From: Deltaproteobacteria bacterium
GTDB taxonomy: Bacteria > Desulfobacterota > GWC2-55-46 > DRQE01
Length of the DNA: 64,000 nucleotides
Reading direction: 5' to 3'
NCBI GenBank assembly: GCA_015492245.1
Contig: WGFM01000025.1
Span: forward strand, 1 to 64,000
The translations under genes and the position numbers were made by a program. Below, piece by piece: positions 1-64,000 of this stretch (its first letter is position 1; the number at the start of each line of letters is the position of its first letter). Below the pieces are notes generated by a model that saw nothing but the letters and a program-made list of their open reading frames with translations, did not search any database and was not told the origin of the DNA.

Positions 1-179
1 GGAGCCATTTTGATGGCTGTTTCAAACTCCTTCAAGGTCTCCTTCCGACTTACCCGCACAAGAGAAAAGGCAGGGAAAATAAAACTCTCCCTTTCTCCTT
101 TGCTGGATTGATGATAATGAAATCCACCCACACCCGCCCAGAAAAGGAATTTGACTTTTTGCTTTTCTTTGCTATCCAT
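1..179 (-). CDS. Partial hypothetical protein, running off the left edge
   Basis: Read from the minus strand, not in the ORF track: MDSKEKQKVKFLFWAGVGGFHYHQSSKGERESFIFPAFSLVRVSRKETLKEFETAIKMA..., open to the window edge. Confidence 0.55.
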   Translation of the reverse strand, partial: MDSKEKQKVKFLFWAGVGGFHYHQSSKGERESFIFPAFSLVRVSRKETLKEFETAIKMA

Positions 180-235
180 TATTATGTGATGTTAAATGAT
201 GATAAACTCTGGCAGGTTAAAAAGGAGTTAAAACT

Positions 236-442
236 ATGATGGAAGGGTTTTCTGAAATAATGACCCTTAAGGAGACGGCAAAATATTTAAAAATAGGAAA
301 ATCTACTCTTTATAGAATGGCAAGGGAAGGCAAAATCCCTGCGGTGAAAATCGCTAATCAATGGAGATTTAGAAAAGATGAAATTGATAAATGGTGGCGT
401 GAAGTAAGAAATAAGGAAATTCTTACCCACAAAGAAAAATAA
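236..442 (+). CDS. Excisionase-family helix-turn-helix DNA-binding protein
   Basis: MTLKETAKYLKIGKSTLYRMAREGKIPAVKIANQWRFRKDEIDKWW is the HTH_17/excisionase signature. Confidence 0.85.
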   Translation: MMEGFSEIMTLKETAKYLKIGKSTLYRMAREGKIPAVKIANQWRFRKDEIDKWWREVRNKEILTHKEK

Positions 443-543
443 ATCTTCTCTCTTTCTATTCAACTCTTAAAAGCCGAAAGTTTGAGGGCTGGGAACTTTT
501 TGGTATTTATGGCGATGTAGGCTTCTCCGCCGTTATTATTTCA

Positions 544-626
544 GTATAACGTTCCGCGGACATACGAAGTTCGGCTTTGCCGAATTTCCGCGGAGCGAAA
601 CGTAGCTGGTATGTCCGCTGTTAGGC
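544..626 (-). repeat. attC-like site (integron cassette recombination site), minus-strand orientation
   Basis: Minus strand: GCCTAAC-A-GCGGACATAC...TTCGGC-AAA-GCCGAA...GTATGTCCGC-GGAAC-GTTATAC. Outer simple-site-like ends, 10-bp perfect arms (556-565/609-618), inner hairpin 570-584. Confidence 0.55.
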
Positions 627-637
627 GACGTTGCCAC
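620..637. repeat. 18-bp inverted repeat, arm A (pairs with 1776-1793)
   Basis: GTTAGGCGACGTTGCCAC vs reverse complement of 1776-1793, GTTAGGCGACATTGCCAC (17/18). Confidence 0.9.
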
Positions 638-641
638 ATTT

Positions 642-1760
642 TTACTGACCATCCTGAACATATTTAAATCCAAGTTTAATCGAAAGTTCAGCCTTCATCA
701 GTTCCTTCCCAAGGTATGCAGCATGTGTTAGCTGGGTAATCCATCCATTTTTGATAATTGTCCAGTATATGCTTCTTGCATCTTTCCCTTCAATGATCCT
801 TAACAGCCTGTTATCGTAAGAATAATGCTCCACTGTAATAATTTTCTTTTCAGGCTGTGGAATGATAACAAAATAACCTGCTTTATCCATTTCAACTTTA
901 TCAGGCTCCTGAGCTTGAATGACAGGTGCGGAGAGAACTTGGCTGGAATCAGCTTTCTCTATATATTCCTTACAACCACAAGATGCAATAACTTCTTGGG
1001 AGAGTTCTTTTATTATTTTAACGATTTCCTTTTCATTCTCACATCCAATCATATCTACAACCTGAACCTGTTTCCGAAAGACCTCTATCTCCTTCTGGGT
1101 AACATTTCTTAAGATAGGACGCTTTCCGGGAGAGCCTACAACTCTCATATTCTCATCTACACCATTTTTCCACAGAGCAAGCAGTGTTTTACCACTATGA
1201 TGACCCTCAGGGTCTTTACCAACCAAAAGAAGAACGCGAATGGTAGGATTTGTTATCGTATTCTTGATAATTTTGTCAATGCCTATATTCTCTGTCTCTG
1301 TCTTACCCACAATACAGAGTTCTTTTGGTCTTATGCTGACAAGCTTTTCTGCGAGTTCCATATTTGCAAGGGTTGAAACTGCTACAGGGCAGTTTGCTCC
1401 GTCGCAGAAAGCAAAATACTCACCAGGGACAGGAGGCCAAGTTTGCTCCCCAATCTTAAAGGTGCAATTTGTAGCATGAAAGCCAGCATCAGGAAAAGCG
1501 TGGCTAAAAATATTCATTGCTACCGCAGGATAGCAGTATTCACATCCAAGGCAAGCATATTTTACTGGTTCCATCTCCTTAAGCCACTGTTTTATATTAT
1601 TGAGTAATTCAGAAAAGCCTTCAATTTGGACTAAGGAAAGAGAATACCGAAGACTTTCCAAAGTTTCCTTCATGCATCCACATTTTTTACATTTTGCAAG
1701 TTCCATTCCTTTCTCCAGTTCGGATTGAATGTTGTCTATTTGTTTTTTCTTTAACATCAT
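642..1760 (-). CDS. Tetrahydromethanopterin S-methyltransferase subunit A (MtrA)-like protein with C-terminal DUF4346-like domain
   Basis: TENIGIDKIIKNTITNPTIRVLLLVGKDPEGHHSGKTLLALWKNGVDENMRVVGSPGKRPIL resembles the MtrA corrinoid domain; C-terminal GYFVIIPQPEKKIITVEHYSYDNRLLRIIEGKDARSIYWTIIKNGWITQLTHAAYLGKELMKAE resembles DUF4346. Confidence 0.75.
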   Translation of the reverse strand: MMLKKKQIDNIQSELEKGMELAKCKKCGCMKETLESLRYSLSLVQIEGFSELLNNIKQWLKEMEPVKYACLGCEYCYPAVAMNIFSHAFPDAGFHATNCTFKIGEQTWPPVPGEYFAFCDGANCPVAVSTLANMELAEKLVSIRPKELCIVGKTETENIGIDKIIKNTITNPTIRVLLLVGKDPEGHHSGKTLLALWKNGVDENMRVVGSPGKRPILRNVTQKEIEVFRKQVQVVDMIGCENEKEIVKIIKELSQEVIASCGCKEYIEKADSSQVLSAPVIQAQEPDKVEMDKAGYFVIIPQPEKKIITVEHYSYDNRLLRIIEGKDARSIYWTIIKNGWITQLTHAAYLGKELMKAELSIKLGFKYVQDGQ

Positions 1761-1775
1761 TCTTCATCTCCTTAA

Positions 1776-1793
1776 GTGGCAATGTCGCCTAAC
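1776..1793. repeat. 18-bp inverted repeat, arm B
   Basis: GTGGCAATGTCGCCTAAC, near-perfect inverted copy of 620-637. Confidence 0.9.
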
Positions 1794-1831
1794 TCGTTCA
1801 TATACGCATTTCGGAAAATTGTACAGCTAAT

Positions 1832-1919
1832 GGACAAGGTCTCCACCTTGATGTGGTAAGATTAAGGTGGATGAACCCCAAAGAACTTACCACATTGGAA
1901 AAGAGGAGACACCTTGTCC
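1832..1919. repeat. Nested inverted repeats upstream of the transposase
   Basis: GGACAAGGTCTCC (1832-1844) vs GGAGACACCTTGTCC (1905-1919); ATGTGGTAAG (1851-1860) vs CTTACCACAT (1886-1895), perfect; TCCACCTT (1842-1849) vs AAGGTGGA (1864-1871). Confidence 0.75.
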
Positions 1920-3012
1920 CCAATAGAATATTACCAGTTAATAAAAGATATGAAAAGTAGTTTTGACTTAAGATTAAGAATGGTTCAATATGCCCTGAAA
2001 CACTCAAAGTCAGAGGCTTCAACGGTCTTTGGCACAACGAGGGATACCGTCCGAAAGTGGGTTGAGCGTTATCTCAAAGAAGGTCCAAAAGGGCTCATCG
2101 ATAGACCCAGAAGACCCAGACACTCTCCCCACAAGATACCCGATGAGCTTGAAAAGAGGATACTCTCCCTGAGAGAGGACTTTCCCCACATGGGTCCAGA
2201 AAGGCTCAAGAGCCAGTTTTCTCTACCCTGCTCCAGTGGTGCCATATACAGGGTATTGAAACAGAACGGGATGATTAAACCCCGAAAGAAGAAGTACCAG
2301 AGAGAGAGGGATTTAAGGCACATAAAGGCTCTCTATAGGCCCTTTGAGAAGATACAGATAGATGTGAAGGAACTTAAGGATATAGTGGAGCTATATCCAG
2401 CACTCAGGCGGTATAAACTTCCTGTGTATCAGTATACGGCAAGATGTGTAAGGAGTGGGGCGAGTTTCATCTCCTATGGGTTTGAACAGAGCCTTACCAA
2501 TTCCACTGTTTTTGCGAGGTATGTGCTTGGGCACTTAAGGGATATGGGTATAGATGTGGGGGTTGTTCAGACTGACAATGGAGGTGCGTTTGTTGGGGGA
2601 TGGCAGAGCAAGGGGGGCGAGTGTTTTTACTGGGACTGTTGAGGGGGAATTTTGTATGATACACAGGCGTATTCCCCCTGGGGCTAAGACATGGAACTCT
2701 CTTGTCGAGGCCTTTCACAGGCTTATAGAGGAGGAGCTGTACAGGGTTGAGGGATTTGGTTCTCTGGGGGATTTTCTGCGTAAGGCATATACCTATAATC
2801 TTTACTTCAACTATCTGAGGAAGAACAGTTACAAGGGAGGAACTCCGTGGGAGATTGTGGTGGAGTGTTTTGGAGAGGTGGATAAGAAACTTCTATCTCT
2901 ACCACCTGTAATCCTCGATAATCATCCCCCATGGAAAACTGAAGACCTTGTTGGTGAAGAGTACACTTTCATATCATATCCGCACCCATTTGATTTATCC
3001 CCCTTCTTGTGA
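1914..3012 (+). pseudogene. IS481/IS3-like DDE transposase (helix-turn-helix plus rve), split by a +1 frameshift near the G6 run at 2612-2617
   Basis: ORFs 1914-2642 and 2554-3012 are the two halves of one protein: HTH (TVFGTTRDTVRKWVERY), catalytic D in FEKIQIDVKEL, D in VVQTDNGGAF, E in WNSLVEAFHRLIEEE. Confidence 0.85.
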
Positions 3013-3026
3013 TTAAATAGAGTATT

Positions 3027-3743
3027 ATGAATGAGAAGCCCTTCTCGGTTGTGCTTGTAAGTGGTGGGATGGACAGCCTCGTGTGTGCAGGTATTGCTGT
3101 GGCTGAATCCCGGAGGTGTGCCTTTCTGCATGCAAACTACGGGCAGAGAACAGAGAGACGGGAGCTTGAAAGCTTCCACAGGATAGCAGACTTCTACAAC
3201 ATAAAAGAGCGGCTCCTTGTAGACCTCAACTATCTCAAACACATCGGTGGGTCTGCCCTTACGGATACATCCATAGAGGTGCCCCCTGGGGAGCTTGAAA
3301 GAAAGGAGATACCACCGACCTATGTGCCCTTCAGGAATGCCCATTTTCTTTCTATAGCCACAAGCTGGGCAGAGGTCCTGGGTGCAGGGCGCATATACAT
3401 TGGTGCTGTTGAGGAGGACAGCTCTGGTTATCCCGACTGCAGGGGGAGTTTCTATCGTGCCTTCGAGGGTGCCATAAAGGAGGGCACGAGGCCCACAACC
3501 CAGATAGAGATAATAACCCCCCTTATACACATGAAAAAGGCAGAGATTGTCAGAAAGGGTGCAGAACTGGGTGTGCCCTTCGAGCTCTCCTGGTCCTGCT
3601 ACAGGGATGGAGGGGTGGCCTGTGGCAGGTGTGATTCCTGTCTTCTAAGGCTTCGGGGGTTCATAGAGGCAGGTATGGAAGACCCCATACCATACGAGAC
3701 TGTAGACATTCTACAGAAGACCAGCGAGGAGGAAGGCCCATGA
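3027..3743 (+). CDS. queC: 7-cyano-7-deazaguanine synthase
   Basis: VVLVSGGMDSLVCAGIA PP-loop; C-terminal CYRDGGVACGRCDSCLLRLRGF zinc motif. Confidence 0.95.
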   Translation: MNEKPFSVVLVSGGMDSLVCAGIAVAESRRCAFLHANYGQRTERRELESFHRIADFYNIKERLLVDLNYLKHIGGSALTDTSIEVPPGELERKEIPPTYVPFRNAHFLSIATSWAEVLGAGRIYIGAVEEDSSGYPDCRGSFYRAFEGAIKEGTRPTTQIEIITPLIHMKKAEIVRKGAELGVPFELSWSCYRDGGVACGRCDSCLLRLRGFIEAGMEDPIPYETVDILQKTSEEEGP

Positions 3744-3871
3744 CCTTCATAGAGTTCCTCGAGAAGAGAAAGAAGATAGACCTGGAGGATAAGGACCTTG
3801 ATGAGCTCATGGACGAATACTACGACGAATACATCGCCTTCATGCGCGGCCTGAAGGACGGCTGCGGATGA
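3740..3871 (+). CDS. Small acidic protein of 43 aa, unknown function
   Basis: ATGA overlap with the queC stop: MTFIEFLEKRKKIDLEDKDLDELMDEYYDEYIAFMRGLKDGCG; ends 1 nt before the end of the convergent slp gene. Confidence 0.5.
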   Translation: MTFIEFLEKRKKIDLEDKDLDELMDEYYDEYIAFMRGLKDGCG

Positions 3872-4384
3872 TCAGGGATAATAGTGGGGCGGTGGATAGT
3901 AGGGCGGATAGTAGTACCACCATGGAGGTGGAACAGGGTAGAGATCCTCTGGTGGGTCAAAAAGATGCAGTTCTACAGGTTCTACCACTGGATAGGTGTA
4001 GCTCATGTTGCCAATCTTTCTTGCCATCGTTCCCTTTATGGTGCCTGCAACCGTTATGCCCCGTTTGGGGCTGTATATGAGGCGGTCGAGAAAGCCAGGG
4101 GCCTCTATGAGGAACCTGCCACTGGATGTGTCCACTGAAAAGCTCGGCCTGTGGGTGGATGTAAGCTCTGTCTGGAATACCTCAATGAGGGTGCTGTCTT
4201 CGAGATACTCTACAGACACTATTATACCACCCCATAGAACGGTATGGCCTGTGTATCGTTCAGGGTCATCCAGTACAGCCTCCAGTGTGATTGAGGGCTC
4301 AACCCTTCCCAGCACCTCGGGCGATATTACAGAGGCACAGCCTGCCAGAAGAAGGGCGCAGAGGATTACAGAGGTGTATCTCAT
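3872..4384 (-). CDS. Slp-family outer membrane lipoprotein
   Basis: Lipobox LLLAGCAS; LDDPERYTGHTVLWGGIIVSVEYLEDSTLIEV is Slp-like; Tyr/Pro-rich C-terminus. Confidence 0.85.
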   Translation of the reverse strand: MRYTSVILCALLLAGCASVISPEVLGRVEPSITLEAVLDDPERYTGHTVLWGGIIVSVEYLEDSTLIEVFQTELTSTHRPSFSVDTSSGRFLIEAPGFLDRLIYSPKRGITVAGTIKGTMARKIGNMSYTYPVVEPVELHLFDPPEDLYPVPPPWWYYYPPYYPPPHYYP

Positions 4385-4410
4385 AAAGGATATTTTATAG
4401 CATCCCTCAG

Positions 4411-5571
4411 GTGTGTCAAATGAAGGGTATAGACATAAACGAGATAGAATCCAGAAGGATTGCGCCCTACGGGGTCAGGAGCAGGGATTCCCGTGGCAGG
4501 CGTCATCCCGAAAGGGAGCATCCCTTCCGCTCTCTCTTCCAGCGCGATAGAGACCGCATAATCCATTGCAACGCCTTCAGAAGGCTTGAGTACAAGACCC
4601 AGGTCTTCGTCTACCACGAGGGAGACCACTACCGCACCCGCCTTACCCACACCATAGAGGTCTCCCAGATCTCACGCACCATTGCAAGGGCATGCGGGCT
4701 GAACGAAGACCTTGCAGAGGCCATCGCCCTTGCCCATGACCTTGGGCATCCCCCATTCGGCCATACGGGCGAGAACATGCTCAATGAGTTGATGAAAGAC
4801 CACGGCGGGTTCGAACACAACCGCCAGAGCCTTCGCATAGTGGATGAGCTCGAGAAACGCTATCCTGACTTCAGGGGGCTCAACCTCACATGGGAGGTAA
4901 GAGAAGGCATAATAAAACACCGCTCCGAGCACGATCATCCCGAGGCCCTCGAGGAGTTCGCCCTCTTCAGACACCCCTCCCTTGAGGCCCAGATTGTGGA
5001 TGTGGCAGACGAGATAGCCTACAACAACCACGACATAGACGATGGGCTCTCCTCAAAGATGATAGCCCTCGAGGACCTTGAAGGGGTTACTCTCTGGCAG
5101 GAGAACTTCGATGTGGTGAAAGGGGAGTTCAAAGAGGCAGACATTAAGATATTGAAATACCAGACCATAATAAGAATAATAAACGCACAGGTTACAGACC
5201 TGGTGGAAAACATTCTCGAGACGGTCAAGAAAGAGGGCATAGACTCTCCAGACAAGGTGAGACAGAGAAGGGCCCCCATATCCAGGTTCAGCCCCGAGAT
5301 GGAACAGAAGAACACAGAGCTTAAGAGATTTCTCAGAAAGCACCTCTATGACCACTACCGGGTCTTGAGGATGGCAGACAAGGCAGAAAGGATACTCAGG
5401 GCTCTGTTCGATATATATCTTAAGAAGCCAGAGCTAATGCCCCCCCACTTTGTGGCAGACATCGAGAGGGTTGGCAAAGAGCGCCTCATATGCGACTACA
5501 TAGCAGGCATGACCGACAGGTTCGCACTGACAGAATACAAAAAACTCTTCGATCCCTTCGAAAGGGTCTGA
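4411..5571 (+). CDS. dgt: Deoxyguanosinetriphosphate triphosphohydrolase-like protein
   Basis: HD motif in LAEAIALAHDLGHPPFGHTGE; RDRDRIIHCNAFRRLEYKTQVF. Confidence 0.93.
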   Translation: MCQMKGIDINEIESRRIAPYGVRSRDSRGRRHPEREHPFRSLFQRDRDRIIHCNAFRRLEYKTQVFVYHEGDHYRTRLTHTIEVSQISRTIARACGLNEDLAEAIALAHDLGHPPFGHTGENMLNELMKDHGGFEHNRQSLRIVDELEKRYPDFRGLNLTWEVREGIIKHRSEHDHPEALEEFALFRHPSLEAQIVDVADEIAYNNHDIDDGLSSKMIALEDLEGVTLWQENFDVVKGEFKEADIKILKYQTIIRIINAQVTDLVENILETVKKEGIDSPDKVRQRRAPISRFSPEMEQKNTELKRFLRKHLYDHYRVLRMADKAERILRALFDIYLKKPELMPPHFVADIERVGKERLICDYIAGMTDRFALTEYKKLFDPFERV

Positions 5572-5752
5572 CACCACATACTTAAGCCCCTTCTTTAACC
5601 TCTGCAGACAGGAAAGATGGCCCAGGACAAAAGTGGCATACATACCCCCCTTTTTAAATCTCTGCTATACTTTGAGGTAGAGCCTGCAGGTTGTCCCACT
5701 CCATTCAGGGGCTATAATCTATTAAAAGTTTTTTTTCATAAGGAGGTTTGCC

Positions 5753-8173
5753 ATGGAGAAGGTCCTAAGATACATTCGCTGGTTCAGGGAGATTGGGATA
5801 GACGATGTTCTGCTCGTGGGCGGGAAGAATGCCTCCATAGGGGAGATGTATCGCGAGCTCACCCCCCTTGGGGTCAAGATTCCAAACGGGTTTGCCACAA
5901 CCTCTGAGGCATACTGGCATCTTTTGGAGGAAGGCAGTATTCTCGAGAAACTCAAGGATACCCTCAGGGGGCTTGACAAGAAGGATGTGGCAGACCTGTC
6001 GGAGCGTGGCAAGAGGGCGAGGGAGCTCATACTTGGAGCAGGCCTGCCAGAGGACCTCTGGCAGGAGATAAGGGAATCCTATGACCGCCTCTGTGCCGAA
6101 TACGGGCCTGATACCGATGTGGCTGTGCGTAGCTCTGCCACCGCTGAGGACCTTCCCACAGCATCCTTTGCAGGCCAGCAGGAGAGTTTCCTCAATATCC
6201 GTGGCCACGCAGCCCTCAAGGAGGCCTGTCTGAAGTGCTTTGCCTCGCTCTTTACAGATAGAGCCATATCCTACCGTATAGACAACGGTTTTGACCACTT
6301 CAGGGTTGCCCTGTCTGTGGGGATAATGAAGATGGTAAGGTCAGACCTTGCCTCAAGCGGGGTCGTATTCACCCTCGATACAGAGTCGGGCTTCAGGGAT
6401 GTGGTCTTTATCACCGGCTCATACGGGCTTGGTGAGAACATTGTGCAGGGCGCAGTCAACCCCGATGAGTTCTATGTGTTCAAACCCACATTCAGGGAGG
6501 GCTACAGGGCCATAATAAGAAAGAACCTCGGTGAGAAGAGGATGAAGATGATATACGGTGTTGGCGGCTCGAAGGTGCTCACAAGGAATGTGGAGGTTCC
6601 AGAGGCAGAGCGCAGACGGTTCTGCATAACCGATGAGGAGGTCTTAAGGCTTACAGAATACGCCGTAATCATAGAGGACCACTATTCCCGAAGGGCTGGC
6701 AAGAGATGGCCGATGGACATAGAGTGGGCAAAGGATGGCCTTACAGGGGAACTCTTCGTGGTGCAGGCAAGACCAGAGACGGTGCAGTCCCAGAAGGCGG
6801 TGGATGTCCTCGAGATATACCACCTTGAGGAGAAGGGCAGGGTGCTGGTTACAGGCAAAAGCGTGGGTGAGAAGATTTCCACAGGCAGGGCCCGTGTAAT
6901 AACCGATGTGGCACACCTGGGCAGCCTGAACCCCGGAGAGGTCCTCATTGCCGATACCACCACCCCTGACTGGGAACCTGTCATGAAGAAGGCCTCTGCC
7001 ATTGTAACCAACAGGGGTGGCAGGACCTGCCATGCTGCAATAGTAAGTAGAGAGCTGGGCATACCTGCTGTTGTGGGGGCAGAGGCTGCCACAGAGAAGA
7101 TTTCCACAGGCCAGCCAGTAACCGTAAGCTGTGCAGAGGGAGATAGTGGCATCGTCTACGAGGGAGAACTCCCCTTCAGGGTTGAGACCATAAGCCTCAA
7201 GGAACTCGGCAGACCCCGCACGAAGATAATGATGAACCTTGGCAACCCTGAGGAGGCCTTCTCCCTTTCCATGATACCCAACGATGGAGTGGGGCTTGCC
7301 AGGATGGAGTTTATAATAAACGGCTACATAAAGATACACCCCATGGCACTGGTGCACCCTGAAAGGGTGGATGATCCCGCAGAGAGAGAGAAGATAGAGG
7401 AGCTCACCTGCGGATATGAGGACAAGAGGCTCTACTTTGTGGAACGCCTTGCCCAGGGGGTTGGCACCATAGCCGCAGCCTTCTGGCCGAAGCCTGTTGT
7501 GGTGCGTATGAGTGATTTCAAGACCAACGAGTACGCAAGCCTTATTGGCGGAAGATACTTTGAGCCCCAGGAGGAAAACCCCATGATAGGGTTCCGTGGG
7601 GCCTCGCGCTACTACAGTGAACGCTACAGAGAGGGCTTTGCCCTTGAATGCATGGCCATGAGGCGGGTAAGAGAGGAGTTTGGCCTTAAGAACCTCATCA
7701 TAATGATACCCTTCTGCCGCACCCTGAAGGAGGCAGAACGGGTGCTCCGTGTCATGGAAGAGGAGGGGCTTAAAAGGGACGAGGACGGCCTCAAGGTATA
7801 TGTTATGTGCGAGATACCCAACAATGTGCTCCTTATAGAGGAGTTCGCACGACTCTTCGATGGCTTTTCCATAGGCTCCAACGACCTCACCCAGCTCACC
7901 CTCGGTGTGGACAGAGACTCTGCCCTCCTTTCCACCATATTCGACGAGCGAGATCCAGGGGTAAGGCGCCTTGTCTCCATGTGTATAGAAGGGGCAAGGA
8001 GGTGCGGCAAACACACTGGCATCTGCGGGCAGGCCCCAAGCGATTATCCAGAGTTCGCAGAGTTCCTGGTAAGAGAGGGTATAGACTCCATCTCACTCAA
8101 TCCTGACTCTGTGATGAAGATAACCCTCAGGGTGAAGGAGATGGAAGAGAGACTGTTGACCGAGAGGGTGTGA
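5753..8173 (+). CDS. ppsA: Phosphoenolpyruvate synthase
   Basis: 806 aa; phosphohistidine region NRGGRTCHAAIVSRELGIPAVVG; FSIGSNDLTQLTLGVDRDS. Confidence 0.95.
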   Translation: MEKVLRYIRWFREIGIDDVLLVGGKNASIGEMYRELTPLGVKIPNGFATTSEAYWHLLEEGSILEKLKDTLRGLDKKDVADLSERGKRARELILGAGLPEDLWQEIRESYDRLCAEYGPDTDVAVRSSATAEDLPTASFAGQQESFLNIRGHAALKEACLKCFASLFTDRAISYRIDNGFDHFRVALSVGIMKMVRSDLASSGVVFTLDTESGFRDVVFITGSYGLGENIVQGAVNPDEFYVFKPTFREGYRAIIRKNLGEKRMKMIYGVGGSKVLTRNVEVPEAERRRFCITDEEVLRLTEYAVIIEDHYSRRAGKRWPMDIEWAKDGLTGELFVVQARPETVQSQKAVDVLEIYHLEEKGRVLVTGKSVGEKISTGRARVITDVAHLGSLNPGEVLIADTTTPDWEPVMKKASAIVTNRGGRTCHAAIVSRELGIPAVVGAEAATEKISTGQPVTVSCAEGDSGIVYEGELPFRVETISLKELGRPRTKIMMNLGNPEEAFSLSMIPNDGVGLARMEFIINGYIKIHPMALVHPERVDDPAEREKIEELTCGYEDKRLYFVERLAQGVGTIAAAFWPKPVVVRMSDFKTNEYASLIGGRYFEPQEENPMIGFRGASRYYSERYREGFALECMAMRRVREEFGLKNLIIMIPFCRTLKEAERVLRVMEEEGLKRDEDGLKVYVMCEIPNNVLLIEEFARLFDGFSIGSNDLTQLTLGVDRDSALLSTIFDERDPGVRRLVSMCIEGARRCGKHTGICGQAPSDYPEFAEFLVREGIDSISLNPDSVMKITLRVKEMEERLLTERV

Positions 8174-8204
8174 GGTTTGAACACACTCTCTTCGATTAAG
8201 CACC

Positions 8205-8266
8205 AAAAAACACCCGAACCATGGGGGCCCGTAGAGAGGGGGTCGGCCATCCCATGTTCGGGTGTG
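8205..8266 (-). terminator. Rho-independent terminator for the minus-strand porin gene
   Basis: Minus strand: CACACCCGAACATGGG...CCCATGGTTCGGGTG followed by TTTTTT. Confidence 0.7.
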
Positions 8267-8331
8267 CGCAGATCTTCGAGGTTTCAGGAGGTTGATAGGT
8301 CTTTTACATCTCTTCTTATATGTTAAAGGGC

Positions 8332-9540
8332 TCAGTAGTAGAGCTGGCCCTGTACCTGAAAGACATCCTTCGAGTCGTCGTCTACAAGCCAGCCCGATGC
8401 CTTCTTGTCGAACTCGGTGTGTGCCCAGTTGAAAGAGAGCTTCATGGAGTGCCCCATGAGATAGCAGTTCATCCCCAGGGTGGTTATCTTCTCTTTCTTG
8501 TCGGCACTCGTCGAGTCCTGGTCGTATTCTTCATACCTTATTGCTGGCTCCAGATTGTAGCCTGGTATGTAATAGCCTGCCTGAAGATACCAGCCCTCGG
8601 GCTCTTTTGTGCCTATGGCAGGGTCTGTGGAGTCTATCTCCCAGGTGTTGTATTCGAACTGAAGGGTTATGTTCTCCCTGTGGGCAGAGATGTCGAAGCC
8701 CTTCAGTGTCCTGTCCTCGCTGTATGAGTTCTCCTGGTACTCTATGGAGTGCTGCTGTGCGTAGTGAAGCCCCAGGGTGAGGTGTCTTCCCTTTCCAAGG
8801 TGGGCATCGCTCCTTTTCTTCTCCACCCAGCCAGGCGGAGAGAGCTCAACCCTGCCGGCAAAGAGTATGCCAGAGGTCTCAACAGTCCTTGTGGTGGATG
8901 TGTAGAGGGTGTCCCCGTTCTGCCAGCCATCACCAAAGCCCACTGTGTATTTGACCACACCACCGTTGAGCTTTCCATACGCCTTGAAGAAGGGCTGGTA
9001 GAAGGCATTTGAGGGGCCAAAGAGCTTTTTTGCCTTCTCTGTGGAGACAGCCCTCTCTATTACGAGCTGCTTCGAGGATGATGTAAGCGATACCCTTGAA
9101 TAGGGCAGCTTGTGTTTGCCGAACTCAAGGTTGAAAAGTGGTGAGAAGCTGTAACTTAGATATGCAAAATAGAGGTTTACACTGTCTGTATGACCTGTCT
9201 TGCTCCACTTGTCCGCATCGAAGGTGAGGTTGTATTTGAGCCCCTTTACAAGGTGGCCTGACATCTCGAGCCTCACCCTTCTGAAATATATATCCGACTC
9301 TGTTGAATAGGCCGTACCAGATGCGTTCTTTACAAGCTCTCCAAAATCGAGCCTTGGCTGAAGCCTTATCCGTATCTTCAGGTCTGCATCGCCCTTTTCG
9401 AACTTTACACCATTTGTTGGCTCTCCCAGAATGAATCCATGGCCTGTGGCAGGATACATTACAGCCGCCATGACAACAACAGCAATAAACCGTGTAACAA
9501 TACCCATAAGCTGACCTCCTTCGTTTTTTTGCTTTAACAA
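8332..9540 (-). CDS. Porin (phosphate-selective OprO/OprP-like); real start probably 9507
   Basis: Signal peptide MGIVTRFIAVVVMAAVMYPATG; beta-barrel pattern IRLQPRLDFGELV...FRRVRLEMSGHLVKGLKYNLTFD. Confidence 0.8.
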   Translation of the reverse strand: MLKQKNEGGQLMGIVTRFIAVVVMAAVMYPATGHGFILGEPTNGVKFEKGDADLKIRIRLQPRLDFGELVKNASGTAYSTESDIYFRRVRLEMSGHLVKGLKYNLTFDADKWSKTGHTDSVNLYFAYLSYSFSPLFNLEFGKHKLPYSRVSLTSSSKQLVIERAVSTEKAKKLFGPSNAFYQPFFKAYGKLNGGVVKYTVGFGDGWQNGDTLYTSTTRTVETSGILFAGRVELSPPGWVEKKRSDAHLGKGRHLTLGLHYAQQHSIEYQENSYSEDRTLKGFDISAHRENITLQFEYNTWEIDSTDPAIGTKEPEGWYLQAGYYIPGYNLEPAIRYEEYDQDSTSADKKEKITTLGMNCYLMGHSMKLSFNWAHTEFDKKASGWLVDDDSKDVFQVQGQLYY

Positions 9541-9699
9541 GCCCTCATCTCTTTTCTGAAAGACTCTAACCGATATTTGTTACAAAAATATTACCAGTAT
9601 GTTAAAATTAGGCAAAATAATAAACACAAACCACCTATATGTCAGATTGATATTTTAAATAATAATTTTTTCTTATAGATCTTTTTTCAGGAGGTTCTT

Positions 9700-11055
9700 A
9701 TGCGGGACTTTGATCTTCTTGCCGTGGAGGATGTGGCAAGGACCATAATACAGCCATTTCAGCGGTTCTTCCGCAGGGAGGCCATTGGTGGTCTCCTGCT
9801 CGTTCTGGCAAGTATTGTGGGGTTATGGCTTGCCAACAGCTCCTTTGCAGGGTTTTATCATGGGCTTCTTCACACCCCCATAACAATATCCATAGGTGAG
9901 TTCACCCTCTCGCGGGACCTTCTCCACTGGATAAACGAGGGGCTCATGGTCCTTTTCTTCTTTCTCGTGGGGCTTGAGATAAAGAGGGAGTTTCTTGTGG
10001 GAGAGCTTTCTCGCTGGAAGCATGCGGTGTTGCCTGTATTTGCCGCCATTGGTGGAATGGTTGTGCCAGCCGTTGTCTATCTGGCCTTCACCCTTGGCGG
10101 GCCCGGGGAGAGCGGCTGGGGGGTGCCCATGGCGACAGACATAGCCTTTGCCCTTGCCTGTCTCTCGCTTCTGAGCGGCAGGATCCCCATAGGGCTTGTT
10201 GTATTTCTCACGGCCCTGGCCATAGTGGATGATATAGGCGGCATACTGGTTATAGCCCTATTCTACACAGAGAGCATTTCCACAGGTGCACTCATAGCAG
10301 GTGGCGGGATGGTTCTGCTCTCGTTTCTGCTCAACAGGGTTGGCGTACGCTCCACCTATCCCTATGCCATAATAGGGGTGTTCCTGTGGTTGTTCTTCCT
10401 CGAGTCCGGCATACATGCAACGGTGGCCGGTTTCCTTCTGGCCTTGACCATACCTGCCTCAACAACCATAGGACACACAGAGTTTGTAAAAAGGATAAAG
10501 GAGCAGCTTCTCTATCTTACAGGAGAGAAGGAAGGAATGAACTACTGCCCTGTGGAAATGGAAGAGGATAGAAAGCAGTCCATCATACAGTCTCTCGAGA
10601 AGACCTGTTTCGATGCAGAGGCCCCGCTTGACCATCTGGAGCACAACCTGCACCCATGGGTGGGGTACTTCATCATCCCTCTTTTTGCCTTTGCCAACGC
10701 AGGGGTGGAGATAGATGTGGCAGGCTTTCAAGCTGCCCTTACGAACGAGGTCTTCTGGGGGATACTGGCAGGGCTTATAGTTGGCAAGCAGGTGGGTATT
10801 GTGGGCTTTTCCCTTCTGGCCGTAAAGCTCGGCCTTGGTGCACTGCCCAAGGGTGTTACATGGAAGACGCTGTATGGAGCGGCATGTCTTGGAGGCATAG
10901 GGTTCACCATATCGCTCTTTATATCCACCCTGGCCTTTGATGATGCGGCACTTCTTCAGGTGGCAAAGCTCTCCATATTTACCGCATCTATCATATCGAT
11001 GGTGCTGGGTATACTGGTGCTCTGGATATTCTCAGAGAAGATAGAGAAGAAGTAA
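9700..11055 (+). CDS. nhaA: Na+/H+ antiporter NhaA
   Basis: LHWINEGLMVLFFFLVGLEIKREFLVGELS...PMATDIAFALACLSLL...LAIVDDIGGILVIA. Confidence 0.96.
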   Translation: MRDFDLLAVEDVARTIIQPFQRFFRREAIGGLLLVLASIVGLWLANSSFAGFYHGLLHTPITISIGEFTLSRDLLHWINEGLMVLFFFLVGLEIKREFLVGELSRWKHAVLPVFAAIGGMVVPAVVYLAFTLGGPGESGWGVPMATDIAFALACLSLLSGRIPIGLVVFLTALAIVDDIGGILVIALFYTESISTGALIAGGGMVLLSFLLNRVGVRSTYPYAIIGVFLWLFFLESGIHATVAGFLLALTIPASTTIGHTEFVKRIKEQLLYLTGEKEGMNYCPVEMEEDRKQSIIQSLEKTCFDAEAPLDHLEHNLHPWVGYFIIPLFAFANAGVEIDVAGFQAALTNEVFWGILAGLIVGKQVGIVGFSLLAVKLGLGALPKGVTWKTLYGAACLGGIGFTISLFISTLAFDDAALLQVAKLSIFTASIISMVLGILVLWIFSEKIEKK

Positions 11056-11064
11056 GACAAGGAA

Positions 11065-11096
11065 AGCCCTGCCAGGTAGAAACCTCCGGCAGGGCT
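11065..11096. terminator. Hairpin between convergent nhaA and gltA/nfnB
   Basis: AGCCCTGCC-AGGT-AGAA-ACCT-CC-GGCAGGGCT; no long U tract. Confidence 0.5.
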
Positions 11097-11122
11097 CAAT
11101 ATCTACGAAAACGCTGTGTGGC

Positions 11123-12535
<1,413 letters not shown>

Positions 12536-12539
12536 TTAT

Positions 12540-13472
12540 CTACACCCCTTTCTTTTCATAGCATCTGGGACCTTCGTGGTAGGTCAACTCTTCCATGGCT
12601 ATGCGTTCTTCCTTGAGGTAGGTCCTGTTTCTTCGTATGAGTTCATCGAAGTCCACCTGGTGGGCATCGAACTCGGGCCCATCCACACATACAAACTTCG
12701 TCTGGCCATCCACGGTAACCCTGCAGGCACCACACATGCCAGTGCCATCAACCATTATGGGGTTGAGGCTTGCCATGGTGTATATGCCATTGGTGCGGGT
12801 AACCGAGCTTACTGCCTTCATCATGGGCACGGGGCCAACGGCAATCACCACATCTATCTTCCGGCCTTCTCCGATGAGTTCTTCCAGCACAGCCGTAACA
12901 AAGCCATGGTGACCGTAGCTTCCGTCATCGGTTGCTATAAAGAGCTCATCGCTTACGCTACGCATCTCCTCTTCGAGTATGAGGAGGTTTTTCGTTCTGG
13001 CACCCATTATGGATATTACATGTGTGCCCGTCTCTTTCAATGCCTTCGCTATGGGATAGGTAACTGCACAGCCTATACCACCACCAACACAGACGGCTGT
13101 GCCATAGTTCTCTATATGTGTGGGTTTGCCCAGTGGGCCAACCACATCGAGCAACCTGTCGCCTGCCTTGAGGCTACACAGAACAGAGGTGGTCTTTCCC
13201 ACCTCCTGCACAATTATGGTTATTGTGCCCTCTTCGGAGTCTGAGTCGGCTATGGTAAGGGGTATCCTCTCACCATGCTCGTTTATCCTGAGTATTATGA
13301 ACTGCCCCGCCCTGCGTTTTCTGGCAATAAGGGGTGCCCTTATTCTGAAAAGGCAGACCCTGTGGGCAAGCTCTCTCTTTTCTACTATCTCAAACACAGC
13401 CTTTCCACCCCCCTTAAGATATTTTATCAGCCAGTGAGAGATAAAGCCAGAATTCCCTGTTTCCCTTTGCAC
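12540..13472 (-). CDS. Sulfide dehydrogenase / NfnA-type FAD/NAD-binding subunit (start probably internal)
   Basis: VCVGGGIGCAVTYPIAKALKE; C-terminal 2Fe-2S cysteines GTGMCGACRVTVDGQTKFVCVDGPEFDAHQVDF. Confidence 0.85.
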   Translation of the reverse strand: MQRETGNSGFISHWLIKYLKGGGKAVFEIVEKRELAHRVCLFRIRAPLIARKRRAGQFIILRINEHGERIPLTIADSDSEEGTITIIVQEVGKTTSVLCSLKAGDRLLDVVGPLGKPTHIENYGTAVCVGGGIGCAVTYPIAKALKETGTHVISIMGARTKNLLILEEEMRSVSDELFIATDDGSYGHHGFVTAVLEELIGEGRKIDVVIAVGPVPMMKAVSSVTRTNGIYTMASLNPIMVDGTGMCGACRVTVDGQTKFVCVDGPEFDAHQVDFDELIRRNRTYLKEERIAMEELTYHEGPRCYEKKGV

Positions 13473-14157
13473 CCTTTATGGGTGAAGGACATTCACCCAT
13501 AACCCTGAGCCCCATACCAAGGGCAAACCCCTTTATGCCCTCGACCACCCGGCGTTGCTTCTCGGCATCCCTCACTACACCGCCCTTTCCAACCTCTCCT
13601 TTTCCTGCCTCAAACTGTGGCTTCACAAGTGCCAGTATGATGCCACCCGGGATGAGAAACCTTGCAACCACAGGAAGAACCTTTCGCAGCGAGATGAACG
13701 ATACATCCATCACCGCAATATCCACCCTTTCTCCCAGTTCGTCCTCACAAAGTTCCCGTATGTTCTTGCCCTCTATGAGGTGCACCCTGACATCCTGGCG
13801 CAGCTTCCAGTCCATAAGGCCCTTTCCCACATCCACGGCGTGCACACGGCTCGCACCATGCTGCAAAAGACAATCGGTGAAACCACCTGTAGAGGAGCCC
13901 ACATCGAGGGCTACAAGCCCTGTAACATCTATGTGGAACTCATCGAGTGCCCCCTCGAGCTTGAGTCCACCTCTGCTCACATAGGGGAGCTTTTCTTTTA
14001 CCAGAACTTCTGCCCCTTCGTCAACCATTTTTCCTGGCTTATCGATGGTCTCTCCGTCTACCAGCACAACGCCTGCCATCAGAAGTGCCTGTGCCTTGCT
14101 GCGGCTTGTGGCAAGTCCTCTTTCGGTGAGGAGTATGTCTATGCGTTTTCTTGCCAT
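13414..14157 (-). CDS. tlyA: TlyA family rRNA methyltransferase
   Basis: RIDILLTERGLATSRSKAQALLMAGVVLVDG (S4 domain) plus VALDVGSSTGGFTDCLLQHGA. Confidence 0.93.
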   Translation of the reverse strand: MARKRIDILLTERGLATSRSKAQALLMAGVVLVDGETIDKPGKMVDEGAEVLVKEKLPYVSRGGLKLEGALDEFHIDVTGLVALDVGSSTGGFTDCLLQHGASRVHAVDVGKGLMDWKLRQDVRVHLIEGKNIRELCEDELGERVDIAVMDVSFISLRKVLPVVARFLIPGGIILALVKPQFEAGKGEVGKGGVVRDAEKQRRVVEGIKGFALGMGLRVMGECPSPIKGAKGNREFWLYLSLADKIS

Positions 14158-14180
14158 GAGAAGATGGAAGGAAAAAGGAG

Positions 14181-16094
14181 TCAGAGGGCTACACTCTTGT
14201 CTTTACTGTCTGTAGATTGGAGCATCTTGAGTGCTGTCTTCTCTATGCCCCCGGCTGTGAGGAGGCACTCTTCTCTCAGCTCCTTCTGTGTGCCCTGTGG
14301 CAGGAACCTGTCCGGTATGCCCAATCTCTTTACATGGCAGAGTGTGTCAGCATCGTGGAGGGCCTCGAGCACCGCACTGCCGAAGCCTGCCTGGAGGGCG
14401 TTCTCTTCGACTGTGATGATGCGGCCTGTGGCTGAAGCATACTTCAGGATGCACTCCCCATCGAGAGGTTTTACGAACCTTGCGTTTATAACCGTTGCGT
14501 GTATCTTCTTTCTTTCGAGCCTCTCGGCGGCCTCGAGCGCGGGATATACCATGGTGCCTATGGCGATTATGGTTATATCCTTGCCCTCCCTCAAGACCTC
14601 TGCCTTTCCAGGGGGGATGATTCGGGGTTCAGGGTTTATCGAGGCATCAGGGCAGCCACCTCTGGGGTATCTTATGGCAGTGGGCCTACCATATCCTGTG
14701 GCAGAGAAGAGAAGGTCTTTCAACTCCTCGCCATCCTTTGGTGCACATACCACCATATTGGGTAGATGTCTCAGATAGGATAGATCGAATGCCCCGTGGT
14801 GGGTCTGTCCATCGGCACCAACGATGCCGGCCCTATCGAGGGCAAGTATTATCGGGAGTCCATCTATACATATATCGTGGCATATCTGATCATAGCTTCT
14901 CTGCAGAAATGTGGAGTATATGGCTGTTACAGGCAGGAACCCCTCTTTTGCAAGTCCTGCCGAGAAGGTTATGGCGTGCTGTTCCGCAATACCCACATCG
15001 AAGAACCTCTTGGGAAATCTTCTGGCAAAACCAGTGAGCCCCGTGCCATCTGGCATGGCAGCTGTAACCGCCACTATGCGGCGGTCTTTCGCTGCAATAT
15101 TCACAAGGGTGGAGCCGAATGCCTCTGTGTAGGTGAGCCCCCCTTTTGAAAGGGGCTTGCCTGTGGAAATATCGAATGGGCCTATGCCATGGAACCTTGC
15201 GGGGTTCTCTTCGGCATGCCTGTAGCCCTTACCCTTCCTTGTAAGTGTGTGCACAAGCACAGGCCCGTTGAGGTGTTTTATCTCCTGAAGCACCGCTATG
15301 AGCTCACGAATGTTGTGTCCATCTATGGGCCCGACATAGTGAAAGCCGAGCCCCTCGAACAGCATCCCAGGTGTAAGTAGTGTTATAAGAGAATCCTCTG
15401 CCTTCTTGACAAAGCTTACAAGCCCTTCACCTATCTTTGGTATGTTCTTTACGAAGGACTCTATCTCGTTCTTCACCCTCGTTGCAAAGCGGCTGGTGAT
15501 CTTCTTACTCAGGAATGCCGAAAGGGCACCAACATTTCTGGATATACTCATCTCGTTGTCGTTGAGTATGACGATGAGGTCTTTTTTCAGATGACCTGCC
15601 TGGTTGAGCCCCTCGAAGGCCACCCCCGCGGTCATGGAGCCATCGCCTATAACGCAGATGACCTTGTTGTTCCCGCCCTTAAGGTCCCTGCCGACTGCCA
15701 TACCGAGCCCGCTCGATATTGACACAGAAGAATGCCCTGACACGATCGCATCATAGGGGCTTTCCCATGGTTTTGGAAAACCACTTATACCACCGAACTG
15801 CCGCAGCGTGGGAAACAGGTGTTTTCTTCCTGTAAGTATCTTGTGGGCGTATGCCTGGTGTCCCACATCCCAGATGAGTTTGTCCCGTGGGGTGTCGAAC
15901 ACATAGTGGAGTGCCAGGGCGAGTTCCACCGCACCCAGGCTCGAGGCAAGGTGCCCACCTGTTCTGGAAACGGTCTCCACTATGAGGGAGCGTATCTCCT
16001 CGGAAAGATGTGGCAGCTCTTCTGCCGACAGGGTCTTGAGGTCTTCCGGGGTGTTTATCCTTTCAAGAAGCCTTTTCATCTCTGTTGTCAACAC
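14181..16094 (-). CDS. dxs: 1-deoxy-D-xylulose-5-phosphate synthase
   Basis: 637 aa; [64 protein letters not shown]. Confidence 0.97.
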
Positions 16095-16978
16095 TTCCTT
16101 TCCACTATGAATCTTGCAAGAGCCCTGAGGGGTTCCGCCCTTTCGTCGAGTGTGGAAAGGGCACTCATGGCCCTTTCCACGAGCTCGGTGGCAAGCCTTT
16201 TTGACTCACCTATGCCCATCAGTGCAGGGTATGTGGCCTTCTTGTTCCTATCATCCGAGCCAACCTTCTTTCCCATCTCTTCTTCAGAGCCCTCCACATC
16301 GAGTATGTCGTCCATTATCTGGAAGGCAAGCCCTATGGAATGGCCATATTCTGTAAGGTGTTCAAGGGTAGGGGTGTCTGCCCCGCCTATTATGGCACCA
16401 CACCTTACAGACGAGGTTATGAGTGCTCCTGTTTTGTGTATATGTATGTCCTCTATAAGTGGAAAAGAGAGTTCCTCTATGCCTTCGGCCTCCATGTCGA
16501 GGGCCTGTCCCTTGATCATCCCCATGCATCCTGCTGCATGGGCAAGCTCTTTTACCACCCTCAAGAGCCGTTCCTTGTCTGCAACGGGTGAGTCTGCCAC
16601 CATCTCGAAGGCTATGGTAAGTAGCGCATCGCCTGCGAGTATGGCCGTTGCCTCACCGAACGCCTTGTGGCATGTGGGCATACCTCTTCTCAGGTCATCG
16701 TTGTCCATTGCCGGCAGATCATCGTGTATCAGAGAATAGGTATGCACACATTCAAAGGCACATGCTGTGTTCATGGCATCATGAAGGCTTCCGCCCACCG
16801 CCTCTGTGGAGGCAAGAACCAGAGCGGGTCTCAGTCTCTTTCCGCCTGCAAAGATGCTGTATCGCATGGCCCTGTAGAGGCTTGCGGGAAATTCATCCTC
16901 TGCGGGCAGAAGCCTTTCAAGTGCCTCTTCTACAAGTCGTGCCCTTCGAGACAGATATGTCTTGAGGTCAAGCAACAT
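16088..16978 (-). CDS. ispA: Polyprenyl (farnesyl/geranyl) diphosphate synthase
   Basis: [37 protein letters not shown]. Confidence 0.94.
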
Positions 16979-17059
16979 CTTCTCCTGTAGATTATCCCTG
17001 AATTACCAAATCATAACAGAATACAGAGACAATTACAAGAAAAGGGGGTTGCCGGTTTT

Positions 17060-17260
17060 TCAGACCTTTACAACATTTACTGCCTGGGGACCCTTTGTGC
17101 CATCCACTATCTCGAACTCCACTTCTTCACCCTCCTTAAGGGTCTTGAAACCATCGCCCTGGATGCCGCTGTAGTGGACGAACACATCGTCTCCCGAGTC
17201 CTGCTTTATGAAGCCGAATCCCTTCTTTTCATTGAACCACTTTACTTTCCCCTTTGGCAT
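17060..17260 (-). CDS. cspA: Cold-shock protein
   Basis: [30 protein letters not shown]. Confidence 0.97.
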
Positions 17261-17284
17261 TACATTTACCTCCTTTTGTGTTTT

Positions 17285-18118
17285 TTACCGGGTAAGTTCT
17301 GAAACTCTTACGAGTTCAATTCCGTCGTTTTGCAGTTCCTTGATCACCTCCTTTAATGTAGCTATTGTTTCAGGATAGGGATGTCCTATGCCAATGGCCT
17401 CTCCGCGTCTTTTCGCTATGGTTTTTAGTTTTTCTATCTGTCCACGGATGTAGTCCCTGTCCCTTTCGTTGTCCAGAAAGACATCCCTCGAGGCCACAGG
17501 AAGCCCCATCTTTTTTGCAAGCCCTTCGGCAACAGAGCGGCCTGTGGTCTTGCTGTCTACGAAGAAAAAGCCCCTCTCTTTCAGCACCATAAAGACAAAC
17601 TTCATCTTCTCCCCATCCTCTGTGAACTTTGAGCCCATGTGGTTGTTCACCCCTGTTATGTGGGGCACAGAGTCCATGTCTGCCTCGACCCTCAGGCGTA
17701 TCTCCCTTTCATCCATGTGGGTGAACAGGGCACCCTCTCCGGGGCTGTGTGCGGTGGTATCCTTTGGTTCCATGGGCAGATGCAGAAGCACCTCTATGCC
17801 TTCAAGGTGTGCCCGTTCGGCTATCCTGCGAGAGTGGGCAAGATGTGGAAGCACAGCTATTGTTACGGGGGCATCAAGCCCCAGTATCTCTTCAAGGGGT
17901 TTCATGTCATAACCCATATCGTCTATAACGATGGCTATTCTGGCATAGGGTTTTTCTTCTACCACAGGGGGTGCCTTCTCAGGCAGGGGTAGTGGTGGTT
18001 CAGGCGGCTCGATGGGTCTTTGCCTCAAAACATGTAGAACAACAACAAGGGCAAGCACCGAAACAATAAGGAGCGCAACAACCGTAACCTTTTTGAAACC
18101 TTTAGTAGCCATAAACAA
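17285..18118 (-). CDS. Divergent polysaccharide deacetylase family protein
   Basis: ARIAIVIDDMGYDMKPLEEILGLDAPVTIAVLPHLAHSRRIAERAHLEGIEVLLHLPMEP. Confidence 0.9.
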   Translation of the reverse strand: MFMATKGFKKVTVVALLIVSVLALVVVLHVLRQRPIEPPEPPLPLPEKAPPVVEEKPYARIAIVIDDMGYDMKPLEEILGLDAPVTIAVLPHLAHSRRIAERAHLEGIEVLLHLPMEPKDTTAHSPGEGALFTHMDEREIRLRVEADMDSVPHITGVNNHMGSKFTEDGEKMKFVFMVLKERGFFFVDSKTTGRSVAEGLAKKMGLPVASRDVFLDNERDRDYIRGQIEKLKTIAKRRGEAIGIGHPYPETIATLKEVIKELQNDGIELVRVSELTR

Positions 18119-18145
18119 ACTTCCCTGTAGCCGTAAGCTCGCCCC

Positions 18146-19456
18146 TTACATAGCCTTCTTCATGGTTGTGCTGAAGATGTACCAGCTCTTGAGGTAGTCC
18201 AGAGCACGCTTGAGCTGATAATCTTCCTTCGCATCTTTTGGTATCTTCTTCTCTATCACCTTTATCTTCTCTTTCTCTTCTTCCTTCTTTTTGGTGTCAT
18301 CCTCTTTTTCTTCCAGGTGTCTCGGCAGGTCTTTCTCTTTTATGTGTCCCTTCACTTCTTCACCAATTATTATATCGGGCTCTATACCCTTTGCCTGTAT
18401 GGACCTGCCCGAGGGTGTGTAGTATTTGGATATGGTGATCCTCACTGCAGAGCCATCTGCAAGGGGTATTATGGTCTGCACAGAGCCCTTGCCGAAGGTT
18501 GGGGTTCCCAGCACCACAGCGCGCTTGTGGTCCTGCAGGGCACCTGCAACTATCTCGGAGGCGCTGGCGCTGCCATCGTTTACAAGCACTATCATGGGAT
18601 AATAGGGATGGGTACCCTTCTTTGTTGCCTCGTAGACCATGGTCTGTCCCGGCACCCTGCCCTTGGTGGACACTACAACACCAGAGTTTATGAACTTGTC
18701 CGAGACCTCTATTGCCTGCTGCAGAAGCCCTCCGGGGTTGTTCCTGAGATCAAGTATGAGTCCTTTGAGTTTGCCATTCTTTGAGCCAAGTTCGTTGAGG
18801 GCATTCTCAAGGTCGTCAGCGGTTCTCTCCTGAAACTGGGTAACCCTTATGTAGCCAAAGCCATCTTCGAGGGGCTTCCACTTGACACTCTTTATCTTTA
18901 TCACATCACGAACTATCTCGAAGGGCCTTGGCTCCTTGAAGCCCTTGCGCATGATCCACAGCGTTACTGTTGAGCCCCTCTCACCCCTTATGAGTTTTAC
19001 CGCCTCACTGAGGGACATATCCTGGGTGGATGTGTCATCTATCTTGACTATCCTGTCCTTTGCCTTTAAGCCTGCCTTGTATGCCGGGGTGTCCTCTATG
19101 GGGGATATGACGGTAAGAATGCCATCCCTTATACCTATCTCTATACCCACACCGCTGAAAGATCCCTTGGTGTCTATCTGTATCTCCTTGTATTCCTCGG
19201 GGGTCATGAAAGAAGAATGAGGGTCAAGCCCACGCAGCATGCCCTTTACTGCGTTGTAGATGAGCTCTTTTGTGTCAACCTCTTCGGTGTAGTTCTCCTT
19301 GATGATGTGCACCACATCAGAGAATATCCTCAGGGTTTCATATTCCTCTGTAGGGATGGCAGAAACATTCTTGCTCAAACCCCATAGAGAGAACGAAACA
19401 AGTGTAAGGACCACAAGTCCTGTTACAATCCTTTTACCCCACCGTCTTGCAGGCAT
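18146..19456 (-). CDS. S41 family carboxy-terminal processing protease
   Basis: PDZ plus S41: LRNNPGGLLQQAIEVSDKFI, VLVNDGSASASEIVAGALQDHKRAVVLGTPTFGKGSVQ. Confidence 0.95.
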   Translation of the reverse strand: MPARRWGKRIVTGLVVLTLVSFSLWGLSKNVSAIPTEEYETLRIFSDVVHIIKENYTEEVDTKELIYNAVKGMLRGLDPHSSFMTPEEYKEIQIDTKGSFSGVGIEIGIRDGILTVISPIEDTPAYKAGLKAKDRIVKIDDTSTQDMSLSEAVKLIRGERGSTVTLWIMRKGFKEPRPFEIVRDVIKIKSVKWKPLEDGFGYIRVTQFQERTADDLENALNELGSKNGKLKGLILDLRNNPGGLLQQAIEVSDKFINSGVVVSTKGRVPGQTMVYEATKKGTHPYYPMIVLVNDGSASASEIVAGALQDHKRAVVLGTPTFGKGSVQTIIPLADGSAVRITISKYYTPSGRSIQAKGIEPDIIIGEEVKGHIKEKDLPRHLEEKEDDTKKKEEEKEKIKVIEKKIPKDAKEDYQLKRALDYLKSWYIFSTTMKKAM

Positions 19457-19471
19457 CTTTTCTGTTCCTCC

Positions 19472-20641
19472 TTATCTCTTTTTGTTGCTTATCCAGGCAA
19501 GGGGGTCTCTGGGTATACCCCTCTCTCTTATCTCAAAGTAGAGGGCAGCCCCCTCGTGGGGGCCACTATCACCCACAAGCCCTATTATATCGCCTTTTTT
19601 GACCATGTCTCCCTTTTTTTTGAATACCTCCGAGAGGTATGCAAAAAGGGTGTAGAACCCACTCCCGTTATCTATTATTATAACCCTTCCATAGCCTCTC
19701 AGCCAGCCCACATAGACCACCCTTCCACCATATATGCTCTTTACCCCTGTGCCATAGGGTGCCTTTATTACTATGCCGTTGTTGAATGTTACGGTCTTGA
19801 ACTTTGGGTGGACCACCTTTCCATAGAAAGAGACCACCCTGCCACGGACCGGCATGGGTAGTTTTCCCTTCATCAGTGCAAACCCTGATGCCTTCATGCG
19901 GCTTTCTTTCTTGAGTTTCTTTATGAGCTGGCTCAGGTTCTTCTTCGATGCGCGAAGCTCTTCCATGAGCTTAAGGTAGCTCTTCTTCTCCTTTCTTATG
20001 CTCGCCAGAAGAAGTGCCCTCTCTTTTCGTGCCTCCTCAAGCTTCTTCTTTTCAGCCCGCTTCTCTGCCCTTCTCTGGTTCAGCTCTGCCCTCAAGTGTT
20101 TCAGCCTTGCCCTTTCCCTGTCAAGGGAGAGGATGTTTCCCCTTATATCCTCCATGAGATTTCGGTCGTGTTCCATTATGACAGATAGGTAACGATACCT
20201 CTTGCCTATATCCAGTGAGCTGCCTTCTGTAAATACCATGCGCATCATTCCACCGTTTCTCATCTTATATAGCCCCCGAAGCCTTTTTTCAAGAAGCCCC
20301 TTGAGCCTTCTTCTTTCCCTTTCAAGCTGCAGAATGCGTTCACCCGTGCTTTTGATTTCTGCAGATGTCTTTTTAAGTGATTCGTCTATTCTTTTCATCT
20401 CCTGTCTTTTCCTGGAGAGCCTTTTGTTAATGTCCTCAAGCTCTTTCAAGATGCCTCTTTCCTTGCCCCTTATCTCTCTTACAGTCTTTCTGGTCTCCCT
20501 GAGCTGTCTTTTTATGTCCTCAAGTTTCTTCTCTTCTGTAACGAGCCTTCTGTTGAGGTGTATCTTCTCCTCTGCAAATGAGGTGCCCCCGAAGAGTATA
20601 AAGCCCAGCAATATGGTTGTTATGAGACAACCTCTTTTCAT
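19472..20641 (-). CDS. Murein hydrolase activator EnvC-like (coiled coil plus M23)
   Basis: Signal peptide from MKRGCLITTILLGFILFGGTSFA (internal start of the 453-aa ORF), long coiled coil, C-terminal LytM-like domain GIVIKAPYGTGVKSIYGGRVVYVGWLRGYG. Confidence 0.88.
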   Translation of the reverse strand: MKRGCLITTILLGFILFGGTSFAEEKIHLNRRLVTEEKKLEDIKRQLRETRKTVREIRGKERGILKELEDINKRLSRKRQEMKRIDESLKKTSAEIKSTGERILQLERERRRLKGLLEKRLRGLYKMRNGGMMRMVFTEGSSLDIGKRYRYLSVIMEHDRNLMEDIRGNILSLDRERARLKHLRAELNQRRAEKRAEKKKLEEARKERALLLASIRKEKKSYLKLMEELRASKKNLSQLIKKLKKESRMKASGFALMKGKLPMPVRGRVVSFYGKVVHPKFKTVTFNNGIVIKAPYGTGVKSIYGGRVVYVGWLRGYGRVIIIDNGSGFYTLFAYLSEVFKKKGDMVKKGDIIGLVGDSGPHEGAALYFEIRERGIPRDPLAWISNKKR

Positions 20642-21528
20642 ACCCTCAGGAATCTGCTTAAAGAGAGAAGGCTTCCCACCCCTCCGAGCACAAGGCCTGC
20701 TGCCACAAGCCCTCCAAAGAGGGCCACCGTGGAGAAGGGGTTCTCTATTATGAAGGCAAAGTGTCCAGGCACATAGAGTGATAGTATATACTGGCTTGCA
20801 AGCACTAAAAGCCCTGCAAGAATGCCTCCACACACACCCTGCACGGTTCCCTCTATAACGAAGGGGGTCTTTATGTACCAGTCATCCGCCCCCAGGTATT
20901 CCATTATCTCTATCTCCTCTTTCCTCGAATATATCGCAAGCTTTATGGTATTGGCTATTATAAAGAGGGTTGCCCCTGTAAGGAACGCCCCTATCACGAG
21001 TGCCCATACCTCCATGAACCTTACAAAGGATGCGAACCGCTGGACCCACTCTGTCCCGTACTGTATGTCCTCCACCCAGGGAAGCCTCTTTATCCTTGAG
21101 GCTACAATATCCATACCCTCTGGAGACAGGAGCTCCCTTTCCACCCTTACATCGAAGGAGGCAGGCAATACCTCTTTTCTTATCCCCTCGAGCACACCCT
21201 CCATGCCTTTGAGTTCTTTTCTCAGAAGCCCGAATGCCTCGTCTTTCGATACATACCTTACCTCTTTTATCCCTTCCATCTTCTCAAGCGTTCGGGCAAG
21301 CCTTTCTGCCTGCCTTGTTGCGTCATCCTTTATGTATATTACCATGTGTGTTCTGTCTGCCCATTGCCATATGACACTGTGAAGGTTCGTGAAGACCATG
21401 ACGAAAAATGCCAGTATGAAAAGGGAAAACCCCACGGTTATGGCAGAGAGTATGGCAAGCGATAGGTTCTCCCGCAGGTTCCTGAACCCATCTGCCAGTA
21501 TATAGAGGAGGCTGAATTTTCTCTTCAC
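20638..21528 (-). CDS. ftsX: Cell division protein FtsX
   Basis: FtsX topology; WVEDIQYGTEWVQRFASFVRFMEVWALVIGAFLTGATLFIIANTIKLAIYSRKEEIEIMEYLGA. Confidence 0.93.
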   Translation of the reverse strand: MKRKFSLLYILADGFRNLRENLSLAILSAITVGFSLFILAFFVMVFTNLHSVIWQWADRTHMVIYIKDDATRQAERLARTLEKMEGIKEVRYVSKDEAFGLLRKELKGMEGVLEGIRKEVLPASFDVRVERELLSPEGMDIVASRIKRLPWVEDIQYGTEWVQRFASFVRFMEVWALVIGAFLTGATLFIIANTIKLAIYSRKEEIEIMEYLGADDWYIKTPFVIEGTVQGVCGGILAGLLVLASQYILSLYVPGHFAFIIENPFSTVALFGGLVAAGLVLGGVGSLLSLSRFLRV

Positions 21529-22181
21529 TATGCAACAAGCCTCCCACCCTCTAACGCAATGGTTCTCTTGTTCATCCTCTTTATAAGGCTTCTGTCGTGG
21601 GTTGCCACCACAACGGTGGTTCCACGGGAGTTCACCTCCTTGAATATCTCCATCATCTCAAGGGCAAGGTCAGGGTCGAGGTTTCCTGTGGGCTCATCGG
21701 CAAGAAGTATTGCAGGCTCCTTCACTATGGCCCTTGCAACGGCCACACGCTGCTGCTCACCACCAGATAGAACCCTGGGACCGAAGTTTGCCCTGTGCTG
21801 CAGCTTCACATAAGAGAGTGCCTTCCACACCTTCTTCTTCACTTCCGCAGGACCCATGCCCATGACCTTTAAAGAAAGGGCTATGTTGTCAAACACCGTT
21901 CTGGTGTTTATGAGCTTGAAGTCCTGAAATATAAAGCCCATCCTTCTTCTTAGGGGAGGGACATCCCTGGGAGGGATCTTCAGGTAGTTCCTGCCATCTA
22001 TTATGATGCTTCCTCTGGAAGGTATGATGGAGCCGAATATTATCTTTAAAAGCGTGGTCTTTCCCGCACCACTCGGACCTGTAACAAAAACAAACTCACC
22101 CTTTTCTACCCTCAATGTAATGTCGGAAAGAGCGGTTACATTACCCTCGTAGGTCTTGAAAATATGGAAAAGCTGGATCAT
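21528..22181 (-). CDS. ftsE: Cell division ATP-binding protein FtsE
   Basis: MIQLFHIFKTYEGNVTALSDITLRVEKGEFVFVTGPSGAGKTTLLK; LSGGEQQRVAVARAIV; internal start preferred. Confidence 0.93.
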   Translation of the reverse strand: MIQLFHIFKTYEGNVTALSDITLRVEKGEFVFVTGPSGAGKTTLLKIIFGSIIPSRGSIIIDGRNYLKIPPRDVPPLRRRMGFIFQDFKLINTRTVFDNIALSLKVMGMGPAEVKKKVWKALSYVKLQHRANFGPRVLSGGEQQRVAVARAIVKEPAILLADEPTGNLDPDLALEMMEIFKEVNSRGTTVVVATHDRSLIKRMNKRTIALEGGRLVA

Positions 22182-22341
22182 CCTCTTAAAAACCACTAAA
22201 TATAAGGTATTATCCCAGCTTAAAGGGGCTGTGTCAAGCAATATAAGGTGGATTTCTGCAGAAAACCTCACAAAAGGCGCTGCATCAGGCCTGGCAATAA
22301 ATTATTGTAATCTAAGGGTAAAAGTGGTATTTTTATTATTC

Positions 22342-22370
22342 TTAACAGAAATCTACATCTATGGTAGAAT
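22342..22370 (+). promoter_or_regulatory. Sigma-70-like promoter upstream of lipA
   Basis: TTAACA (22342-22347), 17-bp spacer, TAGAAT (22365-22370). Confidence 0.55.
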
Positions 22371-22388
22371 AAAGGTTTACCGGAAGCC

Positions 22389-23234
22389 ATGGCAAGACTG
22401 CCCATTTATCTTAAAAAACCGCTGGGAAGACCCTCTGAACTGCACAGGGTAAAGTCCCTTCTGAGACAAAGGGGGCTTCATACGGTATGTGAGGAGGCAA
22501 GGTGTCCCAACATAGGCGAGTGTTTCGCAAGGCCCACGGCAACATTCATGATACTGGGCGGGGTGTGCACAAGAAGGTGTGGCTTCTGTAGTGTGGAAAA
22601 AGGCACAGCCCCACAGGCTGTGGACAGCAATGAGCCAGAAAACATAGCCATCACGGTAAAGGAGCTGGCCTTAAGGCATGTGGTCATAACATCTGTAACA
22701 AGGGATGACCTGCCGGACGGGGGTGCCCAGCAGTTCGTAAGAACCATAAGGGCCATAAGGAGGCATAACCCTGGGGTAACTGTAGAGGTTCTAACCCCTG
22801 ACTTTGGTGGAAATGTGGATGCCCTCGATATGGTGTTTTCCGAAAGGCCTGATGTGTTCAACCACAACCTTGAGACCGTAAGGAGGCTCTACCCTGTTGT
22901 AAGGCCAGAGGCAGATTACGAAAGGTCTCTCGGCGTGCTCCAGGAGGCCCGAAGGCAGGGGCTCTTCACAAAATCAGGCATAATGGTGGGCCTTGGTGAG
23001 GAGGTTGAAGAGGTAAGGGGGCTTATAAGGGAGGTCTCCGCCATAGGGTGCACGGCACTTACAATAGGGCAGTACCTGAGGCCCACAAGGAAAAACCTCG
23101 AGGTAAGAGAGTTCGTCTCTCAGGAGACCTTCAAAGAATACGAAGAATACGGGATGGCTCGGGGCATAAGCTTTGTATACAGTGGGCCATTTGCAAGAAG
23201 CTCCTACAACGCAGAGGAGGTCTATCGCAGCTGA
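22389..23234 (+). CDS. lipA: Lipoyl synthase
   Basis: [39 protein letters not shown]. Confidence 0.97.
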
Positions 23235-24415
23235 TGGAGGATTTTCACAGGATAAAGAGGCTACCACCCTATGTGTTCAACATAGTTACAGAGCTCAGAA
23301 CACAGGCGAGAAGGCGTGGTGAGGACATAATAGACCTGGGTATGGGCAACCCCGACCAGCCCACACCTCCACACATTGTGGATAAACTGGCGGAGGCTGT
23401 AAAGAACCCCCGCAATCACAGGTATTCCCTGTCCAGGGGCATATACAAGCTGAGGCTTGCCATAGCAGACTGGTATGGCAGGCGCTACGATGTGGATGTA
23501 GACCCCGAGACAGAGGCAATCGCCACCATAGGCTCCAAGGAGGGACTTGCACACCTCGTGCTGGCAATGATAGGCCCGGGAGATGTGGTGCTGGTGCCGA
23601 ATCCCACATACCCCATACATGCCTACTCGGTCATAATAGCAGGTGGAGACATAAGGAGTATCCCCCTTGTGCCAGGGATAGATTTTTTCGAGGAACTCCA
23701 GAGGGCAACGAAGGAGGCATGGCCGAGGCCGAAGCTGCTTATACTGAACTTTCCACACAACCCCACCACAGAGGTGGTAGAGCTGTCTTTCTTTGAGAAG
23801 GTGGTGGACTTTGCAAAGGAACACGAGATGATGGTAATCCACGACCTTGCATATGCAGACATAGTCTTCGATGGCTACAGGGCACCAAGCCTTCTTCAGG
23901 CCCAGGGGGCAAAGGATGTGGGTGTGGAGTTTTTCAGCCTCTCAAAGAGCTACAACATGCCGGGCTGGAGGGTAGGGTTTGCAGTGGGCAACAGAAAGAT
24001 GATAGAGGCACTTATGAGGATAAAGAGCTACCTTGACTACGGTATGTTCCAGCCCGTCCAGATTGCGGCCATAATTGCGCTCAACGGGCCACAGGACTGC
24101 GTGGAAGGGGTACGCCAGACCTACAGAAGAAGGAGGGATGTGCTCATAGATAGCTTCGGTAAGGCAGGCTGGCAGATAGAGCGCCCGAAGGCAACCATGT
24201 TCGTGTGGGCAGGGATACCAGAGCCCCTGAGAGAAATGGGCTCCATTGAGTTCTCGAAGTTCCTCCTCAAAGAGGCAAAGGTTGCCGTATCTCCGGGTAT
24301 CGGCTTTGGTGAGTATGGAGACGAATATGTAAGGCTCGCACTGGTTGAGAACGAACAGCGTATAAGACAGGCAGCAAGGGGGATAAAGAAGGCCTTTGAA
24401 AAGGCATGCCTGTAA
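23234..24415 (+). CDS. Class I/II aminotransferase (AlaC-like)
   Basis: [44 protein letters not shown]-lysine motif; ATG overlaps the lipA stop. Confidence 0.9.
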
Positions 24416-24442
24416 AAAAACATCGAGGAGAATAGAGAGGAG

Positions 24443-25762
24443 ATGGAAAGGATCGGGCTTGGGCTCATAGGTTTTGGCACGGTGGGCACCGGGGTGGTAA
24501 AGGTGCTCGAAGAGAACAGGGATGTTATAAAGGAGAGGCTCGGGGTGGAGCTGTCCATAAGGAGGATTGCCTGCAGGGACAGGACCAGAAAGAGGGCGGT
24601 GGAGGTAAATCCTGATGTTCTCACGACCAGTGCAGAGGAGGTTCTAAAAGACCCCGGGGTATCCATAGTGGTGGAGCTTGTGGGTGGCACAGAGAGGGCA
24701 AGGGAGTTTGTAATCGGTGCCATAGAAGAGGGCAAGCATGTGGTTACAGCAAACAAGGCCCTTTTGAGTGAATATGGCCGTGAGGTGTTTGGTCTTGCCA
24801 CAGAGAAGGGTGTGGATGTGGGGTTCGAGGCAAGTGTTGGTGGCGGCATACCGGTCATAAAGGCTCTAAAGGAAGGGCTCTGTGCAAACAGGATAGAGGG
24901 TATAACAGGTATAATAAACGGCACTGCAAACTACATACTCACCAGGATGACCGAGGAGGGTGGAAGGTTCGAGGATGTATTGAAGGATGCACAGAAGAAG
25001 GGCTATGCAGAGGCAGACCCGACCTATGATGTAGAGGGCATAGATACGGCACACAAGCTCGCAATACTTGCGAGTATGGCCTTTGGCACCTGGATAGAGC
25101 TCGATGATATATACACCGAGGGGATCGGCCGTATCACAGAGCTCGATGTGAAGCTTGCAGGTGAGCTTGGCTACAGGATAAAGCTTCTTGCCATAGCAAA
25201 GTGCGAGCGAGACGGGGTGGAGGCAAGGGTGCATCCCACCATGATACCCACAGGGCATCCCCTTTCAACTGTGCGAGGAGTCTACAATGCGGTGCATATA
25301 TACGGGAATGCCGTGGGCTCGGTTATGCTCTACGGGAGGGGTGCAGGCATGATGCCAACGGCGAGTGCCGTGGTCTCTGACATAATGGATATTGCAAGAA
25401 ACATTGCAAAGGGTGTTACGGCAAGGGTGCCTCCGCTGGGCTACATCCAGCAGAGCATGAAAGAGCTCAAGGTAAGGCCTGTGGACTACATAGAGGTGCC
25501 CTATTACCTGAGGTTCTCGGCAATAGATAGACCAGGGGTTCTTTCGCGAATATCAGGGGTATTTGGTGCACACAATATAAGCATAGCATCGGTCATACAG
25601 AAGGGTAGAGACATAGGGGGTGCCGTGCCACTCGTTATAACAACACACCATGCAAGGGAGAAGGAGTTGAGGACAGCCCTTCAGGAGATAGAAAAACTCG
25701 ATGTGGTAACGGCAGAACCACTGTATATCCGCATAGAGGAGTGTGGCGGTGAAGATGGATAG
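24443..25762 (+). CDS. hom: Homoserine dehydrogenase
   Basis: IGLGLIGFGTVGTGVVKVL; ITGIINGTANYILTRM; C-terminal ACT domain. Confidence 0.96.
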   Translation: MERIGLGLIGFGTVGTGVVKVLEENRDVIKERLGVELSIRRIACRDRTRKRAVEVNPDVLTTSAEEVLKDPGVSIVVELVGGTERAREFVIGAIEEGKHVVTANKALLSEYGREVFGLATEKGVDVGFEASVGGGIPVIKALKEGLCANRIEGITGIINGTANYILTRMTEEGGRFEDVLKDAQKKGYAEADPTYDVEGIDTAHKLAILASMAFGTWIELDDIYTEGIGRITELDVKLAGELGYRIKLLAIAKCERDGVEARVHPTMIPTGHPLSTVRGVYNAVHIYGNAVGSVMLYGRGAGMMPTASAVVSDIMDIARNIAKGVTARVPPLGYIQQSMKELKVRPVDYIEVPYYLRFSAIDRPGVLSRISGVFGAHNISIASVIQKGRDIGGAVPLVITTHHAREKELRTALQEIEKLDVVTAEPLYIRIEECGGEDG

Positions 25763-26819
25763 AAAGGGTCTATGGCTCGGTATTGTAAGAGAGTTCAGAG
25801 AGCATCTTCCACCGGTAAGGGAGGATGGAGTGGTTACCCTCCTTGAGGGTAACACCCCACTTGTAGAGGCAGAGAACCTCGCTGATGTTGTGGGCAGTAT
25901 AAGGCTTCTTTTCAAGTTCGAGGGGCTGAACCCCACGGGCTCTTTCAAGGACAGGGGTATGACCCTTGCGGTCTCCAAGGCGAAGGAAGAGGGTGCACAG
26001 GCTGTTATATGCGCCTCAACGGGCAACACCTCTGCATCTGCGGCAGCCTATGCCTCGAGGGCAGGGATCAAGGCGTATGTGCTCGTGCCGGAGGGCTCCA
26101 TAGCCCTGGGCAAGCTGCTGCAGGCGATAATGCACGGGGCCGTGGTGCTCGAGGTAAGGGGTAGCTTCGATGATGCGCTAAACATTGTAAAGGAGATTAC
26201 CAGCAACTACCCTGTAACCATGGTCAACTCCCTTAATCCCTACAGGCTCGAGGGGCAGAAGACGGCGGCCTTCGAGGTATGCGAGCACCTGGGCTATGCG
26301 CCCACATACCACTGCCTGCCAGTGGGCAATGCAGGAAACATTACCGCCTACTGGATGGGATATAAAGAATACAGAGAGAAAGGCTATGTATCGAGCCTTC
26401 CCCGTATGATGGGTTTTCAGGCAGAGGGGGCAGCCCCTATTGTGAGGGGCGAGGCTGTGGAAGAGCCAAAGACCGTTGCATCTGCCATAAGGATAGGTAA
26501 CCCTGCGAGCTGGAAGCCCGCCCTCAGGGTAAAGGAGGAAAGTGGCGGAAGGATAGAGATGGTATCGGACGAGGAGATACTCCATGCCTACAGGCTTGTG
26601 GCCAGTAGAGAGGGCATATTCTGCGAACCAGCTTCTGCAGCTTCTCTTGCAGGGCTTATAAAGATGAAAAAAGAGGGCCTCCTCAAGGATGGGGATACAG
26701 TGGTATGCACCCTTACAGGCCATGGGCTTAAAGACCCCGATACAGCAATGAGCATCTCGGTAAAGCCCAGAAAGGTTGATCCCAGTATGAAGGAAATAGT
26801 AGAGGCACTTGGTTTATGA
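25743..26819 (+). CDS. thrC: Threonine synthase
   Basis: GLNPTGSFKDRGMTLAVSKAKEEGAQAVICASTGNTSASAAAYA. Confidence 0.96.
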   Translation: MAVKMDRKGLWLGIVREFREHLPPVREDGVVTLLEGNTPLVEAENLADVVGSIRLLFKFEGLNPTGSFKDRGMTLAVSKAKEEGAQAVICASTGNTSASAAAYASRAGIKAYVLVPEGSIALGKLLQAIMHGAVVLEVRGSFDDALNIVKEITSNYPVTMVNSLNPYRLEGQKTAAFEVCEHLGYAPTYHCLPVGNAGNITAYWMGYKEYREKGYVSSLPRMMGFQAEGAAPIVRGEAVEEPKTVASAIRIGNPASWKPALRVKEESGGRIEMVSDEEILHAYRLVASREGIFCEPASAASLAGLIKMKKEGLLKDGDTVVCTLTGHGLKDPDTAMSISVKPRKVDPSMKEIVEALGL

Positions 26820-28021
26820 AGTACATAATACTCATAGGCGATGGCATGGCAGATGAGCCGCTCAAAGAGTGTGGTGGAAAGACTCCACTCGAGTATGCCG
26901 CCACACCCAATATGGATAGGATGGCAGGGACAGGCAGGTTCGGCCTTTTCAAGACCATACCGGATGGCTTCCCACCTGGTAGCGATGTGGCAGCCCTTAG
27001 TATATTCGGCTATCCACCCCAAAGATACTATACCGGCAGGGCCCCCCTTGAGGCCGCAAGCCTGGGGGTGAGGCTCGGTGAGGATGATGTGGCCTTCAGA
27101 TGCAACCTTGTAACCCTCAGGGAGGATGGAAAGACCCTCATGGAGGACTACAGCGCAGGCCATATATCCACAGAAGAGGCGGCAGGCATTATCGAGGCAC
27201 TTAACGAAAGGCTCTCCTCTCTTGGGGTTACATTCTATACAGGTAAGTCCTACAGGCACCTTATGGTGTGGCACAATGGGATGGATGGCATAGAGACCAC
27301 ACCACCACATGACATGATGGGCCAGCCCATAGAAGAGCATCTGCCAAGTGGCAATGGTGCCGAAAGGCTTCTGGAGATCATGGAGCTTTCAAGAGAGGTG
27401 CTGAAAGACCACCCGGTAAACATGGCCCGAAGAAAGGAAGGCAGGCCCACTGCAGACTCCATATGGCTCTGGGGTGGTGGCAGAAGCCCCTCGTTGCCCA
27501 CACTTGGTGAGCGGTTTGGCATGGAAGGGGCAGTTATATCGGCGGTAGACCTGGTAAATGGCATAGGGGTCCTTGCAGGCCTTGAGGTGATAAGGGTTCC
27601 AGGAGCCACCGGCTACATAGACACCAACTACGAGGGCAAGGCAGACAGTGCCCTTGAGGCACTCATGACAAAGGACTTCGTCTGTGTCCATGTGGAGGCC
27701 CCTGATGAGGCAGGCCATGAAGGAAGCCTTGCAAAGAAACTGCGGGCAATAGAAGACTTCGACAAAAGGGTAGTGGGAAGGATACTCGAAGGCCTTAAGG
27801 CCTTCGAGGCCGTAAGGGTGGCAGTGCTTGCAGACCATCCCACACCAGTGCGCCTCAGAACCCACACCCCGGACCCTGTGCCCTTTGCCATCTGCACAGG
27901 CACGCCCGAGGTGGGTAACAACAAGGTGGGCTTCTGTGAGAAGGATGCCCAAAAAAACGGGGTATTCATAGAGAGCCCGGAAGACTTCGTAGAGGAGTTT
28001 CTGGGAAGAAGAGCCACATAG
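26816..28021 (+). CDS. ApgM-type cofactor-independent phosphoglycerate mutase homolog; probable homoserine kinase analog by context
   Basis: KYIILIGDGMADEPLKECGGKTPLEYAATPNMD; ATGA overlap with thrC; no GHMP-type thrB in the cluster. Confidence 0.85.
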   Translation: MKYIILIGDGMADEPLKECGGKTPLEYAATPNMDRMAGTGRFGLFKTIPDGFPPGSDVAALSIFGYPPQRYYTGRAPLEAASLGVRLGEDDVAFRCNLVTLREDGKTLMEDYSAGHISTEEAAGIIEALNERLSSLGVTFYTGKSYRHLMVWHNGMDGIETTPPHDMMGQPIEEHLPSGNGAERLLEIMELSREVLKDHPVNMARRKEGRPTADSIWLWGGGRSPSLPTLGERFGMEGAVISAVDLVNGIGVLAGLEVIRVPGATGYIDTNYEGKADSALEALMTKDFVCVHVEAPDEAGHEGSLAKKLRAIEDFDKRVVGRILEGLKAFEAVRVAVLADHPTPVRLRTHTPDPVPFAICTGTPEVGNNKVGFCEKDAQKNGVFIESPEDFVEEFLGRRAT

Positions 28022-28023
28022 AG

Positions 28024-29508
28024 ATGATGAAACGGTTCACACCAGAGCTTAAGGAGTTCCTGAAACTTTCAGTGGGGTGTAACCTTGTGCCCATCTCTTA
28101 CGAGATGATTGCAGACACAGAGACCCCCGTGTCCTCCTTCATGAAGCTCGACAGCGGGGGAGAGGCATTCCTTCTTGAAAGTGTTGAGGCAGGTGAAAGG
28201 TGGGGTAGATACAGCTTCATAGGGGTTGAGCCGAAGGCCATAATAAGGGGTAAAAACGGCGCCGTGGAGATAGTAGAGGCAGAAGGTGTAAGGGTTGAAT
28301 ACCAGGACCCCTTCACAGTCATCCGTGACTACATGAAGAGGTTCAGACCCGCAGTGTTGGAGGATATGCCACGCTTCTTCGGTGGTGCCATAGGATACTT
28401 GAGCTACGACATGGTAAGATACATAGAAGAGTTGCCAGACCGAGCAGAAAAGGACATCGATATATACGACTTCTCCTTCATGATTACCGACACACTCGTC
28501 GTGTTCGACAATGTGGACCACACGGTAAAGATAATCTGCAACGCCTTCATAGAGGACAGCAAGGAGCCCGAAGAGGTCTACAGAGAGTCTGTTGAAAAGA
28601 TAAAGGGGATTGCAAGAAGGCTCAAAGAGGGCACCATCAGAGGGGAAGAGAAGAGGCGCCACCGGAAGATGGCGCCTGTGAGCTCGAACTTTGAAAAAGA
28701 TGACTTCATGGGGGCTGTTGAGAAGGTAAAAGAATACATAAGGGCAGGCGATGTTATACAGACGGTAATCTCCCAGCGCTTTGAGACAGACAGGAGAGCA
28801 CCCTCTTTCGAGATATACAGGGCATTGAGGATAACCAATCCATCTCCATATATGTTCTTTCTAAGGGCCTCTGGGCTGGAGCTTGCGGGCTCATCCCCGG
28901 AGATACTGGTAAGGGTTGAAGATGGCAGGGTTGTTGTAAGGCCCATTGCAGGCACAAGAAGAAGGGGCAGGGACGAAGAGGAAGACAGGATGCTCGAAGA
29001 AGAACTCCTCTCAGACCCGAAGGAGAGGGCAGAACATGTGATGCTTGTGGATCTGGGAAGAAACGATGTGGGCAGGGTCTCCAAGGCAGGCACAGTAAGG
29101 GTAAACGAGTTCATGGTGGTGGAGCGATATTCACAGGTCATGCACATAGTGTCCAATGTGGAGGGCCGTCTTAAGGAGGGGCTGGACTCGATAGAGGCCC
29201 TCAAGGCGTGCTTTCCTGCAGGAACCCTCACGGGAGCACCAAAGATAAGGGCAATGGAAATCATAGAGGAGATCGAGCCACACAAAAGGGGTGTCTACGG
29301 AGGGGCGGTTGGATACATAGGGTTTCAGGGCAATATGGATATGTGTATAACCATAAGAACGGTGCTCCTAAAGGATGACGCTGTCTATGTGCAGGCAGGG
29401 GCAGGTGTGGTGGCAGACTCGGTGCCAGAAAGGGAGTACGAAGAGACGGCAAACAAGGCAAAGGCAGTCTTAAGGGCAGTGGGGCTTGCCACAGAAGGGC
29501 TTGACTGA
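28024..29508 (+). CDS. trpE: Anthranilate synthase component I
   Basis: PVSSFMKLDSGGEAFLLESVEAGERWGRYSFIG; AGTLTGAPKIRAMEIIEEIEPHKRG. Confidence 0.97.
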   Translation: MMKRFTPELKEFLKLSVGCNLVPISYEMIADTETPVSSFMKLDSGGEAFLLESVEAGERWGRYSFIGVEPKAIIRGKNGAVEIVEAEGVRVEYQDPFTVIRDYMKRFRPAVLEDMPRFFGGAIGYLSYDMVRYIEELPDRAEKDIDIYDFSFMITDTLVVFDNVDHTVKIICNAFIEDSKEPEEVYRESVEKIKGIARRLKEGTIRGEEKRRHRKMAPVSSNFEKDDFMGAVEKVKEYIRAGDVIQTVISQRFETDRRAPSFEIYRALRITNPSPYMFFLRASGLELAGSSPEILVRVEDGRVVVRPIAGTRRRGRDEEEDRMLEEELLSDPKERAEHVMLVDLGRNDVGRVSKAGTVRVNEFMVVERYSQVMHIVSNVEGRLKEGLDSIEALKACFPAGTLTGAPKIRAMEIIEEIEPHKRGVYGGAVGYIGFQGNMDMCITIRTVLLKDDAVYVQAGAGVVADSVPEREYEETANKAKAVLRAVGLATEGLD

Positions 29509-29526
29509 AAGGGGTGAGGCAGCACA

Positions 29527-30090
29527 ATGATACTGATGATAGACAACTATGACTCCTTTACATACAACCTTGTGCAGTATCTACTCGAGATGGGCCAGGA
29601 TGTGGTGGTAAAGAGGAATGACGAGGTCTCTCTGGATGAGATAGAAAGGCTTGCCCCAGAGCGGATGGTAATCTCCCCGGGGCCCTGTGATCCAACCAAG
29701 GCAGGCATATCTGTTCCTGCAATAAAGGAGTTTGCAGGCAAGCTTCCCATACTCGGGGTGTGCCTGGGGCATCAGTCCATAGGCTATGCCTTCGGTGCAG
29801 AGATAGTGAGGGCAAAAAGACTCATGCACGGCAAGACCTCCATGATACACCACGATGGCAGGACCATATTCAGGGCTCTGCCAAACCCCTTCGAGGCAAC
29901 AAGGTATCACTCGCTCGTGATAAGAAGAGAGAGCCTTCCTGCCACCTTTGAGATAACCGCATGGACAGAGGATGATGAAATAATGGGTATAAGACACAGG
30001 GAGTTTGTGCTCGAAGGGGTGCAGTTCCACCCCGAGTCCATCCTTACAGAGGTGGGTAAGACTTTGCTTGAAAACTTCACAACCCTTTGA
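29527..30090 (+). CDS. trpG: Anthranilate synthase component II (glutamine amidotransferase)
   Basis: [33 protein letters not shown]. Confidence 0.97.
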
Positions 30091-30102
30091 GAGGGAGGTT
30101 CG

Positions 30103-31119
30103 GTGATGAACATAAAAGAGGCCATCGGGAAGGTTGTACGGGGGGTTGACCTTACCGAAGAGGAGATGGTGCAGGTAATGGAGGAGATAACAGGAGGGCT
30201 TGCCACAGCCGCGCAGATAGGCGCCTTTCTCACGGCCCTGAGGATGAAGGGTGAAACTGTGGATGAGATAACAGGGGCTGCAAGGGTCATGCGCAGGAAG
30301 GCGACATGTATACGCACCCCCAGTGAGCACACCATAGATACCTGTGGCACCGGTGGGGACGAGGCCATGACATTCAACATATCCACCGCTGTGGCCTTCG
30401 TTGTGGCAGGCTGTGGTATAACAGTGGCAAAACATGGCAACAGGTCTGTCTCTTCAAGAAGCGGCAGTGCCGATGTGCTGAGGGCCCTCGGTGTGAATAT
30501 AGAGATAGAGGTGAACAGGGTCGAGGAGTGTCTTGAAGAGGTGGGCATAGGGTTTCTCTTTGCCCCGCTTCTCCATGGTGCCATGAAGTATGCAACGCCT
30601 GTAAGAAGGGAGATAGGGATAAGAACCGTGTTCAACCTCCTTGGCCCCCTTACAAACCCTGCTGGCACAAGGTATCAGCTCATGGGTGTATACGATGACA
30701 TCCTTACCGACATGCTCGCAAAGGTGCTCGCCCGCCTTGGCACAAAAAGGGCCATGGTTGTGCATGGAGAGGATGGGCTCGATGAGATAACGCTTACCAC
30801 CTCTACGAAGGTTACAGAGCTCAGGGATGGCTCCATAAGGACATACCACATAGAGCCGGAAGAGTTCGGTTTCAAGCGCTGCCTGCCAGAAGAGCTCAAG
30901 GGTGGGTCGCCCGAGGAGAATGCAGAGATAATACTGGACATACTTACAGGTAGAAAGGGGCCGAAACGGGATGTGGTATTACTCAATGCAGCTGCAGGTG
31001 TGGTGGTTGCCGGAAGGGCCGACTCACTTGAAGAGGCCATAGGGCTTGCAGAAGAGTCCATAGACAGCGGCAGGGCACTCGAGAAACTACAGGCACTGAG
31101 GGAGAAGACACGGCAGTAA
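30103..31119 (+). CDS. trpD: Anthranilate phosphoribosyltransferase
   Basis: DTCGTGGDEAMTFNISTAVAFVVAGCGITVAKHGNRSVSSRSGSADVLRALG. Confidence 0.97.
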   Translation: MMNIKEAIGKVVRGVDLTEEEMVQVMEEITGGLATAAQIGAFLTALRMKGETVDEITGAARVMRRKATCIRTPSEHTIDTCGTGGDEAMTFNISTAVAFVVAGCGITVAKHGNRSVSSRSGSADVLRALGVNIEIEVNRVEECLEEVGIGFLFAPLLHGAMKYATPVRREIGIRTVFNLLGPLTNPAGTRYQLMGVYDDILTDMLAKVLARLGTKRAMVVHGEDGLDEITLTTSTKVTELRDGSIRTYHIEPEEFGFKRCLPEELKGGSPEENAEIILDILTGRKGPKRDVVLLNAAAGVVVAGRADSLEEAIGLAEESIDSGRALEKLQALREKTRQ

Positions 31120-31129
31120 GGATAATGAG

Positions 31130-31912
31130 GTGGCAGGCGTGATACTCGAAGAGATAGTGGAAAAAAAGAGAGAGGAAGTCGATGCCCTTAAATCTCTTAA
31201 GCCCCTTGAAGAGCTTAAAAGAGAGGTGGAAAGGGGGCTTCCAGATACCAGGGACTTCAGTGCCCCCCTCAAGGAAGAGGGCATAAACATAATAGCCGAG
31301 ATAAAGAGGGCAAGCCCCTCACAGGGTATAATAAGGGAGGAATTCAACCCCACCGAGATAGCCCGCACCTACGAGCAGGCAGGGGCAAAGGCACTCTCTG
31401 TGCTCACAGAGAAGAACTACTTCCTCGGGGCACCAGAATATATAGGGGCAGTAAAGAGGGTGGTGGGGCTACCTGTGTTGAGGAAGGATTTCATAGTAGA
31501 CCGATACCAGCTCTATGAATCGAGGCTACTTGGGACAGACTGTGTGCTCCTCATAGTGAGGATACTCTCGCCCGAAGAGCTCAGAGCGTTCACAAGGCTT
31601 GCAAAGGGGCTGGGGATGGCCACCCTCGTTGAGGTGCACAACCGCAGAGAGCTTGAGGTGGCACTTGCAACCGATACGGATATGATAGGCATAAACAACA
31701 GAGACCTCGAAACATTCCATACGGATATGAACACAACCCTCGAGCTTGTAAAGGACATACCAGAGGAGATGGTGGTGGTGAGTGAGAGCGGTATACAGAA
31801 CAACGAGGACATAATGAGGCTTAAGGCCTGTGGGGTGGATGCCTTCCTTGTGGGCGAGGCCCTGATGAGGGAGAAGGATATAGAAAAAAAGTTCAGAGAA
31901 CTTGCAGGATGA
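31130..31912 (+). CDS. trpC: Indole-3-glycerol phosphate synthase
   Basis: IIAEIKRASPSQGIIREEFNPTEIARTYEQAGAKALSVLTE. Confidence 0.97.
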   Translation: MAGVILEEIVEKKREEVDALKSLKPLEELKREVERGLPDTRDFSAPLKEEGINIIAEIKRASPSQGIIREEFNPTEIARTYEQAGAKALSVLTEKNYFLGAPEYIGAVKRVVGLPVLRKDFIVDRYQLYESRLLGTDCVLLIVRILSPEELRAFTRLAKGLGMATLVEVHNRRELEVALATDTDMIGINNRDLETFHTDMNTTLELVKDIPEEMVVVSESGIQNNEDIMRLKACGVDAFLVGEALMREKDIEKKFRELAG

Positions 31913-32577
31913 ACACGCGGATAAAGATATGCGGTATAACAAATAGAGAAGACGCCCTTATGTGTGTGGACTGTGGCGTGGATGCCCTGGGGTTTGTCTT
32001 CTATGAGGATAGCCCCAGGTTTGTGCGACCAGATGTGGCAGCAGATATTGTGAGTGAGCTGCCCCCCTTCGTTACGGCTGTGGGGGTGTTTGTAAACGAG
32101 TCCCGTAATAATATAGTGGATGTAGCCTGCAGGGTGGGGCTTGACTCTGTGCAGCTACATGGCGACGAGGGGGTTGGTGGGTGTGAGGCCCTTTCATCCC
32201 TCAAGCCGATAAAGGCCATAAGGATAAAGGAGCCTGAAGACCTCGAGGGGATGGAGGGCTACCGTGGGGTGGTGGCTGCCTTCGTTCTGGATACACGGGT
32301 TGAGGGTGCCTATGGAGGCACAGGCAGAAGTTTCGACTGGAGGCTTGCCCTGCCTGCAAGACAACATGGAAGGGTGATACTCTCTGGAGGACTCACCCCG
32401 GAGAATGTGGTGGAGGCAATAAGGATGGTAGAGCCCTATGGGGTGGATGTATCTACAGGGGTCGAAAGAGAGCCGGGAAGAAAAGACCCCATCAGGGTAA
32501 GGGCATTCATAGGGAATATAAAGAGGTATGAGGCCACACTACTAACAGAGGATAAAGAAGGAGAACCACAGAGATGA
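31909..32577 (+). CDS. trpF: Phosphoribosylanthranilate isomerase
   Basis: [40 protein letters not shown]. Confidence 0.96.
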
Positions 32578-33776
32578 AAAGGCAGGCGAGGCTTCCAGAC
32601 AGAACGGGACACTTTGGCCCCTACGGGGGCAGATACATATCAGAGACCCTCATGCCAGCCGTCATGGAGCTTGAGGAGGCCTATCTCAGGTACAGCAAAG
32701 ATGCGGGGTTCAAGGAGGAGCTCGACTACTATCTTCGCTACTATGTGGGCAGGCCCACCCCGCTCTATTTTGCAAGAAACCTTACCGAGAGGCTCGGTGG
32801 AGCAAGGATATATCTCAAAAGAGAAGACCTCTGCCATACAGGTGCACACAAGATAAACAACACCATGGGGCAGATCCTTCTTGCAAGGCGGATGAAGAAG
32901 AGCCGTATTATTGCAGAGACAGGCGCTGGCCAGCACGGTGTGGCAACCGCCACGGTGGCGGCAATGTTCGGGCTCGAGTGTGTAGTATACATGGGCGAGG
33001 AGGATATGGAGAGGCAGGCCCCGAATGTGTTCAGAATGAGGCTCCTTGGGGCAGAGGTCGTGCCTGTAAAGAGTGGTAGCAGAACCCTAAAGGATGCAAT
33101 GAACGAGGCACTCAGAGACTGGGTTACCAATGTGCGAAATACCTTCTACATAATAGGGAGTGTGGCAGGCCCACATCCCTATCCCGTGATGGTAAGGGAT
33201 TTTCAGTCTGTGATAGGCAGAGAGGTGAAGAGGGATATAAAGAGGCTCGAAGGAAGGCTCCCGACACTGCTTGTTGCATCTGTCGGAGGAGGAAGCAATG
33301 CCATGGGGCTCTTCCATCCATTCCTTGATGATGAGGATGTTGAGATGGTCGGCGTTGAGGCAGCAGGCCTTGGGCTTTCTACAGGCAGACACGCAGCAAG
33401 CCTCTGCAGGGGGAGTGTGGGTGTGCTCCATGGTAGTAAGTCCTATGTGCTGCAGGACAGGTACGGTCAGATCCTCCATACACACTCTGTATCTGCCGGG
33501 CTCGATTACCCAGGGGTGGGCCCTGAACACTCCTACCTTAAGGATACAGGAAGGGTTCACTACACAACCGTTACAGACAGAGAGGCAATAAGGGCGTTCC
33601 AGACACTCTGCCAGACCGAGGGCATAATACCTGCCCTTGAGAGCTCACATGCCCTGGCCTATGCTATGAAGGTGGCAGGAGGGATGAAAAAAGAAGAGGT
33701 CATAGTTATAAACCTTTCTGGAAGAGGCGATAAGGACTTATCGACCGTATCCAAAATACTGGGATTCAATATATGA
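32574..33776 (+). CDS. trpB: Tryptophan synthase beta chain
   Basis: [40 protein letters not shown]. Confidence 0.98.
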
Positions 33777-34585
33777 AAAGAGAGAACAGACTTGCAGAAC
33801 TGTTCGGGAAGCCCAAAGACAGGGGGGAGAAGGCACTCGTTGCATTCATAACCGCTGGAGACCCGAACCTTGAGCTAACAGAGGCCCTCGTAGAGGGGCT
33901 TGCCAGAGGGGGGGCCGATATTGTAGAGCTCGGGGTGCCATTTTCAGACCCCATGGCAGACGGGCCCACCATACAGGCATCGAGCGAGAGGGCGCTTGAG
34001 AGCGGCACCACACTGCCAAAGGTACTGAAACTGGTAAGAAGGCTGAGAAAGAGAGGGCTTGATACCCCCATAGTGCTCTTTGGCTACTACAACCCTGTCT
34101 TCGTCTATGGACACGAAAGGTTTGCCAGGGATGCAAAACAGGCAGGGGTGGATGGGGTGCTGATAGTAGACCTTCCACCAGAAGAGGCAACAGAGCTTGC
34201 AGAAAAGCTCAAAAGGGTGGGTATAGAGTTTGTATACCTGCTTACACCAACGAGCGATGAAAAGAGGATAGGCCTTGTGGCCAGAAAGGCAGGGGGGTTC
34301 ATCTACTATGTAAGTGTTACAGGGGTTACAGGTGCAAGAAAGAAGGTGGCAGGCCAGATAAAAGACCATGTAAAGAGAATAAAAAAGTTTACAGAGCTGC
34401 CTGTGTGTGTCGGGTTCGGTATATCCACCCCCGAGCAGGCCCGAAAGGTGGCCCTGTGGGCAGACGGTGTGGTGGTCGGTAGCGCCATAGTGGATATTAT
34501 AGCCCGTAACAGAGGCTCAAGAGGGCTTGTAGAAAAGGTTGCCAGGTTTGTAAGAAGCATTAAAGATGGTATGCGTTCTGTATGA
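33773..34585 (+). CDS. trpA: Tryptophan synthase alpha chain
   Basis: [49 protein letters not shown]. Confidence 0.97.
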
Positions 34586-36141
34586 AGGGGGAGAGATACA
34601 AAAGAGAACTGGAAGGGCTCAAAACAAGGTTGAGGATCAAAGAGCTGGAACTCTCTCTTTACAGGCACACAGAAAGGCTCTACAACAAGGGGTTCCATAT
34701 TGACAGGATATGCGGTCTTCTTATGGATGGCATAAAAGAGGCCATCCATACAGAAGACATCTTTATCCACCTAAAAGACCCTGTAAGGGGCACAGAGGCA
34801 GGCTCCCTTGTCTCTGGTAGATTCAGAAAAGAGGAGTTCTTGAAGAAGGCCATCCTTCTTACTGAAAAGACGATCGAAGAGGGAGGCCCCCTTTACAAGG
34901 AGGAGCAGGCCATGCTGGTGCTGCCAGTAAAGGTGAAAGGAAGCGGATGTGGAGCCATAGGTGTGGTGGTAGAAGGGGATAGGAGAGAGGCCCAGAAGAT
35001 ACTCAGGGGTATCGCTGGCCAGCTTGCATCACTCATCGAAAGAAAGAGCATGTTCGATACCCTTGAGGAAAAGGTGGCCCAGCTTTCGGCCCTCCATGAG
35101 GTGGGCTCCCTTCTTGTGTCCACGCTGGATGAGAAGACAGTAAGGGAGAGGGCCATATCCTCTATAACCAGGCTCATAGGGGCAGAGGCAGGCTCGCTCC
35201 TGCTTGTGGACAAGGAGAGAAGAGAGCTTTACTTCGAGGTTGCACTTGGCGAGAAGGGAGACAGGGTGAAGACCATAAGGCTGAAGCTGGGCGAGGGTAT
35301 CGCAGGATGGGTTGCAAAACATGGAAAAGCCATTATAGTAAATGATGTTACAGGTGATGACAGGTTTCAGTCAAGGGTGGACAGGCACAGCAGGTTCAGG
35401 ACCAGAAGCATAATTTGTGTGCCTGTAAGGATAAAGAATGATATAATAGGGGTGCTCGAGGGTATAAACAGGATAGACGGAGAGTTCACAGAGAAGGACC
35501 TTTCCATACTGGAGCTGTTCTCGAACCAGGTTGCCATTGCACTGGATAACGCGAGGTTGTACAAAGAGATAAGGGATACATTTTACGCGACAAGTGAGGC
35601 ACTGGCAGACGCCATAGAAAAGAGAGACCCCTATACAGGTGGACACACAAAGAGGGTGTTTCAGTATTCCATGGCAATAGCAGAAGAGCTCGGCCTCGAT
35701 GACAAGACAAAAGAAGATGTGAGGTTTGCCGCAGTCCTCCATGATGTGGGAAAGATAGGCATAGACGACTGCATACTGAGAAAACAGGATAGACTGAACA
35801 GGGAAGAACAGGATATAATGGAGACACATCCACAGCTTGGTGCAGAGATATTGAGCCATATACCACATCTCAAGGATGTGGTGCCGGGCATACTGTACCA
35901 CCACGAAAGGGTGGATGGCAATGGCTATCCAGAGGGGCTTGAAGAAGAGGATATACCGGTGATAGCAAGGATTATATCTGTGGCAGACACATACGATGCC
36001 ATGACCACGACGCGACCCTACAGGAAGGCTCTCTCCAGAGAGGCTGCCCTGAGGGAACTGAGAAGGTGTGCAGACACCCAGTTCGACAGAACCGTGGTGA
36101 ATGCCTTCGTAAGGGCTTTCAAAAAGAGGCGCTGCAGATGA
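34582..36141 (+). CDS. GAF domain HD-GYP phosphodiesterase
   Basis: GAF region ([22 protein letters not shown]); [18 protein letters not shown] and [43 protein letters not shown]. Confidence 0.93.
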
Positions 36142-36977
36142 TATGGTTTAAAAAGGACATATTCTCAAGGGGAAAGGAGAAGACCGTAAGGGTCCCCCAG
36201 GGGCTGTGGGTAAAGTGCAACCACTGTAACGAGATAATATACAGAAAAGAGGTTGAAAGAAACAGTGAGGTCTGCCCCAAGTGCAACTACCACTTCCGAA
36301 TATCTGCAAGAAGAAGGATAGAGATTACCCTCGATGAAGGCTCATTCGTAGAACATGACGGAAATATTTCACCTGTTGATGCCCTGGGATTCAGGGACAT
36401 GAAGAGATACACAGAGAGGATAGGGGCTGCCCAGCAGAAAGCCGGCCTCAAGGATGCCATAGTATGTGGAGAGGGCACAATAGAGGACAGAAGACTCCTT
36501 CTCGGTGTGTTCGAGTTTTCATTCATGGGCGGAAGCATGGGCTCTGTGGTGGGTGAGAAGATAGCAAGGCTCTTCGAGAGGGCGATGGAAGAAAGGGTGC
36601 CGGTTGTGATATTCGCCTCATCAGGTGGGGCAAGGATGCAGGAGGGAATACTCTCTCTTGTGCAGATGGCAAAGACCAGTGCGGCAATCGAAAGGATCAG
36701 GAGAAAGGCCATACCATATATATCGGTGCTTACAGACCCGACCACAGGCGGGGTTACGGCAAGTTTCGCAACCCTTGCAGATGTGATAATTGCAGAACCC
36801 CGTGCCCTCATAGGGTTTGCAGGCCCAAGGGTCATAGAGGAGACCATCAGACAGAAACTTCCCGAAGGATTCCAGAGGGCAGAATACCTCCTTGAACACG
36901 GGATGATAGACATGATAGTGGAAAGAAAGAAGATGCGCCACACACTCGCAAAACTCATAGAGCTCCTCACAGATTAA
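36138..36977 (+). CDS. accD: Acetyl-CoA carboxylase carboxyltransferase subunit beta
   Basis: Zinc finger [32 protein letters not shown]; start refined from the 36066 ORF to 36138. Confidence 0.95.
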
Positions 36978-36989
36978 AAGACACAACCT

Positions 36990-38279
36990 ATGCCTCCCCT
37001 GAAGGATGCAATCGGCTACCTGTATGGCCTGCAGAAAAGCGGTATAAGGCCAGGGCTTGAAAGGATAAAGAGGCTACTTGCCCTCCTCAATAATCCCCAG
37101 ATGGGATACCCCTCCATACTTGTGGCAGGAACCAACGGTAAGGGCTCCACCGCCAGGATGCTCTCCACCATGCTGACACAGGCAGGCTACAGAACCGCCC
37201 TTTACACATCTCCACACCTTTTAAGGTTCAACGAAAGGATAAGCATAGATAACAAAGAGATAGGGGGCAGGGAGCTTGCCCGTCTCATCTGGAGACTTAA
37301 GGAACTTGTGGAAAAAGATATGTCCCATTGTCCACCCACATTCTTTGAGTTCTCCACAGCCATGGCATTCGAGTACTTCAGGCAAAAGAGAGCCGATATG
37401 GCGGTGATAGAGGTGGGCATGGGTGGAAAGTTCGATGCAACGAATGTTGTCAACCCACTTGTGGGGGTGATAACCAGCGTGGGATACGACCACACAGAGT
37501 ATCTGGGCAGAACCCTTAAGGAGATAGCACATCAGAAGGCAGGTATCATAAAGAGGGGGATGAAGGTTGTAACAGCGGCAGACGACAGGGAGGCGAAAAG
37601 GGTGATAGAGAGGGTCTCAAAGGATATGGGTGTGCCCCTCTATGGCTACGGAAGAGATTTTACAGTGGAGAAACAAAAGAGCGGTGGGTTTGTATACAGG
37701 GGAGAAGCTACCATAAGGTGTGCCAGGCCCGGGCTCAAGGGAGATTTTCAGCTTAAGAACGCAGGATGTGCCATAAAAGTGGTCGAGCTTCTTTCCACTA
37801 TGGGTTATGAAGTCTCAAAGGATGCGATAGTAAGGGGTATGGAGAATACCAGATGGCGGGCACGGTTTCAGGTGATAGGGACACACCCCCTTGTGGTGCT
37901 CGACTGTGCCCACAACCCAGAGGGTGCTGTGGCACTGCGGAAAAGCCTCGAGGGGATAAGGTTCAGAAGGCTCATCCTCGTTACAGGAATGATGAAGGAT
38001 AAGGATATAGATGCTATAATGGGTAATCTCTCGGGGGTGGCCTCCACCATTGTATGCACAAGGCCTGCATACTGGCGAAGCGAAGAGCCAGAGAGGCTTA
38101 AGGCCATCGCAGAAAGATATGGTAAAGAGACGATGGTGAGAAGAAGGGTGGGACAGGCCGTGGCAGCAGCACTTGAGCTGGCAGACAGCGATGATGCAAT
38201 ATGTGTTACAGGTTCAATATTCACCGTGGCAGAGGCATTAAGGTATCTTGAAAGAAAAGGATACACAAGCGAGCCATGA
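36990..38279 (+). CDS. folC: Folylpolyglutamate/dihydrofolate synthase
   Basis: ILVAGTNGKGSTARMLSTMLTQAGYRTALYTSPHLLRFNERI. Confidence 0.95.
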   Translation: MPPLKDAIGYLYGLQKSGIRPGLERIKRLLALLNNPQMGYPSILVAGTNGKGSTARMLSTMLTQAGYRTALYTSPHLLRFNERISIDNKEIGGRELARLIWRLKELVEKDMSHCPPTFFEFSTAMAFEYFRQKRADMAVIEVGMGGKFDATNVVNPLVGVITSVGYDHTEYLGRTLKEIAHQKAGIIKRGMKVVTAADDREAKRVIERVSKDMGVPLYGYGRDFTVEKQKSGGFVYRGEATIRCARPGLKGDFQLKNAGCAIKVVELLSTMGYEVSKDAIVRGMENTRWRARFQVIGTHPLVVLDCAHNPEGAVALRKSLEGIRFRRLILVTGMMKDKDIDAIMGNLSGVASTIVCTRPAYWRSEEPERLKAIAERYGKETMVRRRVGQAVAAALELADSDDAICVTGSIFTVAEALRYLERKGYTSEP

Positions 38280-40417
38280 GGAAGAGCGTTTTCCTTGTAT
38301 ATACGATTTTTTTTGTTCTCTCCCTCTCTGCCCCCGCGGGGGCAGAGCTTGGCGGAAAGCTGTTCGATGAGGACAAACCTTTCCATGTAGTTGGTGATGA
38401 GGTCTCCTACGATAGCGAGGCCAGACGCTACAATGCAAGGGGAAGGGTGGTGGTGTCCCAGGAAGCAACGGTGCTCACCGCAGACAGAGTGGTGGTGGAT
38501 GTGGAACAGGGATGGGCACAGGCTGTAGGAGATGTGAGGCTTACAGACAAAGAAGGTGATTACCTTGAGGCCCACAGGCTGGATATAGACATGACAGATG
38601 ACACCGCAGTTGCCCACAGGGCTACAGTATACCTTACGGACATAAATCTGCGCATAACAGGGGACATGATAAGGAAGAGGGGTGAAGACCTCTTCGACGC
38701 CAGAAAGACAACCTTTACCACCTGCGACTGCCCCGAAGGCCGTTCCCCTGCATGGAGCTTCTATGCCAGGAAGGCAGGGTTCAGGACAGAGGGTTTCTTT
38801 ACCGCAGCCAACCTCTTCTTCTATGTCAGGGGGGTGCCGGTCTTCTACACGCCCTTCATGGCATTGCCTGTCAAAAGAAAGCGACAGACAGGGTTTCTCA
38901 CCCCTGAGCTTGGCTACTCGGAGCTCAGGGGCTACAAGATAGACAACGCATTCTTCTGGGCCATATCGAGAAGCAAGGATGCCACCTTCTACCTCGATGT
39001 GGAGACAGAAAGGGGCACTGGCAAGGGTATGGAGTACAGATACTACAGAACAGCCCGCAGCTATGGAACCCTCTACATGTATCACTTCGGTGAGAAGGAT
39101 ATAGACAGGGTAAGGGAGTTCAGGAGCGGGGTGGACAACCTCTCGAGACCCCTTTCTGCTACCAACAACCGCTGGCAATTCAACTTACAGCATACAGAAC
39201 TTATGCCAGGCGGGCTGACGATGAAGGCAGACATAAGGCTTGTAAGCGATGACGAGTATTTCATAGACTTTGCAAAGGACTCGAAGGAGAGAAGCCTCGA
39301 GAGCCTTGAGAGCAACATCTCCTTGAGCAAGAGCTGGCAGCGTTACAACCTTACAGTACAGTTCAGGGTCTTCGACAACCTTCTTCTGAAAGACGACTCC
39401 TCTGTGCTCCAGAGGGTGCCCGAGGTAAACTTTACAGCCTCTGCAAAGAGCATCCCCCACACACCGTTCTTTCTCTCCATGGAGTCTTCCCTTGTGAACT
39501 TCGAGAGAAAAGAGGGCATAAGGGGGCAGCGGGTAGATGTTACACCAAAGTTGAGTCTTCCCCTCAACCCGTGGAGGCTTTTCGAGTTCACCTCCTATTT
39601 CAAGCCAAGGTTCACACTCTACCATACGCCAACAGACCTGGAAGATAGCTATTACAGCCGTTACATATACGAGCTATCGGCTGATGCAACCACCACCCTT
39701 GTGCGATACTTCAAGGTGGGCGGACAGAATATCAACAGATTGCGCCATACCATAAGGCCGAAGCTCACCTACACATACATACCGCCCCTTACCCAGACAG
39801 AACTCCCCCAGTTTGATGGGCTCGATAATATAGCGCCAAAGAACGAGGTAAGGTATTCCCTCAACTCTACACTTTCAGGTATATCGCGCAAGAGCTGGAC
39901 AGGACACCAGTACCTTTATATGGACATAGGCCAGAGCTATAATATAAGGGAGGTCAGGGGGGACTCGCGGGTAGACCCGAAAAGAAAGAGACCATTCTCC
40001 GATGTGGATGCGGAGATAATATTCACCCCATCCGACTGGATGACCATAACATCAAAGGCAAAGTACGATGTTTATGACAAGCGGTTCGAGACCTATGATG
40101 CCCTGTTCAGCACCAGAGGCTCAAGGGGTGGCGGTATATCACTGGTATACAGGTTTATAAGGAATTCAGCGGAATACCTTGAGACCAATATCAACATGAG
40201 GCTTGTATCTTCCATAATGGTAGGCTACAGGGAGAGGTATTCCTTCACAGAGGATGAGTCCATAGAGAAGCAATACTCCATGGAGTATACCCATCAGTGC
40301 TGGAAGCTGAGCCTTAGGTATCTTGAAAGGCTCGAGGAGGATGTGCTCTTCTTCATGTTCACCCTCAGGGGGCTTGGTGAGGCATTTGGTGGAAGGGCTG
40401 TTCTGAGGGAAGGATAA
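38276..40417 (+). CDS. lptD: LPS-assembly protein LptD (OstA)
   Basis: OstA N-terminal domain (VGDEVSYDSEARRYNARGRVVVSQEATVLTADRVVVD) and LptD barrel (FYTPFMALPVKRKRQTGFLTPELGYSE). Confidence 0.92.
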   Translation: MRKSVFLVYTIFFVLSLSAPAGAELGGKLFDEDKPFHVVGDEVSYDSEARRYNARGRVVVSQEATVLTADRVVVDVEQGWAQAVGDVRLTDKEGDYLEAHRLDIDMTDDTAVAHRATVYLTDINLRITGDMIRKRGEDLFDARKTTFTTCDCPEGRSPAWSFYARKAGFRTEGFFTAANLFFYVRGVPVFYTPFMALPVKRKRQTGFLTPELGYSELRGYKIDNAFFWAISRSKDATFYLDVETERGTGKGMEYRYYRTARSYGTLYMYHFGEKDIDRVREFRSGVDNLSRPLSATNNRWQFNLQHTELMPGGLTMKADIRLVSDDEYFIDFAKDSKERSLESLESNISLSKSWQRYNLTVQFRVFDNLLLKDDSSVLQRVPEVNFTASAKSIPHTPFFLSMESSLVNFERKEGIRGQRVDVTPKLSLPLNPWRLFEFTSYFKPRFTLYHTPTDLEDSYYSRYIYELSADATTTLVRYFKVGGQNINRLRHTIRPKLTYTYIPPLTQTELPQFDGLDNIAPKNEVRYSLNSTLSGISRKSWTGHQYLYMDIGQSYNIREVRGDSRVDPKRKRPFSDVDAEIIFTPSDWMTITSKAKYDVYDKRFETYDALFSTRGSRGGGISLVYRFIRNSAEYLETNINMRLVSSIMVGYRERYSFTEDESIEKQYSMEYTHQCWKLSLRYLERLEEDVLFFMFTLRGLGEAFGGRAVLREG

Positions 40418-40439
40418 AACAGACAAGGAGGTATGGAAT

Positions 40440-41231
40440 ATGTTCTATAGAAATGTTACCACTGAAGAGGCCACCTCCCTTGTTGTTCTCACGCCTTCGG
40501 AGTCTAAAAGGCTTATAGCAAGGGCTGTAAGGGCTCTGCCGGAGGTAAGGCAGGCACTCAGGGAGGGTATGATAGTAATCATAGGAGGAACCACCAACGC
40601 CTTTGTGCTGGAAGAGTTGCTCTCAAAAGATATAGACAAGGTGCGATTTGCCGCAGGCCTTGTTGCAAGGGGAAGGCTCGATGTAAACAGGCCTGAAGAG
40701 AGGATACCCCCGGTGGTGCTCAAAAGGGGTGAGCCCCTGCTGGGTGTGCATCCAAAGGATGCCATAAAGGAGTTTACAGCCAGAGATGTATACATAAAGG
40801 GGGCAAATGCGGTGGATACAGAGGGCAATGCCGCCGTGTTTATGGCAGACCCCCGGGGAGGCACCATAGGGGCTGCCCTGGGAGTGCTCAGGGCAAGGGG
40901 GGCAAACCTTATAGTGCCTGTGGGGCTCGAGAAACTCGTCCCATCTGTTAAAGAGGCAGCCCCTCTTTGTGGAATAGAGAGGATAGAGCAATCCACAGGT
41001 GAGAAGGTGGGACTCATGCCCATTGTGGGTGCAAAGGTTGTAACAGAGCTCGATGCAGTGGATGTGCTGTTTGGCACAGAAGGTGTGAGGGCCGTGCATG
41101 TGGCCTCTGGCGGGGTGGCAGGCTCAGAAGGGGCAGTAGTCCTTGCCCTTACTGGAAAGAAGGAAGGGGTAAGAAAGACCTTCCACTATATAACAGAATT
41201 TAAGGGAGAGCCCCCTCTGAAGAAAAATTAA
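40440..41231 (+). CDS. Conserved-looking protein of unknown function
   Basis: 263-aa ORF with RBS AGGAGG upstream; MIVIIGGTTNAFVLEELL, ARDVYIKGANAVDTEGNAAVFMADPRGGTIGAALGVLRARGANLIVPVG; family not recognised. Confidence 0.75.
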   Translation: MFYRNVTTEEATSLVVLTPSESKRLIARAVRALPEVRQALREGMIVIIGGTTNAFVLEELLSKDIDKVRFAAGLVARGRLDVNRPEERIPPVVLKRGEPLLGVHPKDAIKEFTARDVYIKGANAVDTEGNAAVFMADPRGGTIGAALGVLRARGANLIVPVGLEKLVPSVKEAAPLCGIERIEQSTGEKVGLMPIVGAKVVTELDAVDVLFGTEGVRAVHVASGGVAGSEGAVVLALTGKKEGVRKTFHYITEFKGEPPLKKN

Positions 41232-41246
41232 AAAATTTTAAAAATA

Positions 41247-41260
41247 TTGATAAATATCAT
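41247..41260. promoter_or_regulatory. FNR/Dnr-type operator upstream of the heme d1 operon
   Basis: TTGAT-AAAT-ATCAT vs consensus TTGAT-N4-ATCAA (9/10). Confidence 0.55.
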
Positions 41261-41323
41261 ATTAATTGTCTTTAAAATTATCTATGGTTAAGTTAGTTTT
41301 GCACGAAAGAGAGGGGGCTTTCA

Positions 41324-42106
41324 ATGGCAGGCGGGGTTTACATCGTCGGGGCAGGTCCCGGGGACCCTGAACTCTTGACTATTAAGGCTTTAAAGATCCT
41401 CCGCAAAGCAGATGTGGTAATCTATGACAGGCTTGTGGGCAAAGAGATACTTGCCTGCGCCAGACCCTCGGCACTACTTCTCTATGTAGGAAAGGAAGAC
41501 GGCCACCACTCACTCACCCAGAGCAGAATAAACAAACTTCTTATTAAATATGCAGAGAAGGGTTGCACCGTCGTAAGGCTCAAGGGTGGAGACCCTTTTG
41601 TGTTTGGCAGAGGTGGTGAAGAGGCCCTGTTTCTTGCCTCAAAGGGGATACCTTTCGAGGTGATACCTGGCATAACCTCGGCAATAGGGGTGCCCATATA
41701 CGCCGGCATACCACTTACATACAGGGGGGTGGCATCGAGTTTTGCAGTGGTTACAGGCAGAGAGGCGGAGTTCAAGAAGGAGTCAACCATAGACTTTGGC
41801 TCCCTTTCGGGTATAGACACGCTCGTGTTCCTGATGGCAGTCTCATCCAGAAAAGAGATTGCACGAAGGCTCATTAAGGGAGGAAGAGACCCTGCAGAGC
41901 CTGTTGCGTTCATAGAAGAGGGCACCACAGATAGCCAGAGGGTTGTGCTTTCAACACTCGGAGAGGTTGCCACCAGCCCCCCGCTGGTAAGGCCTCCGGC
42001 AATATTTCTGGTGGGAAGGGTTGTGATGTTCAGGGAAAAACTTGGATGGTTCGAAAGAAGAGACTACGGAGAAGCAAGATTTTATGATGGAATAGGTTAT
42101 ATTTAG
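41324..42106 (+). CDS. nirE: Uroporphyrinogen-III C-methyltransferase (NirE/CobA type)
   Basis: VYIVGAGPGDPELLTIKALKILRKADVVIYDRLV; VVRLKGGDPFVFGRGGEEA. Confidence 0.93.
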   Translation: MAGGVYIVGAGPGDPELLTIKALKILRKADVVIYDRLVGKEILACARPSALLLYVGKEDGHHSLTQSRINKLLIKYAEKGCTVVRLKGGDPFVFGRGGEEALFLASKGIPFEVIPGITSAIGVPIYAGIPLTYRGVASSFAVVTGREAEFKKESTIDFGSLSGIDTLVFLMAVSSRKEIARRLIKGGRDPAEPVAFIEEGTTDSQRVVLSTLGEVATSPPLVRPPAIFLVGRVVMFREKLGWFERRDYGEARFYDGIGYI

Positions 42107-42118
42107 ATATATAGATGT

Positions 42119-43147
42119 ATGTATCAATGTAGAACAGCCTTAAAAAGAGAGGCTAAGATGTTAATTCCCACAGATACAATCCTTGAAGAAAGGGTTGTAA
42201 GGGAGCTTCAGGAGGGAATCCCCATCGAGAAGGAGCCCTTCAGGGTGCTCGCCGAAAGGCTCGGCTCCGATGAGAAGAGGTTTCTCACCATCGTAGCACA
42301 TCTTAAAGAGACAGGTCTTATAAGAAATATATCCCCCATATATGATACAAGGATGCTCGGCTACGACTCTGCACTTGTGGCATTCAGGGTGAGGCCCGAA
42401 AGGCTCGAGGATGTGGCAGCCCATGTGAGCCTGCACCAGGGGGTCTCTCACAATTATGAACGCCAGCATGTGTTCAACCTGTGGTTTACACTTGCAGTGC
42501 CATCCAGTGGTAACGGTATGCTCGAAGGTGAGGTTGAAAGACTTGCACAAAAGGATGGGGTGGAAGAGTTTGTGGTGCTCCGCACGAAAAAGATGTTCAA
42601 GATAGGGGTAAGGCTTGATCCCTCTCAGGATGCAAGGGCAAAAGAGAGAGTGGAAAGAAAGAGACACAGCTTTATGCCCCTTACAGAAGAAGAAAAGAAT
42701 GTTGTGCGTATAACCCAGATGGATATGGAGCCGGCTCAAAGACCCTTCCTTGTATATGCAGAGAGGCTGGAGATGAAAGAGGATGCCCTCATTGAAAAAC
42801 TCCGTGAGTTCCATGAAAGGGGGGTATTGAGAAGGGTTGCGGCCATATTCAGACACAGAAGGGTGGGGTTCGTGGCCAATGGTATGAGTGTGTGGAAGGT
42901 GCCTTCCCAGAGGGTTGAAGAGGTTGGTGGATTTGTGGCTTCCTTCAAGGGGGTCTCTCACTGCTACGAGAGAAGTATTGATGGTAACGGATGGGACTAC
43001 AATCTTTTTGCAATGATACATGGTAAAAAGACAGAGGATGTTAGAGGTGTAGTAGAGGAAATCAAAAAAGAGACGGGCATAGATGACTGCCAGATCCTTT
43101 ACACGAAGAGGGAGTTCAAGAAAGAGCGTATCAGGTACTTTATTTAG
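42119..43147 (+). CDS. Siroheme decarboxylase, NirD-NirL-like fusion (two AsnC/Lrp-like halves)
   Basis: Two repeats: FRVLAERLG...GLIRNISPIYDTRMLGYDSALVAFRV...GVSHNYERQHVFNLWFTLAVP and FLVYAERLEM...GVLRRVAAIFRHRRVGFVANGMSVWKV...GVSHCYERSIDGNGWDYNLFAMIHG. Confidence 0.92.
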   Translation: MYQCRTALKREAKMLIPTDTILEERVVRELQEGIPIEKEPFRVLAERLGSDEKRFLTIVAHLKETGLIRNISPIYDTRMLGYDSALVAFRVRPERLEDVAAHVSLHQGVSHNYERQHVFNLWFTLAVPSSGNGMLEGEVERLAQKDGVEEFVVLRTKKMFKIGVRLDPSQDARAKERVERKRHSFMPLTEEEKNVVRITQMDMEPAQRPFLVYAERLEMKEDALIEKLREFHERGVLRRVAAIFRHRRVGFVANGMSVWKVPSQRVEEVGGFVASFKGVSHCYERSIDGNGWDYNLFAMIHGKKTEDVRGVVEEIKKETGIDDCQILYTKREFKKERIRYFI

Positions 43148-44573
43148 CACTTTTATCTTTATTTTCACAGTTTTTTTCCTTGCTCTTTTTTGCACGACCC
43201 CTCGAGCCGACATTGAGGCAGGCAGGGCCCTGTATTTGAAGCACTGTGCTACCTGCCACAGTGCAGACAGATACGGAAGCTCTGCCCCGCCGCTGATACC
43301 GCTTACCCTCGGCAAGCATGGAAAGTTGCGGGTGGAGAAGATTATAGCCGATGGGCTTCCTGCAACGAACATGCCTTCCTACAGGGGCGCCATAGATGCC
43401 AGAGGTATAAAGGCGATTGTGGACTACATATTCTCACCAGCAGCCCCGCCTGTATGGACAATAAAGGAGATGCTGAAGACCCACAGGGTAAGCTCCACCC
43501 CGAGCTCCCGGCCAGTGCATGGACATGATCTTTCAAACCTCTTTCTCGTGGTGGAAGGTGGAAAAGGGGAGGTCTGTGTCATGGAGGGCAAGGGGTTCAA
43601 TGTGCTCGACCGTGTAAAGGTGGGCAAGATTCATGGGGGGCCAAAGTTCGACTACTCTTTCCGCTATGCCTACATGGTCTCGAGAGATGGATGGATAGTA
43701 AAATACGACCTTTATGGTCTCAAAGAGATAGCCCGCATAAGGGCAGGTATAAACACACGCAACATAGCTGTCTCAGACGATGGAAGAATGCTTGCCGTGG
43801 CAAACTATCTGCCTCAAGGTGTGGTGCTCATCGATACAGAGAGCATGAAGCCTGTCAAGATGCTTACAAGCACAGGCAGGATCGGGGCGGTGTACAACAT
43901 GAAGGGGAAAAAACTCTTCATAGCCCTTCCAAGGGGAAGAGAAGAGTTCTTCCTTATAGACTACAGCGGAAAGGGAGTAAGGGTAAAAAGGGTGGGTATC
44001 CCTGTAAGTTTCGATGATGTCTTTATGGAGCCAGGAGGCAGATACCTTGTGGGCACCTCAAGAGACAAGGAGAAGATGGTGGTGTTCGATATGATAAGTG
44101 GCATGGTGTCAAGAGAGTTTCGTGTGGACGGTATGCCCCATCTGGCATCAGCAGCATTGTGGAAAGATGGTAGCACCATATACGCGGCAATACCCCATAT
44201 AAAGAAGCCTGTGCTTACCATAATGAGGCTCTATGACTGGAAGGTGGTAAAGACTGTCAAGCTCAAAGGGGCAGGATTCTTCGCAAGAACACACCCTGGA
44301 ACAGACTACATATGGGTGGACACCAATACAGATACAATACAGCTTATAGATAGAAAGAGCCTCGAGATAAAGAGAGAGATTACACCGGAAAGAGGCAGAA
44401 GGGCCATGCATATAGAGTTTACAAAAGATGGCAGATACGCACTGATAAGTATATGGGAGAAAGAGGGGGCAGTTGTTATATACGATACAGAAAGGCTGAA
44501 GCCTGTTAAGGTTCTGCCTTTCAGTAGACCTGTGGGTAAATATAATGCAACAAATAAGACCCACATTATGTAG
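43083..44573 (+). CDS. Cytochrome c-cytochrome d1 protein (NirS/NirN-like); exact start uncertain
   Basis: CXXCH in LYLKHCATCHSADRYG, then d1 beta-propeller; candidate ligand His in KIHGGPKF, GMPHLASA, AAIPHIKK; C-terminal PVGKYNATNKT. Confidence 0.88.
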   Translation: MTARSFTRRGSSRKSVSGTLFSTFIFIFTVFFLALFCTTPRADIEAGRALYLKHCATCHSADRYGSSAPPLIPLTLGKHGKLRVEKIIADGLPATNMPSYRGAIDARGIKAIVDYIFSPAAPPVWTIKEMLKTHRVSSTPSSRPVHGHDLSNLFLVVEGGKGEVCVMEGKGFNVLDRVKVGKIHGGPKFDYSFRYAYMVSRDGWIVKYDLYGLKEIARIRAGINTRNIAVSDDGRMLAVANYLPQGVVLIDTESMKPVKMLTSTGRIGAVYNMKGKKLFIALPRGREEFFLIDYSGKGVRVKRVGIPVSFDDVFMEPGGRYLVGTSRDKEKMVVFDMISGMVSREFRVDGMPHLASAALWKDGSTIYAAIPHIKKPVLTIMRLYDWKVVKTVKLKGAGFFARTHPGTDYIWVDTNTDTIQLIDRKSLEIKREITPERGRRAMHIEFTKDGRYALISIWEKEGAVVIYDTERLKPVKVLPFSRPVGKYNATNKTHIM

Positions 44574-44601
44574 CCCTGCTATGTAGCCCTAACAGCAGGG
44601 C
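44567..44601. repeat. 11-bp direct repeat plus hairpin between the c-d1 gene and the d1 gene
   Basis: TATGTAGCCCT at 44567-44577 and 44580-44590; GCCCTGCT (44573-44580) / AGCAGGGC (44594-44601). Confidence 0.7.
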
Positions 44602-44732
44602 ATACATTAAAAACAACTTAAAGAAGAAGAAAGGAGGTGTGGTATTTGAGGGTAGGCTTTACATAGGAGACTATCTTATGTATCGAGTAATTTAAATTAT
44701 AAAGTTAAAATTTAAAAGGAGGGGCAGTAGAG

Positions 44733-45968
44733 ATGGGTAGAAAGGCATTACTAACTTACTTTTGGATGATACTTCCTGCCATAGTTGTAGCACTTACCCT
44801 CTCAACAGGTGTGGCTTTTGCCAAGAAGGCACCTGGCACCTATGGCACCGCCAATCTCATGGTGGTGGTTGAGAGGGATCCTGCGAGTATACTCATAATA
44901 GATGGCACAGACCATGAGGTCATAGGCAGGGTGAAGCTTCCTGATGCGAAGCAGCCCCATGCGCCAGTATTCTCGCCCGATGGCAGATACTACTATGTGA
45001 TGGGGCGTAACGGGATATACTACAAGGTAGACCTCATGAAGCAGAAGGTTGTGGCAAAGCAGACGATAGGTGAGGACTCAAGGGGGTCTGCCATAACTCC
45101 TGATGGAAAGTATGTGGTGGCAGGCAACTACAGGCCAGGTACAGCCGTTATAATGGATGCAAGGGACCTCAAGATACTGAAGACCATAAAGGGCCCGAAG
45201 GCCCTGGCAAAGGGTAAGATCATACAGTCAAGGGCTGCATCCATAACCGATGTGGGTGGTGTGAAGAACCTTATGGCCATAGCATGGAAGGACGCTGGAG
45301 AGGTATGGATCGTGGACATGAAGAACCCCAAGTTCCCCATTATAAAGAAGTTCAAGGGTGCAGGGGCAGCGCTGCATGATTCCTTCGTTACAGAGGATGG
45401 CCGTTACTACATGCTCGCCTCGCAGGCATCACACCACATGTGGATACTGGATGCCTACGAGCTCGAGTATCTGGGAACCATAAGCACCCATCCGAACTCA
45501 AAGGTGCCAGGTAAGATTCCCCATCCGGGCCCTGGTGCATGTGTGGAGGATATATGTTTCGAAACCAATGTGGCCACAGGCACGGTAACCGCCTACAAGC
45601 CCGCAACACTTGAGTTCGTGAAGAACATACCCACCTCTGGTGCGAAGAATCCGGGTGGGCTCTTCATAAGGAAGCATCCTGGAGCCAAGGTTGTGGTGGC
45701 AGACGCAGTCTTCCATGAGGGCAAAAAGCACAGCAAGGTTTATGTGATAGATGCAGAAACCCTCAAGGTGGTCAAAAAGCTCGAAGTAGGTCCTGGTGCC
45801 CTACATCCTGAGTTTACAGCAAAGGGAGCATACATGTATGTCCCCTCATGGGGTGGCAATAAGATAGTTGTGTTTGATGGTAGAACCTTCAAGAAGATAA
45901 AGGAGATACCGGCAACCACCCCAACTTCCATAATAAACTCGGGTAGAACACATGAAAATGGGCTATAA
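44733..45968 (+). CDS. Secreted cytochrome d1-like beta-propeller lacking a cytochrome c domain (NirS/NirF-like)
   Basis: Signal peptide; QPHAPVFSPDGRYYYVMGRNG, KIPHPGPGACVE, GGLFIRKHPG, VPSWGGNKIVVFDGRTF; no CXXCH. Confidence 0.88.
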   Translation: MGRKALLTYFWMILPAIVVALTLSTGVAFAKKAPGTYGTANLMVVVERDPASILIIDGTDHEVIGRVKLPDAKQPHAPVFSPDGRYYYVMGRNGIYYKVDLMKQKVVAKQTIGEDSRGSAITPDGKYVVAGNYRPGTAVIMDARDLKILKTIKGPKALAKGKIIQSRAASITDVGGVKNLMAIAWKDAGEVWIVDMKNPKFPIIKKFKGAGAALHDSFVTEDGRYYMLASQASHHMWILDAYELEYLGTISTHPNSKVPGKIPHPGPGACVEDICFETNVATGTVTAYKPATLEFVKNIPTSGAKNPGGLFIRKHPGAKVVVADAVFHEGKKHSKVYVIDAETLKVVKKLEVGPGALHPEFTAKGAYMYVPSWGGNKIVVFDGRTFKKIKEIPATTPTSIINSGRTHENGL

Positions 45969-45995
45969 CCCTGAAATAAAAAGGAGATTGTAGGC

Positions 45996-46367
45996 ATGAG
46001 AAGGATAATCCTTACGGGATTGATAATCCTTTCACTATCTTTGATAGTCTTTTCACCAAAAATCTCTGCGGCTACAGTAGAGATGAATATGGTGGCTGAC
46101 CAGTACTACTTCGACCCCGAGGTGATAAAGGTCAAAAGTGGTGATACGCTCATAATTCATATAGAATCCCTGATGAGCGAGATGGAGAACTTTCCGCTTC
46201 ACAGCATATTCTTCCCGGCGCTTAACAAGAGGTGGGATCTGCCAACAGGGAAGACTACCACAATAAAGTTCAAGGTGGACCTGCCACCAGGTGAGTATCC
46301 TTTCGAGTGTGACATATACTGTGGCCTTGCGCATCCAGACATGAAAGGGGTACTGATAGTGGAGTAG
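45996..46367 (+). CDS. Secreted single-domain CuA-type cupredoxin
   Basis: Signal peptide; cupredoxin fold pattern with upstream His (NFPLHSIFFP) and C-DIY-C-GLA-H-PD-M, exact CuA spacing C-x3-C-x3-H-x2-M. Confidence 0.85.
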   Translation: MRRIILTGLIILSLSLIVFSPKISAATVEMNMVADQYYFDPEVIKVKSGDTLIIHIESLMSEMENFPLHSIFFPALNKRWDLPTGKTTTIKFKVDLPPGEYPFECDIYCGLAHPDMKGVLIVE

Positions 46368-46373
46368 GCTGGC

Positions 46374-47531
46374 ATGTTGAATGTAACCAAGATGATACGG
46401 GGGGCTTCCTGCAAGAGGAAGCCCCCATCGTATCCGCACAGACCTGTTGTGGTGTGGAATGTAACGAAACGGTGTAACCTCAGTTGCGAGCACTGTTACT
46501 CTGCCTCAAGTGATACACTATACCCTGATGAACTCACCACAGAAGAGGCACAGGAGTTCATAAGAGACCTTGCAGACTACAGAGTGCCAGCCCTCATACT
46601 CTCGGGGGGCGAGCCCCTTCTGAGGAAAGACATCCTTGAGCTTGCCTCGTTGAGCTCGAGGCTCGGCATAGGCACAGCCCTTTCCACAAATGGAACCCTC
46701 ATAGATGAACAGATGGCAAGGCGGATAAAAGAAAGTGGTATATACTATGTGGGTATAAGCGTAGACGGTGATGAACAGACCCATGATATGTTCAGGGGAG
46801 AGAAGGGTAGCTTCCACAGCTCCATAGAGGGCATAAGGGCATGCCTCAAGGCCGGCCTCAAGGTGGGCCTGCGGTTCACCATGACACAGAAGACCCTTGA
46901 GTGCCTGCCGTTTGTGTTCGAGCTTGCAAAGATGGAGGGATGTCACAGGCTCTATCTGTCCCATCTTGTGTATGTGGGCAGGGGCCGAAGGCTCTCTTCG
47001 GATGCCCCGGATACAGAAAAGATGCGTAATACCATGAACATTGTGTTCGGTCATGTGGAAAAGATGCTAAGAGAAGGCTCCCAGTTGGAAGTGGTTACAG
47101 GCAATAATGATGTGGATGGAATATACCTCTACTACAGGTATCTCACCATAGACCCCCATATGGCAAACTCCATATATCTTGGGCTTGAGGAGAGGGGAGG
47201 AAATACAGCAGGCAGACTCATAGCCTCTGTGGATAGCTTCGGCAATATACACCCCGACCAGTACTGGTCCCTTTACAGGGTGGGCAATGTGAAAGAAAGG
47301 AGGCTTTCTGATGTGTGGAGCGATGAAGACCAGCCACTGCTACGAAGCCTCAGAAACAGGCTGGATTTCCTCAAGGGCAAGTGCAGTATATGCATGCACC
47401 GCAGACTTTGTGCAGGAAACTCAAGGATAAGGGCAAGATATTTCTATGGAGACCTCTGGGCAGAAGACCCCGCATGCTACCTTACAGACACTGAGCGGGG
47501 CATAAATACAGATTCTCTGGAGGCTATATGA
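46374..47531 (+). CDS. nirJ: Radical SAM heme d1 biosynthesis protein NirJ-like
   Basis: VVVWNVTKRCNLSCEHCYSASSDTLYPDELTTEEA (CxxxCxxC); SPASM-like C-terminal cysteines CSICMHRRLCAGNSRIRA. Confidence 0.9.
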   Translation: MLNVTKMIRGASCKRKPPSYPHRPVVVWNVTKRCNLSCEHCYSASSDTLYPDELTTEEAQEFIRDLADYRVPALILSGGEPLLRKDILELASLSSRLGIGTALSTNGTLIDEQMARRIKESGIYYVGISVDGDEQTHDMFRGEKGSFHSSIEGIRACLKAGLKVGLRFTMTQKTLECLPFVFELAKMEGCHRLYLSHLVYVGRGRRLSSDAPDTEKMRNTMNIVFGHVEKMLREGSQLEVVTGNNDVDGIYLYYRYLTIDPHMANSIYLGLEERGGNTAGRLIASVDSFGNIHPDQYWSLYRVGNVKERRLSDVWSDEDQPLLRSLRNRLDFLKGKCSICMHRRLCAGNSRIRARYFYGDLWAEDPACYLTDTERGINTDSLEAI

Positions 47532-48703
47532 AGCGACTCATTTTTATTATAACAATGCTTATCCTTACACCCATGCCCTCACCTGCGATGGACTATGGCA
47601 CAGGGGGGCTGGTGGTAATCGTTGAAAGAAAAGCGGGTAGTGTGCTCATTGTAGACTCTACACGGCACAGATTACTCAAAAGGATAACAGGGGTTGGCAA
47701 CCTTCATCACGGAACAGTAAAATTTTCAAGGGATATGCACCATGCCTATGTCATTACAAGAACCGCAGGGGTTACCAAGATAGACCTCCATACCCTCAAG
47801 ATTGTAAAAAAGGTTAGTGCAGGCAAGGATTCTGTGGGTGGGGTTATGAGCCAGGATGGTAGATATATCGCCCTCAGTAACTACGAGCCAGGAGAGGTGA
47901 AGATCCTCGATGCAGAGAGCCTCAATGTGGTCAAAAGCATAAGGGCATACGCAAAAGATACCGTCGGCAAACCCATAGAAAGCAGGGTGGTGGGGCTTGT
48001 GGATGCTCCTGGGGGAAGGCTTGTATTCTCGCTTATGGATGGCAGGGAAATTTGGGTTGTGGATGCATCGAGGAAGGATTTCCCCATTGTAAAGAGGTAT
48101 AAACATATAGGCGGTTTTCCCTATGATGCCCTTATAACGCCGGATGGCAGATACTATATAGCAGGGCTGCTTGGCTCGAACAAGGTGGCCGTGGTGGACC
48201 TCTGGAAGGAGAGGGTAAAGCTTGTAAGCCTGCATGAAGAGGAGAACAAAGATGAGGCACCCCTCTGGAAGATACCACATCTTAAGGGATGGGCCATAAC
48301 AGGCAGGTATGCCATACTGCCGGATGTGCAGAGGGAATGGGCAGTGGTGCTGGATATGGAAGAACTCAAGGTGGTAAAACGCATCCCCCTCAATGGCACA
48401 GCCCTATACACGGTAGTCCAGCCGGGTGGAAGGTATGTGTGGGTAGATCTTGTAGGAGAAAAGGGCGACATGATAGACATAATAGATGTGGAGAAACTCA
48501 AGGTCATAAAGACCATAACCCCTGGCAGGGGTGCCACCCACCCGCAGTTTACGGCCAAGGGTGAATATGCCTATATATCCCTTATGAAGGGCGGCAGGGT
48601 TGTTGTCTATGAGACCGCCACATTTAAAAAGATAAAGGAGTTTCCTGCCGACCATCCATCAGGCATATTCTTTACCTACAGGGCATACAGGTTCGGCATG
48701 TAA
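47528..48703 (+). CDS. nirF: Heme d1 biosynthesis protein NirF-like
   Basis: GTGGLVVIVERKAGSVLIVDSTRHRLLKRITGVGNLHHGTVKFSRDMHHAYVITRTAGVTKIDL...VGGVMSQDGRYIALSNYEPGEVKI; ATGA overlap with nirJ. Confidence 0.88.
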   Translation: MKRLIFIITMLILTPMPSPAMDYGTGGLVVIVERKAGSVLIVDSTRHRLLKRITGVGNLHHGTVKFSRDMHHAYVITRTAGVTKIDLHTLKIVKKVSAGKDSVGGVMSQDGRYIALSNYEPGEVKILDAESLNVVKSIRAYAKDTVGKPIESRVVGLVDAPGGRLVFSLMDGREIWVVDASRKDFPIVKRYKHIGGFPYDALITPDGRYYIAGLLGSNKVAVVDLWKERVKLVSLHEEENKDEAPLWKIPHLKGWAITGRYAILPDVQREWAVVLDMEELKVVKRIPLNGTALYTVVQPGGRYVWVDLVGEKGDMIDIIDVEKLKVIKTITPGRGATHPQFTAKGEYAYISLMKGGRVVVYETATFKKIKEFPADHPSGIFFTYRAYRFGM

Positions 48704-48763
48704 ACATTGTTTTGCAGGACACCGGGCTTTTACAGAACACCACAATGCTCCCATCAAAAATAC

Positions 48764-48792
48764 TTGACACACAGGGACAAAACAATTAAGAT
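48764..48792 (+). promoter_or_regulatory. Sigma-70-like promoter for rplU-rpmA
   Basis: TTGACA (48764-48769), 17-bp spacer, TAAGAT (48787-48792). Confidence 0.7.
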
Positions 48793-48825
48793 AAATTATT
48801 CACTTATGTGCAGGGGGTTTGTGTG

Positions 48826-49140
48826 ATGGATTATGCAGTTGTAGAGACAGGTGGAAAGCAGTACACCCTAAAGGAAGGCGAACTTGTAAGGGTTGAAAAG
48901 CTGCCTGTGGAAGAGAACGCCACCGTGGAGCTGAAAGAGGTGCTCGTTGTAAAGAAGGGTGAAGAGCTCAGGGTGGGTAACCCCACTGTTGAGGGTGCCA
49001 CCGTTGTGTGTGAGGTGGCAGGCACCGACAGGGCAAAGAAGATTGTCGTGTTCAAGAAGAAGAGGAGAAAGGGTTATTCCAGAAAGCAGGGACACAGGCA
49101 GTGGTTCACCACATTGAGGGTTAAAGAGATAAGGCTCTGA
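48826..49140 (+). CDS. rplU: 50S ribosomal protein L21
   Basis: [56 protein letters not shown]. Confidence 0.96.
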
Positions 49141-49156
49141 AAAGGAGGGATCAAGG

Positions 49157-49411
49157 TTGGCACATAAAAAGGCAGGTGGAAGCTCAAAGAACGGTAGAGA
49201 CAGCCAGGGGCAAAGGCGTGGTGTAAAACGTTTTGGTGGCCAGTTCGTGCGCGCAGGTTCCATACTGGTACGCCAGCTTGGCACAAAGATACACCCTGGG
49301 CTCAATGTGGGTGTGGGTAAGGACTACACACTTTTTGCCCGTATCGATGGTGTGGTAAGCTTCAGGCAGAGTGGCACAAAGCGCATAGTAAGTGTGCTGC
49401 CACAGGAATAG
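49157..49411 (+). CDS. rpmA: 50S ribosomal protein L27 (TTG start)
   Basis: [48 protein letters not shown]. Confidence 0.97.
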
Positions 49412-49426
49412 CCTTTTACCACATAA

Positions 49427-51630
<2,204 letters not shown>

Positions 51631-51660
51631 AACCCGGAAAAGAAAGGAGTAGAAGGAGCG

Positions 51661-52917
51661 ATGACCACAGAAGAACTCATCCTTTCCATGGCAAGGGAGG
51701 CAAGAGAGGCCTCCAGGGAGGTGGCAAAACTCTCGACAGAAAAGAAAGACCGCATACTTCTCAAAGTGGCAGAAAAGATCGAGAAGAGCGCAGAGTATCT
51801 TAAGGGCGAGAACAGGAAGGACCTTGAGGAGGCAGAAAAAAGAGGGCTATCGAAGGCCATGATAGACAGACTCACCCTTTCTGATAAGGTCATAAGGGGG
51901 ATGGCCGAGGGCATGAGGGATGTGGTAACCCTTAAGGACCCCGTGGGCGAGGTTACCTCAATGTGGCGAAGACCAAATGGGCTTTTGGTGGGAAGGATGC
52001 GCATACCACTTGGGGTTATAGGTATAGTGTATGAGTCGAGACCCAATGTAACGATAGATGCAGCAGGGCTGTGCCTTAAGTCGGGCAATGTGGTAATACT
52101 GAGAGGTGGCAGCGAGGCAATAAACTCCAACAGGGCACTGGGCACCATGTTTTCAGATGTCTTGAGGGAAGAGGGTGTTACAGAGAAGGCGGTTCAGGTT
52201 GTGCCCACAACAGACAGGGCAGCGGTGCTCGAGCTTCTTAAACTCGAGGACCATATAGACCTTGTAATACCCCGTGGTGGCGAGGGGCTTATAAGGTTCG
52301 TGGTGGACAACTCAAAGGTGCCTGTTATAAAACACTACAAAGGGGTGTGCCATCTGTTTGTGGATGAGTCCGCAAGGGTTGAGATGGCAGTTGACATAGC
52401 CTATAACGCAAAGGTGCAGAGACCAGGGGTCTGTAACGCCATGGAGACCCTCCTTGTCCACAAGGGGATTGCAGAAAGCTTCCTGCCAGAGATTTACGAA
52501 AGATACAGGGAGGCAGGCGTTGAGCTTCGGGGTTGCGAGCGGACACGAAAGATTCTTCCAGAGATAGGGGAGGCTGCCGAGGATGACTGGTATGCAGAAT
52601 ACCTTGACCTTGTGCTGGCTGTAAAGGTTGTGGACACACTCGATGATGCCATAAGGCATATAGAAAAGTATGGTTCTCTCCATACAGAATCCATAGTTAC
52701 AGAAAGCTACGAGAATGCAAAGCGGTTTGTGGAGGAGGTGGCCTCCTCGACGGTGCTGGTTAATGCCTCGACGAGGTTCAGCGATGGCGGACAACTCGGC
52801 CTCGGTGCAGAGATAGGTATCTCCACCACAAAGCTGCATGCCTTTGGGCCCATGGGTCTTGAAGAGCTTACCACAAGGAAGTTCATAGTCTATGGAGAGG
52901 GTCATATAAGGGAATAG
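51661..52917 (+). CDS. proA: Glutamate-5-semialdehyde dehydrogenase
   Basis: [10 protein letters not shown]-type motif ([33 protein letters not shown]); [16 protein letters not shown]. Confidence 0.97.
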
Positions 52918-52925
52918 GGGCCTCT

Positions 52926-53630
52926 ATGTTTTTTAGAACCATTGCTGTATGGCTTCTGGGTATACCCCTGACGGTGGCACTCTTTCCCTTTGCCCTTCTG
53001 GGCTGTCTTGTGGACAGAACAGGCCGGCTCACCCACAGGGTGGGCTCTCTGTGGTGCAGGGCGGTGCTACGGCTTTCAGGGGTAAGGGTTGTAATAGAGG
53101 GCAGGGAGAACCTGCCCCAGGGGCAGAAACCATGTGTCTTTGCAGTAAACCACAAGGGGGCCTTCGATATACCTGTGCTCCATGCATATCTTCCATATGA
53201 TTTTAAATGGATAGCCAAAAAGAGCCTTTTCTACATACCCCTTGTGGGATGGGCCATGTGGCTTGCGGGCTACATACCCATAGACAGAAGGCTCGGTGGA
53301 AGGGCATATATCAAGAGCATAAACGATGCCATAGAGAAGGTAAAAAAGGGAATATCTGTTATAATCTTTCCAGAGGGAACCAGGCACCCCGGAAGGGGGC
53401 TTCTGCCCTTCAAGAAGGGCGGGTTCGTTATAGCAACAAGAGGTGGAGCAGATGTGGTGCCTGTTGCCATAAGCGGCACAGAGAATATCATGAAAAAAGG
53501 GAGCCTCCTTATAAGGCCTGCCACTGTCAGGGTGAATATAGGTGGCCCCATAAGCCCGGAGGGACTTGATGATAGAGCACTCTGTGAGACCACAAGAAAG
53601 AGGCTTGAAGAACTCTTGAAGGAGATATAA
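52926..53630 (+). CDS. plsC: 1-acyl-sn-glycerol-3-phosphate acyltransferase
   Basis: FAVNHKGAFDIPVLHAYL (NHxxxxD); IIFPEGTRHPGRGLLPFKKG. Confidence 0.92.
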   Translation: MFFRTIAVWLLGIPLTVALFPFALLGCLVDRTGRLTHRVGSLWCRAVLRLSGVRVVIEGRENLPQGQKPCVFAVNHKGAFDIPVLHAYLPYDFKWIAKKSLFYIPLVGWAMWLAGYIPIDRRLGGRAYIKSINDAIEKVKKGISVIIFPEGTRHPGRGLLPFKKGGFVIATRGGADVVPVAISGTENIMKKGSLLIRPATVRVNIGGPISPEGLDDRALCETTRKRLEELLKEI

Positions 53631-53642
53631 CGGTAAAAGACT

Positions 53643-55298
53643 ATGGATAAAAGCTTGAGGATAATACCCCTTGGTGGGTGTGGAGAGATAGGGCTTAACA
53701 TGATGGCCATGGAGTGTGGTGATGACATAATAGTTATAGACTGCGGATTGATGTTCCCCGAGGACTACATGCTGGGCATTGACATAGTCATACCCGAGAT
53801 AGGTTATCTTAAAAAGAACAGGGACAGATGCAGGGCCTTCATAATAACCCATGGCCATGAAGACCACATAGGGGCATTGCCCTTTGTCTTGAGAGAGCTG
53901 AATCTACCAGTGTATGCCACAACCCTTACCACAGGGCTCATAGAGTCCAAGCTGAAAGAGTTCAGACTCCTTGGAGATGCAAGGCTCAACGCTGTAAGGC
54001 CAAGGGATGTGATAACCATAGGGAATTTCAAGATAGAGTTCCTGCGGGTTAGCCACTCCATACCCGACTGTGTGGCCCTTGCGATAACCACACCCCTCGG
54101 TGTAATTATACACACAGGGGACTTCAAGCTCGATCAGACCCCGGTGGACGGAGAGAGGATCGATTACTCGAGGTTTGTGGAGTATGGGGAGAAGGGGGTG
54201 CTTCTTCTCCTTTCAGACTCAACCAATGTTGAGAGCGAGGGCTATAGCCCCTCTGAAAGTGTTATAGGCGGGGTGTTCGAGGATATATTCCGGAAGGCAG
54301 AGGGAAGAATCATTGTAAGTGTGTTCTCCTCCAACATACACCGTATACAGCAGGTCTTCCAGTGTGCCTTCAGGACAGGCAGAAGGGTCATACTCAACGG
54401 TAGGAGTATCATTGAAAATGTAAGGATAGCCAGGGAGAGGGGGTATCTTCTTGCCCCTGATGGAGTCATGGGGGACATAAAGGAGGTGGAAAGCCTTCCG
54501 GCCCAGCGTGTGGTGGTGCTCACCACGGGAAGCCAGGGTGAGCCCATGAGTGCGTTGATCCGTATGGCAATGGGCGAGCACAGGCACATAAAGATAAGGG
54601 AGGGAGATACGGTGCTCCTTTCGGCCAAGTTCATACCAGGCCATGAAAAGGCCATAGCCAACATGATGAACCACCTTTACAGGCGTGGTGCAGATGTCAT
54701 ATACGAGCGGGTCTCGGAGATACATGTCTCTGGACATGCAGCCCAGGAAGAACTGAAGCTCATGCTCAACATGACAAGACCACACTACTTCATACCCATA
54801 CACGGTGAGTATCGCCATATGGTTCAGCATGGAAAACTGGCGGCAACTGTTGGCGTGCCAGAGGAGAATGTGTTTGTGCTCGAAGATGGCGATGTGGTGG
54901 AACTTAAAGAGGATGTGGCAGAAAAGATCGATAAGGTTGAGGCAGGAAAGGTCTTTGTTGATGGCAAGGGTGTGGGCGATGTGAAGGATATGGTGCTGAA
55001 ACACAGAAGAGACCTCTCGAGAGACGGTATGGTCATAACCGTTATAGCCCTCAATGAGGCCACAGGTGAGGTCATATACGGGCCAGATATAGTAACCCGC
55101 GGGGTGGTCTCAGAAGAGGCAGCCCCACTTCTGGAAGAGGCAAGAGAACTTGTGCTCTCGACCCTCAAGGGCTTAAGCCGTGAGGTAAAGGTTGATCAGA
55201 TGGAGATACAGGAGGAGATAAGAAGAACACTCAGGAAGTTCTTCAATGTAACACTTGAGAGAAGGCCTGTCATACTGCCTGTCATAATAGAGATATGA
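53643..55298 (+). CDS. rnj: Ribonuclease J
   Basis: LRIIPLGGCGEIGLNMMAME; ITHGHEDHIGALPFVL; TTGSQGEPMSALIRMA. Confidence 0.95.
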   Translation: MDKSLRIIPLGGCGEIGLNMMAMECGDDIIVIDCGLMFPEDYMLGIDIVIPEIGYLKKNRDRCRAFIITHGHEDHIGALPFVLRELNLPVYATTLTTGLIESKLKEFRLLGDARLNAVRPRDVITIGNFKIEFLRVSHSIPDCVALAITTPLGVIIHTGDFKLDQTPVDGERIDYSRFVEYGEKGVLLLLSDSTNVESEGYSPSESVIGGVFEDIFRKAEGRIIVSVFSSNIHRIQQVFQCAFRTGRRVILNGRSIIENVRIARERGYLLAPDGVMGDIKEVESLPAQRVVVLTTGSQGEPMSALIRMAMGEHRHIKIREGDTVLLSAKFIPGHEKAIANMMNHLYRRGADVIYERVSEIHVSGHAAQEELKLMLNMTRPHYFIPIHGEYRHMVQHGKLAATVGVPEENVFVLEDGDVVELKEDVAEKIDKVEAGKVFVDGKGVGDVKDMVLKHRRDLSRDGMVITVIALNEATGEVIYGPDIVTRGVVSEEAAPLLEEARELVLSTLKGLSREVKVDQMEIQEEIRRTLRKFFNVTLERRPVILPVIIEI

Positions 55299-56404
55299 TG
55301 AACAGGGCAAGTGTATACTTTGTAGATGCAAGGGCAGATGCAAGGGAGAACCTGGTGGACAAACTCTCAAGGCTCCTGGAAGAGGTAGGCCTTCCCTCGC
55401 TTTTTCAAAGGAGTGAGCTTGTTGCAGTAAAGCTCCATTTTGGCGAGCGCGGGAACACCTCTTTCGTAAACCCTGTCTTTGTCGAGAAGGTCTGCCAGTA
55501 TGTAAGAGAGGCAAGGGCCCACCCCTTTCTTACCGACACCAACACCCTCTATGTGGGCACAAGGACAAACAGTGTAACACACCTTGAGACAGCCATGAAA
55601 AACGGCTTCACCTATGCCACCACATCTGCGCCCATAATAATAGCCGATGGACTGAGGGGTGAAAGCAAGGAGTATGTGTCGATAGAGGGCAACTATTACA
55701 GAGAGGTGAGCATTGCAAGGGAGATTGTATCTGCAGATGGTCTGGTAGTGCTCACACACTTCAAGTGCCATGAGCTTACAGGCATAGGCGGAACATTGAA
55801 GAATGTGGGTATGGGATGTGCAACGAGGGAAGGCAAACTGAGCCAGCACTCAAGCTCCGCACCAAGGGTGGAGCCTGCAGGATGTACAGCCTGTGGAGTG
55901 TGTGTCGAGGCCTGCCCCGTGGATGCCATAGACCTTGGTGAGAAGGCCGTCATAAGAGAGAAGGACTGCATAGGTTGTGCCCATTGTGTTGCCCTGTGCC
56001 CCGAGGGAACCATAAAGATAGAGTGGAACGAAAGGGCAGAGGATGTGCAGAAAAAGATGGTCGAGCATGTGATGGGTGTCCTTAAGGGAAAGGAAGGAAA
56101 GTGTGTGTTCATAAACTTTCTCCTCCATATAGGCCCTGTGTGCGACTGCTACGGGTTTACAGACAGGGCAATAGTGCCCGATGTGGGAATCCTTGCCTCA
56201 CAGGACCCTGTGGCGATAGATAGGGCCTCTGCAGAGCTTGTCTGCAGAGAACAGGGGCTTACCGGCACGGCCCTCAAAGAGGGTTTTAAGAGGGGTGAGG
56301 ACAAGTTCCGGGGTGTGCACCCTTCGATAGACTGGCAGGTTCAGCTCGATTATGCAGAGAAGATGGGGCTTGGAAGCAGGCTCTATGAGCTCATAAAACT
56401 GTAG
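55295..56404 (+). CDS. DUF362 domain protein with 2x[4Fe-4S] ferredoxin domain
   Basis: CTACGVCVEACPVDAIDLGEKAVIREKDCIGCAHCVALCPEG; DUF362-like N-terminus VAVKLHFGERGNTSFVNP. Confidence 0.9.
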   Translation: MMNRASVYFVDARADARENLVDKLSRLLEEVGLPSLFQRSELVAVKLHFGERGNTSFVNPVFVEKVCQYVREARAHPFLTDTNTLYVGTRTNSVTHLETAMKNGFTYATTSAPIIIADGLRGESKEYVSIEGNYYREVSIAREIVSADGLVVLTHFKCHELTGIGGTLKNVGMGCATREGKLSQHSSSAPRVEPAGCTACGVCVEACPVDAIDLGEKAVIREKDCIGCAHCVALCPEGTIKIEWNERAEDVQKKMVEHVMGVLKGKEGKCVFINFLLHIGPVCDCYGFTDRAIVPDVGILASQDPVAIDRASAELVCREQGLTGTALKEGFKRGEDKFRGVHPSIDWQVQLDYAEKMGLGSRLYELIKL

Positions 56405-56408
56405 GAGT

Positions 56409-58823
56409 TTGATGGGTACTATGAAGAAAGACGGGTTTTCAAAGAGACTTAAAGAGGGTTTCCTTGTGTTCGATGGAGCCACAGGCACCATGCTCCAGGC
56501 CCTGGGGCTTGAACCAGGTGGTTGTCCCGATGAGCTCAATCTTTCAAGACCAGAGCTTGTGGAGAAGGTCCACAGGCTCTACCGAGAGGCAGGTTCTGAT
56601 GTGGTAACCACCAACACTTTTGGTGCCAACAGGGTGAAGCTCAAAGAATACGGGCTTGAGGCAAGACTTAAGGAGATAAACATTGCCGCTACAAGGATTG
56701 CAAGAAAGGCCATAGGTGATGGGTTCGTTGCAGGCTGTATCGGGCCAACAGGAAGGTTTGTCGAGCCCGTGGGCGATATGGCCTTCGATACCATGGTGGA
56801 TATATTCAAGGAGCAGGCACAGGCACTCAAAGAGGGCGGGGCAGACCTTATAATAATAGAGACCATGATGGATATAAAGGAGCTCAGGGCTGCACTGATA
56901 GGGGCAGCGGAGAGTGGGCTACCTCCTGTTGCCACCATGACATTTGACGAGGCCATGCGCACCGTTCTTGGCACACCTCCAGAGGCCTTTGCCATAGTGG
57001 CCGAGGCGCTTGGGGCTACTGCGCTGGGGGCAAACTGCTCCCTCGGGGCCGAGGGCATATACCAGGCACTCTCCAGAATGAGCCCTGTTACAGCCCTTCC
57101 ACTTATAGCTCAACCCAATGCAGGCCTGCCGGTGCTCAAGGAGGGTAAAACCATATTTCCCGCAACACCCCAGGAGATGGCAGACCATGTGCCAGCCCTT
57201 GTCGGTGCAGGCGCAAGGATTATAGGCGGATGCTGTGGCACCACCCCTGAGCACATAAGGGAGATGAAGCGGATGCTCACCACACTCAAGCCCGAAGAGA
57301 GGAGGAGACCTTCTTTCACAAAACTTGCAGGCAGAACCACCCATGTAACCTTTGGCAGAGGTTCAAAGCCCATAGTCATAGGTGAAAGGATAAACCCGAC
57401 GGGAAGAAAGAAGTTTGCACAGGAGTTGAAAGAGGGCAAAACCCTTACCATAAGACGAGAGGCAAGGGAGCAGAAGGAGGCTGGTGCAGATGCGCTGGAT
57501 GTAAATGTGGGGGTGCCAGGCATCGATGAGAAGACCATGATGCGAAGGGCTGTGTTCTGTGTGAACGAGAATACAGACCTGCCGGTGGTTATAGACTCTT
57601 CAGATGTAGAGGTGCTCGAAGAAGGGCTGAAGGCCGTGGATGGAAAGGCCATTGTAAACTCTGTCTCTGGAGAGGAGAAGAAACTCAACGAGGTGTTGCC
57701 ACTGGTAAAAAGATACGGGGCAGCCGTCGTAGCGCTCACACTCGATGAAAAGGGCATACCGGAAAGCACCGAAGAGAGGGTAAGGATAGCCCGTAAGATT
57801 ATAGAGAGGGCAACATCTCTTGGTATACCGAAAGAAGATGTGGTGGTGGATTGCCTTGCCATAACCGTGAGTGCAGAGCCAGAGGCAGCAGGCCAGACAC
57901 TCGATGCAATAAGGGAGGTGAAGAGAAGGTTCTCTGTTCCAACTGTTCTGGGTGTAAGTAATATCTCCTTTGGACTACCCAACAGAGAGGTGATAAACTC
58001 CGCCTTCTTTGCCATGGCGCTCGAGGCAGGCCTGGATTGCGCAATAATAAACCCAAAGAACAGGGCTATGATGGATACCTACCATGCTGCCATGCTCCTT
58101 ACAGGGTTTGATACCAACGCGGAAAGATACATCCAGAGGTTTCGGGCAGAGCCAGAAAGAAGGATTGAGAGCAAGAAAGAGGGGGAAAGACCCCTTTCCA
58201 TAGAAGAGAGGCTTTCCCGTGCTGTGGTGGAGGGCGATGAGGCATCTATTGTGGGGCTCGTTGAAGAGGCGCTTGAAGGTGGCATGTCGCCGATGGATGT
58301 GGGAGAGAAGGGACTCGTAAAGGGGCTTGAAGAAGTGGGTAGACGCTTTGCCGATGGCAGATACTTCCTGCCACAGGTAATCCTTTCTGCCGAGACCGTA
58401 AAAAAGGGGTTTGACAGGCTGAAAGAAGAGTTCAGGGGAAGAGAGGGACCAAAGCTCGGAAAGGTAATAATGGCAACAGTTGAAGGCGATATACACGATA
58501 TAGGAAAGAACATTGTGTGCACACTGCTCGAGAACCATGGTTTCGAGGTATACGACCTTGGAAAGAATGTGCCAGCAGAAAGGATAGTAGGGGAGGCAAA
58601 AAGGCTCAAGGTGGATATAGTGGGCCTTTCGGCACTGATGACCACCACCGTGATGGAGATGGACAATGTCATAAAGAGGCTTAAAGAGAGTGGTGTCAAT
58701 GTTAAGACCATAGTGGGTGGTGCGGTGGTAACACCTGAGTTTGCCGAGAAGATAGGGGCTGAATATGGCGGGGATGCAACAGAGGCCGTTGAGAAGATGA
58801 AAAGACTTCTGGGAAAGAGCTGA
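56409..58823 (+). CDS. metH: Cobalamin-dependent methionine synthase (Hcy-, pterin- and B12-binding domains; no AdoMet reactivation domain)
   Basis: GGCCGTTPEHIREM; IGERINPTGRKKFAQEL; GDIHDIGKNIVCTLLENHGFEVYDLGKNVP; 804 aa, ends after the B12 domain. Confidence 0.95.
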   Translation: MMGTMKKDGFSKRLKEGFLVFDGATGTMLQALGLEPGGCPDELNLSRPELVEKVHRLYREAGSDVVTTNTFGANRVKLKEYGLEARLKEINIAATRIARKAIGDGFVAGCIGPTGRFVEPVGDMAFDTMVDIFKEQAQALKEGGADLIIIETMMDIKELRAALIGAAESGLPPVATMTFDEAMRTVLGTPPEAFAIVAEALGATALGANCSLGAEGIYQALSRMSPVTALPLIAQPNAGLPVLKEGKTIFPATPQEMADHVPALVGAGARIIGGCCGTTPEHIREMKRMLTTLKPEERRRPSFTKLAGRTTHVTFGRGSKPIVIGERINPTGRKKFAQELKEGKTLTIRREAREQKEAGADALDVNVGVPGIDEKTMMRRAVFCVNENTDLPVVIDSSDVEVLEEGLKAVDGKAIVNSVSGEEKKLNEVLPLVKRYGAAVVALTLDEKGIPESTEERVRIARKIIERATSLGIPKEDVVVDCLAITVSAEPEAAGQTLDAIREVKRRFSVPTVLGVSNISFGLPNREVINSAFFAMALEAGLDCAIINPKNRAMMDTYHAAMLLTGFDTNAERYIQRFRAEPERRIESKKEGERPLSIEERLSRAVVEGDEASIVGLVEEALEGGMSPMDVGEKGLVKGLEEVGRRFADGRYFLPQVILSAETVKKGFDRLKEEFRGREGPKLGKVIMATVEGDIHDIGKNIVCTLLENHGFEVYDLGKNVPAERIVGEAKRLKVDIVGLSALMTTTVMEMDNVIKRLKESGVNVKTIVGGAVVTPEFAEKIGAEYGGDATEAVEKMKRLLGKS

Positions 58824-58834
58824 CAGAACAGGGG

Positions 58835-60073
58835 ATGGCTTTAAGGCTCACAATAGAGGGTATAGTGTATGGCGGCAGCGGCATGGGAAGAAGAGAGGAT
58901 GGAAAGATCGTATTTGTGCCATACACTGCACCAGGGGATGTATGCACAGTCGAGGTGGTGGAAGAAAAGAGGGATTTTTCAAGGGCCAGGGTTGCAAGGA
59001 TGGAGGAGCCATCTCCTGTAAGGATAGAGCCCTTCTGCCAGCTCTTTGGCAGGTGCGGTGGATGCCAGCTACAGCACCTGCCATACGGAGAACAACTTAA
59101 ATGGAAGACAAAGACCTTTCAGGAAACCATAAAACGCTCTGCCAGAGTAGAGCTTACCCCCTGTGTTATACCTGCAGAGTCTCCACAACACTACAGGGCA
59201 AAGGCAACATTTCATGTAGATAGAGGAAGGATGGGCTTTTTCGAGCCATCAAGCCACAGGGTGGTGGAGGTCGAAGATTGTCCTCTCCTTGAGCCCGCAA
59301 TAAATACAACCCTCAGGGCTATTAAAGAGGATACTCCAGCTGGTGTGCACACCATAGATGTGGCACTCGATATGAATAGCGGAAAGACAACCGCTGTGTT
59401 CTATACAGAAAAGACCTGGTTGGGTATGGATGTTCCACTTTCCGGGGCGCTGAAGGGCTACGAGGTGAGGGCTAAAAGAAGGTTCCAGAGGGGCAGGGGG
59501 AGAAGGCTCCTCGAAAGGGGAGATACAGAGTGTAGCTATACTGTGGAAGGTGTGGTTGTAGAGTATGCCGCTACGGTATTCTTTCAGGTAAACCCTGAAG
59601 CCAACCGCAGGCTTGTCCGGAAGGTGGTTGAGTCCGTAGGGGGCAGGGCTTCCGTGGTGGATGCCTTCTGCGGGGTGGGAAACTTCAGCCTTCCCCTTGC
59701 AAAGACATGTTGCAGGGTGGATGGATTCGACATGGATGGTCTTGCAATAGGATACGCGAAGAAGGCTGCCCGGCTCAACCGTGTGGACAGGGTGAGGTTC
59801 CATCAGATGGATGTGGAAGGGGGTAAAGTCCTTGAAAAAATGATACCTTCTGTGATAGTATTAGACCCACCAAGGTGTGGCTGCAGAAGGCTTGCCAGAG
59901 AGCTGGCAGAGAAGGGTGTGGAGAGGATAATCTATGTGTCATGCAACCCTTCAACCCTTGGCAGAGACATCAAAGAGTTTCTTGAAAAGGGTTACAGGGT
60001 TGTCTCTTCCACCCTGGTCGATATGTTTCCACAAACATATCATGTAGAAGGTATAGTGGTGCTCACACTTTAA
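58835..60073 (+). CDS. 23S rRNA (uracil-C5)-methyltransferase, RlmD/TrmA family
   Basis: TRAM domain; CQLFGRCGGCQLQHLPYGEQLKWK; VVDAFCGVGNFSLPLA; IIYVSCNPSTLGRDI. Confidence 0.94.
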   Translation: MALRLTIEGIVYGGSGMGRREDGKIVFVPYTAPGDVCTVEVVEEKRDFSRARVARMEEPSPVRIEPFCQLFGRCGGCQLQHLPYGEQLKWKTKTFQETIKRSARVELTPCVIPAESPQHYRAKATFHVDRGRMGFFEPSSHRVVEVEDCPLLEPAINTTLRAIKEDTPAGVHTIDVALDMNSGKTTAVFYTEKTWLGMDVPLSGALKGYEVRAKRRFQRGRGRRLLERGDTECSYTVEGVVVEYAATVFFQVNPEANRRLVRKVVESVGGRASVVDAFCGVGNFSLPLAKTCCRVDGFDMDGLAIGYAKKAARLNRVDRVRFHQMDVEGGKVLEKMIPSVIVLDPPRCGCRRLARELAEKGVERIIYVSCNPSTLGRDIKEFLEKGYRVVSSTLVDMFPQTYHVEGIVVLTL

Positions 60074-60077
60074 AGAG

Positions 60078-60572
60078 GTGATGGGAATGAAGGAAATTCC
60101 TGTTCTTGAGAGGTTGAGGGAAGAGGTCAGAAGGATAGAAAGGGAGTTGAGGGTGGAGCTTCCAAAGGAGCTCCAGAAGGCTGCTGCCCATGGGGATCTG
60201 CGTGAGAACGCAGAGTACCAGGCAGCAAAGGAGAGGCAGAGCTATCTGAATGCAAGGCTTGTTCATCTTACACAGAGGATACATACCCTCGCCTCCATAA
60301 AGCTCGATGATATACCACAAGACCGTATAGCCTTTGGCTCAAGAATCTATCTTGAGGATATGGAAACAGGCCGCGAGGTGGTCTACGAGCTTGTAACACC
60401 CGAAGAGGTGGCACCGAAGGAAGGCAAGATTTCCGTGAGCTCTCCCATAGGCAGAGAGCTTCTTGGCAAGCAGGAAGGAGACCTTATAACCATACACCTG
60501 CCGTCTGGCACCAAAGAATATGAAGTATGCCGTATAGAGACACTCCATGACCTCTTGGGAGAAGACCTGTAA
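60078..60572 (+). CDS. greA: Transcription elongation factor GreA
   Basis: LQKAAAHGDLRENAEYQAAKERQSYLNARL; ISVSSPIGRELLGKQEGDLITI. Confidence 0.95.
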   Translation: MMGMKEIPVLERLREEVRRIERELRVELPKELQKAAAHGDLRENAEYQAAKERQSYLNARLVHLTQRIHTLASIKLDDIPQDRIAFGSRIYLEDMETGREVVYELVTPEEVAPKEGKISVSSPIGRELLGKQEGDLITIHLPSGTKEYEVCRIETLHDLLGEDL

Positions 60573-60624
60573 GAGAGGGCCTTCCTGTACACACTAAACC
60601 AGACAAGGGAGGCATATCCTGACC

Positions 60625-60921
60625 ATGGTAAAGGGAAGAGTTGTAACAGCCTTTCTTCTTGCCCTTGTGTTGAGCGTAACGCCTGTTGTGGCTGGTTCCA
60701 TCAAGGTACACTGGGGATGGGAAGGCAAGGCAGGTATGAGCTTCTTACAGTTTCACTTCCATGCACCAGTCGAGCACACCGTGGATGGCAAGCCATATCC
60801 AATGGAGATGCATCTTGTCCACAAATGTAGGGATGGAAGCATGGCAGTGGTGGGTGTCTTCATAGAGGAAGGGGCAGGAAACAGGGCTATAGAGAAGATA
60901 ATGGACGCACCACAGGTTTAG
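60625..60921 (+). pseudogene. Severely shortened alpha-carbonic anhydrase (remnant or mini-CA)
   Basis: Signal peptide then VHWGWEGKAG joined directly to FLQFHFHAPVEHTVDGKPYPMEMHLVHKCRDGSMAVVGVFIEEG; stop before the C-terminal third of the fold. Confidence 0.75.
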
Positions 60922-60931
60922 AAAAGTAGTA

Positions 60932-61360
60932 ATGGAGAAGAAGGCCTTTATATTTTCCATACTCACTGCCATCATATGGGGGCTTGCCCCGGCCTTTGAA
61001 AAGATAGGGCTTCGGGGCAAGCTTGATCCATATGTAGGGGTGGTGCTCAGAACACTTCCAATAGCATTCCTTGGGGTCGCAGGGCTTGTGGCTCTTGGAA
61101 AGACGAGAGCCCTCGAGATGGTGGATGCCAAAAGTGTAATCTATGTTATGATAGGAGGGTTTCTTGCCGGTTTCCTTGGACAGATAACATTCTACCATGC
61201 CCTTAAGTCAGGCGAGGCATCCATGGTGGTGCCCCTTGCGGCCATATACCCGCTTTTCGCACTGTTCGTGTCTGTTCTATTCCTTGGCGAGGCCTTTACA
61301 TGGTATAAACTTGCTGGAATACTGCTCATCATAGCAGGTATAACACTTTTGAGATTATAA
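60932..61360 (+). CDS. Half-size EamA/DMT family transporter
   Basis: 142 aa, single EamA repeat: FSILTAIIWGLAPAFEKIGLRGKLDP...LFVSVLFLGEAFTWYKLAGILLIIAGITLL. Confidence 0.9.
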   Translation: MEKKAFIFSILTAIIWGLAPAFEKIGLRGKLDPYVGVVLRTLPIAFLGVAGLVALGKTRALEMVDAKSVIYVMIGGFLAGFLGQITFYHALKSGEASMVVPLAAIYPLFALFVSVLFLGEAFTWYKLAGILLIIAGITLLRL

Positions 61361-61373
61361 GAGGAGTGGCTAC

Positions 61374-64000
61374 ATGGATTACAAGTCAACGCTGAATCTG
61401 CCCAGGACAGACTTTCAGATGAAGGCAGACCTGCCAAAGAGGGAACCAGAGATTATGAGGCGGTGGCAGGCTCAGGGGCTATACGAGAAGATAATCAGCA
61501 AAGGTAACAAAAGAGATAGCTACATACTCCACGATGGACCACCCTATGCAAATGGCAGCATCCATATGGGACATGCCCTCAACAAGATTCTAAAGGACAT
61601 CATCGTAAAGAGCAGGTTTATGATGGGCTACAGGACAGACTATGTGCCAGGCTGGGACTGCCATGGGCTGCCCATAGAGCTTCAGGTGGAAAAAAGTCTG
61701 GGTAAGGATAGAGAAAGGCTCTCAAAGGTTGAGATAAGAAGAAGATGCAGGGAATATGCCGCAAGGTTCGTGGAGATACAGAAAGAAGAGTTTGTAAGGC
61801 TCGGGGTCTTTGGCAGATGGGACAGGCCATATCTTACCATGGATTATTCCTACCAGGCAACCATATTGAGGGAGCTTGGAAGGGTTCTCAAGGAGGGGCT
61901 CATCTACCGGGGTAAAAAACCTGTCCACTGGTGCGCCTCCTGCAGAACCGCACTTGCAGAGGCAGAGGTGGAGTATTATGAGAAAATCTCACCTTCCATA
62001 TATGTGAAATTCAGGGTTAAAGATGACAGGGGGCTGGGGCTTCCTGAGGACACATACCTCGTAATATGGACCACTACCCCATGGACACTTCCTGCCAACC
62101 TTGCCATAGCAGTGCATCCTGAGCTCACCTATAGAGTTGTAAGAACAGAAAAGGGTAACCTCATACTCTATGAGGGGCTCGTTGAAGTATGCATGAAGGC
62201 ATTTGGTATAGAAGACTACAGTGTCGAAAAGGGTATCAAAGGCGAAGAGCTCTGTGGCAGTCTATGTGCCCATCCCTTCATAGAGCGGGACTCCAGGGTT
62301 CTCTCTGCCGGGTTTGTAACCACCGAGGCAGGCACAGGCTGTGTCCATATGGCACCAGGCCATGGCAGCGAGGACTACGAGCTTGGCCTCAGAGAGGGGC
62401 TCGATGTATACGCACCGGTAGATGAAAGAGGCAGGTTCACAAAGGAGGTGCCCTCGCTGTGTGGACAGGGGGTCTTCCAGGCAAACCATGCCATAATAGA
62501 GCTTCTTGAAGAAAAAGATGCCCTCCTGTCAGAGTCCACACTTACACACTCATACCCCCATTGCTGGAGGTGTAAGAACCCGGTGATATTCAGGGCAACA
62601 GAACAGTGGTTTGTGGCGATGGATGGTGGGTTGAGGGAGAAGGCACTGGAGGCCATAGAGAAGGTCGAGTGGATTCCACGCTGGGGAAAGGAAAGGATAA
62701 GGGGTATGGTCTCGCAGAGGCCCGACTGGTGCCTTTCAAGGCAGAGGGTGTGGGGGGTGTCCATACCGGCACTTGAATGCAAGAGCTGTGGAGAAGTATT
62801 CCTTGATGGTGCGGTAGTAGAACACCTTGCAGGTATCGTGGAGAAAGAAGGGGCGGATGTGTGGTTCGAGAAGGATGCGGGTAGCCTCATCCCAGAGGGG
62901 TTCGGTTGTCCTCGTTGCTCTTCTACACAGGGGTTTGAGAAGAAAGAGGACATACTGGATGTGTGGTTCGACTCAGGGGTGAGCTTTGCAGCGGTGCTCG
63001 AGAGAACAGAGGGGCTACAGATGCCCGCAGACCTGTATCTTGAAGGAAGCGACCAGCACAGGGGGTGGTTTCAGTCCTCACTTCTGGCGGCCCTGGGAAC
63101 TCGAGGGGCCGCACCATACAGGACGGTGCTCACCCACGGGTTTGTGGTGGATGGTGAGGGAAGAAAGATGAGTAAATCCCTGGGCAATGTAATCTCCCCA
63201 CAGGAGGTGATAAAGAGATACGGCGCAGAGGTCCTGCGACTATGGGTTGCGGCAGAGGACTACCGTGAGGATATAAGAATATCAGAGGAGATACTGAAAA
63301 GGCTTTCTGAGGCATACAGGAGGATGAGAAACACCATGAGGTTCATCCTTGGTAACCTCTATGACTTTGATCCCGCCAGCCACACCGTTGAATACAAGGA
63401 GCTTGAAGAGCTTGATCGCCTGATTCTTCACAGACTCACAGGGCTTACAGAGCGGGTCCTCCTGGCATACAGGGAGTTCGAGTTCCATGTGATATTCCAC
63501 AGTGTGCACAACTTCTGTAGTGTGGACTTAAGCTCCTTTTATCTCGATATACTCAAGGACAGGCTCTATACCACAAAGGCCCGTTCCCTTTCAAGAAGGG
63601 CCGCCCAGACCACACTCCACAGTATACTGGACCATCTCTTAAGGCTTCTTGCACCGGTGCTCGTGTTCACAACAGATGAGGCATGGCAGTTTGTTCCACA
63701 GAAAGGGGTGGAGAGTGTGCATCTTTCAAGCTTCCCGGTGCCCAGAAAGGACTGGCTCGATGAGGAGCTTGAAAAAAAGTGGGGTGTAATACTCTCTGTG
63801 AAGGATGAAATATCGAGGGCTCTGGAGGTGGCAAGAAAGGAGAAGGTTATAGGCCACCCTCTCGATGCAAGGGTTTGTGTGAAGCTACCCGAAGAGTTGA
63901 AGCCTCTTCTTTCTGGAGCAGAGGAAACATTGCGGGAGGTCCTCATAGTATCACAACTTGAGTTCAAAGACCATGTGGAGGGCACCGAGGGCAAGGAGCT
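61374..64000 (+). CDS. ileS: Isoleucyl-tRNA synthetase, partial (runs off the right edge)
   Basis: Translated by hand, not in the ORF track: MDYKSTLNLPRTDFQMKADLPKREPEIMRRWQ...ILHDGPPYANGSIHMGHALNKILKDII; KMSKS at the RKMSKSLGN segment. Confidence 0.96.
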   Translation, partial: MDYKSTLNLPRTDFQMKADLPKREPEIMRRWQAQGLYEKIISKGNKRDSYILHDGPPYANGSIHMGHALNKILKDIIVKSRFMMGYRTDYVPGWDCHGLPIELQVEKSLGKDRERLSKVEIRRRCREYAARFVEIQKEEFVRLGVFGRWDRPYLTMDYSYQATILRELGRVLKEGLIYRGKKPVHWCASCRTALAEAEVEYYEKISPSIYVKFRVKDDRGLGLPEDTYLVIWTTTPWTLPANLAIAVHPELTYRVVRTEKGNLILYEGLVEVCMKAFGIEDYSVEKGIKGEELCGSLCAHPFIERDSRVLSAGFVTTEAGTGCVHMAPGHGSEDYELGLREGLDVYAPVDERGRFTKEVPSLCGQGVFQANHAIIELLEEKDALLSESTLTHSYPHCWRCKNPVIFRATEQWFVAMDGGLREKALEAIEKVEWIPRWGKERIRGMVSQRPDWCLSRQRVWGVSIPALECKSCGEVFLDGAVVEHLAGIVEKEGADVWFEKDAGSLIPEGFGCPRCSSTQGFEKKEDILDVWFDSGVSFAAVLERTEGLQMPADLYLEGSDQHRGWFQSSLLAALGTRGAAPYRTVLTHGFVVDGEGRKMSKSLGNVISPQEVIKRYGAEVLRLWVAAEDYREDIRISEEILKRLSEAYRRMRNTMRFILGNLYDFDPASHTVEYKELEELDRLILHRLTGLTERVLLAYREFEFHVIFHSVHNFCSVDLSSFYLDILKDRLYTTKARSLSRRAAQTTLHSILDHLLRLLAPVLVFTTDEAWQFVPQKGVESVHLSSFPVPRKDWLDEELEKKWGVILSVKDEISRALEVARKEKVIGHPLDARVCVKLPEELKPLLSGAEETLREVLIVSQLEFKDHVEGTEGKE

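Follow-up and report, generated by a model that had tools for sequence, protein, structure and literature searches.

A putative orphan gene cassette in a Desulfobacterota genome and candidate integron-like platforms with an integrase lacking the I2 domain

Integrons in which attI lies downstream of intI have been described in Treponema (PMC3607928) and in archaea (PMC9668308), and orphan attC clusters are common (PMC9668308). In known attC sites the L stem carries two or three extrahelical bases, including a G in L'' and a T 6–8 nt away (PMC2727003), and the I2 helix of the integrase is held to be the key innovation that allowed a double-strand recombinase to use a folded single-strand attC (PMC7790495). 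The locus described here lies in a 64,000-nucleotide stretch of contig WGFM01000025.1, referred to below as the window. Similar to the Treponema and archaeal integrons, the system to which it appears to belong has a tyrosine recombinase gene that points at attI, uniformly oriented cassettes with toxin-antitoxin cassettes among them, attC boxes of the form RYYYAAC/GTTRRRY, and a G^TT crossover. Unlike them, its integrase lacks the additional domain of IntI and has a HARP-like N-terminus, its attI-like site consists of two palindromes of ~21 bp, several platforms can occur in one genome, and its attC stems have a fixed 1/5-nt spacer and no canonical extrahelical bases. The window cassette also resembles a CALIN, or orphan attC cassette (IntegronFinder usage), in that no integrase neighbors it in its genome; unlike a CALIN, it still occupies an attI-like site that can be recognized as part of a platform seen in relatives. 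Overall, positions 550–1792 of the window are very probably a mobile cassette of an integron-like system with an I2-less integrase, present here as an orphan. Comparison with relatives shows an attC-type hairpin, an insertion at an attI-like site that is fixed in the island, and other cassettes, single or in tandem, at the corresponding sites of relatives.

The minus strand from 1793 to 544 has the complete layout of a gene cassette, which can be read directly from the letters as originally predicted. The cassette start, GTTAGGCGACATTGCCAC (1776–1793), is followed by an RBS-like AAGGAG and an ATG at 1760; the cassette gene (642–1760, minus strand, 372 aa) is followed by the post-ORF segment GTGGCAACGTCGCCTAAC at 637–620 and a hairpin site ending in GTTATAC (550–544). 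The MtrA/DUF4346 assignment of this gene holds, with Pfam matches to MtrA (PF04208, 1e-35) and PterinBD-DUF4346 (PF14251, 4e-23). The protein also matches NF002128 at 2e-128, yet under the cut-off of that model, and is a putative methyl-H4MPT:CoM methyltransferase subunit A-like or pterin-binding protein. It may be expressed from its own or from an upstream promoter and may serve C1/pterin metabolism; its gene is single-copy in the genome. The two ends form an inverted repeat (620–637 against 1776–1793) that is complementary at 17 of 18 positions, as had been noted, and occurs once in the genome; the cassette start pairs with its own R'' at 13 of 14 positions. With crossovers G^TT at 1793/1792 and 550/549 and closure of the ends, the predicted excised unit spans 550–1792 on the minus strand.

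The attC-like recombination site (544–627, minus strand) consists of R'' GCCTAAC (626–620), a 1-nt spacer, 10-bp L arms, two terminal hairpins, a 5-nt spacer and R' GTTATAC (550–544). The perfect 10-bp arms (GCGGACATAC/GTATGTCCGC) and the inner TTCGGC-AAA-GCCGAA hairpin are both there. Boxes of the R'' RYYYAAC and R' GTTRRRY type flank this hairpin 3' of the ORF, and G^TT lies at the cassette start; in place, R' is one position off GTTRRRY, and it reads GTTAGGC once the circle is closed. The linear site folds more stably than its shuffles (z -3.2, plus-strand fold). The circularized ends close into one 105-nt hairpin at -38.0 kcal/mol, whereas 100 shuffles give -14.1 ± 2.8. In this form the plus (bottom) strand is favored by 4.4 kcal/mol over the top strand (-33.6), which folds differently. 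In the bottom strand, an 18–19-bp R helix is separated by a one-sided bulge of 4 nt from an L helix of 10 bp, beyond which two terminal hairpins form, giving an unpaired central spacer that is one-sided (5 nt versus 1 nt) and a branched tip. Folding this strand had been suggested as a way to find extrahelical bases; the L arms of the window site have none and are perfectly paired over 10 bp. An Rfam search gave no match, and no site similar to that of the window was present in a plasmid collection. Two matches of short attI-like patterns to viral contigs lie inside ORFs and were dismissed as chance.

The right junction of the window cassette is a putative attI-like site, which is ~89 nt long in its full form. 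Only the last part of this site is left in the window because an IS481-like element (about 1821–2966) sits there. The remnant (1786–1820, minus strand) comprises half of palindrome P2 and ATATGAACGAG^TTAGGC; it was recognized by pattern, its junction is identical in a relative, G050, and it scores 29.4 bits with model R1 (E 0.0018 in its own genome). R1 and the hairpin model R2 are both home-made from the loci under study, and their E-values are rough. R1 describes two ~21-bp palindromes with a CC-AAAT-GG center, followed by GAACGAG^TTRRGC. The insertion sequence (1821–2966, plus strand), at or in the attI-like site, has a terminal inverted repeat (1816–1845/2940–2969), the domains HTH_28, HTH_32 and LZ_Tnp_IS481, and a transposase split into two overlapping ORFs (1914–2642 and 2554–3012). 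When the DNA was joined across the IS to rebuild a whole attI, the upstream side showed only GCGGATAT, which is not convincing. Among 395 genomes of the phylum, mostly fragmented MAGs, R1 matches occur in 44, with up to eight copies per genome, before cassette-type starts; the junction core ATATRAACGAGTTANGC was found by pattern search in five of the 395, always before a cassette-type start. Two genomes, G364 (L132, L176, L177) and G059 (L179, L180), have several attI-like sites with cassettes and no integrase remnant upstream, and an attI-like module of this type may move with its cassette. Delta-attI-type cassettes of mobile integrons (PMC12901181) similarly tie attI-derived sequence to individual cassettes, although those belong to IntI1 systems with resistance genes.

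Comparison with relatives provides evidence of insertion. G050 belongs to a different family within the class. It shares the left flank of the window cassette, made up of the end of an HTH_17 gene and ~100 bp extending to GTATAAC, at 81% identity, and its right junction, CTCGTTCATATACGCAT, is also the same; the hairpin site in between differs, and so does the gene, which codes for a DNA-alkylation-repair protein. G166 has the same left flank with restriction-modification cargo, so that the flank beyond the attC site (443–545) is common to both genomes around different cassettes. Comparison of G050 with the window thus shows exchange of cassettes at a fixed site: in G050 these flanks enclose another gene, so the window cassette was inserted rather than inherited in place. 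The original prediction was to be abandoned if sister genomes carried the gene between the same flanks in synteny. The opposite was found: no homologue of the gene is present in 62 other genomes of the class, and the 12 nearest MtrA/DUF4346 homologues, whose flanks were read, lie elsewhere without attC-type flanks.

Independent loci repeat the anatomy of the window site, more than expected by chance. In an alignment of 11 sites (A5), RYYYAAC-A-stem ... stem-GGAAC-GTT is common to all. The asymmetry of the 1- and 5-nt arm-to-core spacings had been taken as a departure from a textbook attC; the asymmetry stands, and since the 1/5-nt spacer is constant in A5, it is a trait of the family and not an oddity of this site. 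Stem covariation is 0.683 versus 0.257 in shuffled alignments (0 of 500 as high), with both-sided changes in nine of 12 pairs; the 12-pair stem is 86% paired across the family and has no conserved single-base bulge. Model R2 matches the window at 542–627 (77.3 bits), the window site being part of its training set, and yields 40 matches in a set of 99 loci; every one of them falls in a locus that had been retrieved around an attI-like site or its island. Thirty-nine R2 sites share their locus with an attI-like site; 38 of them are on its strand and 36 lie downstream, and the three exceptions are probably explained by a neighboring or out-of-range attI-like site. Tandem arrays of three to five sites are present in G100 (L169), G238 (L200) and G099 (L256). 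Cassette starts pair with their own R'' at 9.7 of 14 positions, versus 6.6 for the DNA after the site and 7.4 for the starts of other cassettes. On variable bases, closure with the own cassette reaches 5.97 of 10 versus 3.78 when permuted, and none of 10,000 permutations was as high, although closure fails in several loci (own match of 4–8 of 14). This cassette-specific closure in arrays of related sites, and the other gene inside the same flanks in G050, support the mobile-cassette reading. Most well-paired cassettes have an A/G difference at position 11; the bottom strand then has a T.G wobble there, the top strand an A.C mismatch.

One tyrosine recombinase subfamily is linked to the attI-like site. 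Its 19 copies (at least 57% identity, reaching the C-terminus) include 16 that end within 44 bp upstream of such a site, compared with none of 13 more distant recombinases. The remaining three are a copy in G221 that precedes a variant attI-like site, recognized by eye, and an array; one that lies at a contig end; and one that is followed by an array. An open integrase frame, an attI-like site, a HicB-HicA cassette and an attC follow each other in G100 (contig C54). The combination of an attI beside an integrase gene with tandem arrays is found in relatives, whereas the window has one cassette, an attI cut by the IS, and no integrase. Many attI-like sites lack an integrase remnant, and G364, for example, has sites but neither a subfamily integrase nor IntI. 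When aligned with the IntI proteins of the phylum, the subfamily integrases lack the ~45-residue insertion that forms the additional (I2) domain; what they have instead is a HARP-like region at the N-terminus. In a midpoint-rooted tree of a small sample, IntI forms one clade (100/100), with the I2-less integrases beside it and XerC/D-type recombinases far off. XerA-type recombinases (NF040815; PDB 5hxy, 4a8e) share a SAM-like and a catalytic domain without the IntI insertion; unlike those, the genes described here neighbor attI-like sites and arrays of cassettes, and they group with IntI in the tree.

A search for an intI gene and further attC sites had been proposed as a check. The window's genome has neither an IntI nor a second attC-like site, which makes the cassette an orphan, and the I2-less integrase is absent as well. 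The TIGR02249 matches in this genome score under the cut-off and belong to Xer or phage-like recombinases, and one recombinase split over contigs C28 and C8 reads as XerD. The integrase found beside attI-like sites in relatives lacks the additional domain. The integron-type label fits the cassette, while the platform in relatives is linked to an IntI-like integrase without the additional domain and not to IntI itself. The IntI loci of G166, G057 and G099 were rejected as platforms because of their solitary position and different surroundings; the true IntI genes there (L115, L117 and L119 in G166, G099 and G057, respectively) look solitary. The IntI of G052 (L097) is extended at its N-terminus by a segment similar to the one in the I2-less integrases. 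The IS91-like integrases in G207 and G248 were rejected as the platform enzyme, as no attI-like site lies beside them; two loci, L240 and L241, have a tyrosine recombinase directly upstream of a ~400-aa gene in an IS91-like layout, and these recombinases fall next to IntI in the tree.

In the mechanism we propose, cassettes would be excised and inserted by the tyrosine recombinase whose gene immediately precedes the attI-like site in relatives; this enzyme is closely related to IntI but lacks the I2 domain, and its N-terminal domain is HARP-like. The enzyme would cut at G^TT, acting on a double-stranded attI and the folded bottom strand of attC. It would choose the strand by the one-sided spacer and by the long R helix, which contains a T.G wobble when formed by the bottom strand but an A.C mismatch when formed by the top, and not by extrahelical bases read by I2. 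The window's genome would have lost the integrase and had its attI cut by the IS, leaving an orphan cassette that is probably no longer mobile without help in trans. It is reasonably probable, judging from these sequence comparisons, that the phylum harbors a second kind of integron, in which an IntI relative that never gained, or has lost, I2 recognizes attC sites without extrahelical bases through the one-sided spacer and long R helix and inserts at a double-palindrome attI, the window cassette being part of its cargo.

Alternatively, an ordinary cassette may have been handled by a canonical IntI in trans, as a CALIN or a secondary attG-type insertion, with the I2-less integrase a bystander. 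The R''/R' boxes, orientation and closure agree with integron rules, IntI is common in the phylum (above cut-off in 134 of 395 genomes), and integrase-less cassettes are common in bacteria (PMC9668308, PMC8618304). Among the 44 attI-like-positive genomes, 17 hold an IntI that could act in trans, which is no significant enrichment (p 0.29). A designed comparison of 80 genomes, none of them in R2 training, makes this alternative unlikely: R2 sites are present in 18 of 20 attI-like-positive genomes versus 2 of 60 others (p 1e-13), in nearly equal measure with IntI (10 of 11) and without it (8 of 9), and where the attI-like site is missing they are found in 2 of 30 IntI-only genomes and 0 of 30 with neither. 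The hairpin family tracks the attI-like site, not IntI. No R2 match occurs in 38 loci around true IntI genes, which are mostly short (~4 kb); moreover, the junction is a conserved attI-like site and not a random GTT, and the stems lack extrahelical bases of the kind read by I2.

It is also conceivable, though very improbable, that we are dealing with a small non-autonomous transposon, bounded on the left by the attI-like site and on the right by the hairpin, which has hairpin ends and moves by single-strand transposition. Such an element would account for the multiple copies at unrelated positions within a genome, which often enclose a single gene, and for the 5' edge of the attI-like site, which looks sharp. 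However, tandem arrays have up to five hairpin sites with one or no left end, hairpins pair with their own cassette start, and integrase tails lie directly upstream of the left end. A fixed chromosomal gene that merely has a chance inverted repeat and a terminator-like hairpin would be single-copy in a genome without integrase, as the window gene is; this reading can hardly be entertained, as it is refuted by the flanks shared with G050 around another gene, and the examined homologues and the 62 other genomes of the class likewise speak against it.

If the preferred reading, a cassette of an I2-less integron, is correct, the I2 step becomes directly testable, with candidate intermediates in living genomes. 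Surveys based on IntI would miss a class of gene-capture platforms that carry toxin-antitoxin, metabolic and other genes in environmental bacteria. A literature search, with most subscription journals and preprints outside its reach, found no earlier description of integron-like systems with an I2-less integrase or of an ancestral integron, and the novelty of the platform is provisional.

At the island end, the window has a 68-aa excisionase-like HTH_17 gene (236–442, plus strand; PF12728 4.5e-19; TIGR01764; MADS MAD1-like). Similar genes adjoin integrase remnants in G166 and G411, and one is fused to the integrase in G098, where HTH_17, a HARP-like region and the integrase N-terminus are naturally joined in a single ORF (L079 318–1160, contig C8). 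Islands in the window (1–442) and in four other loci (L075 8176–13320; L077 3127–12264; L076; L078) start with GGAGCCA, which is the 3' end of tRNA-Asn in G321. Their ends carry inward-facing HTH_17 (excisionase/MAD1-like) genes in inverted repeats, which in G321 are 530 bp long and 100% identical. The cargo of these islands varies and includes restriction-modification genes, an OLD-type ATPase with a serine recombinase, and a BrxC/D-like ATPase, and the HTH_17-bounded island cells are chained side by side.
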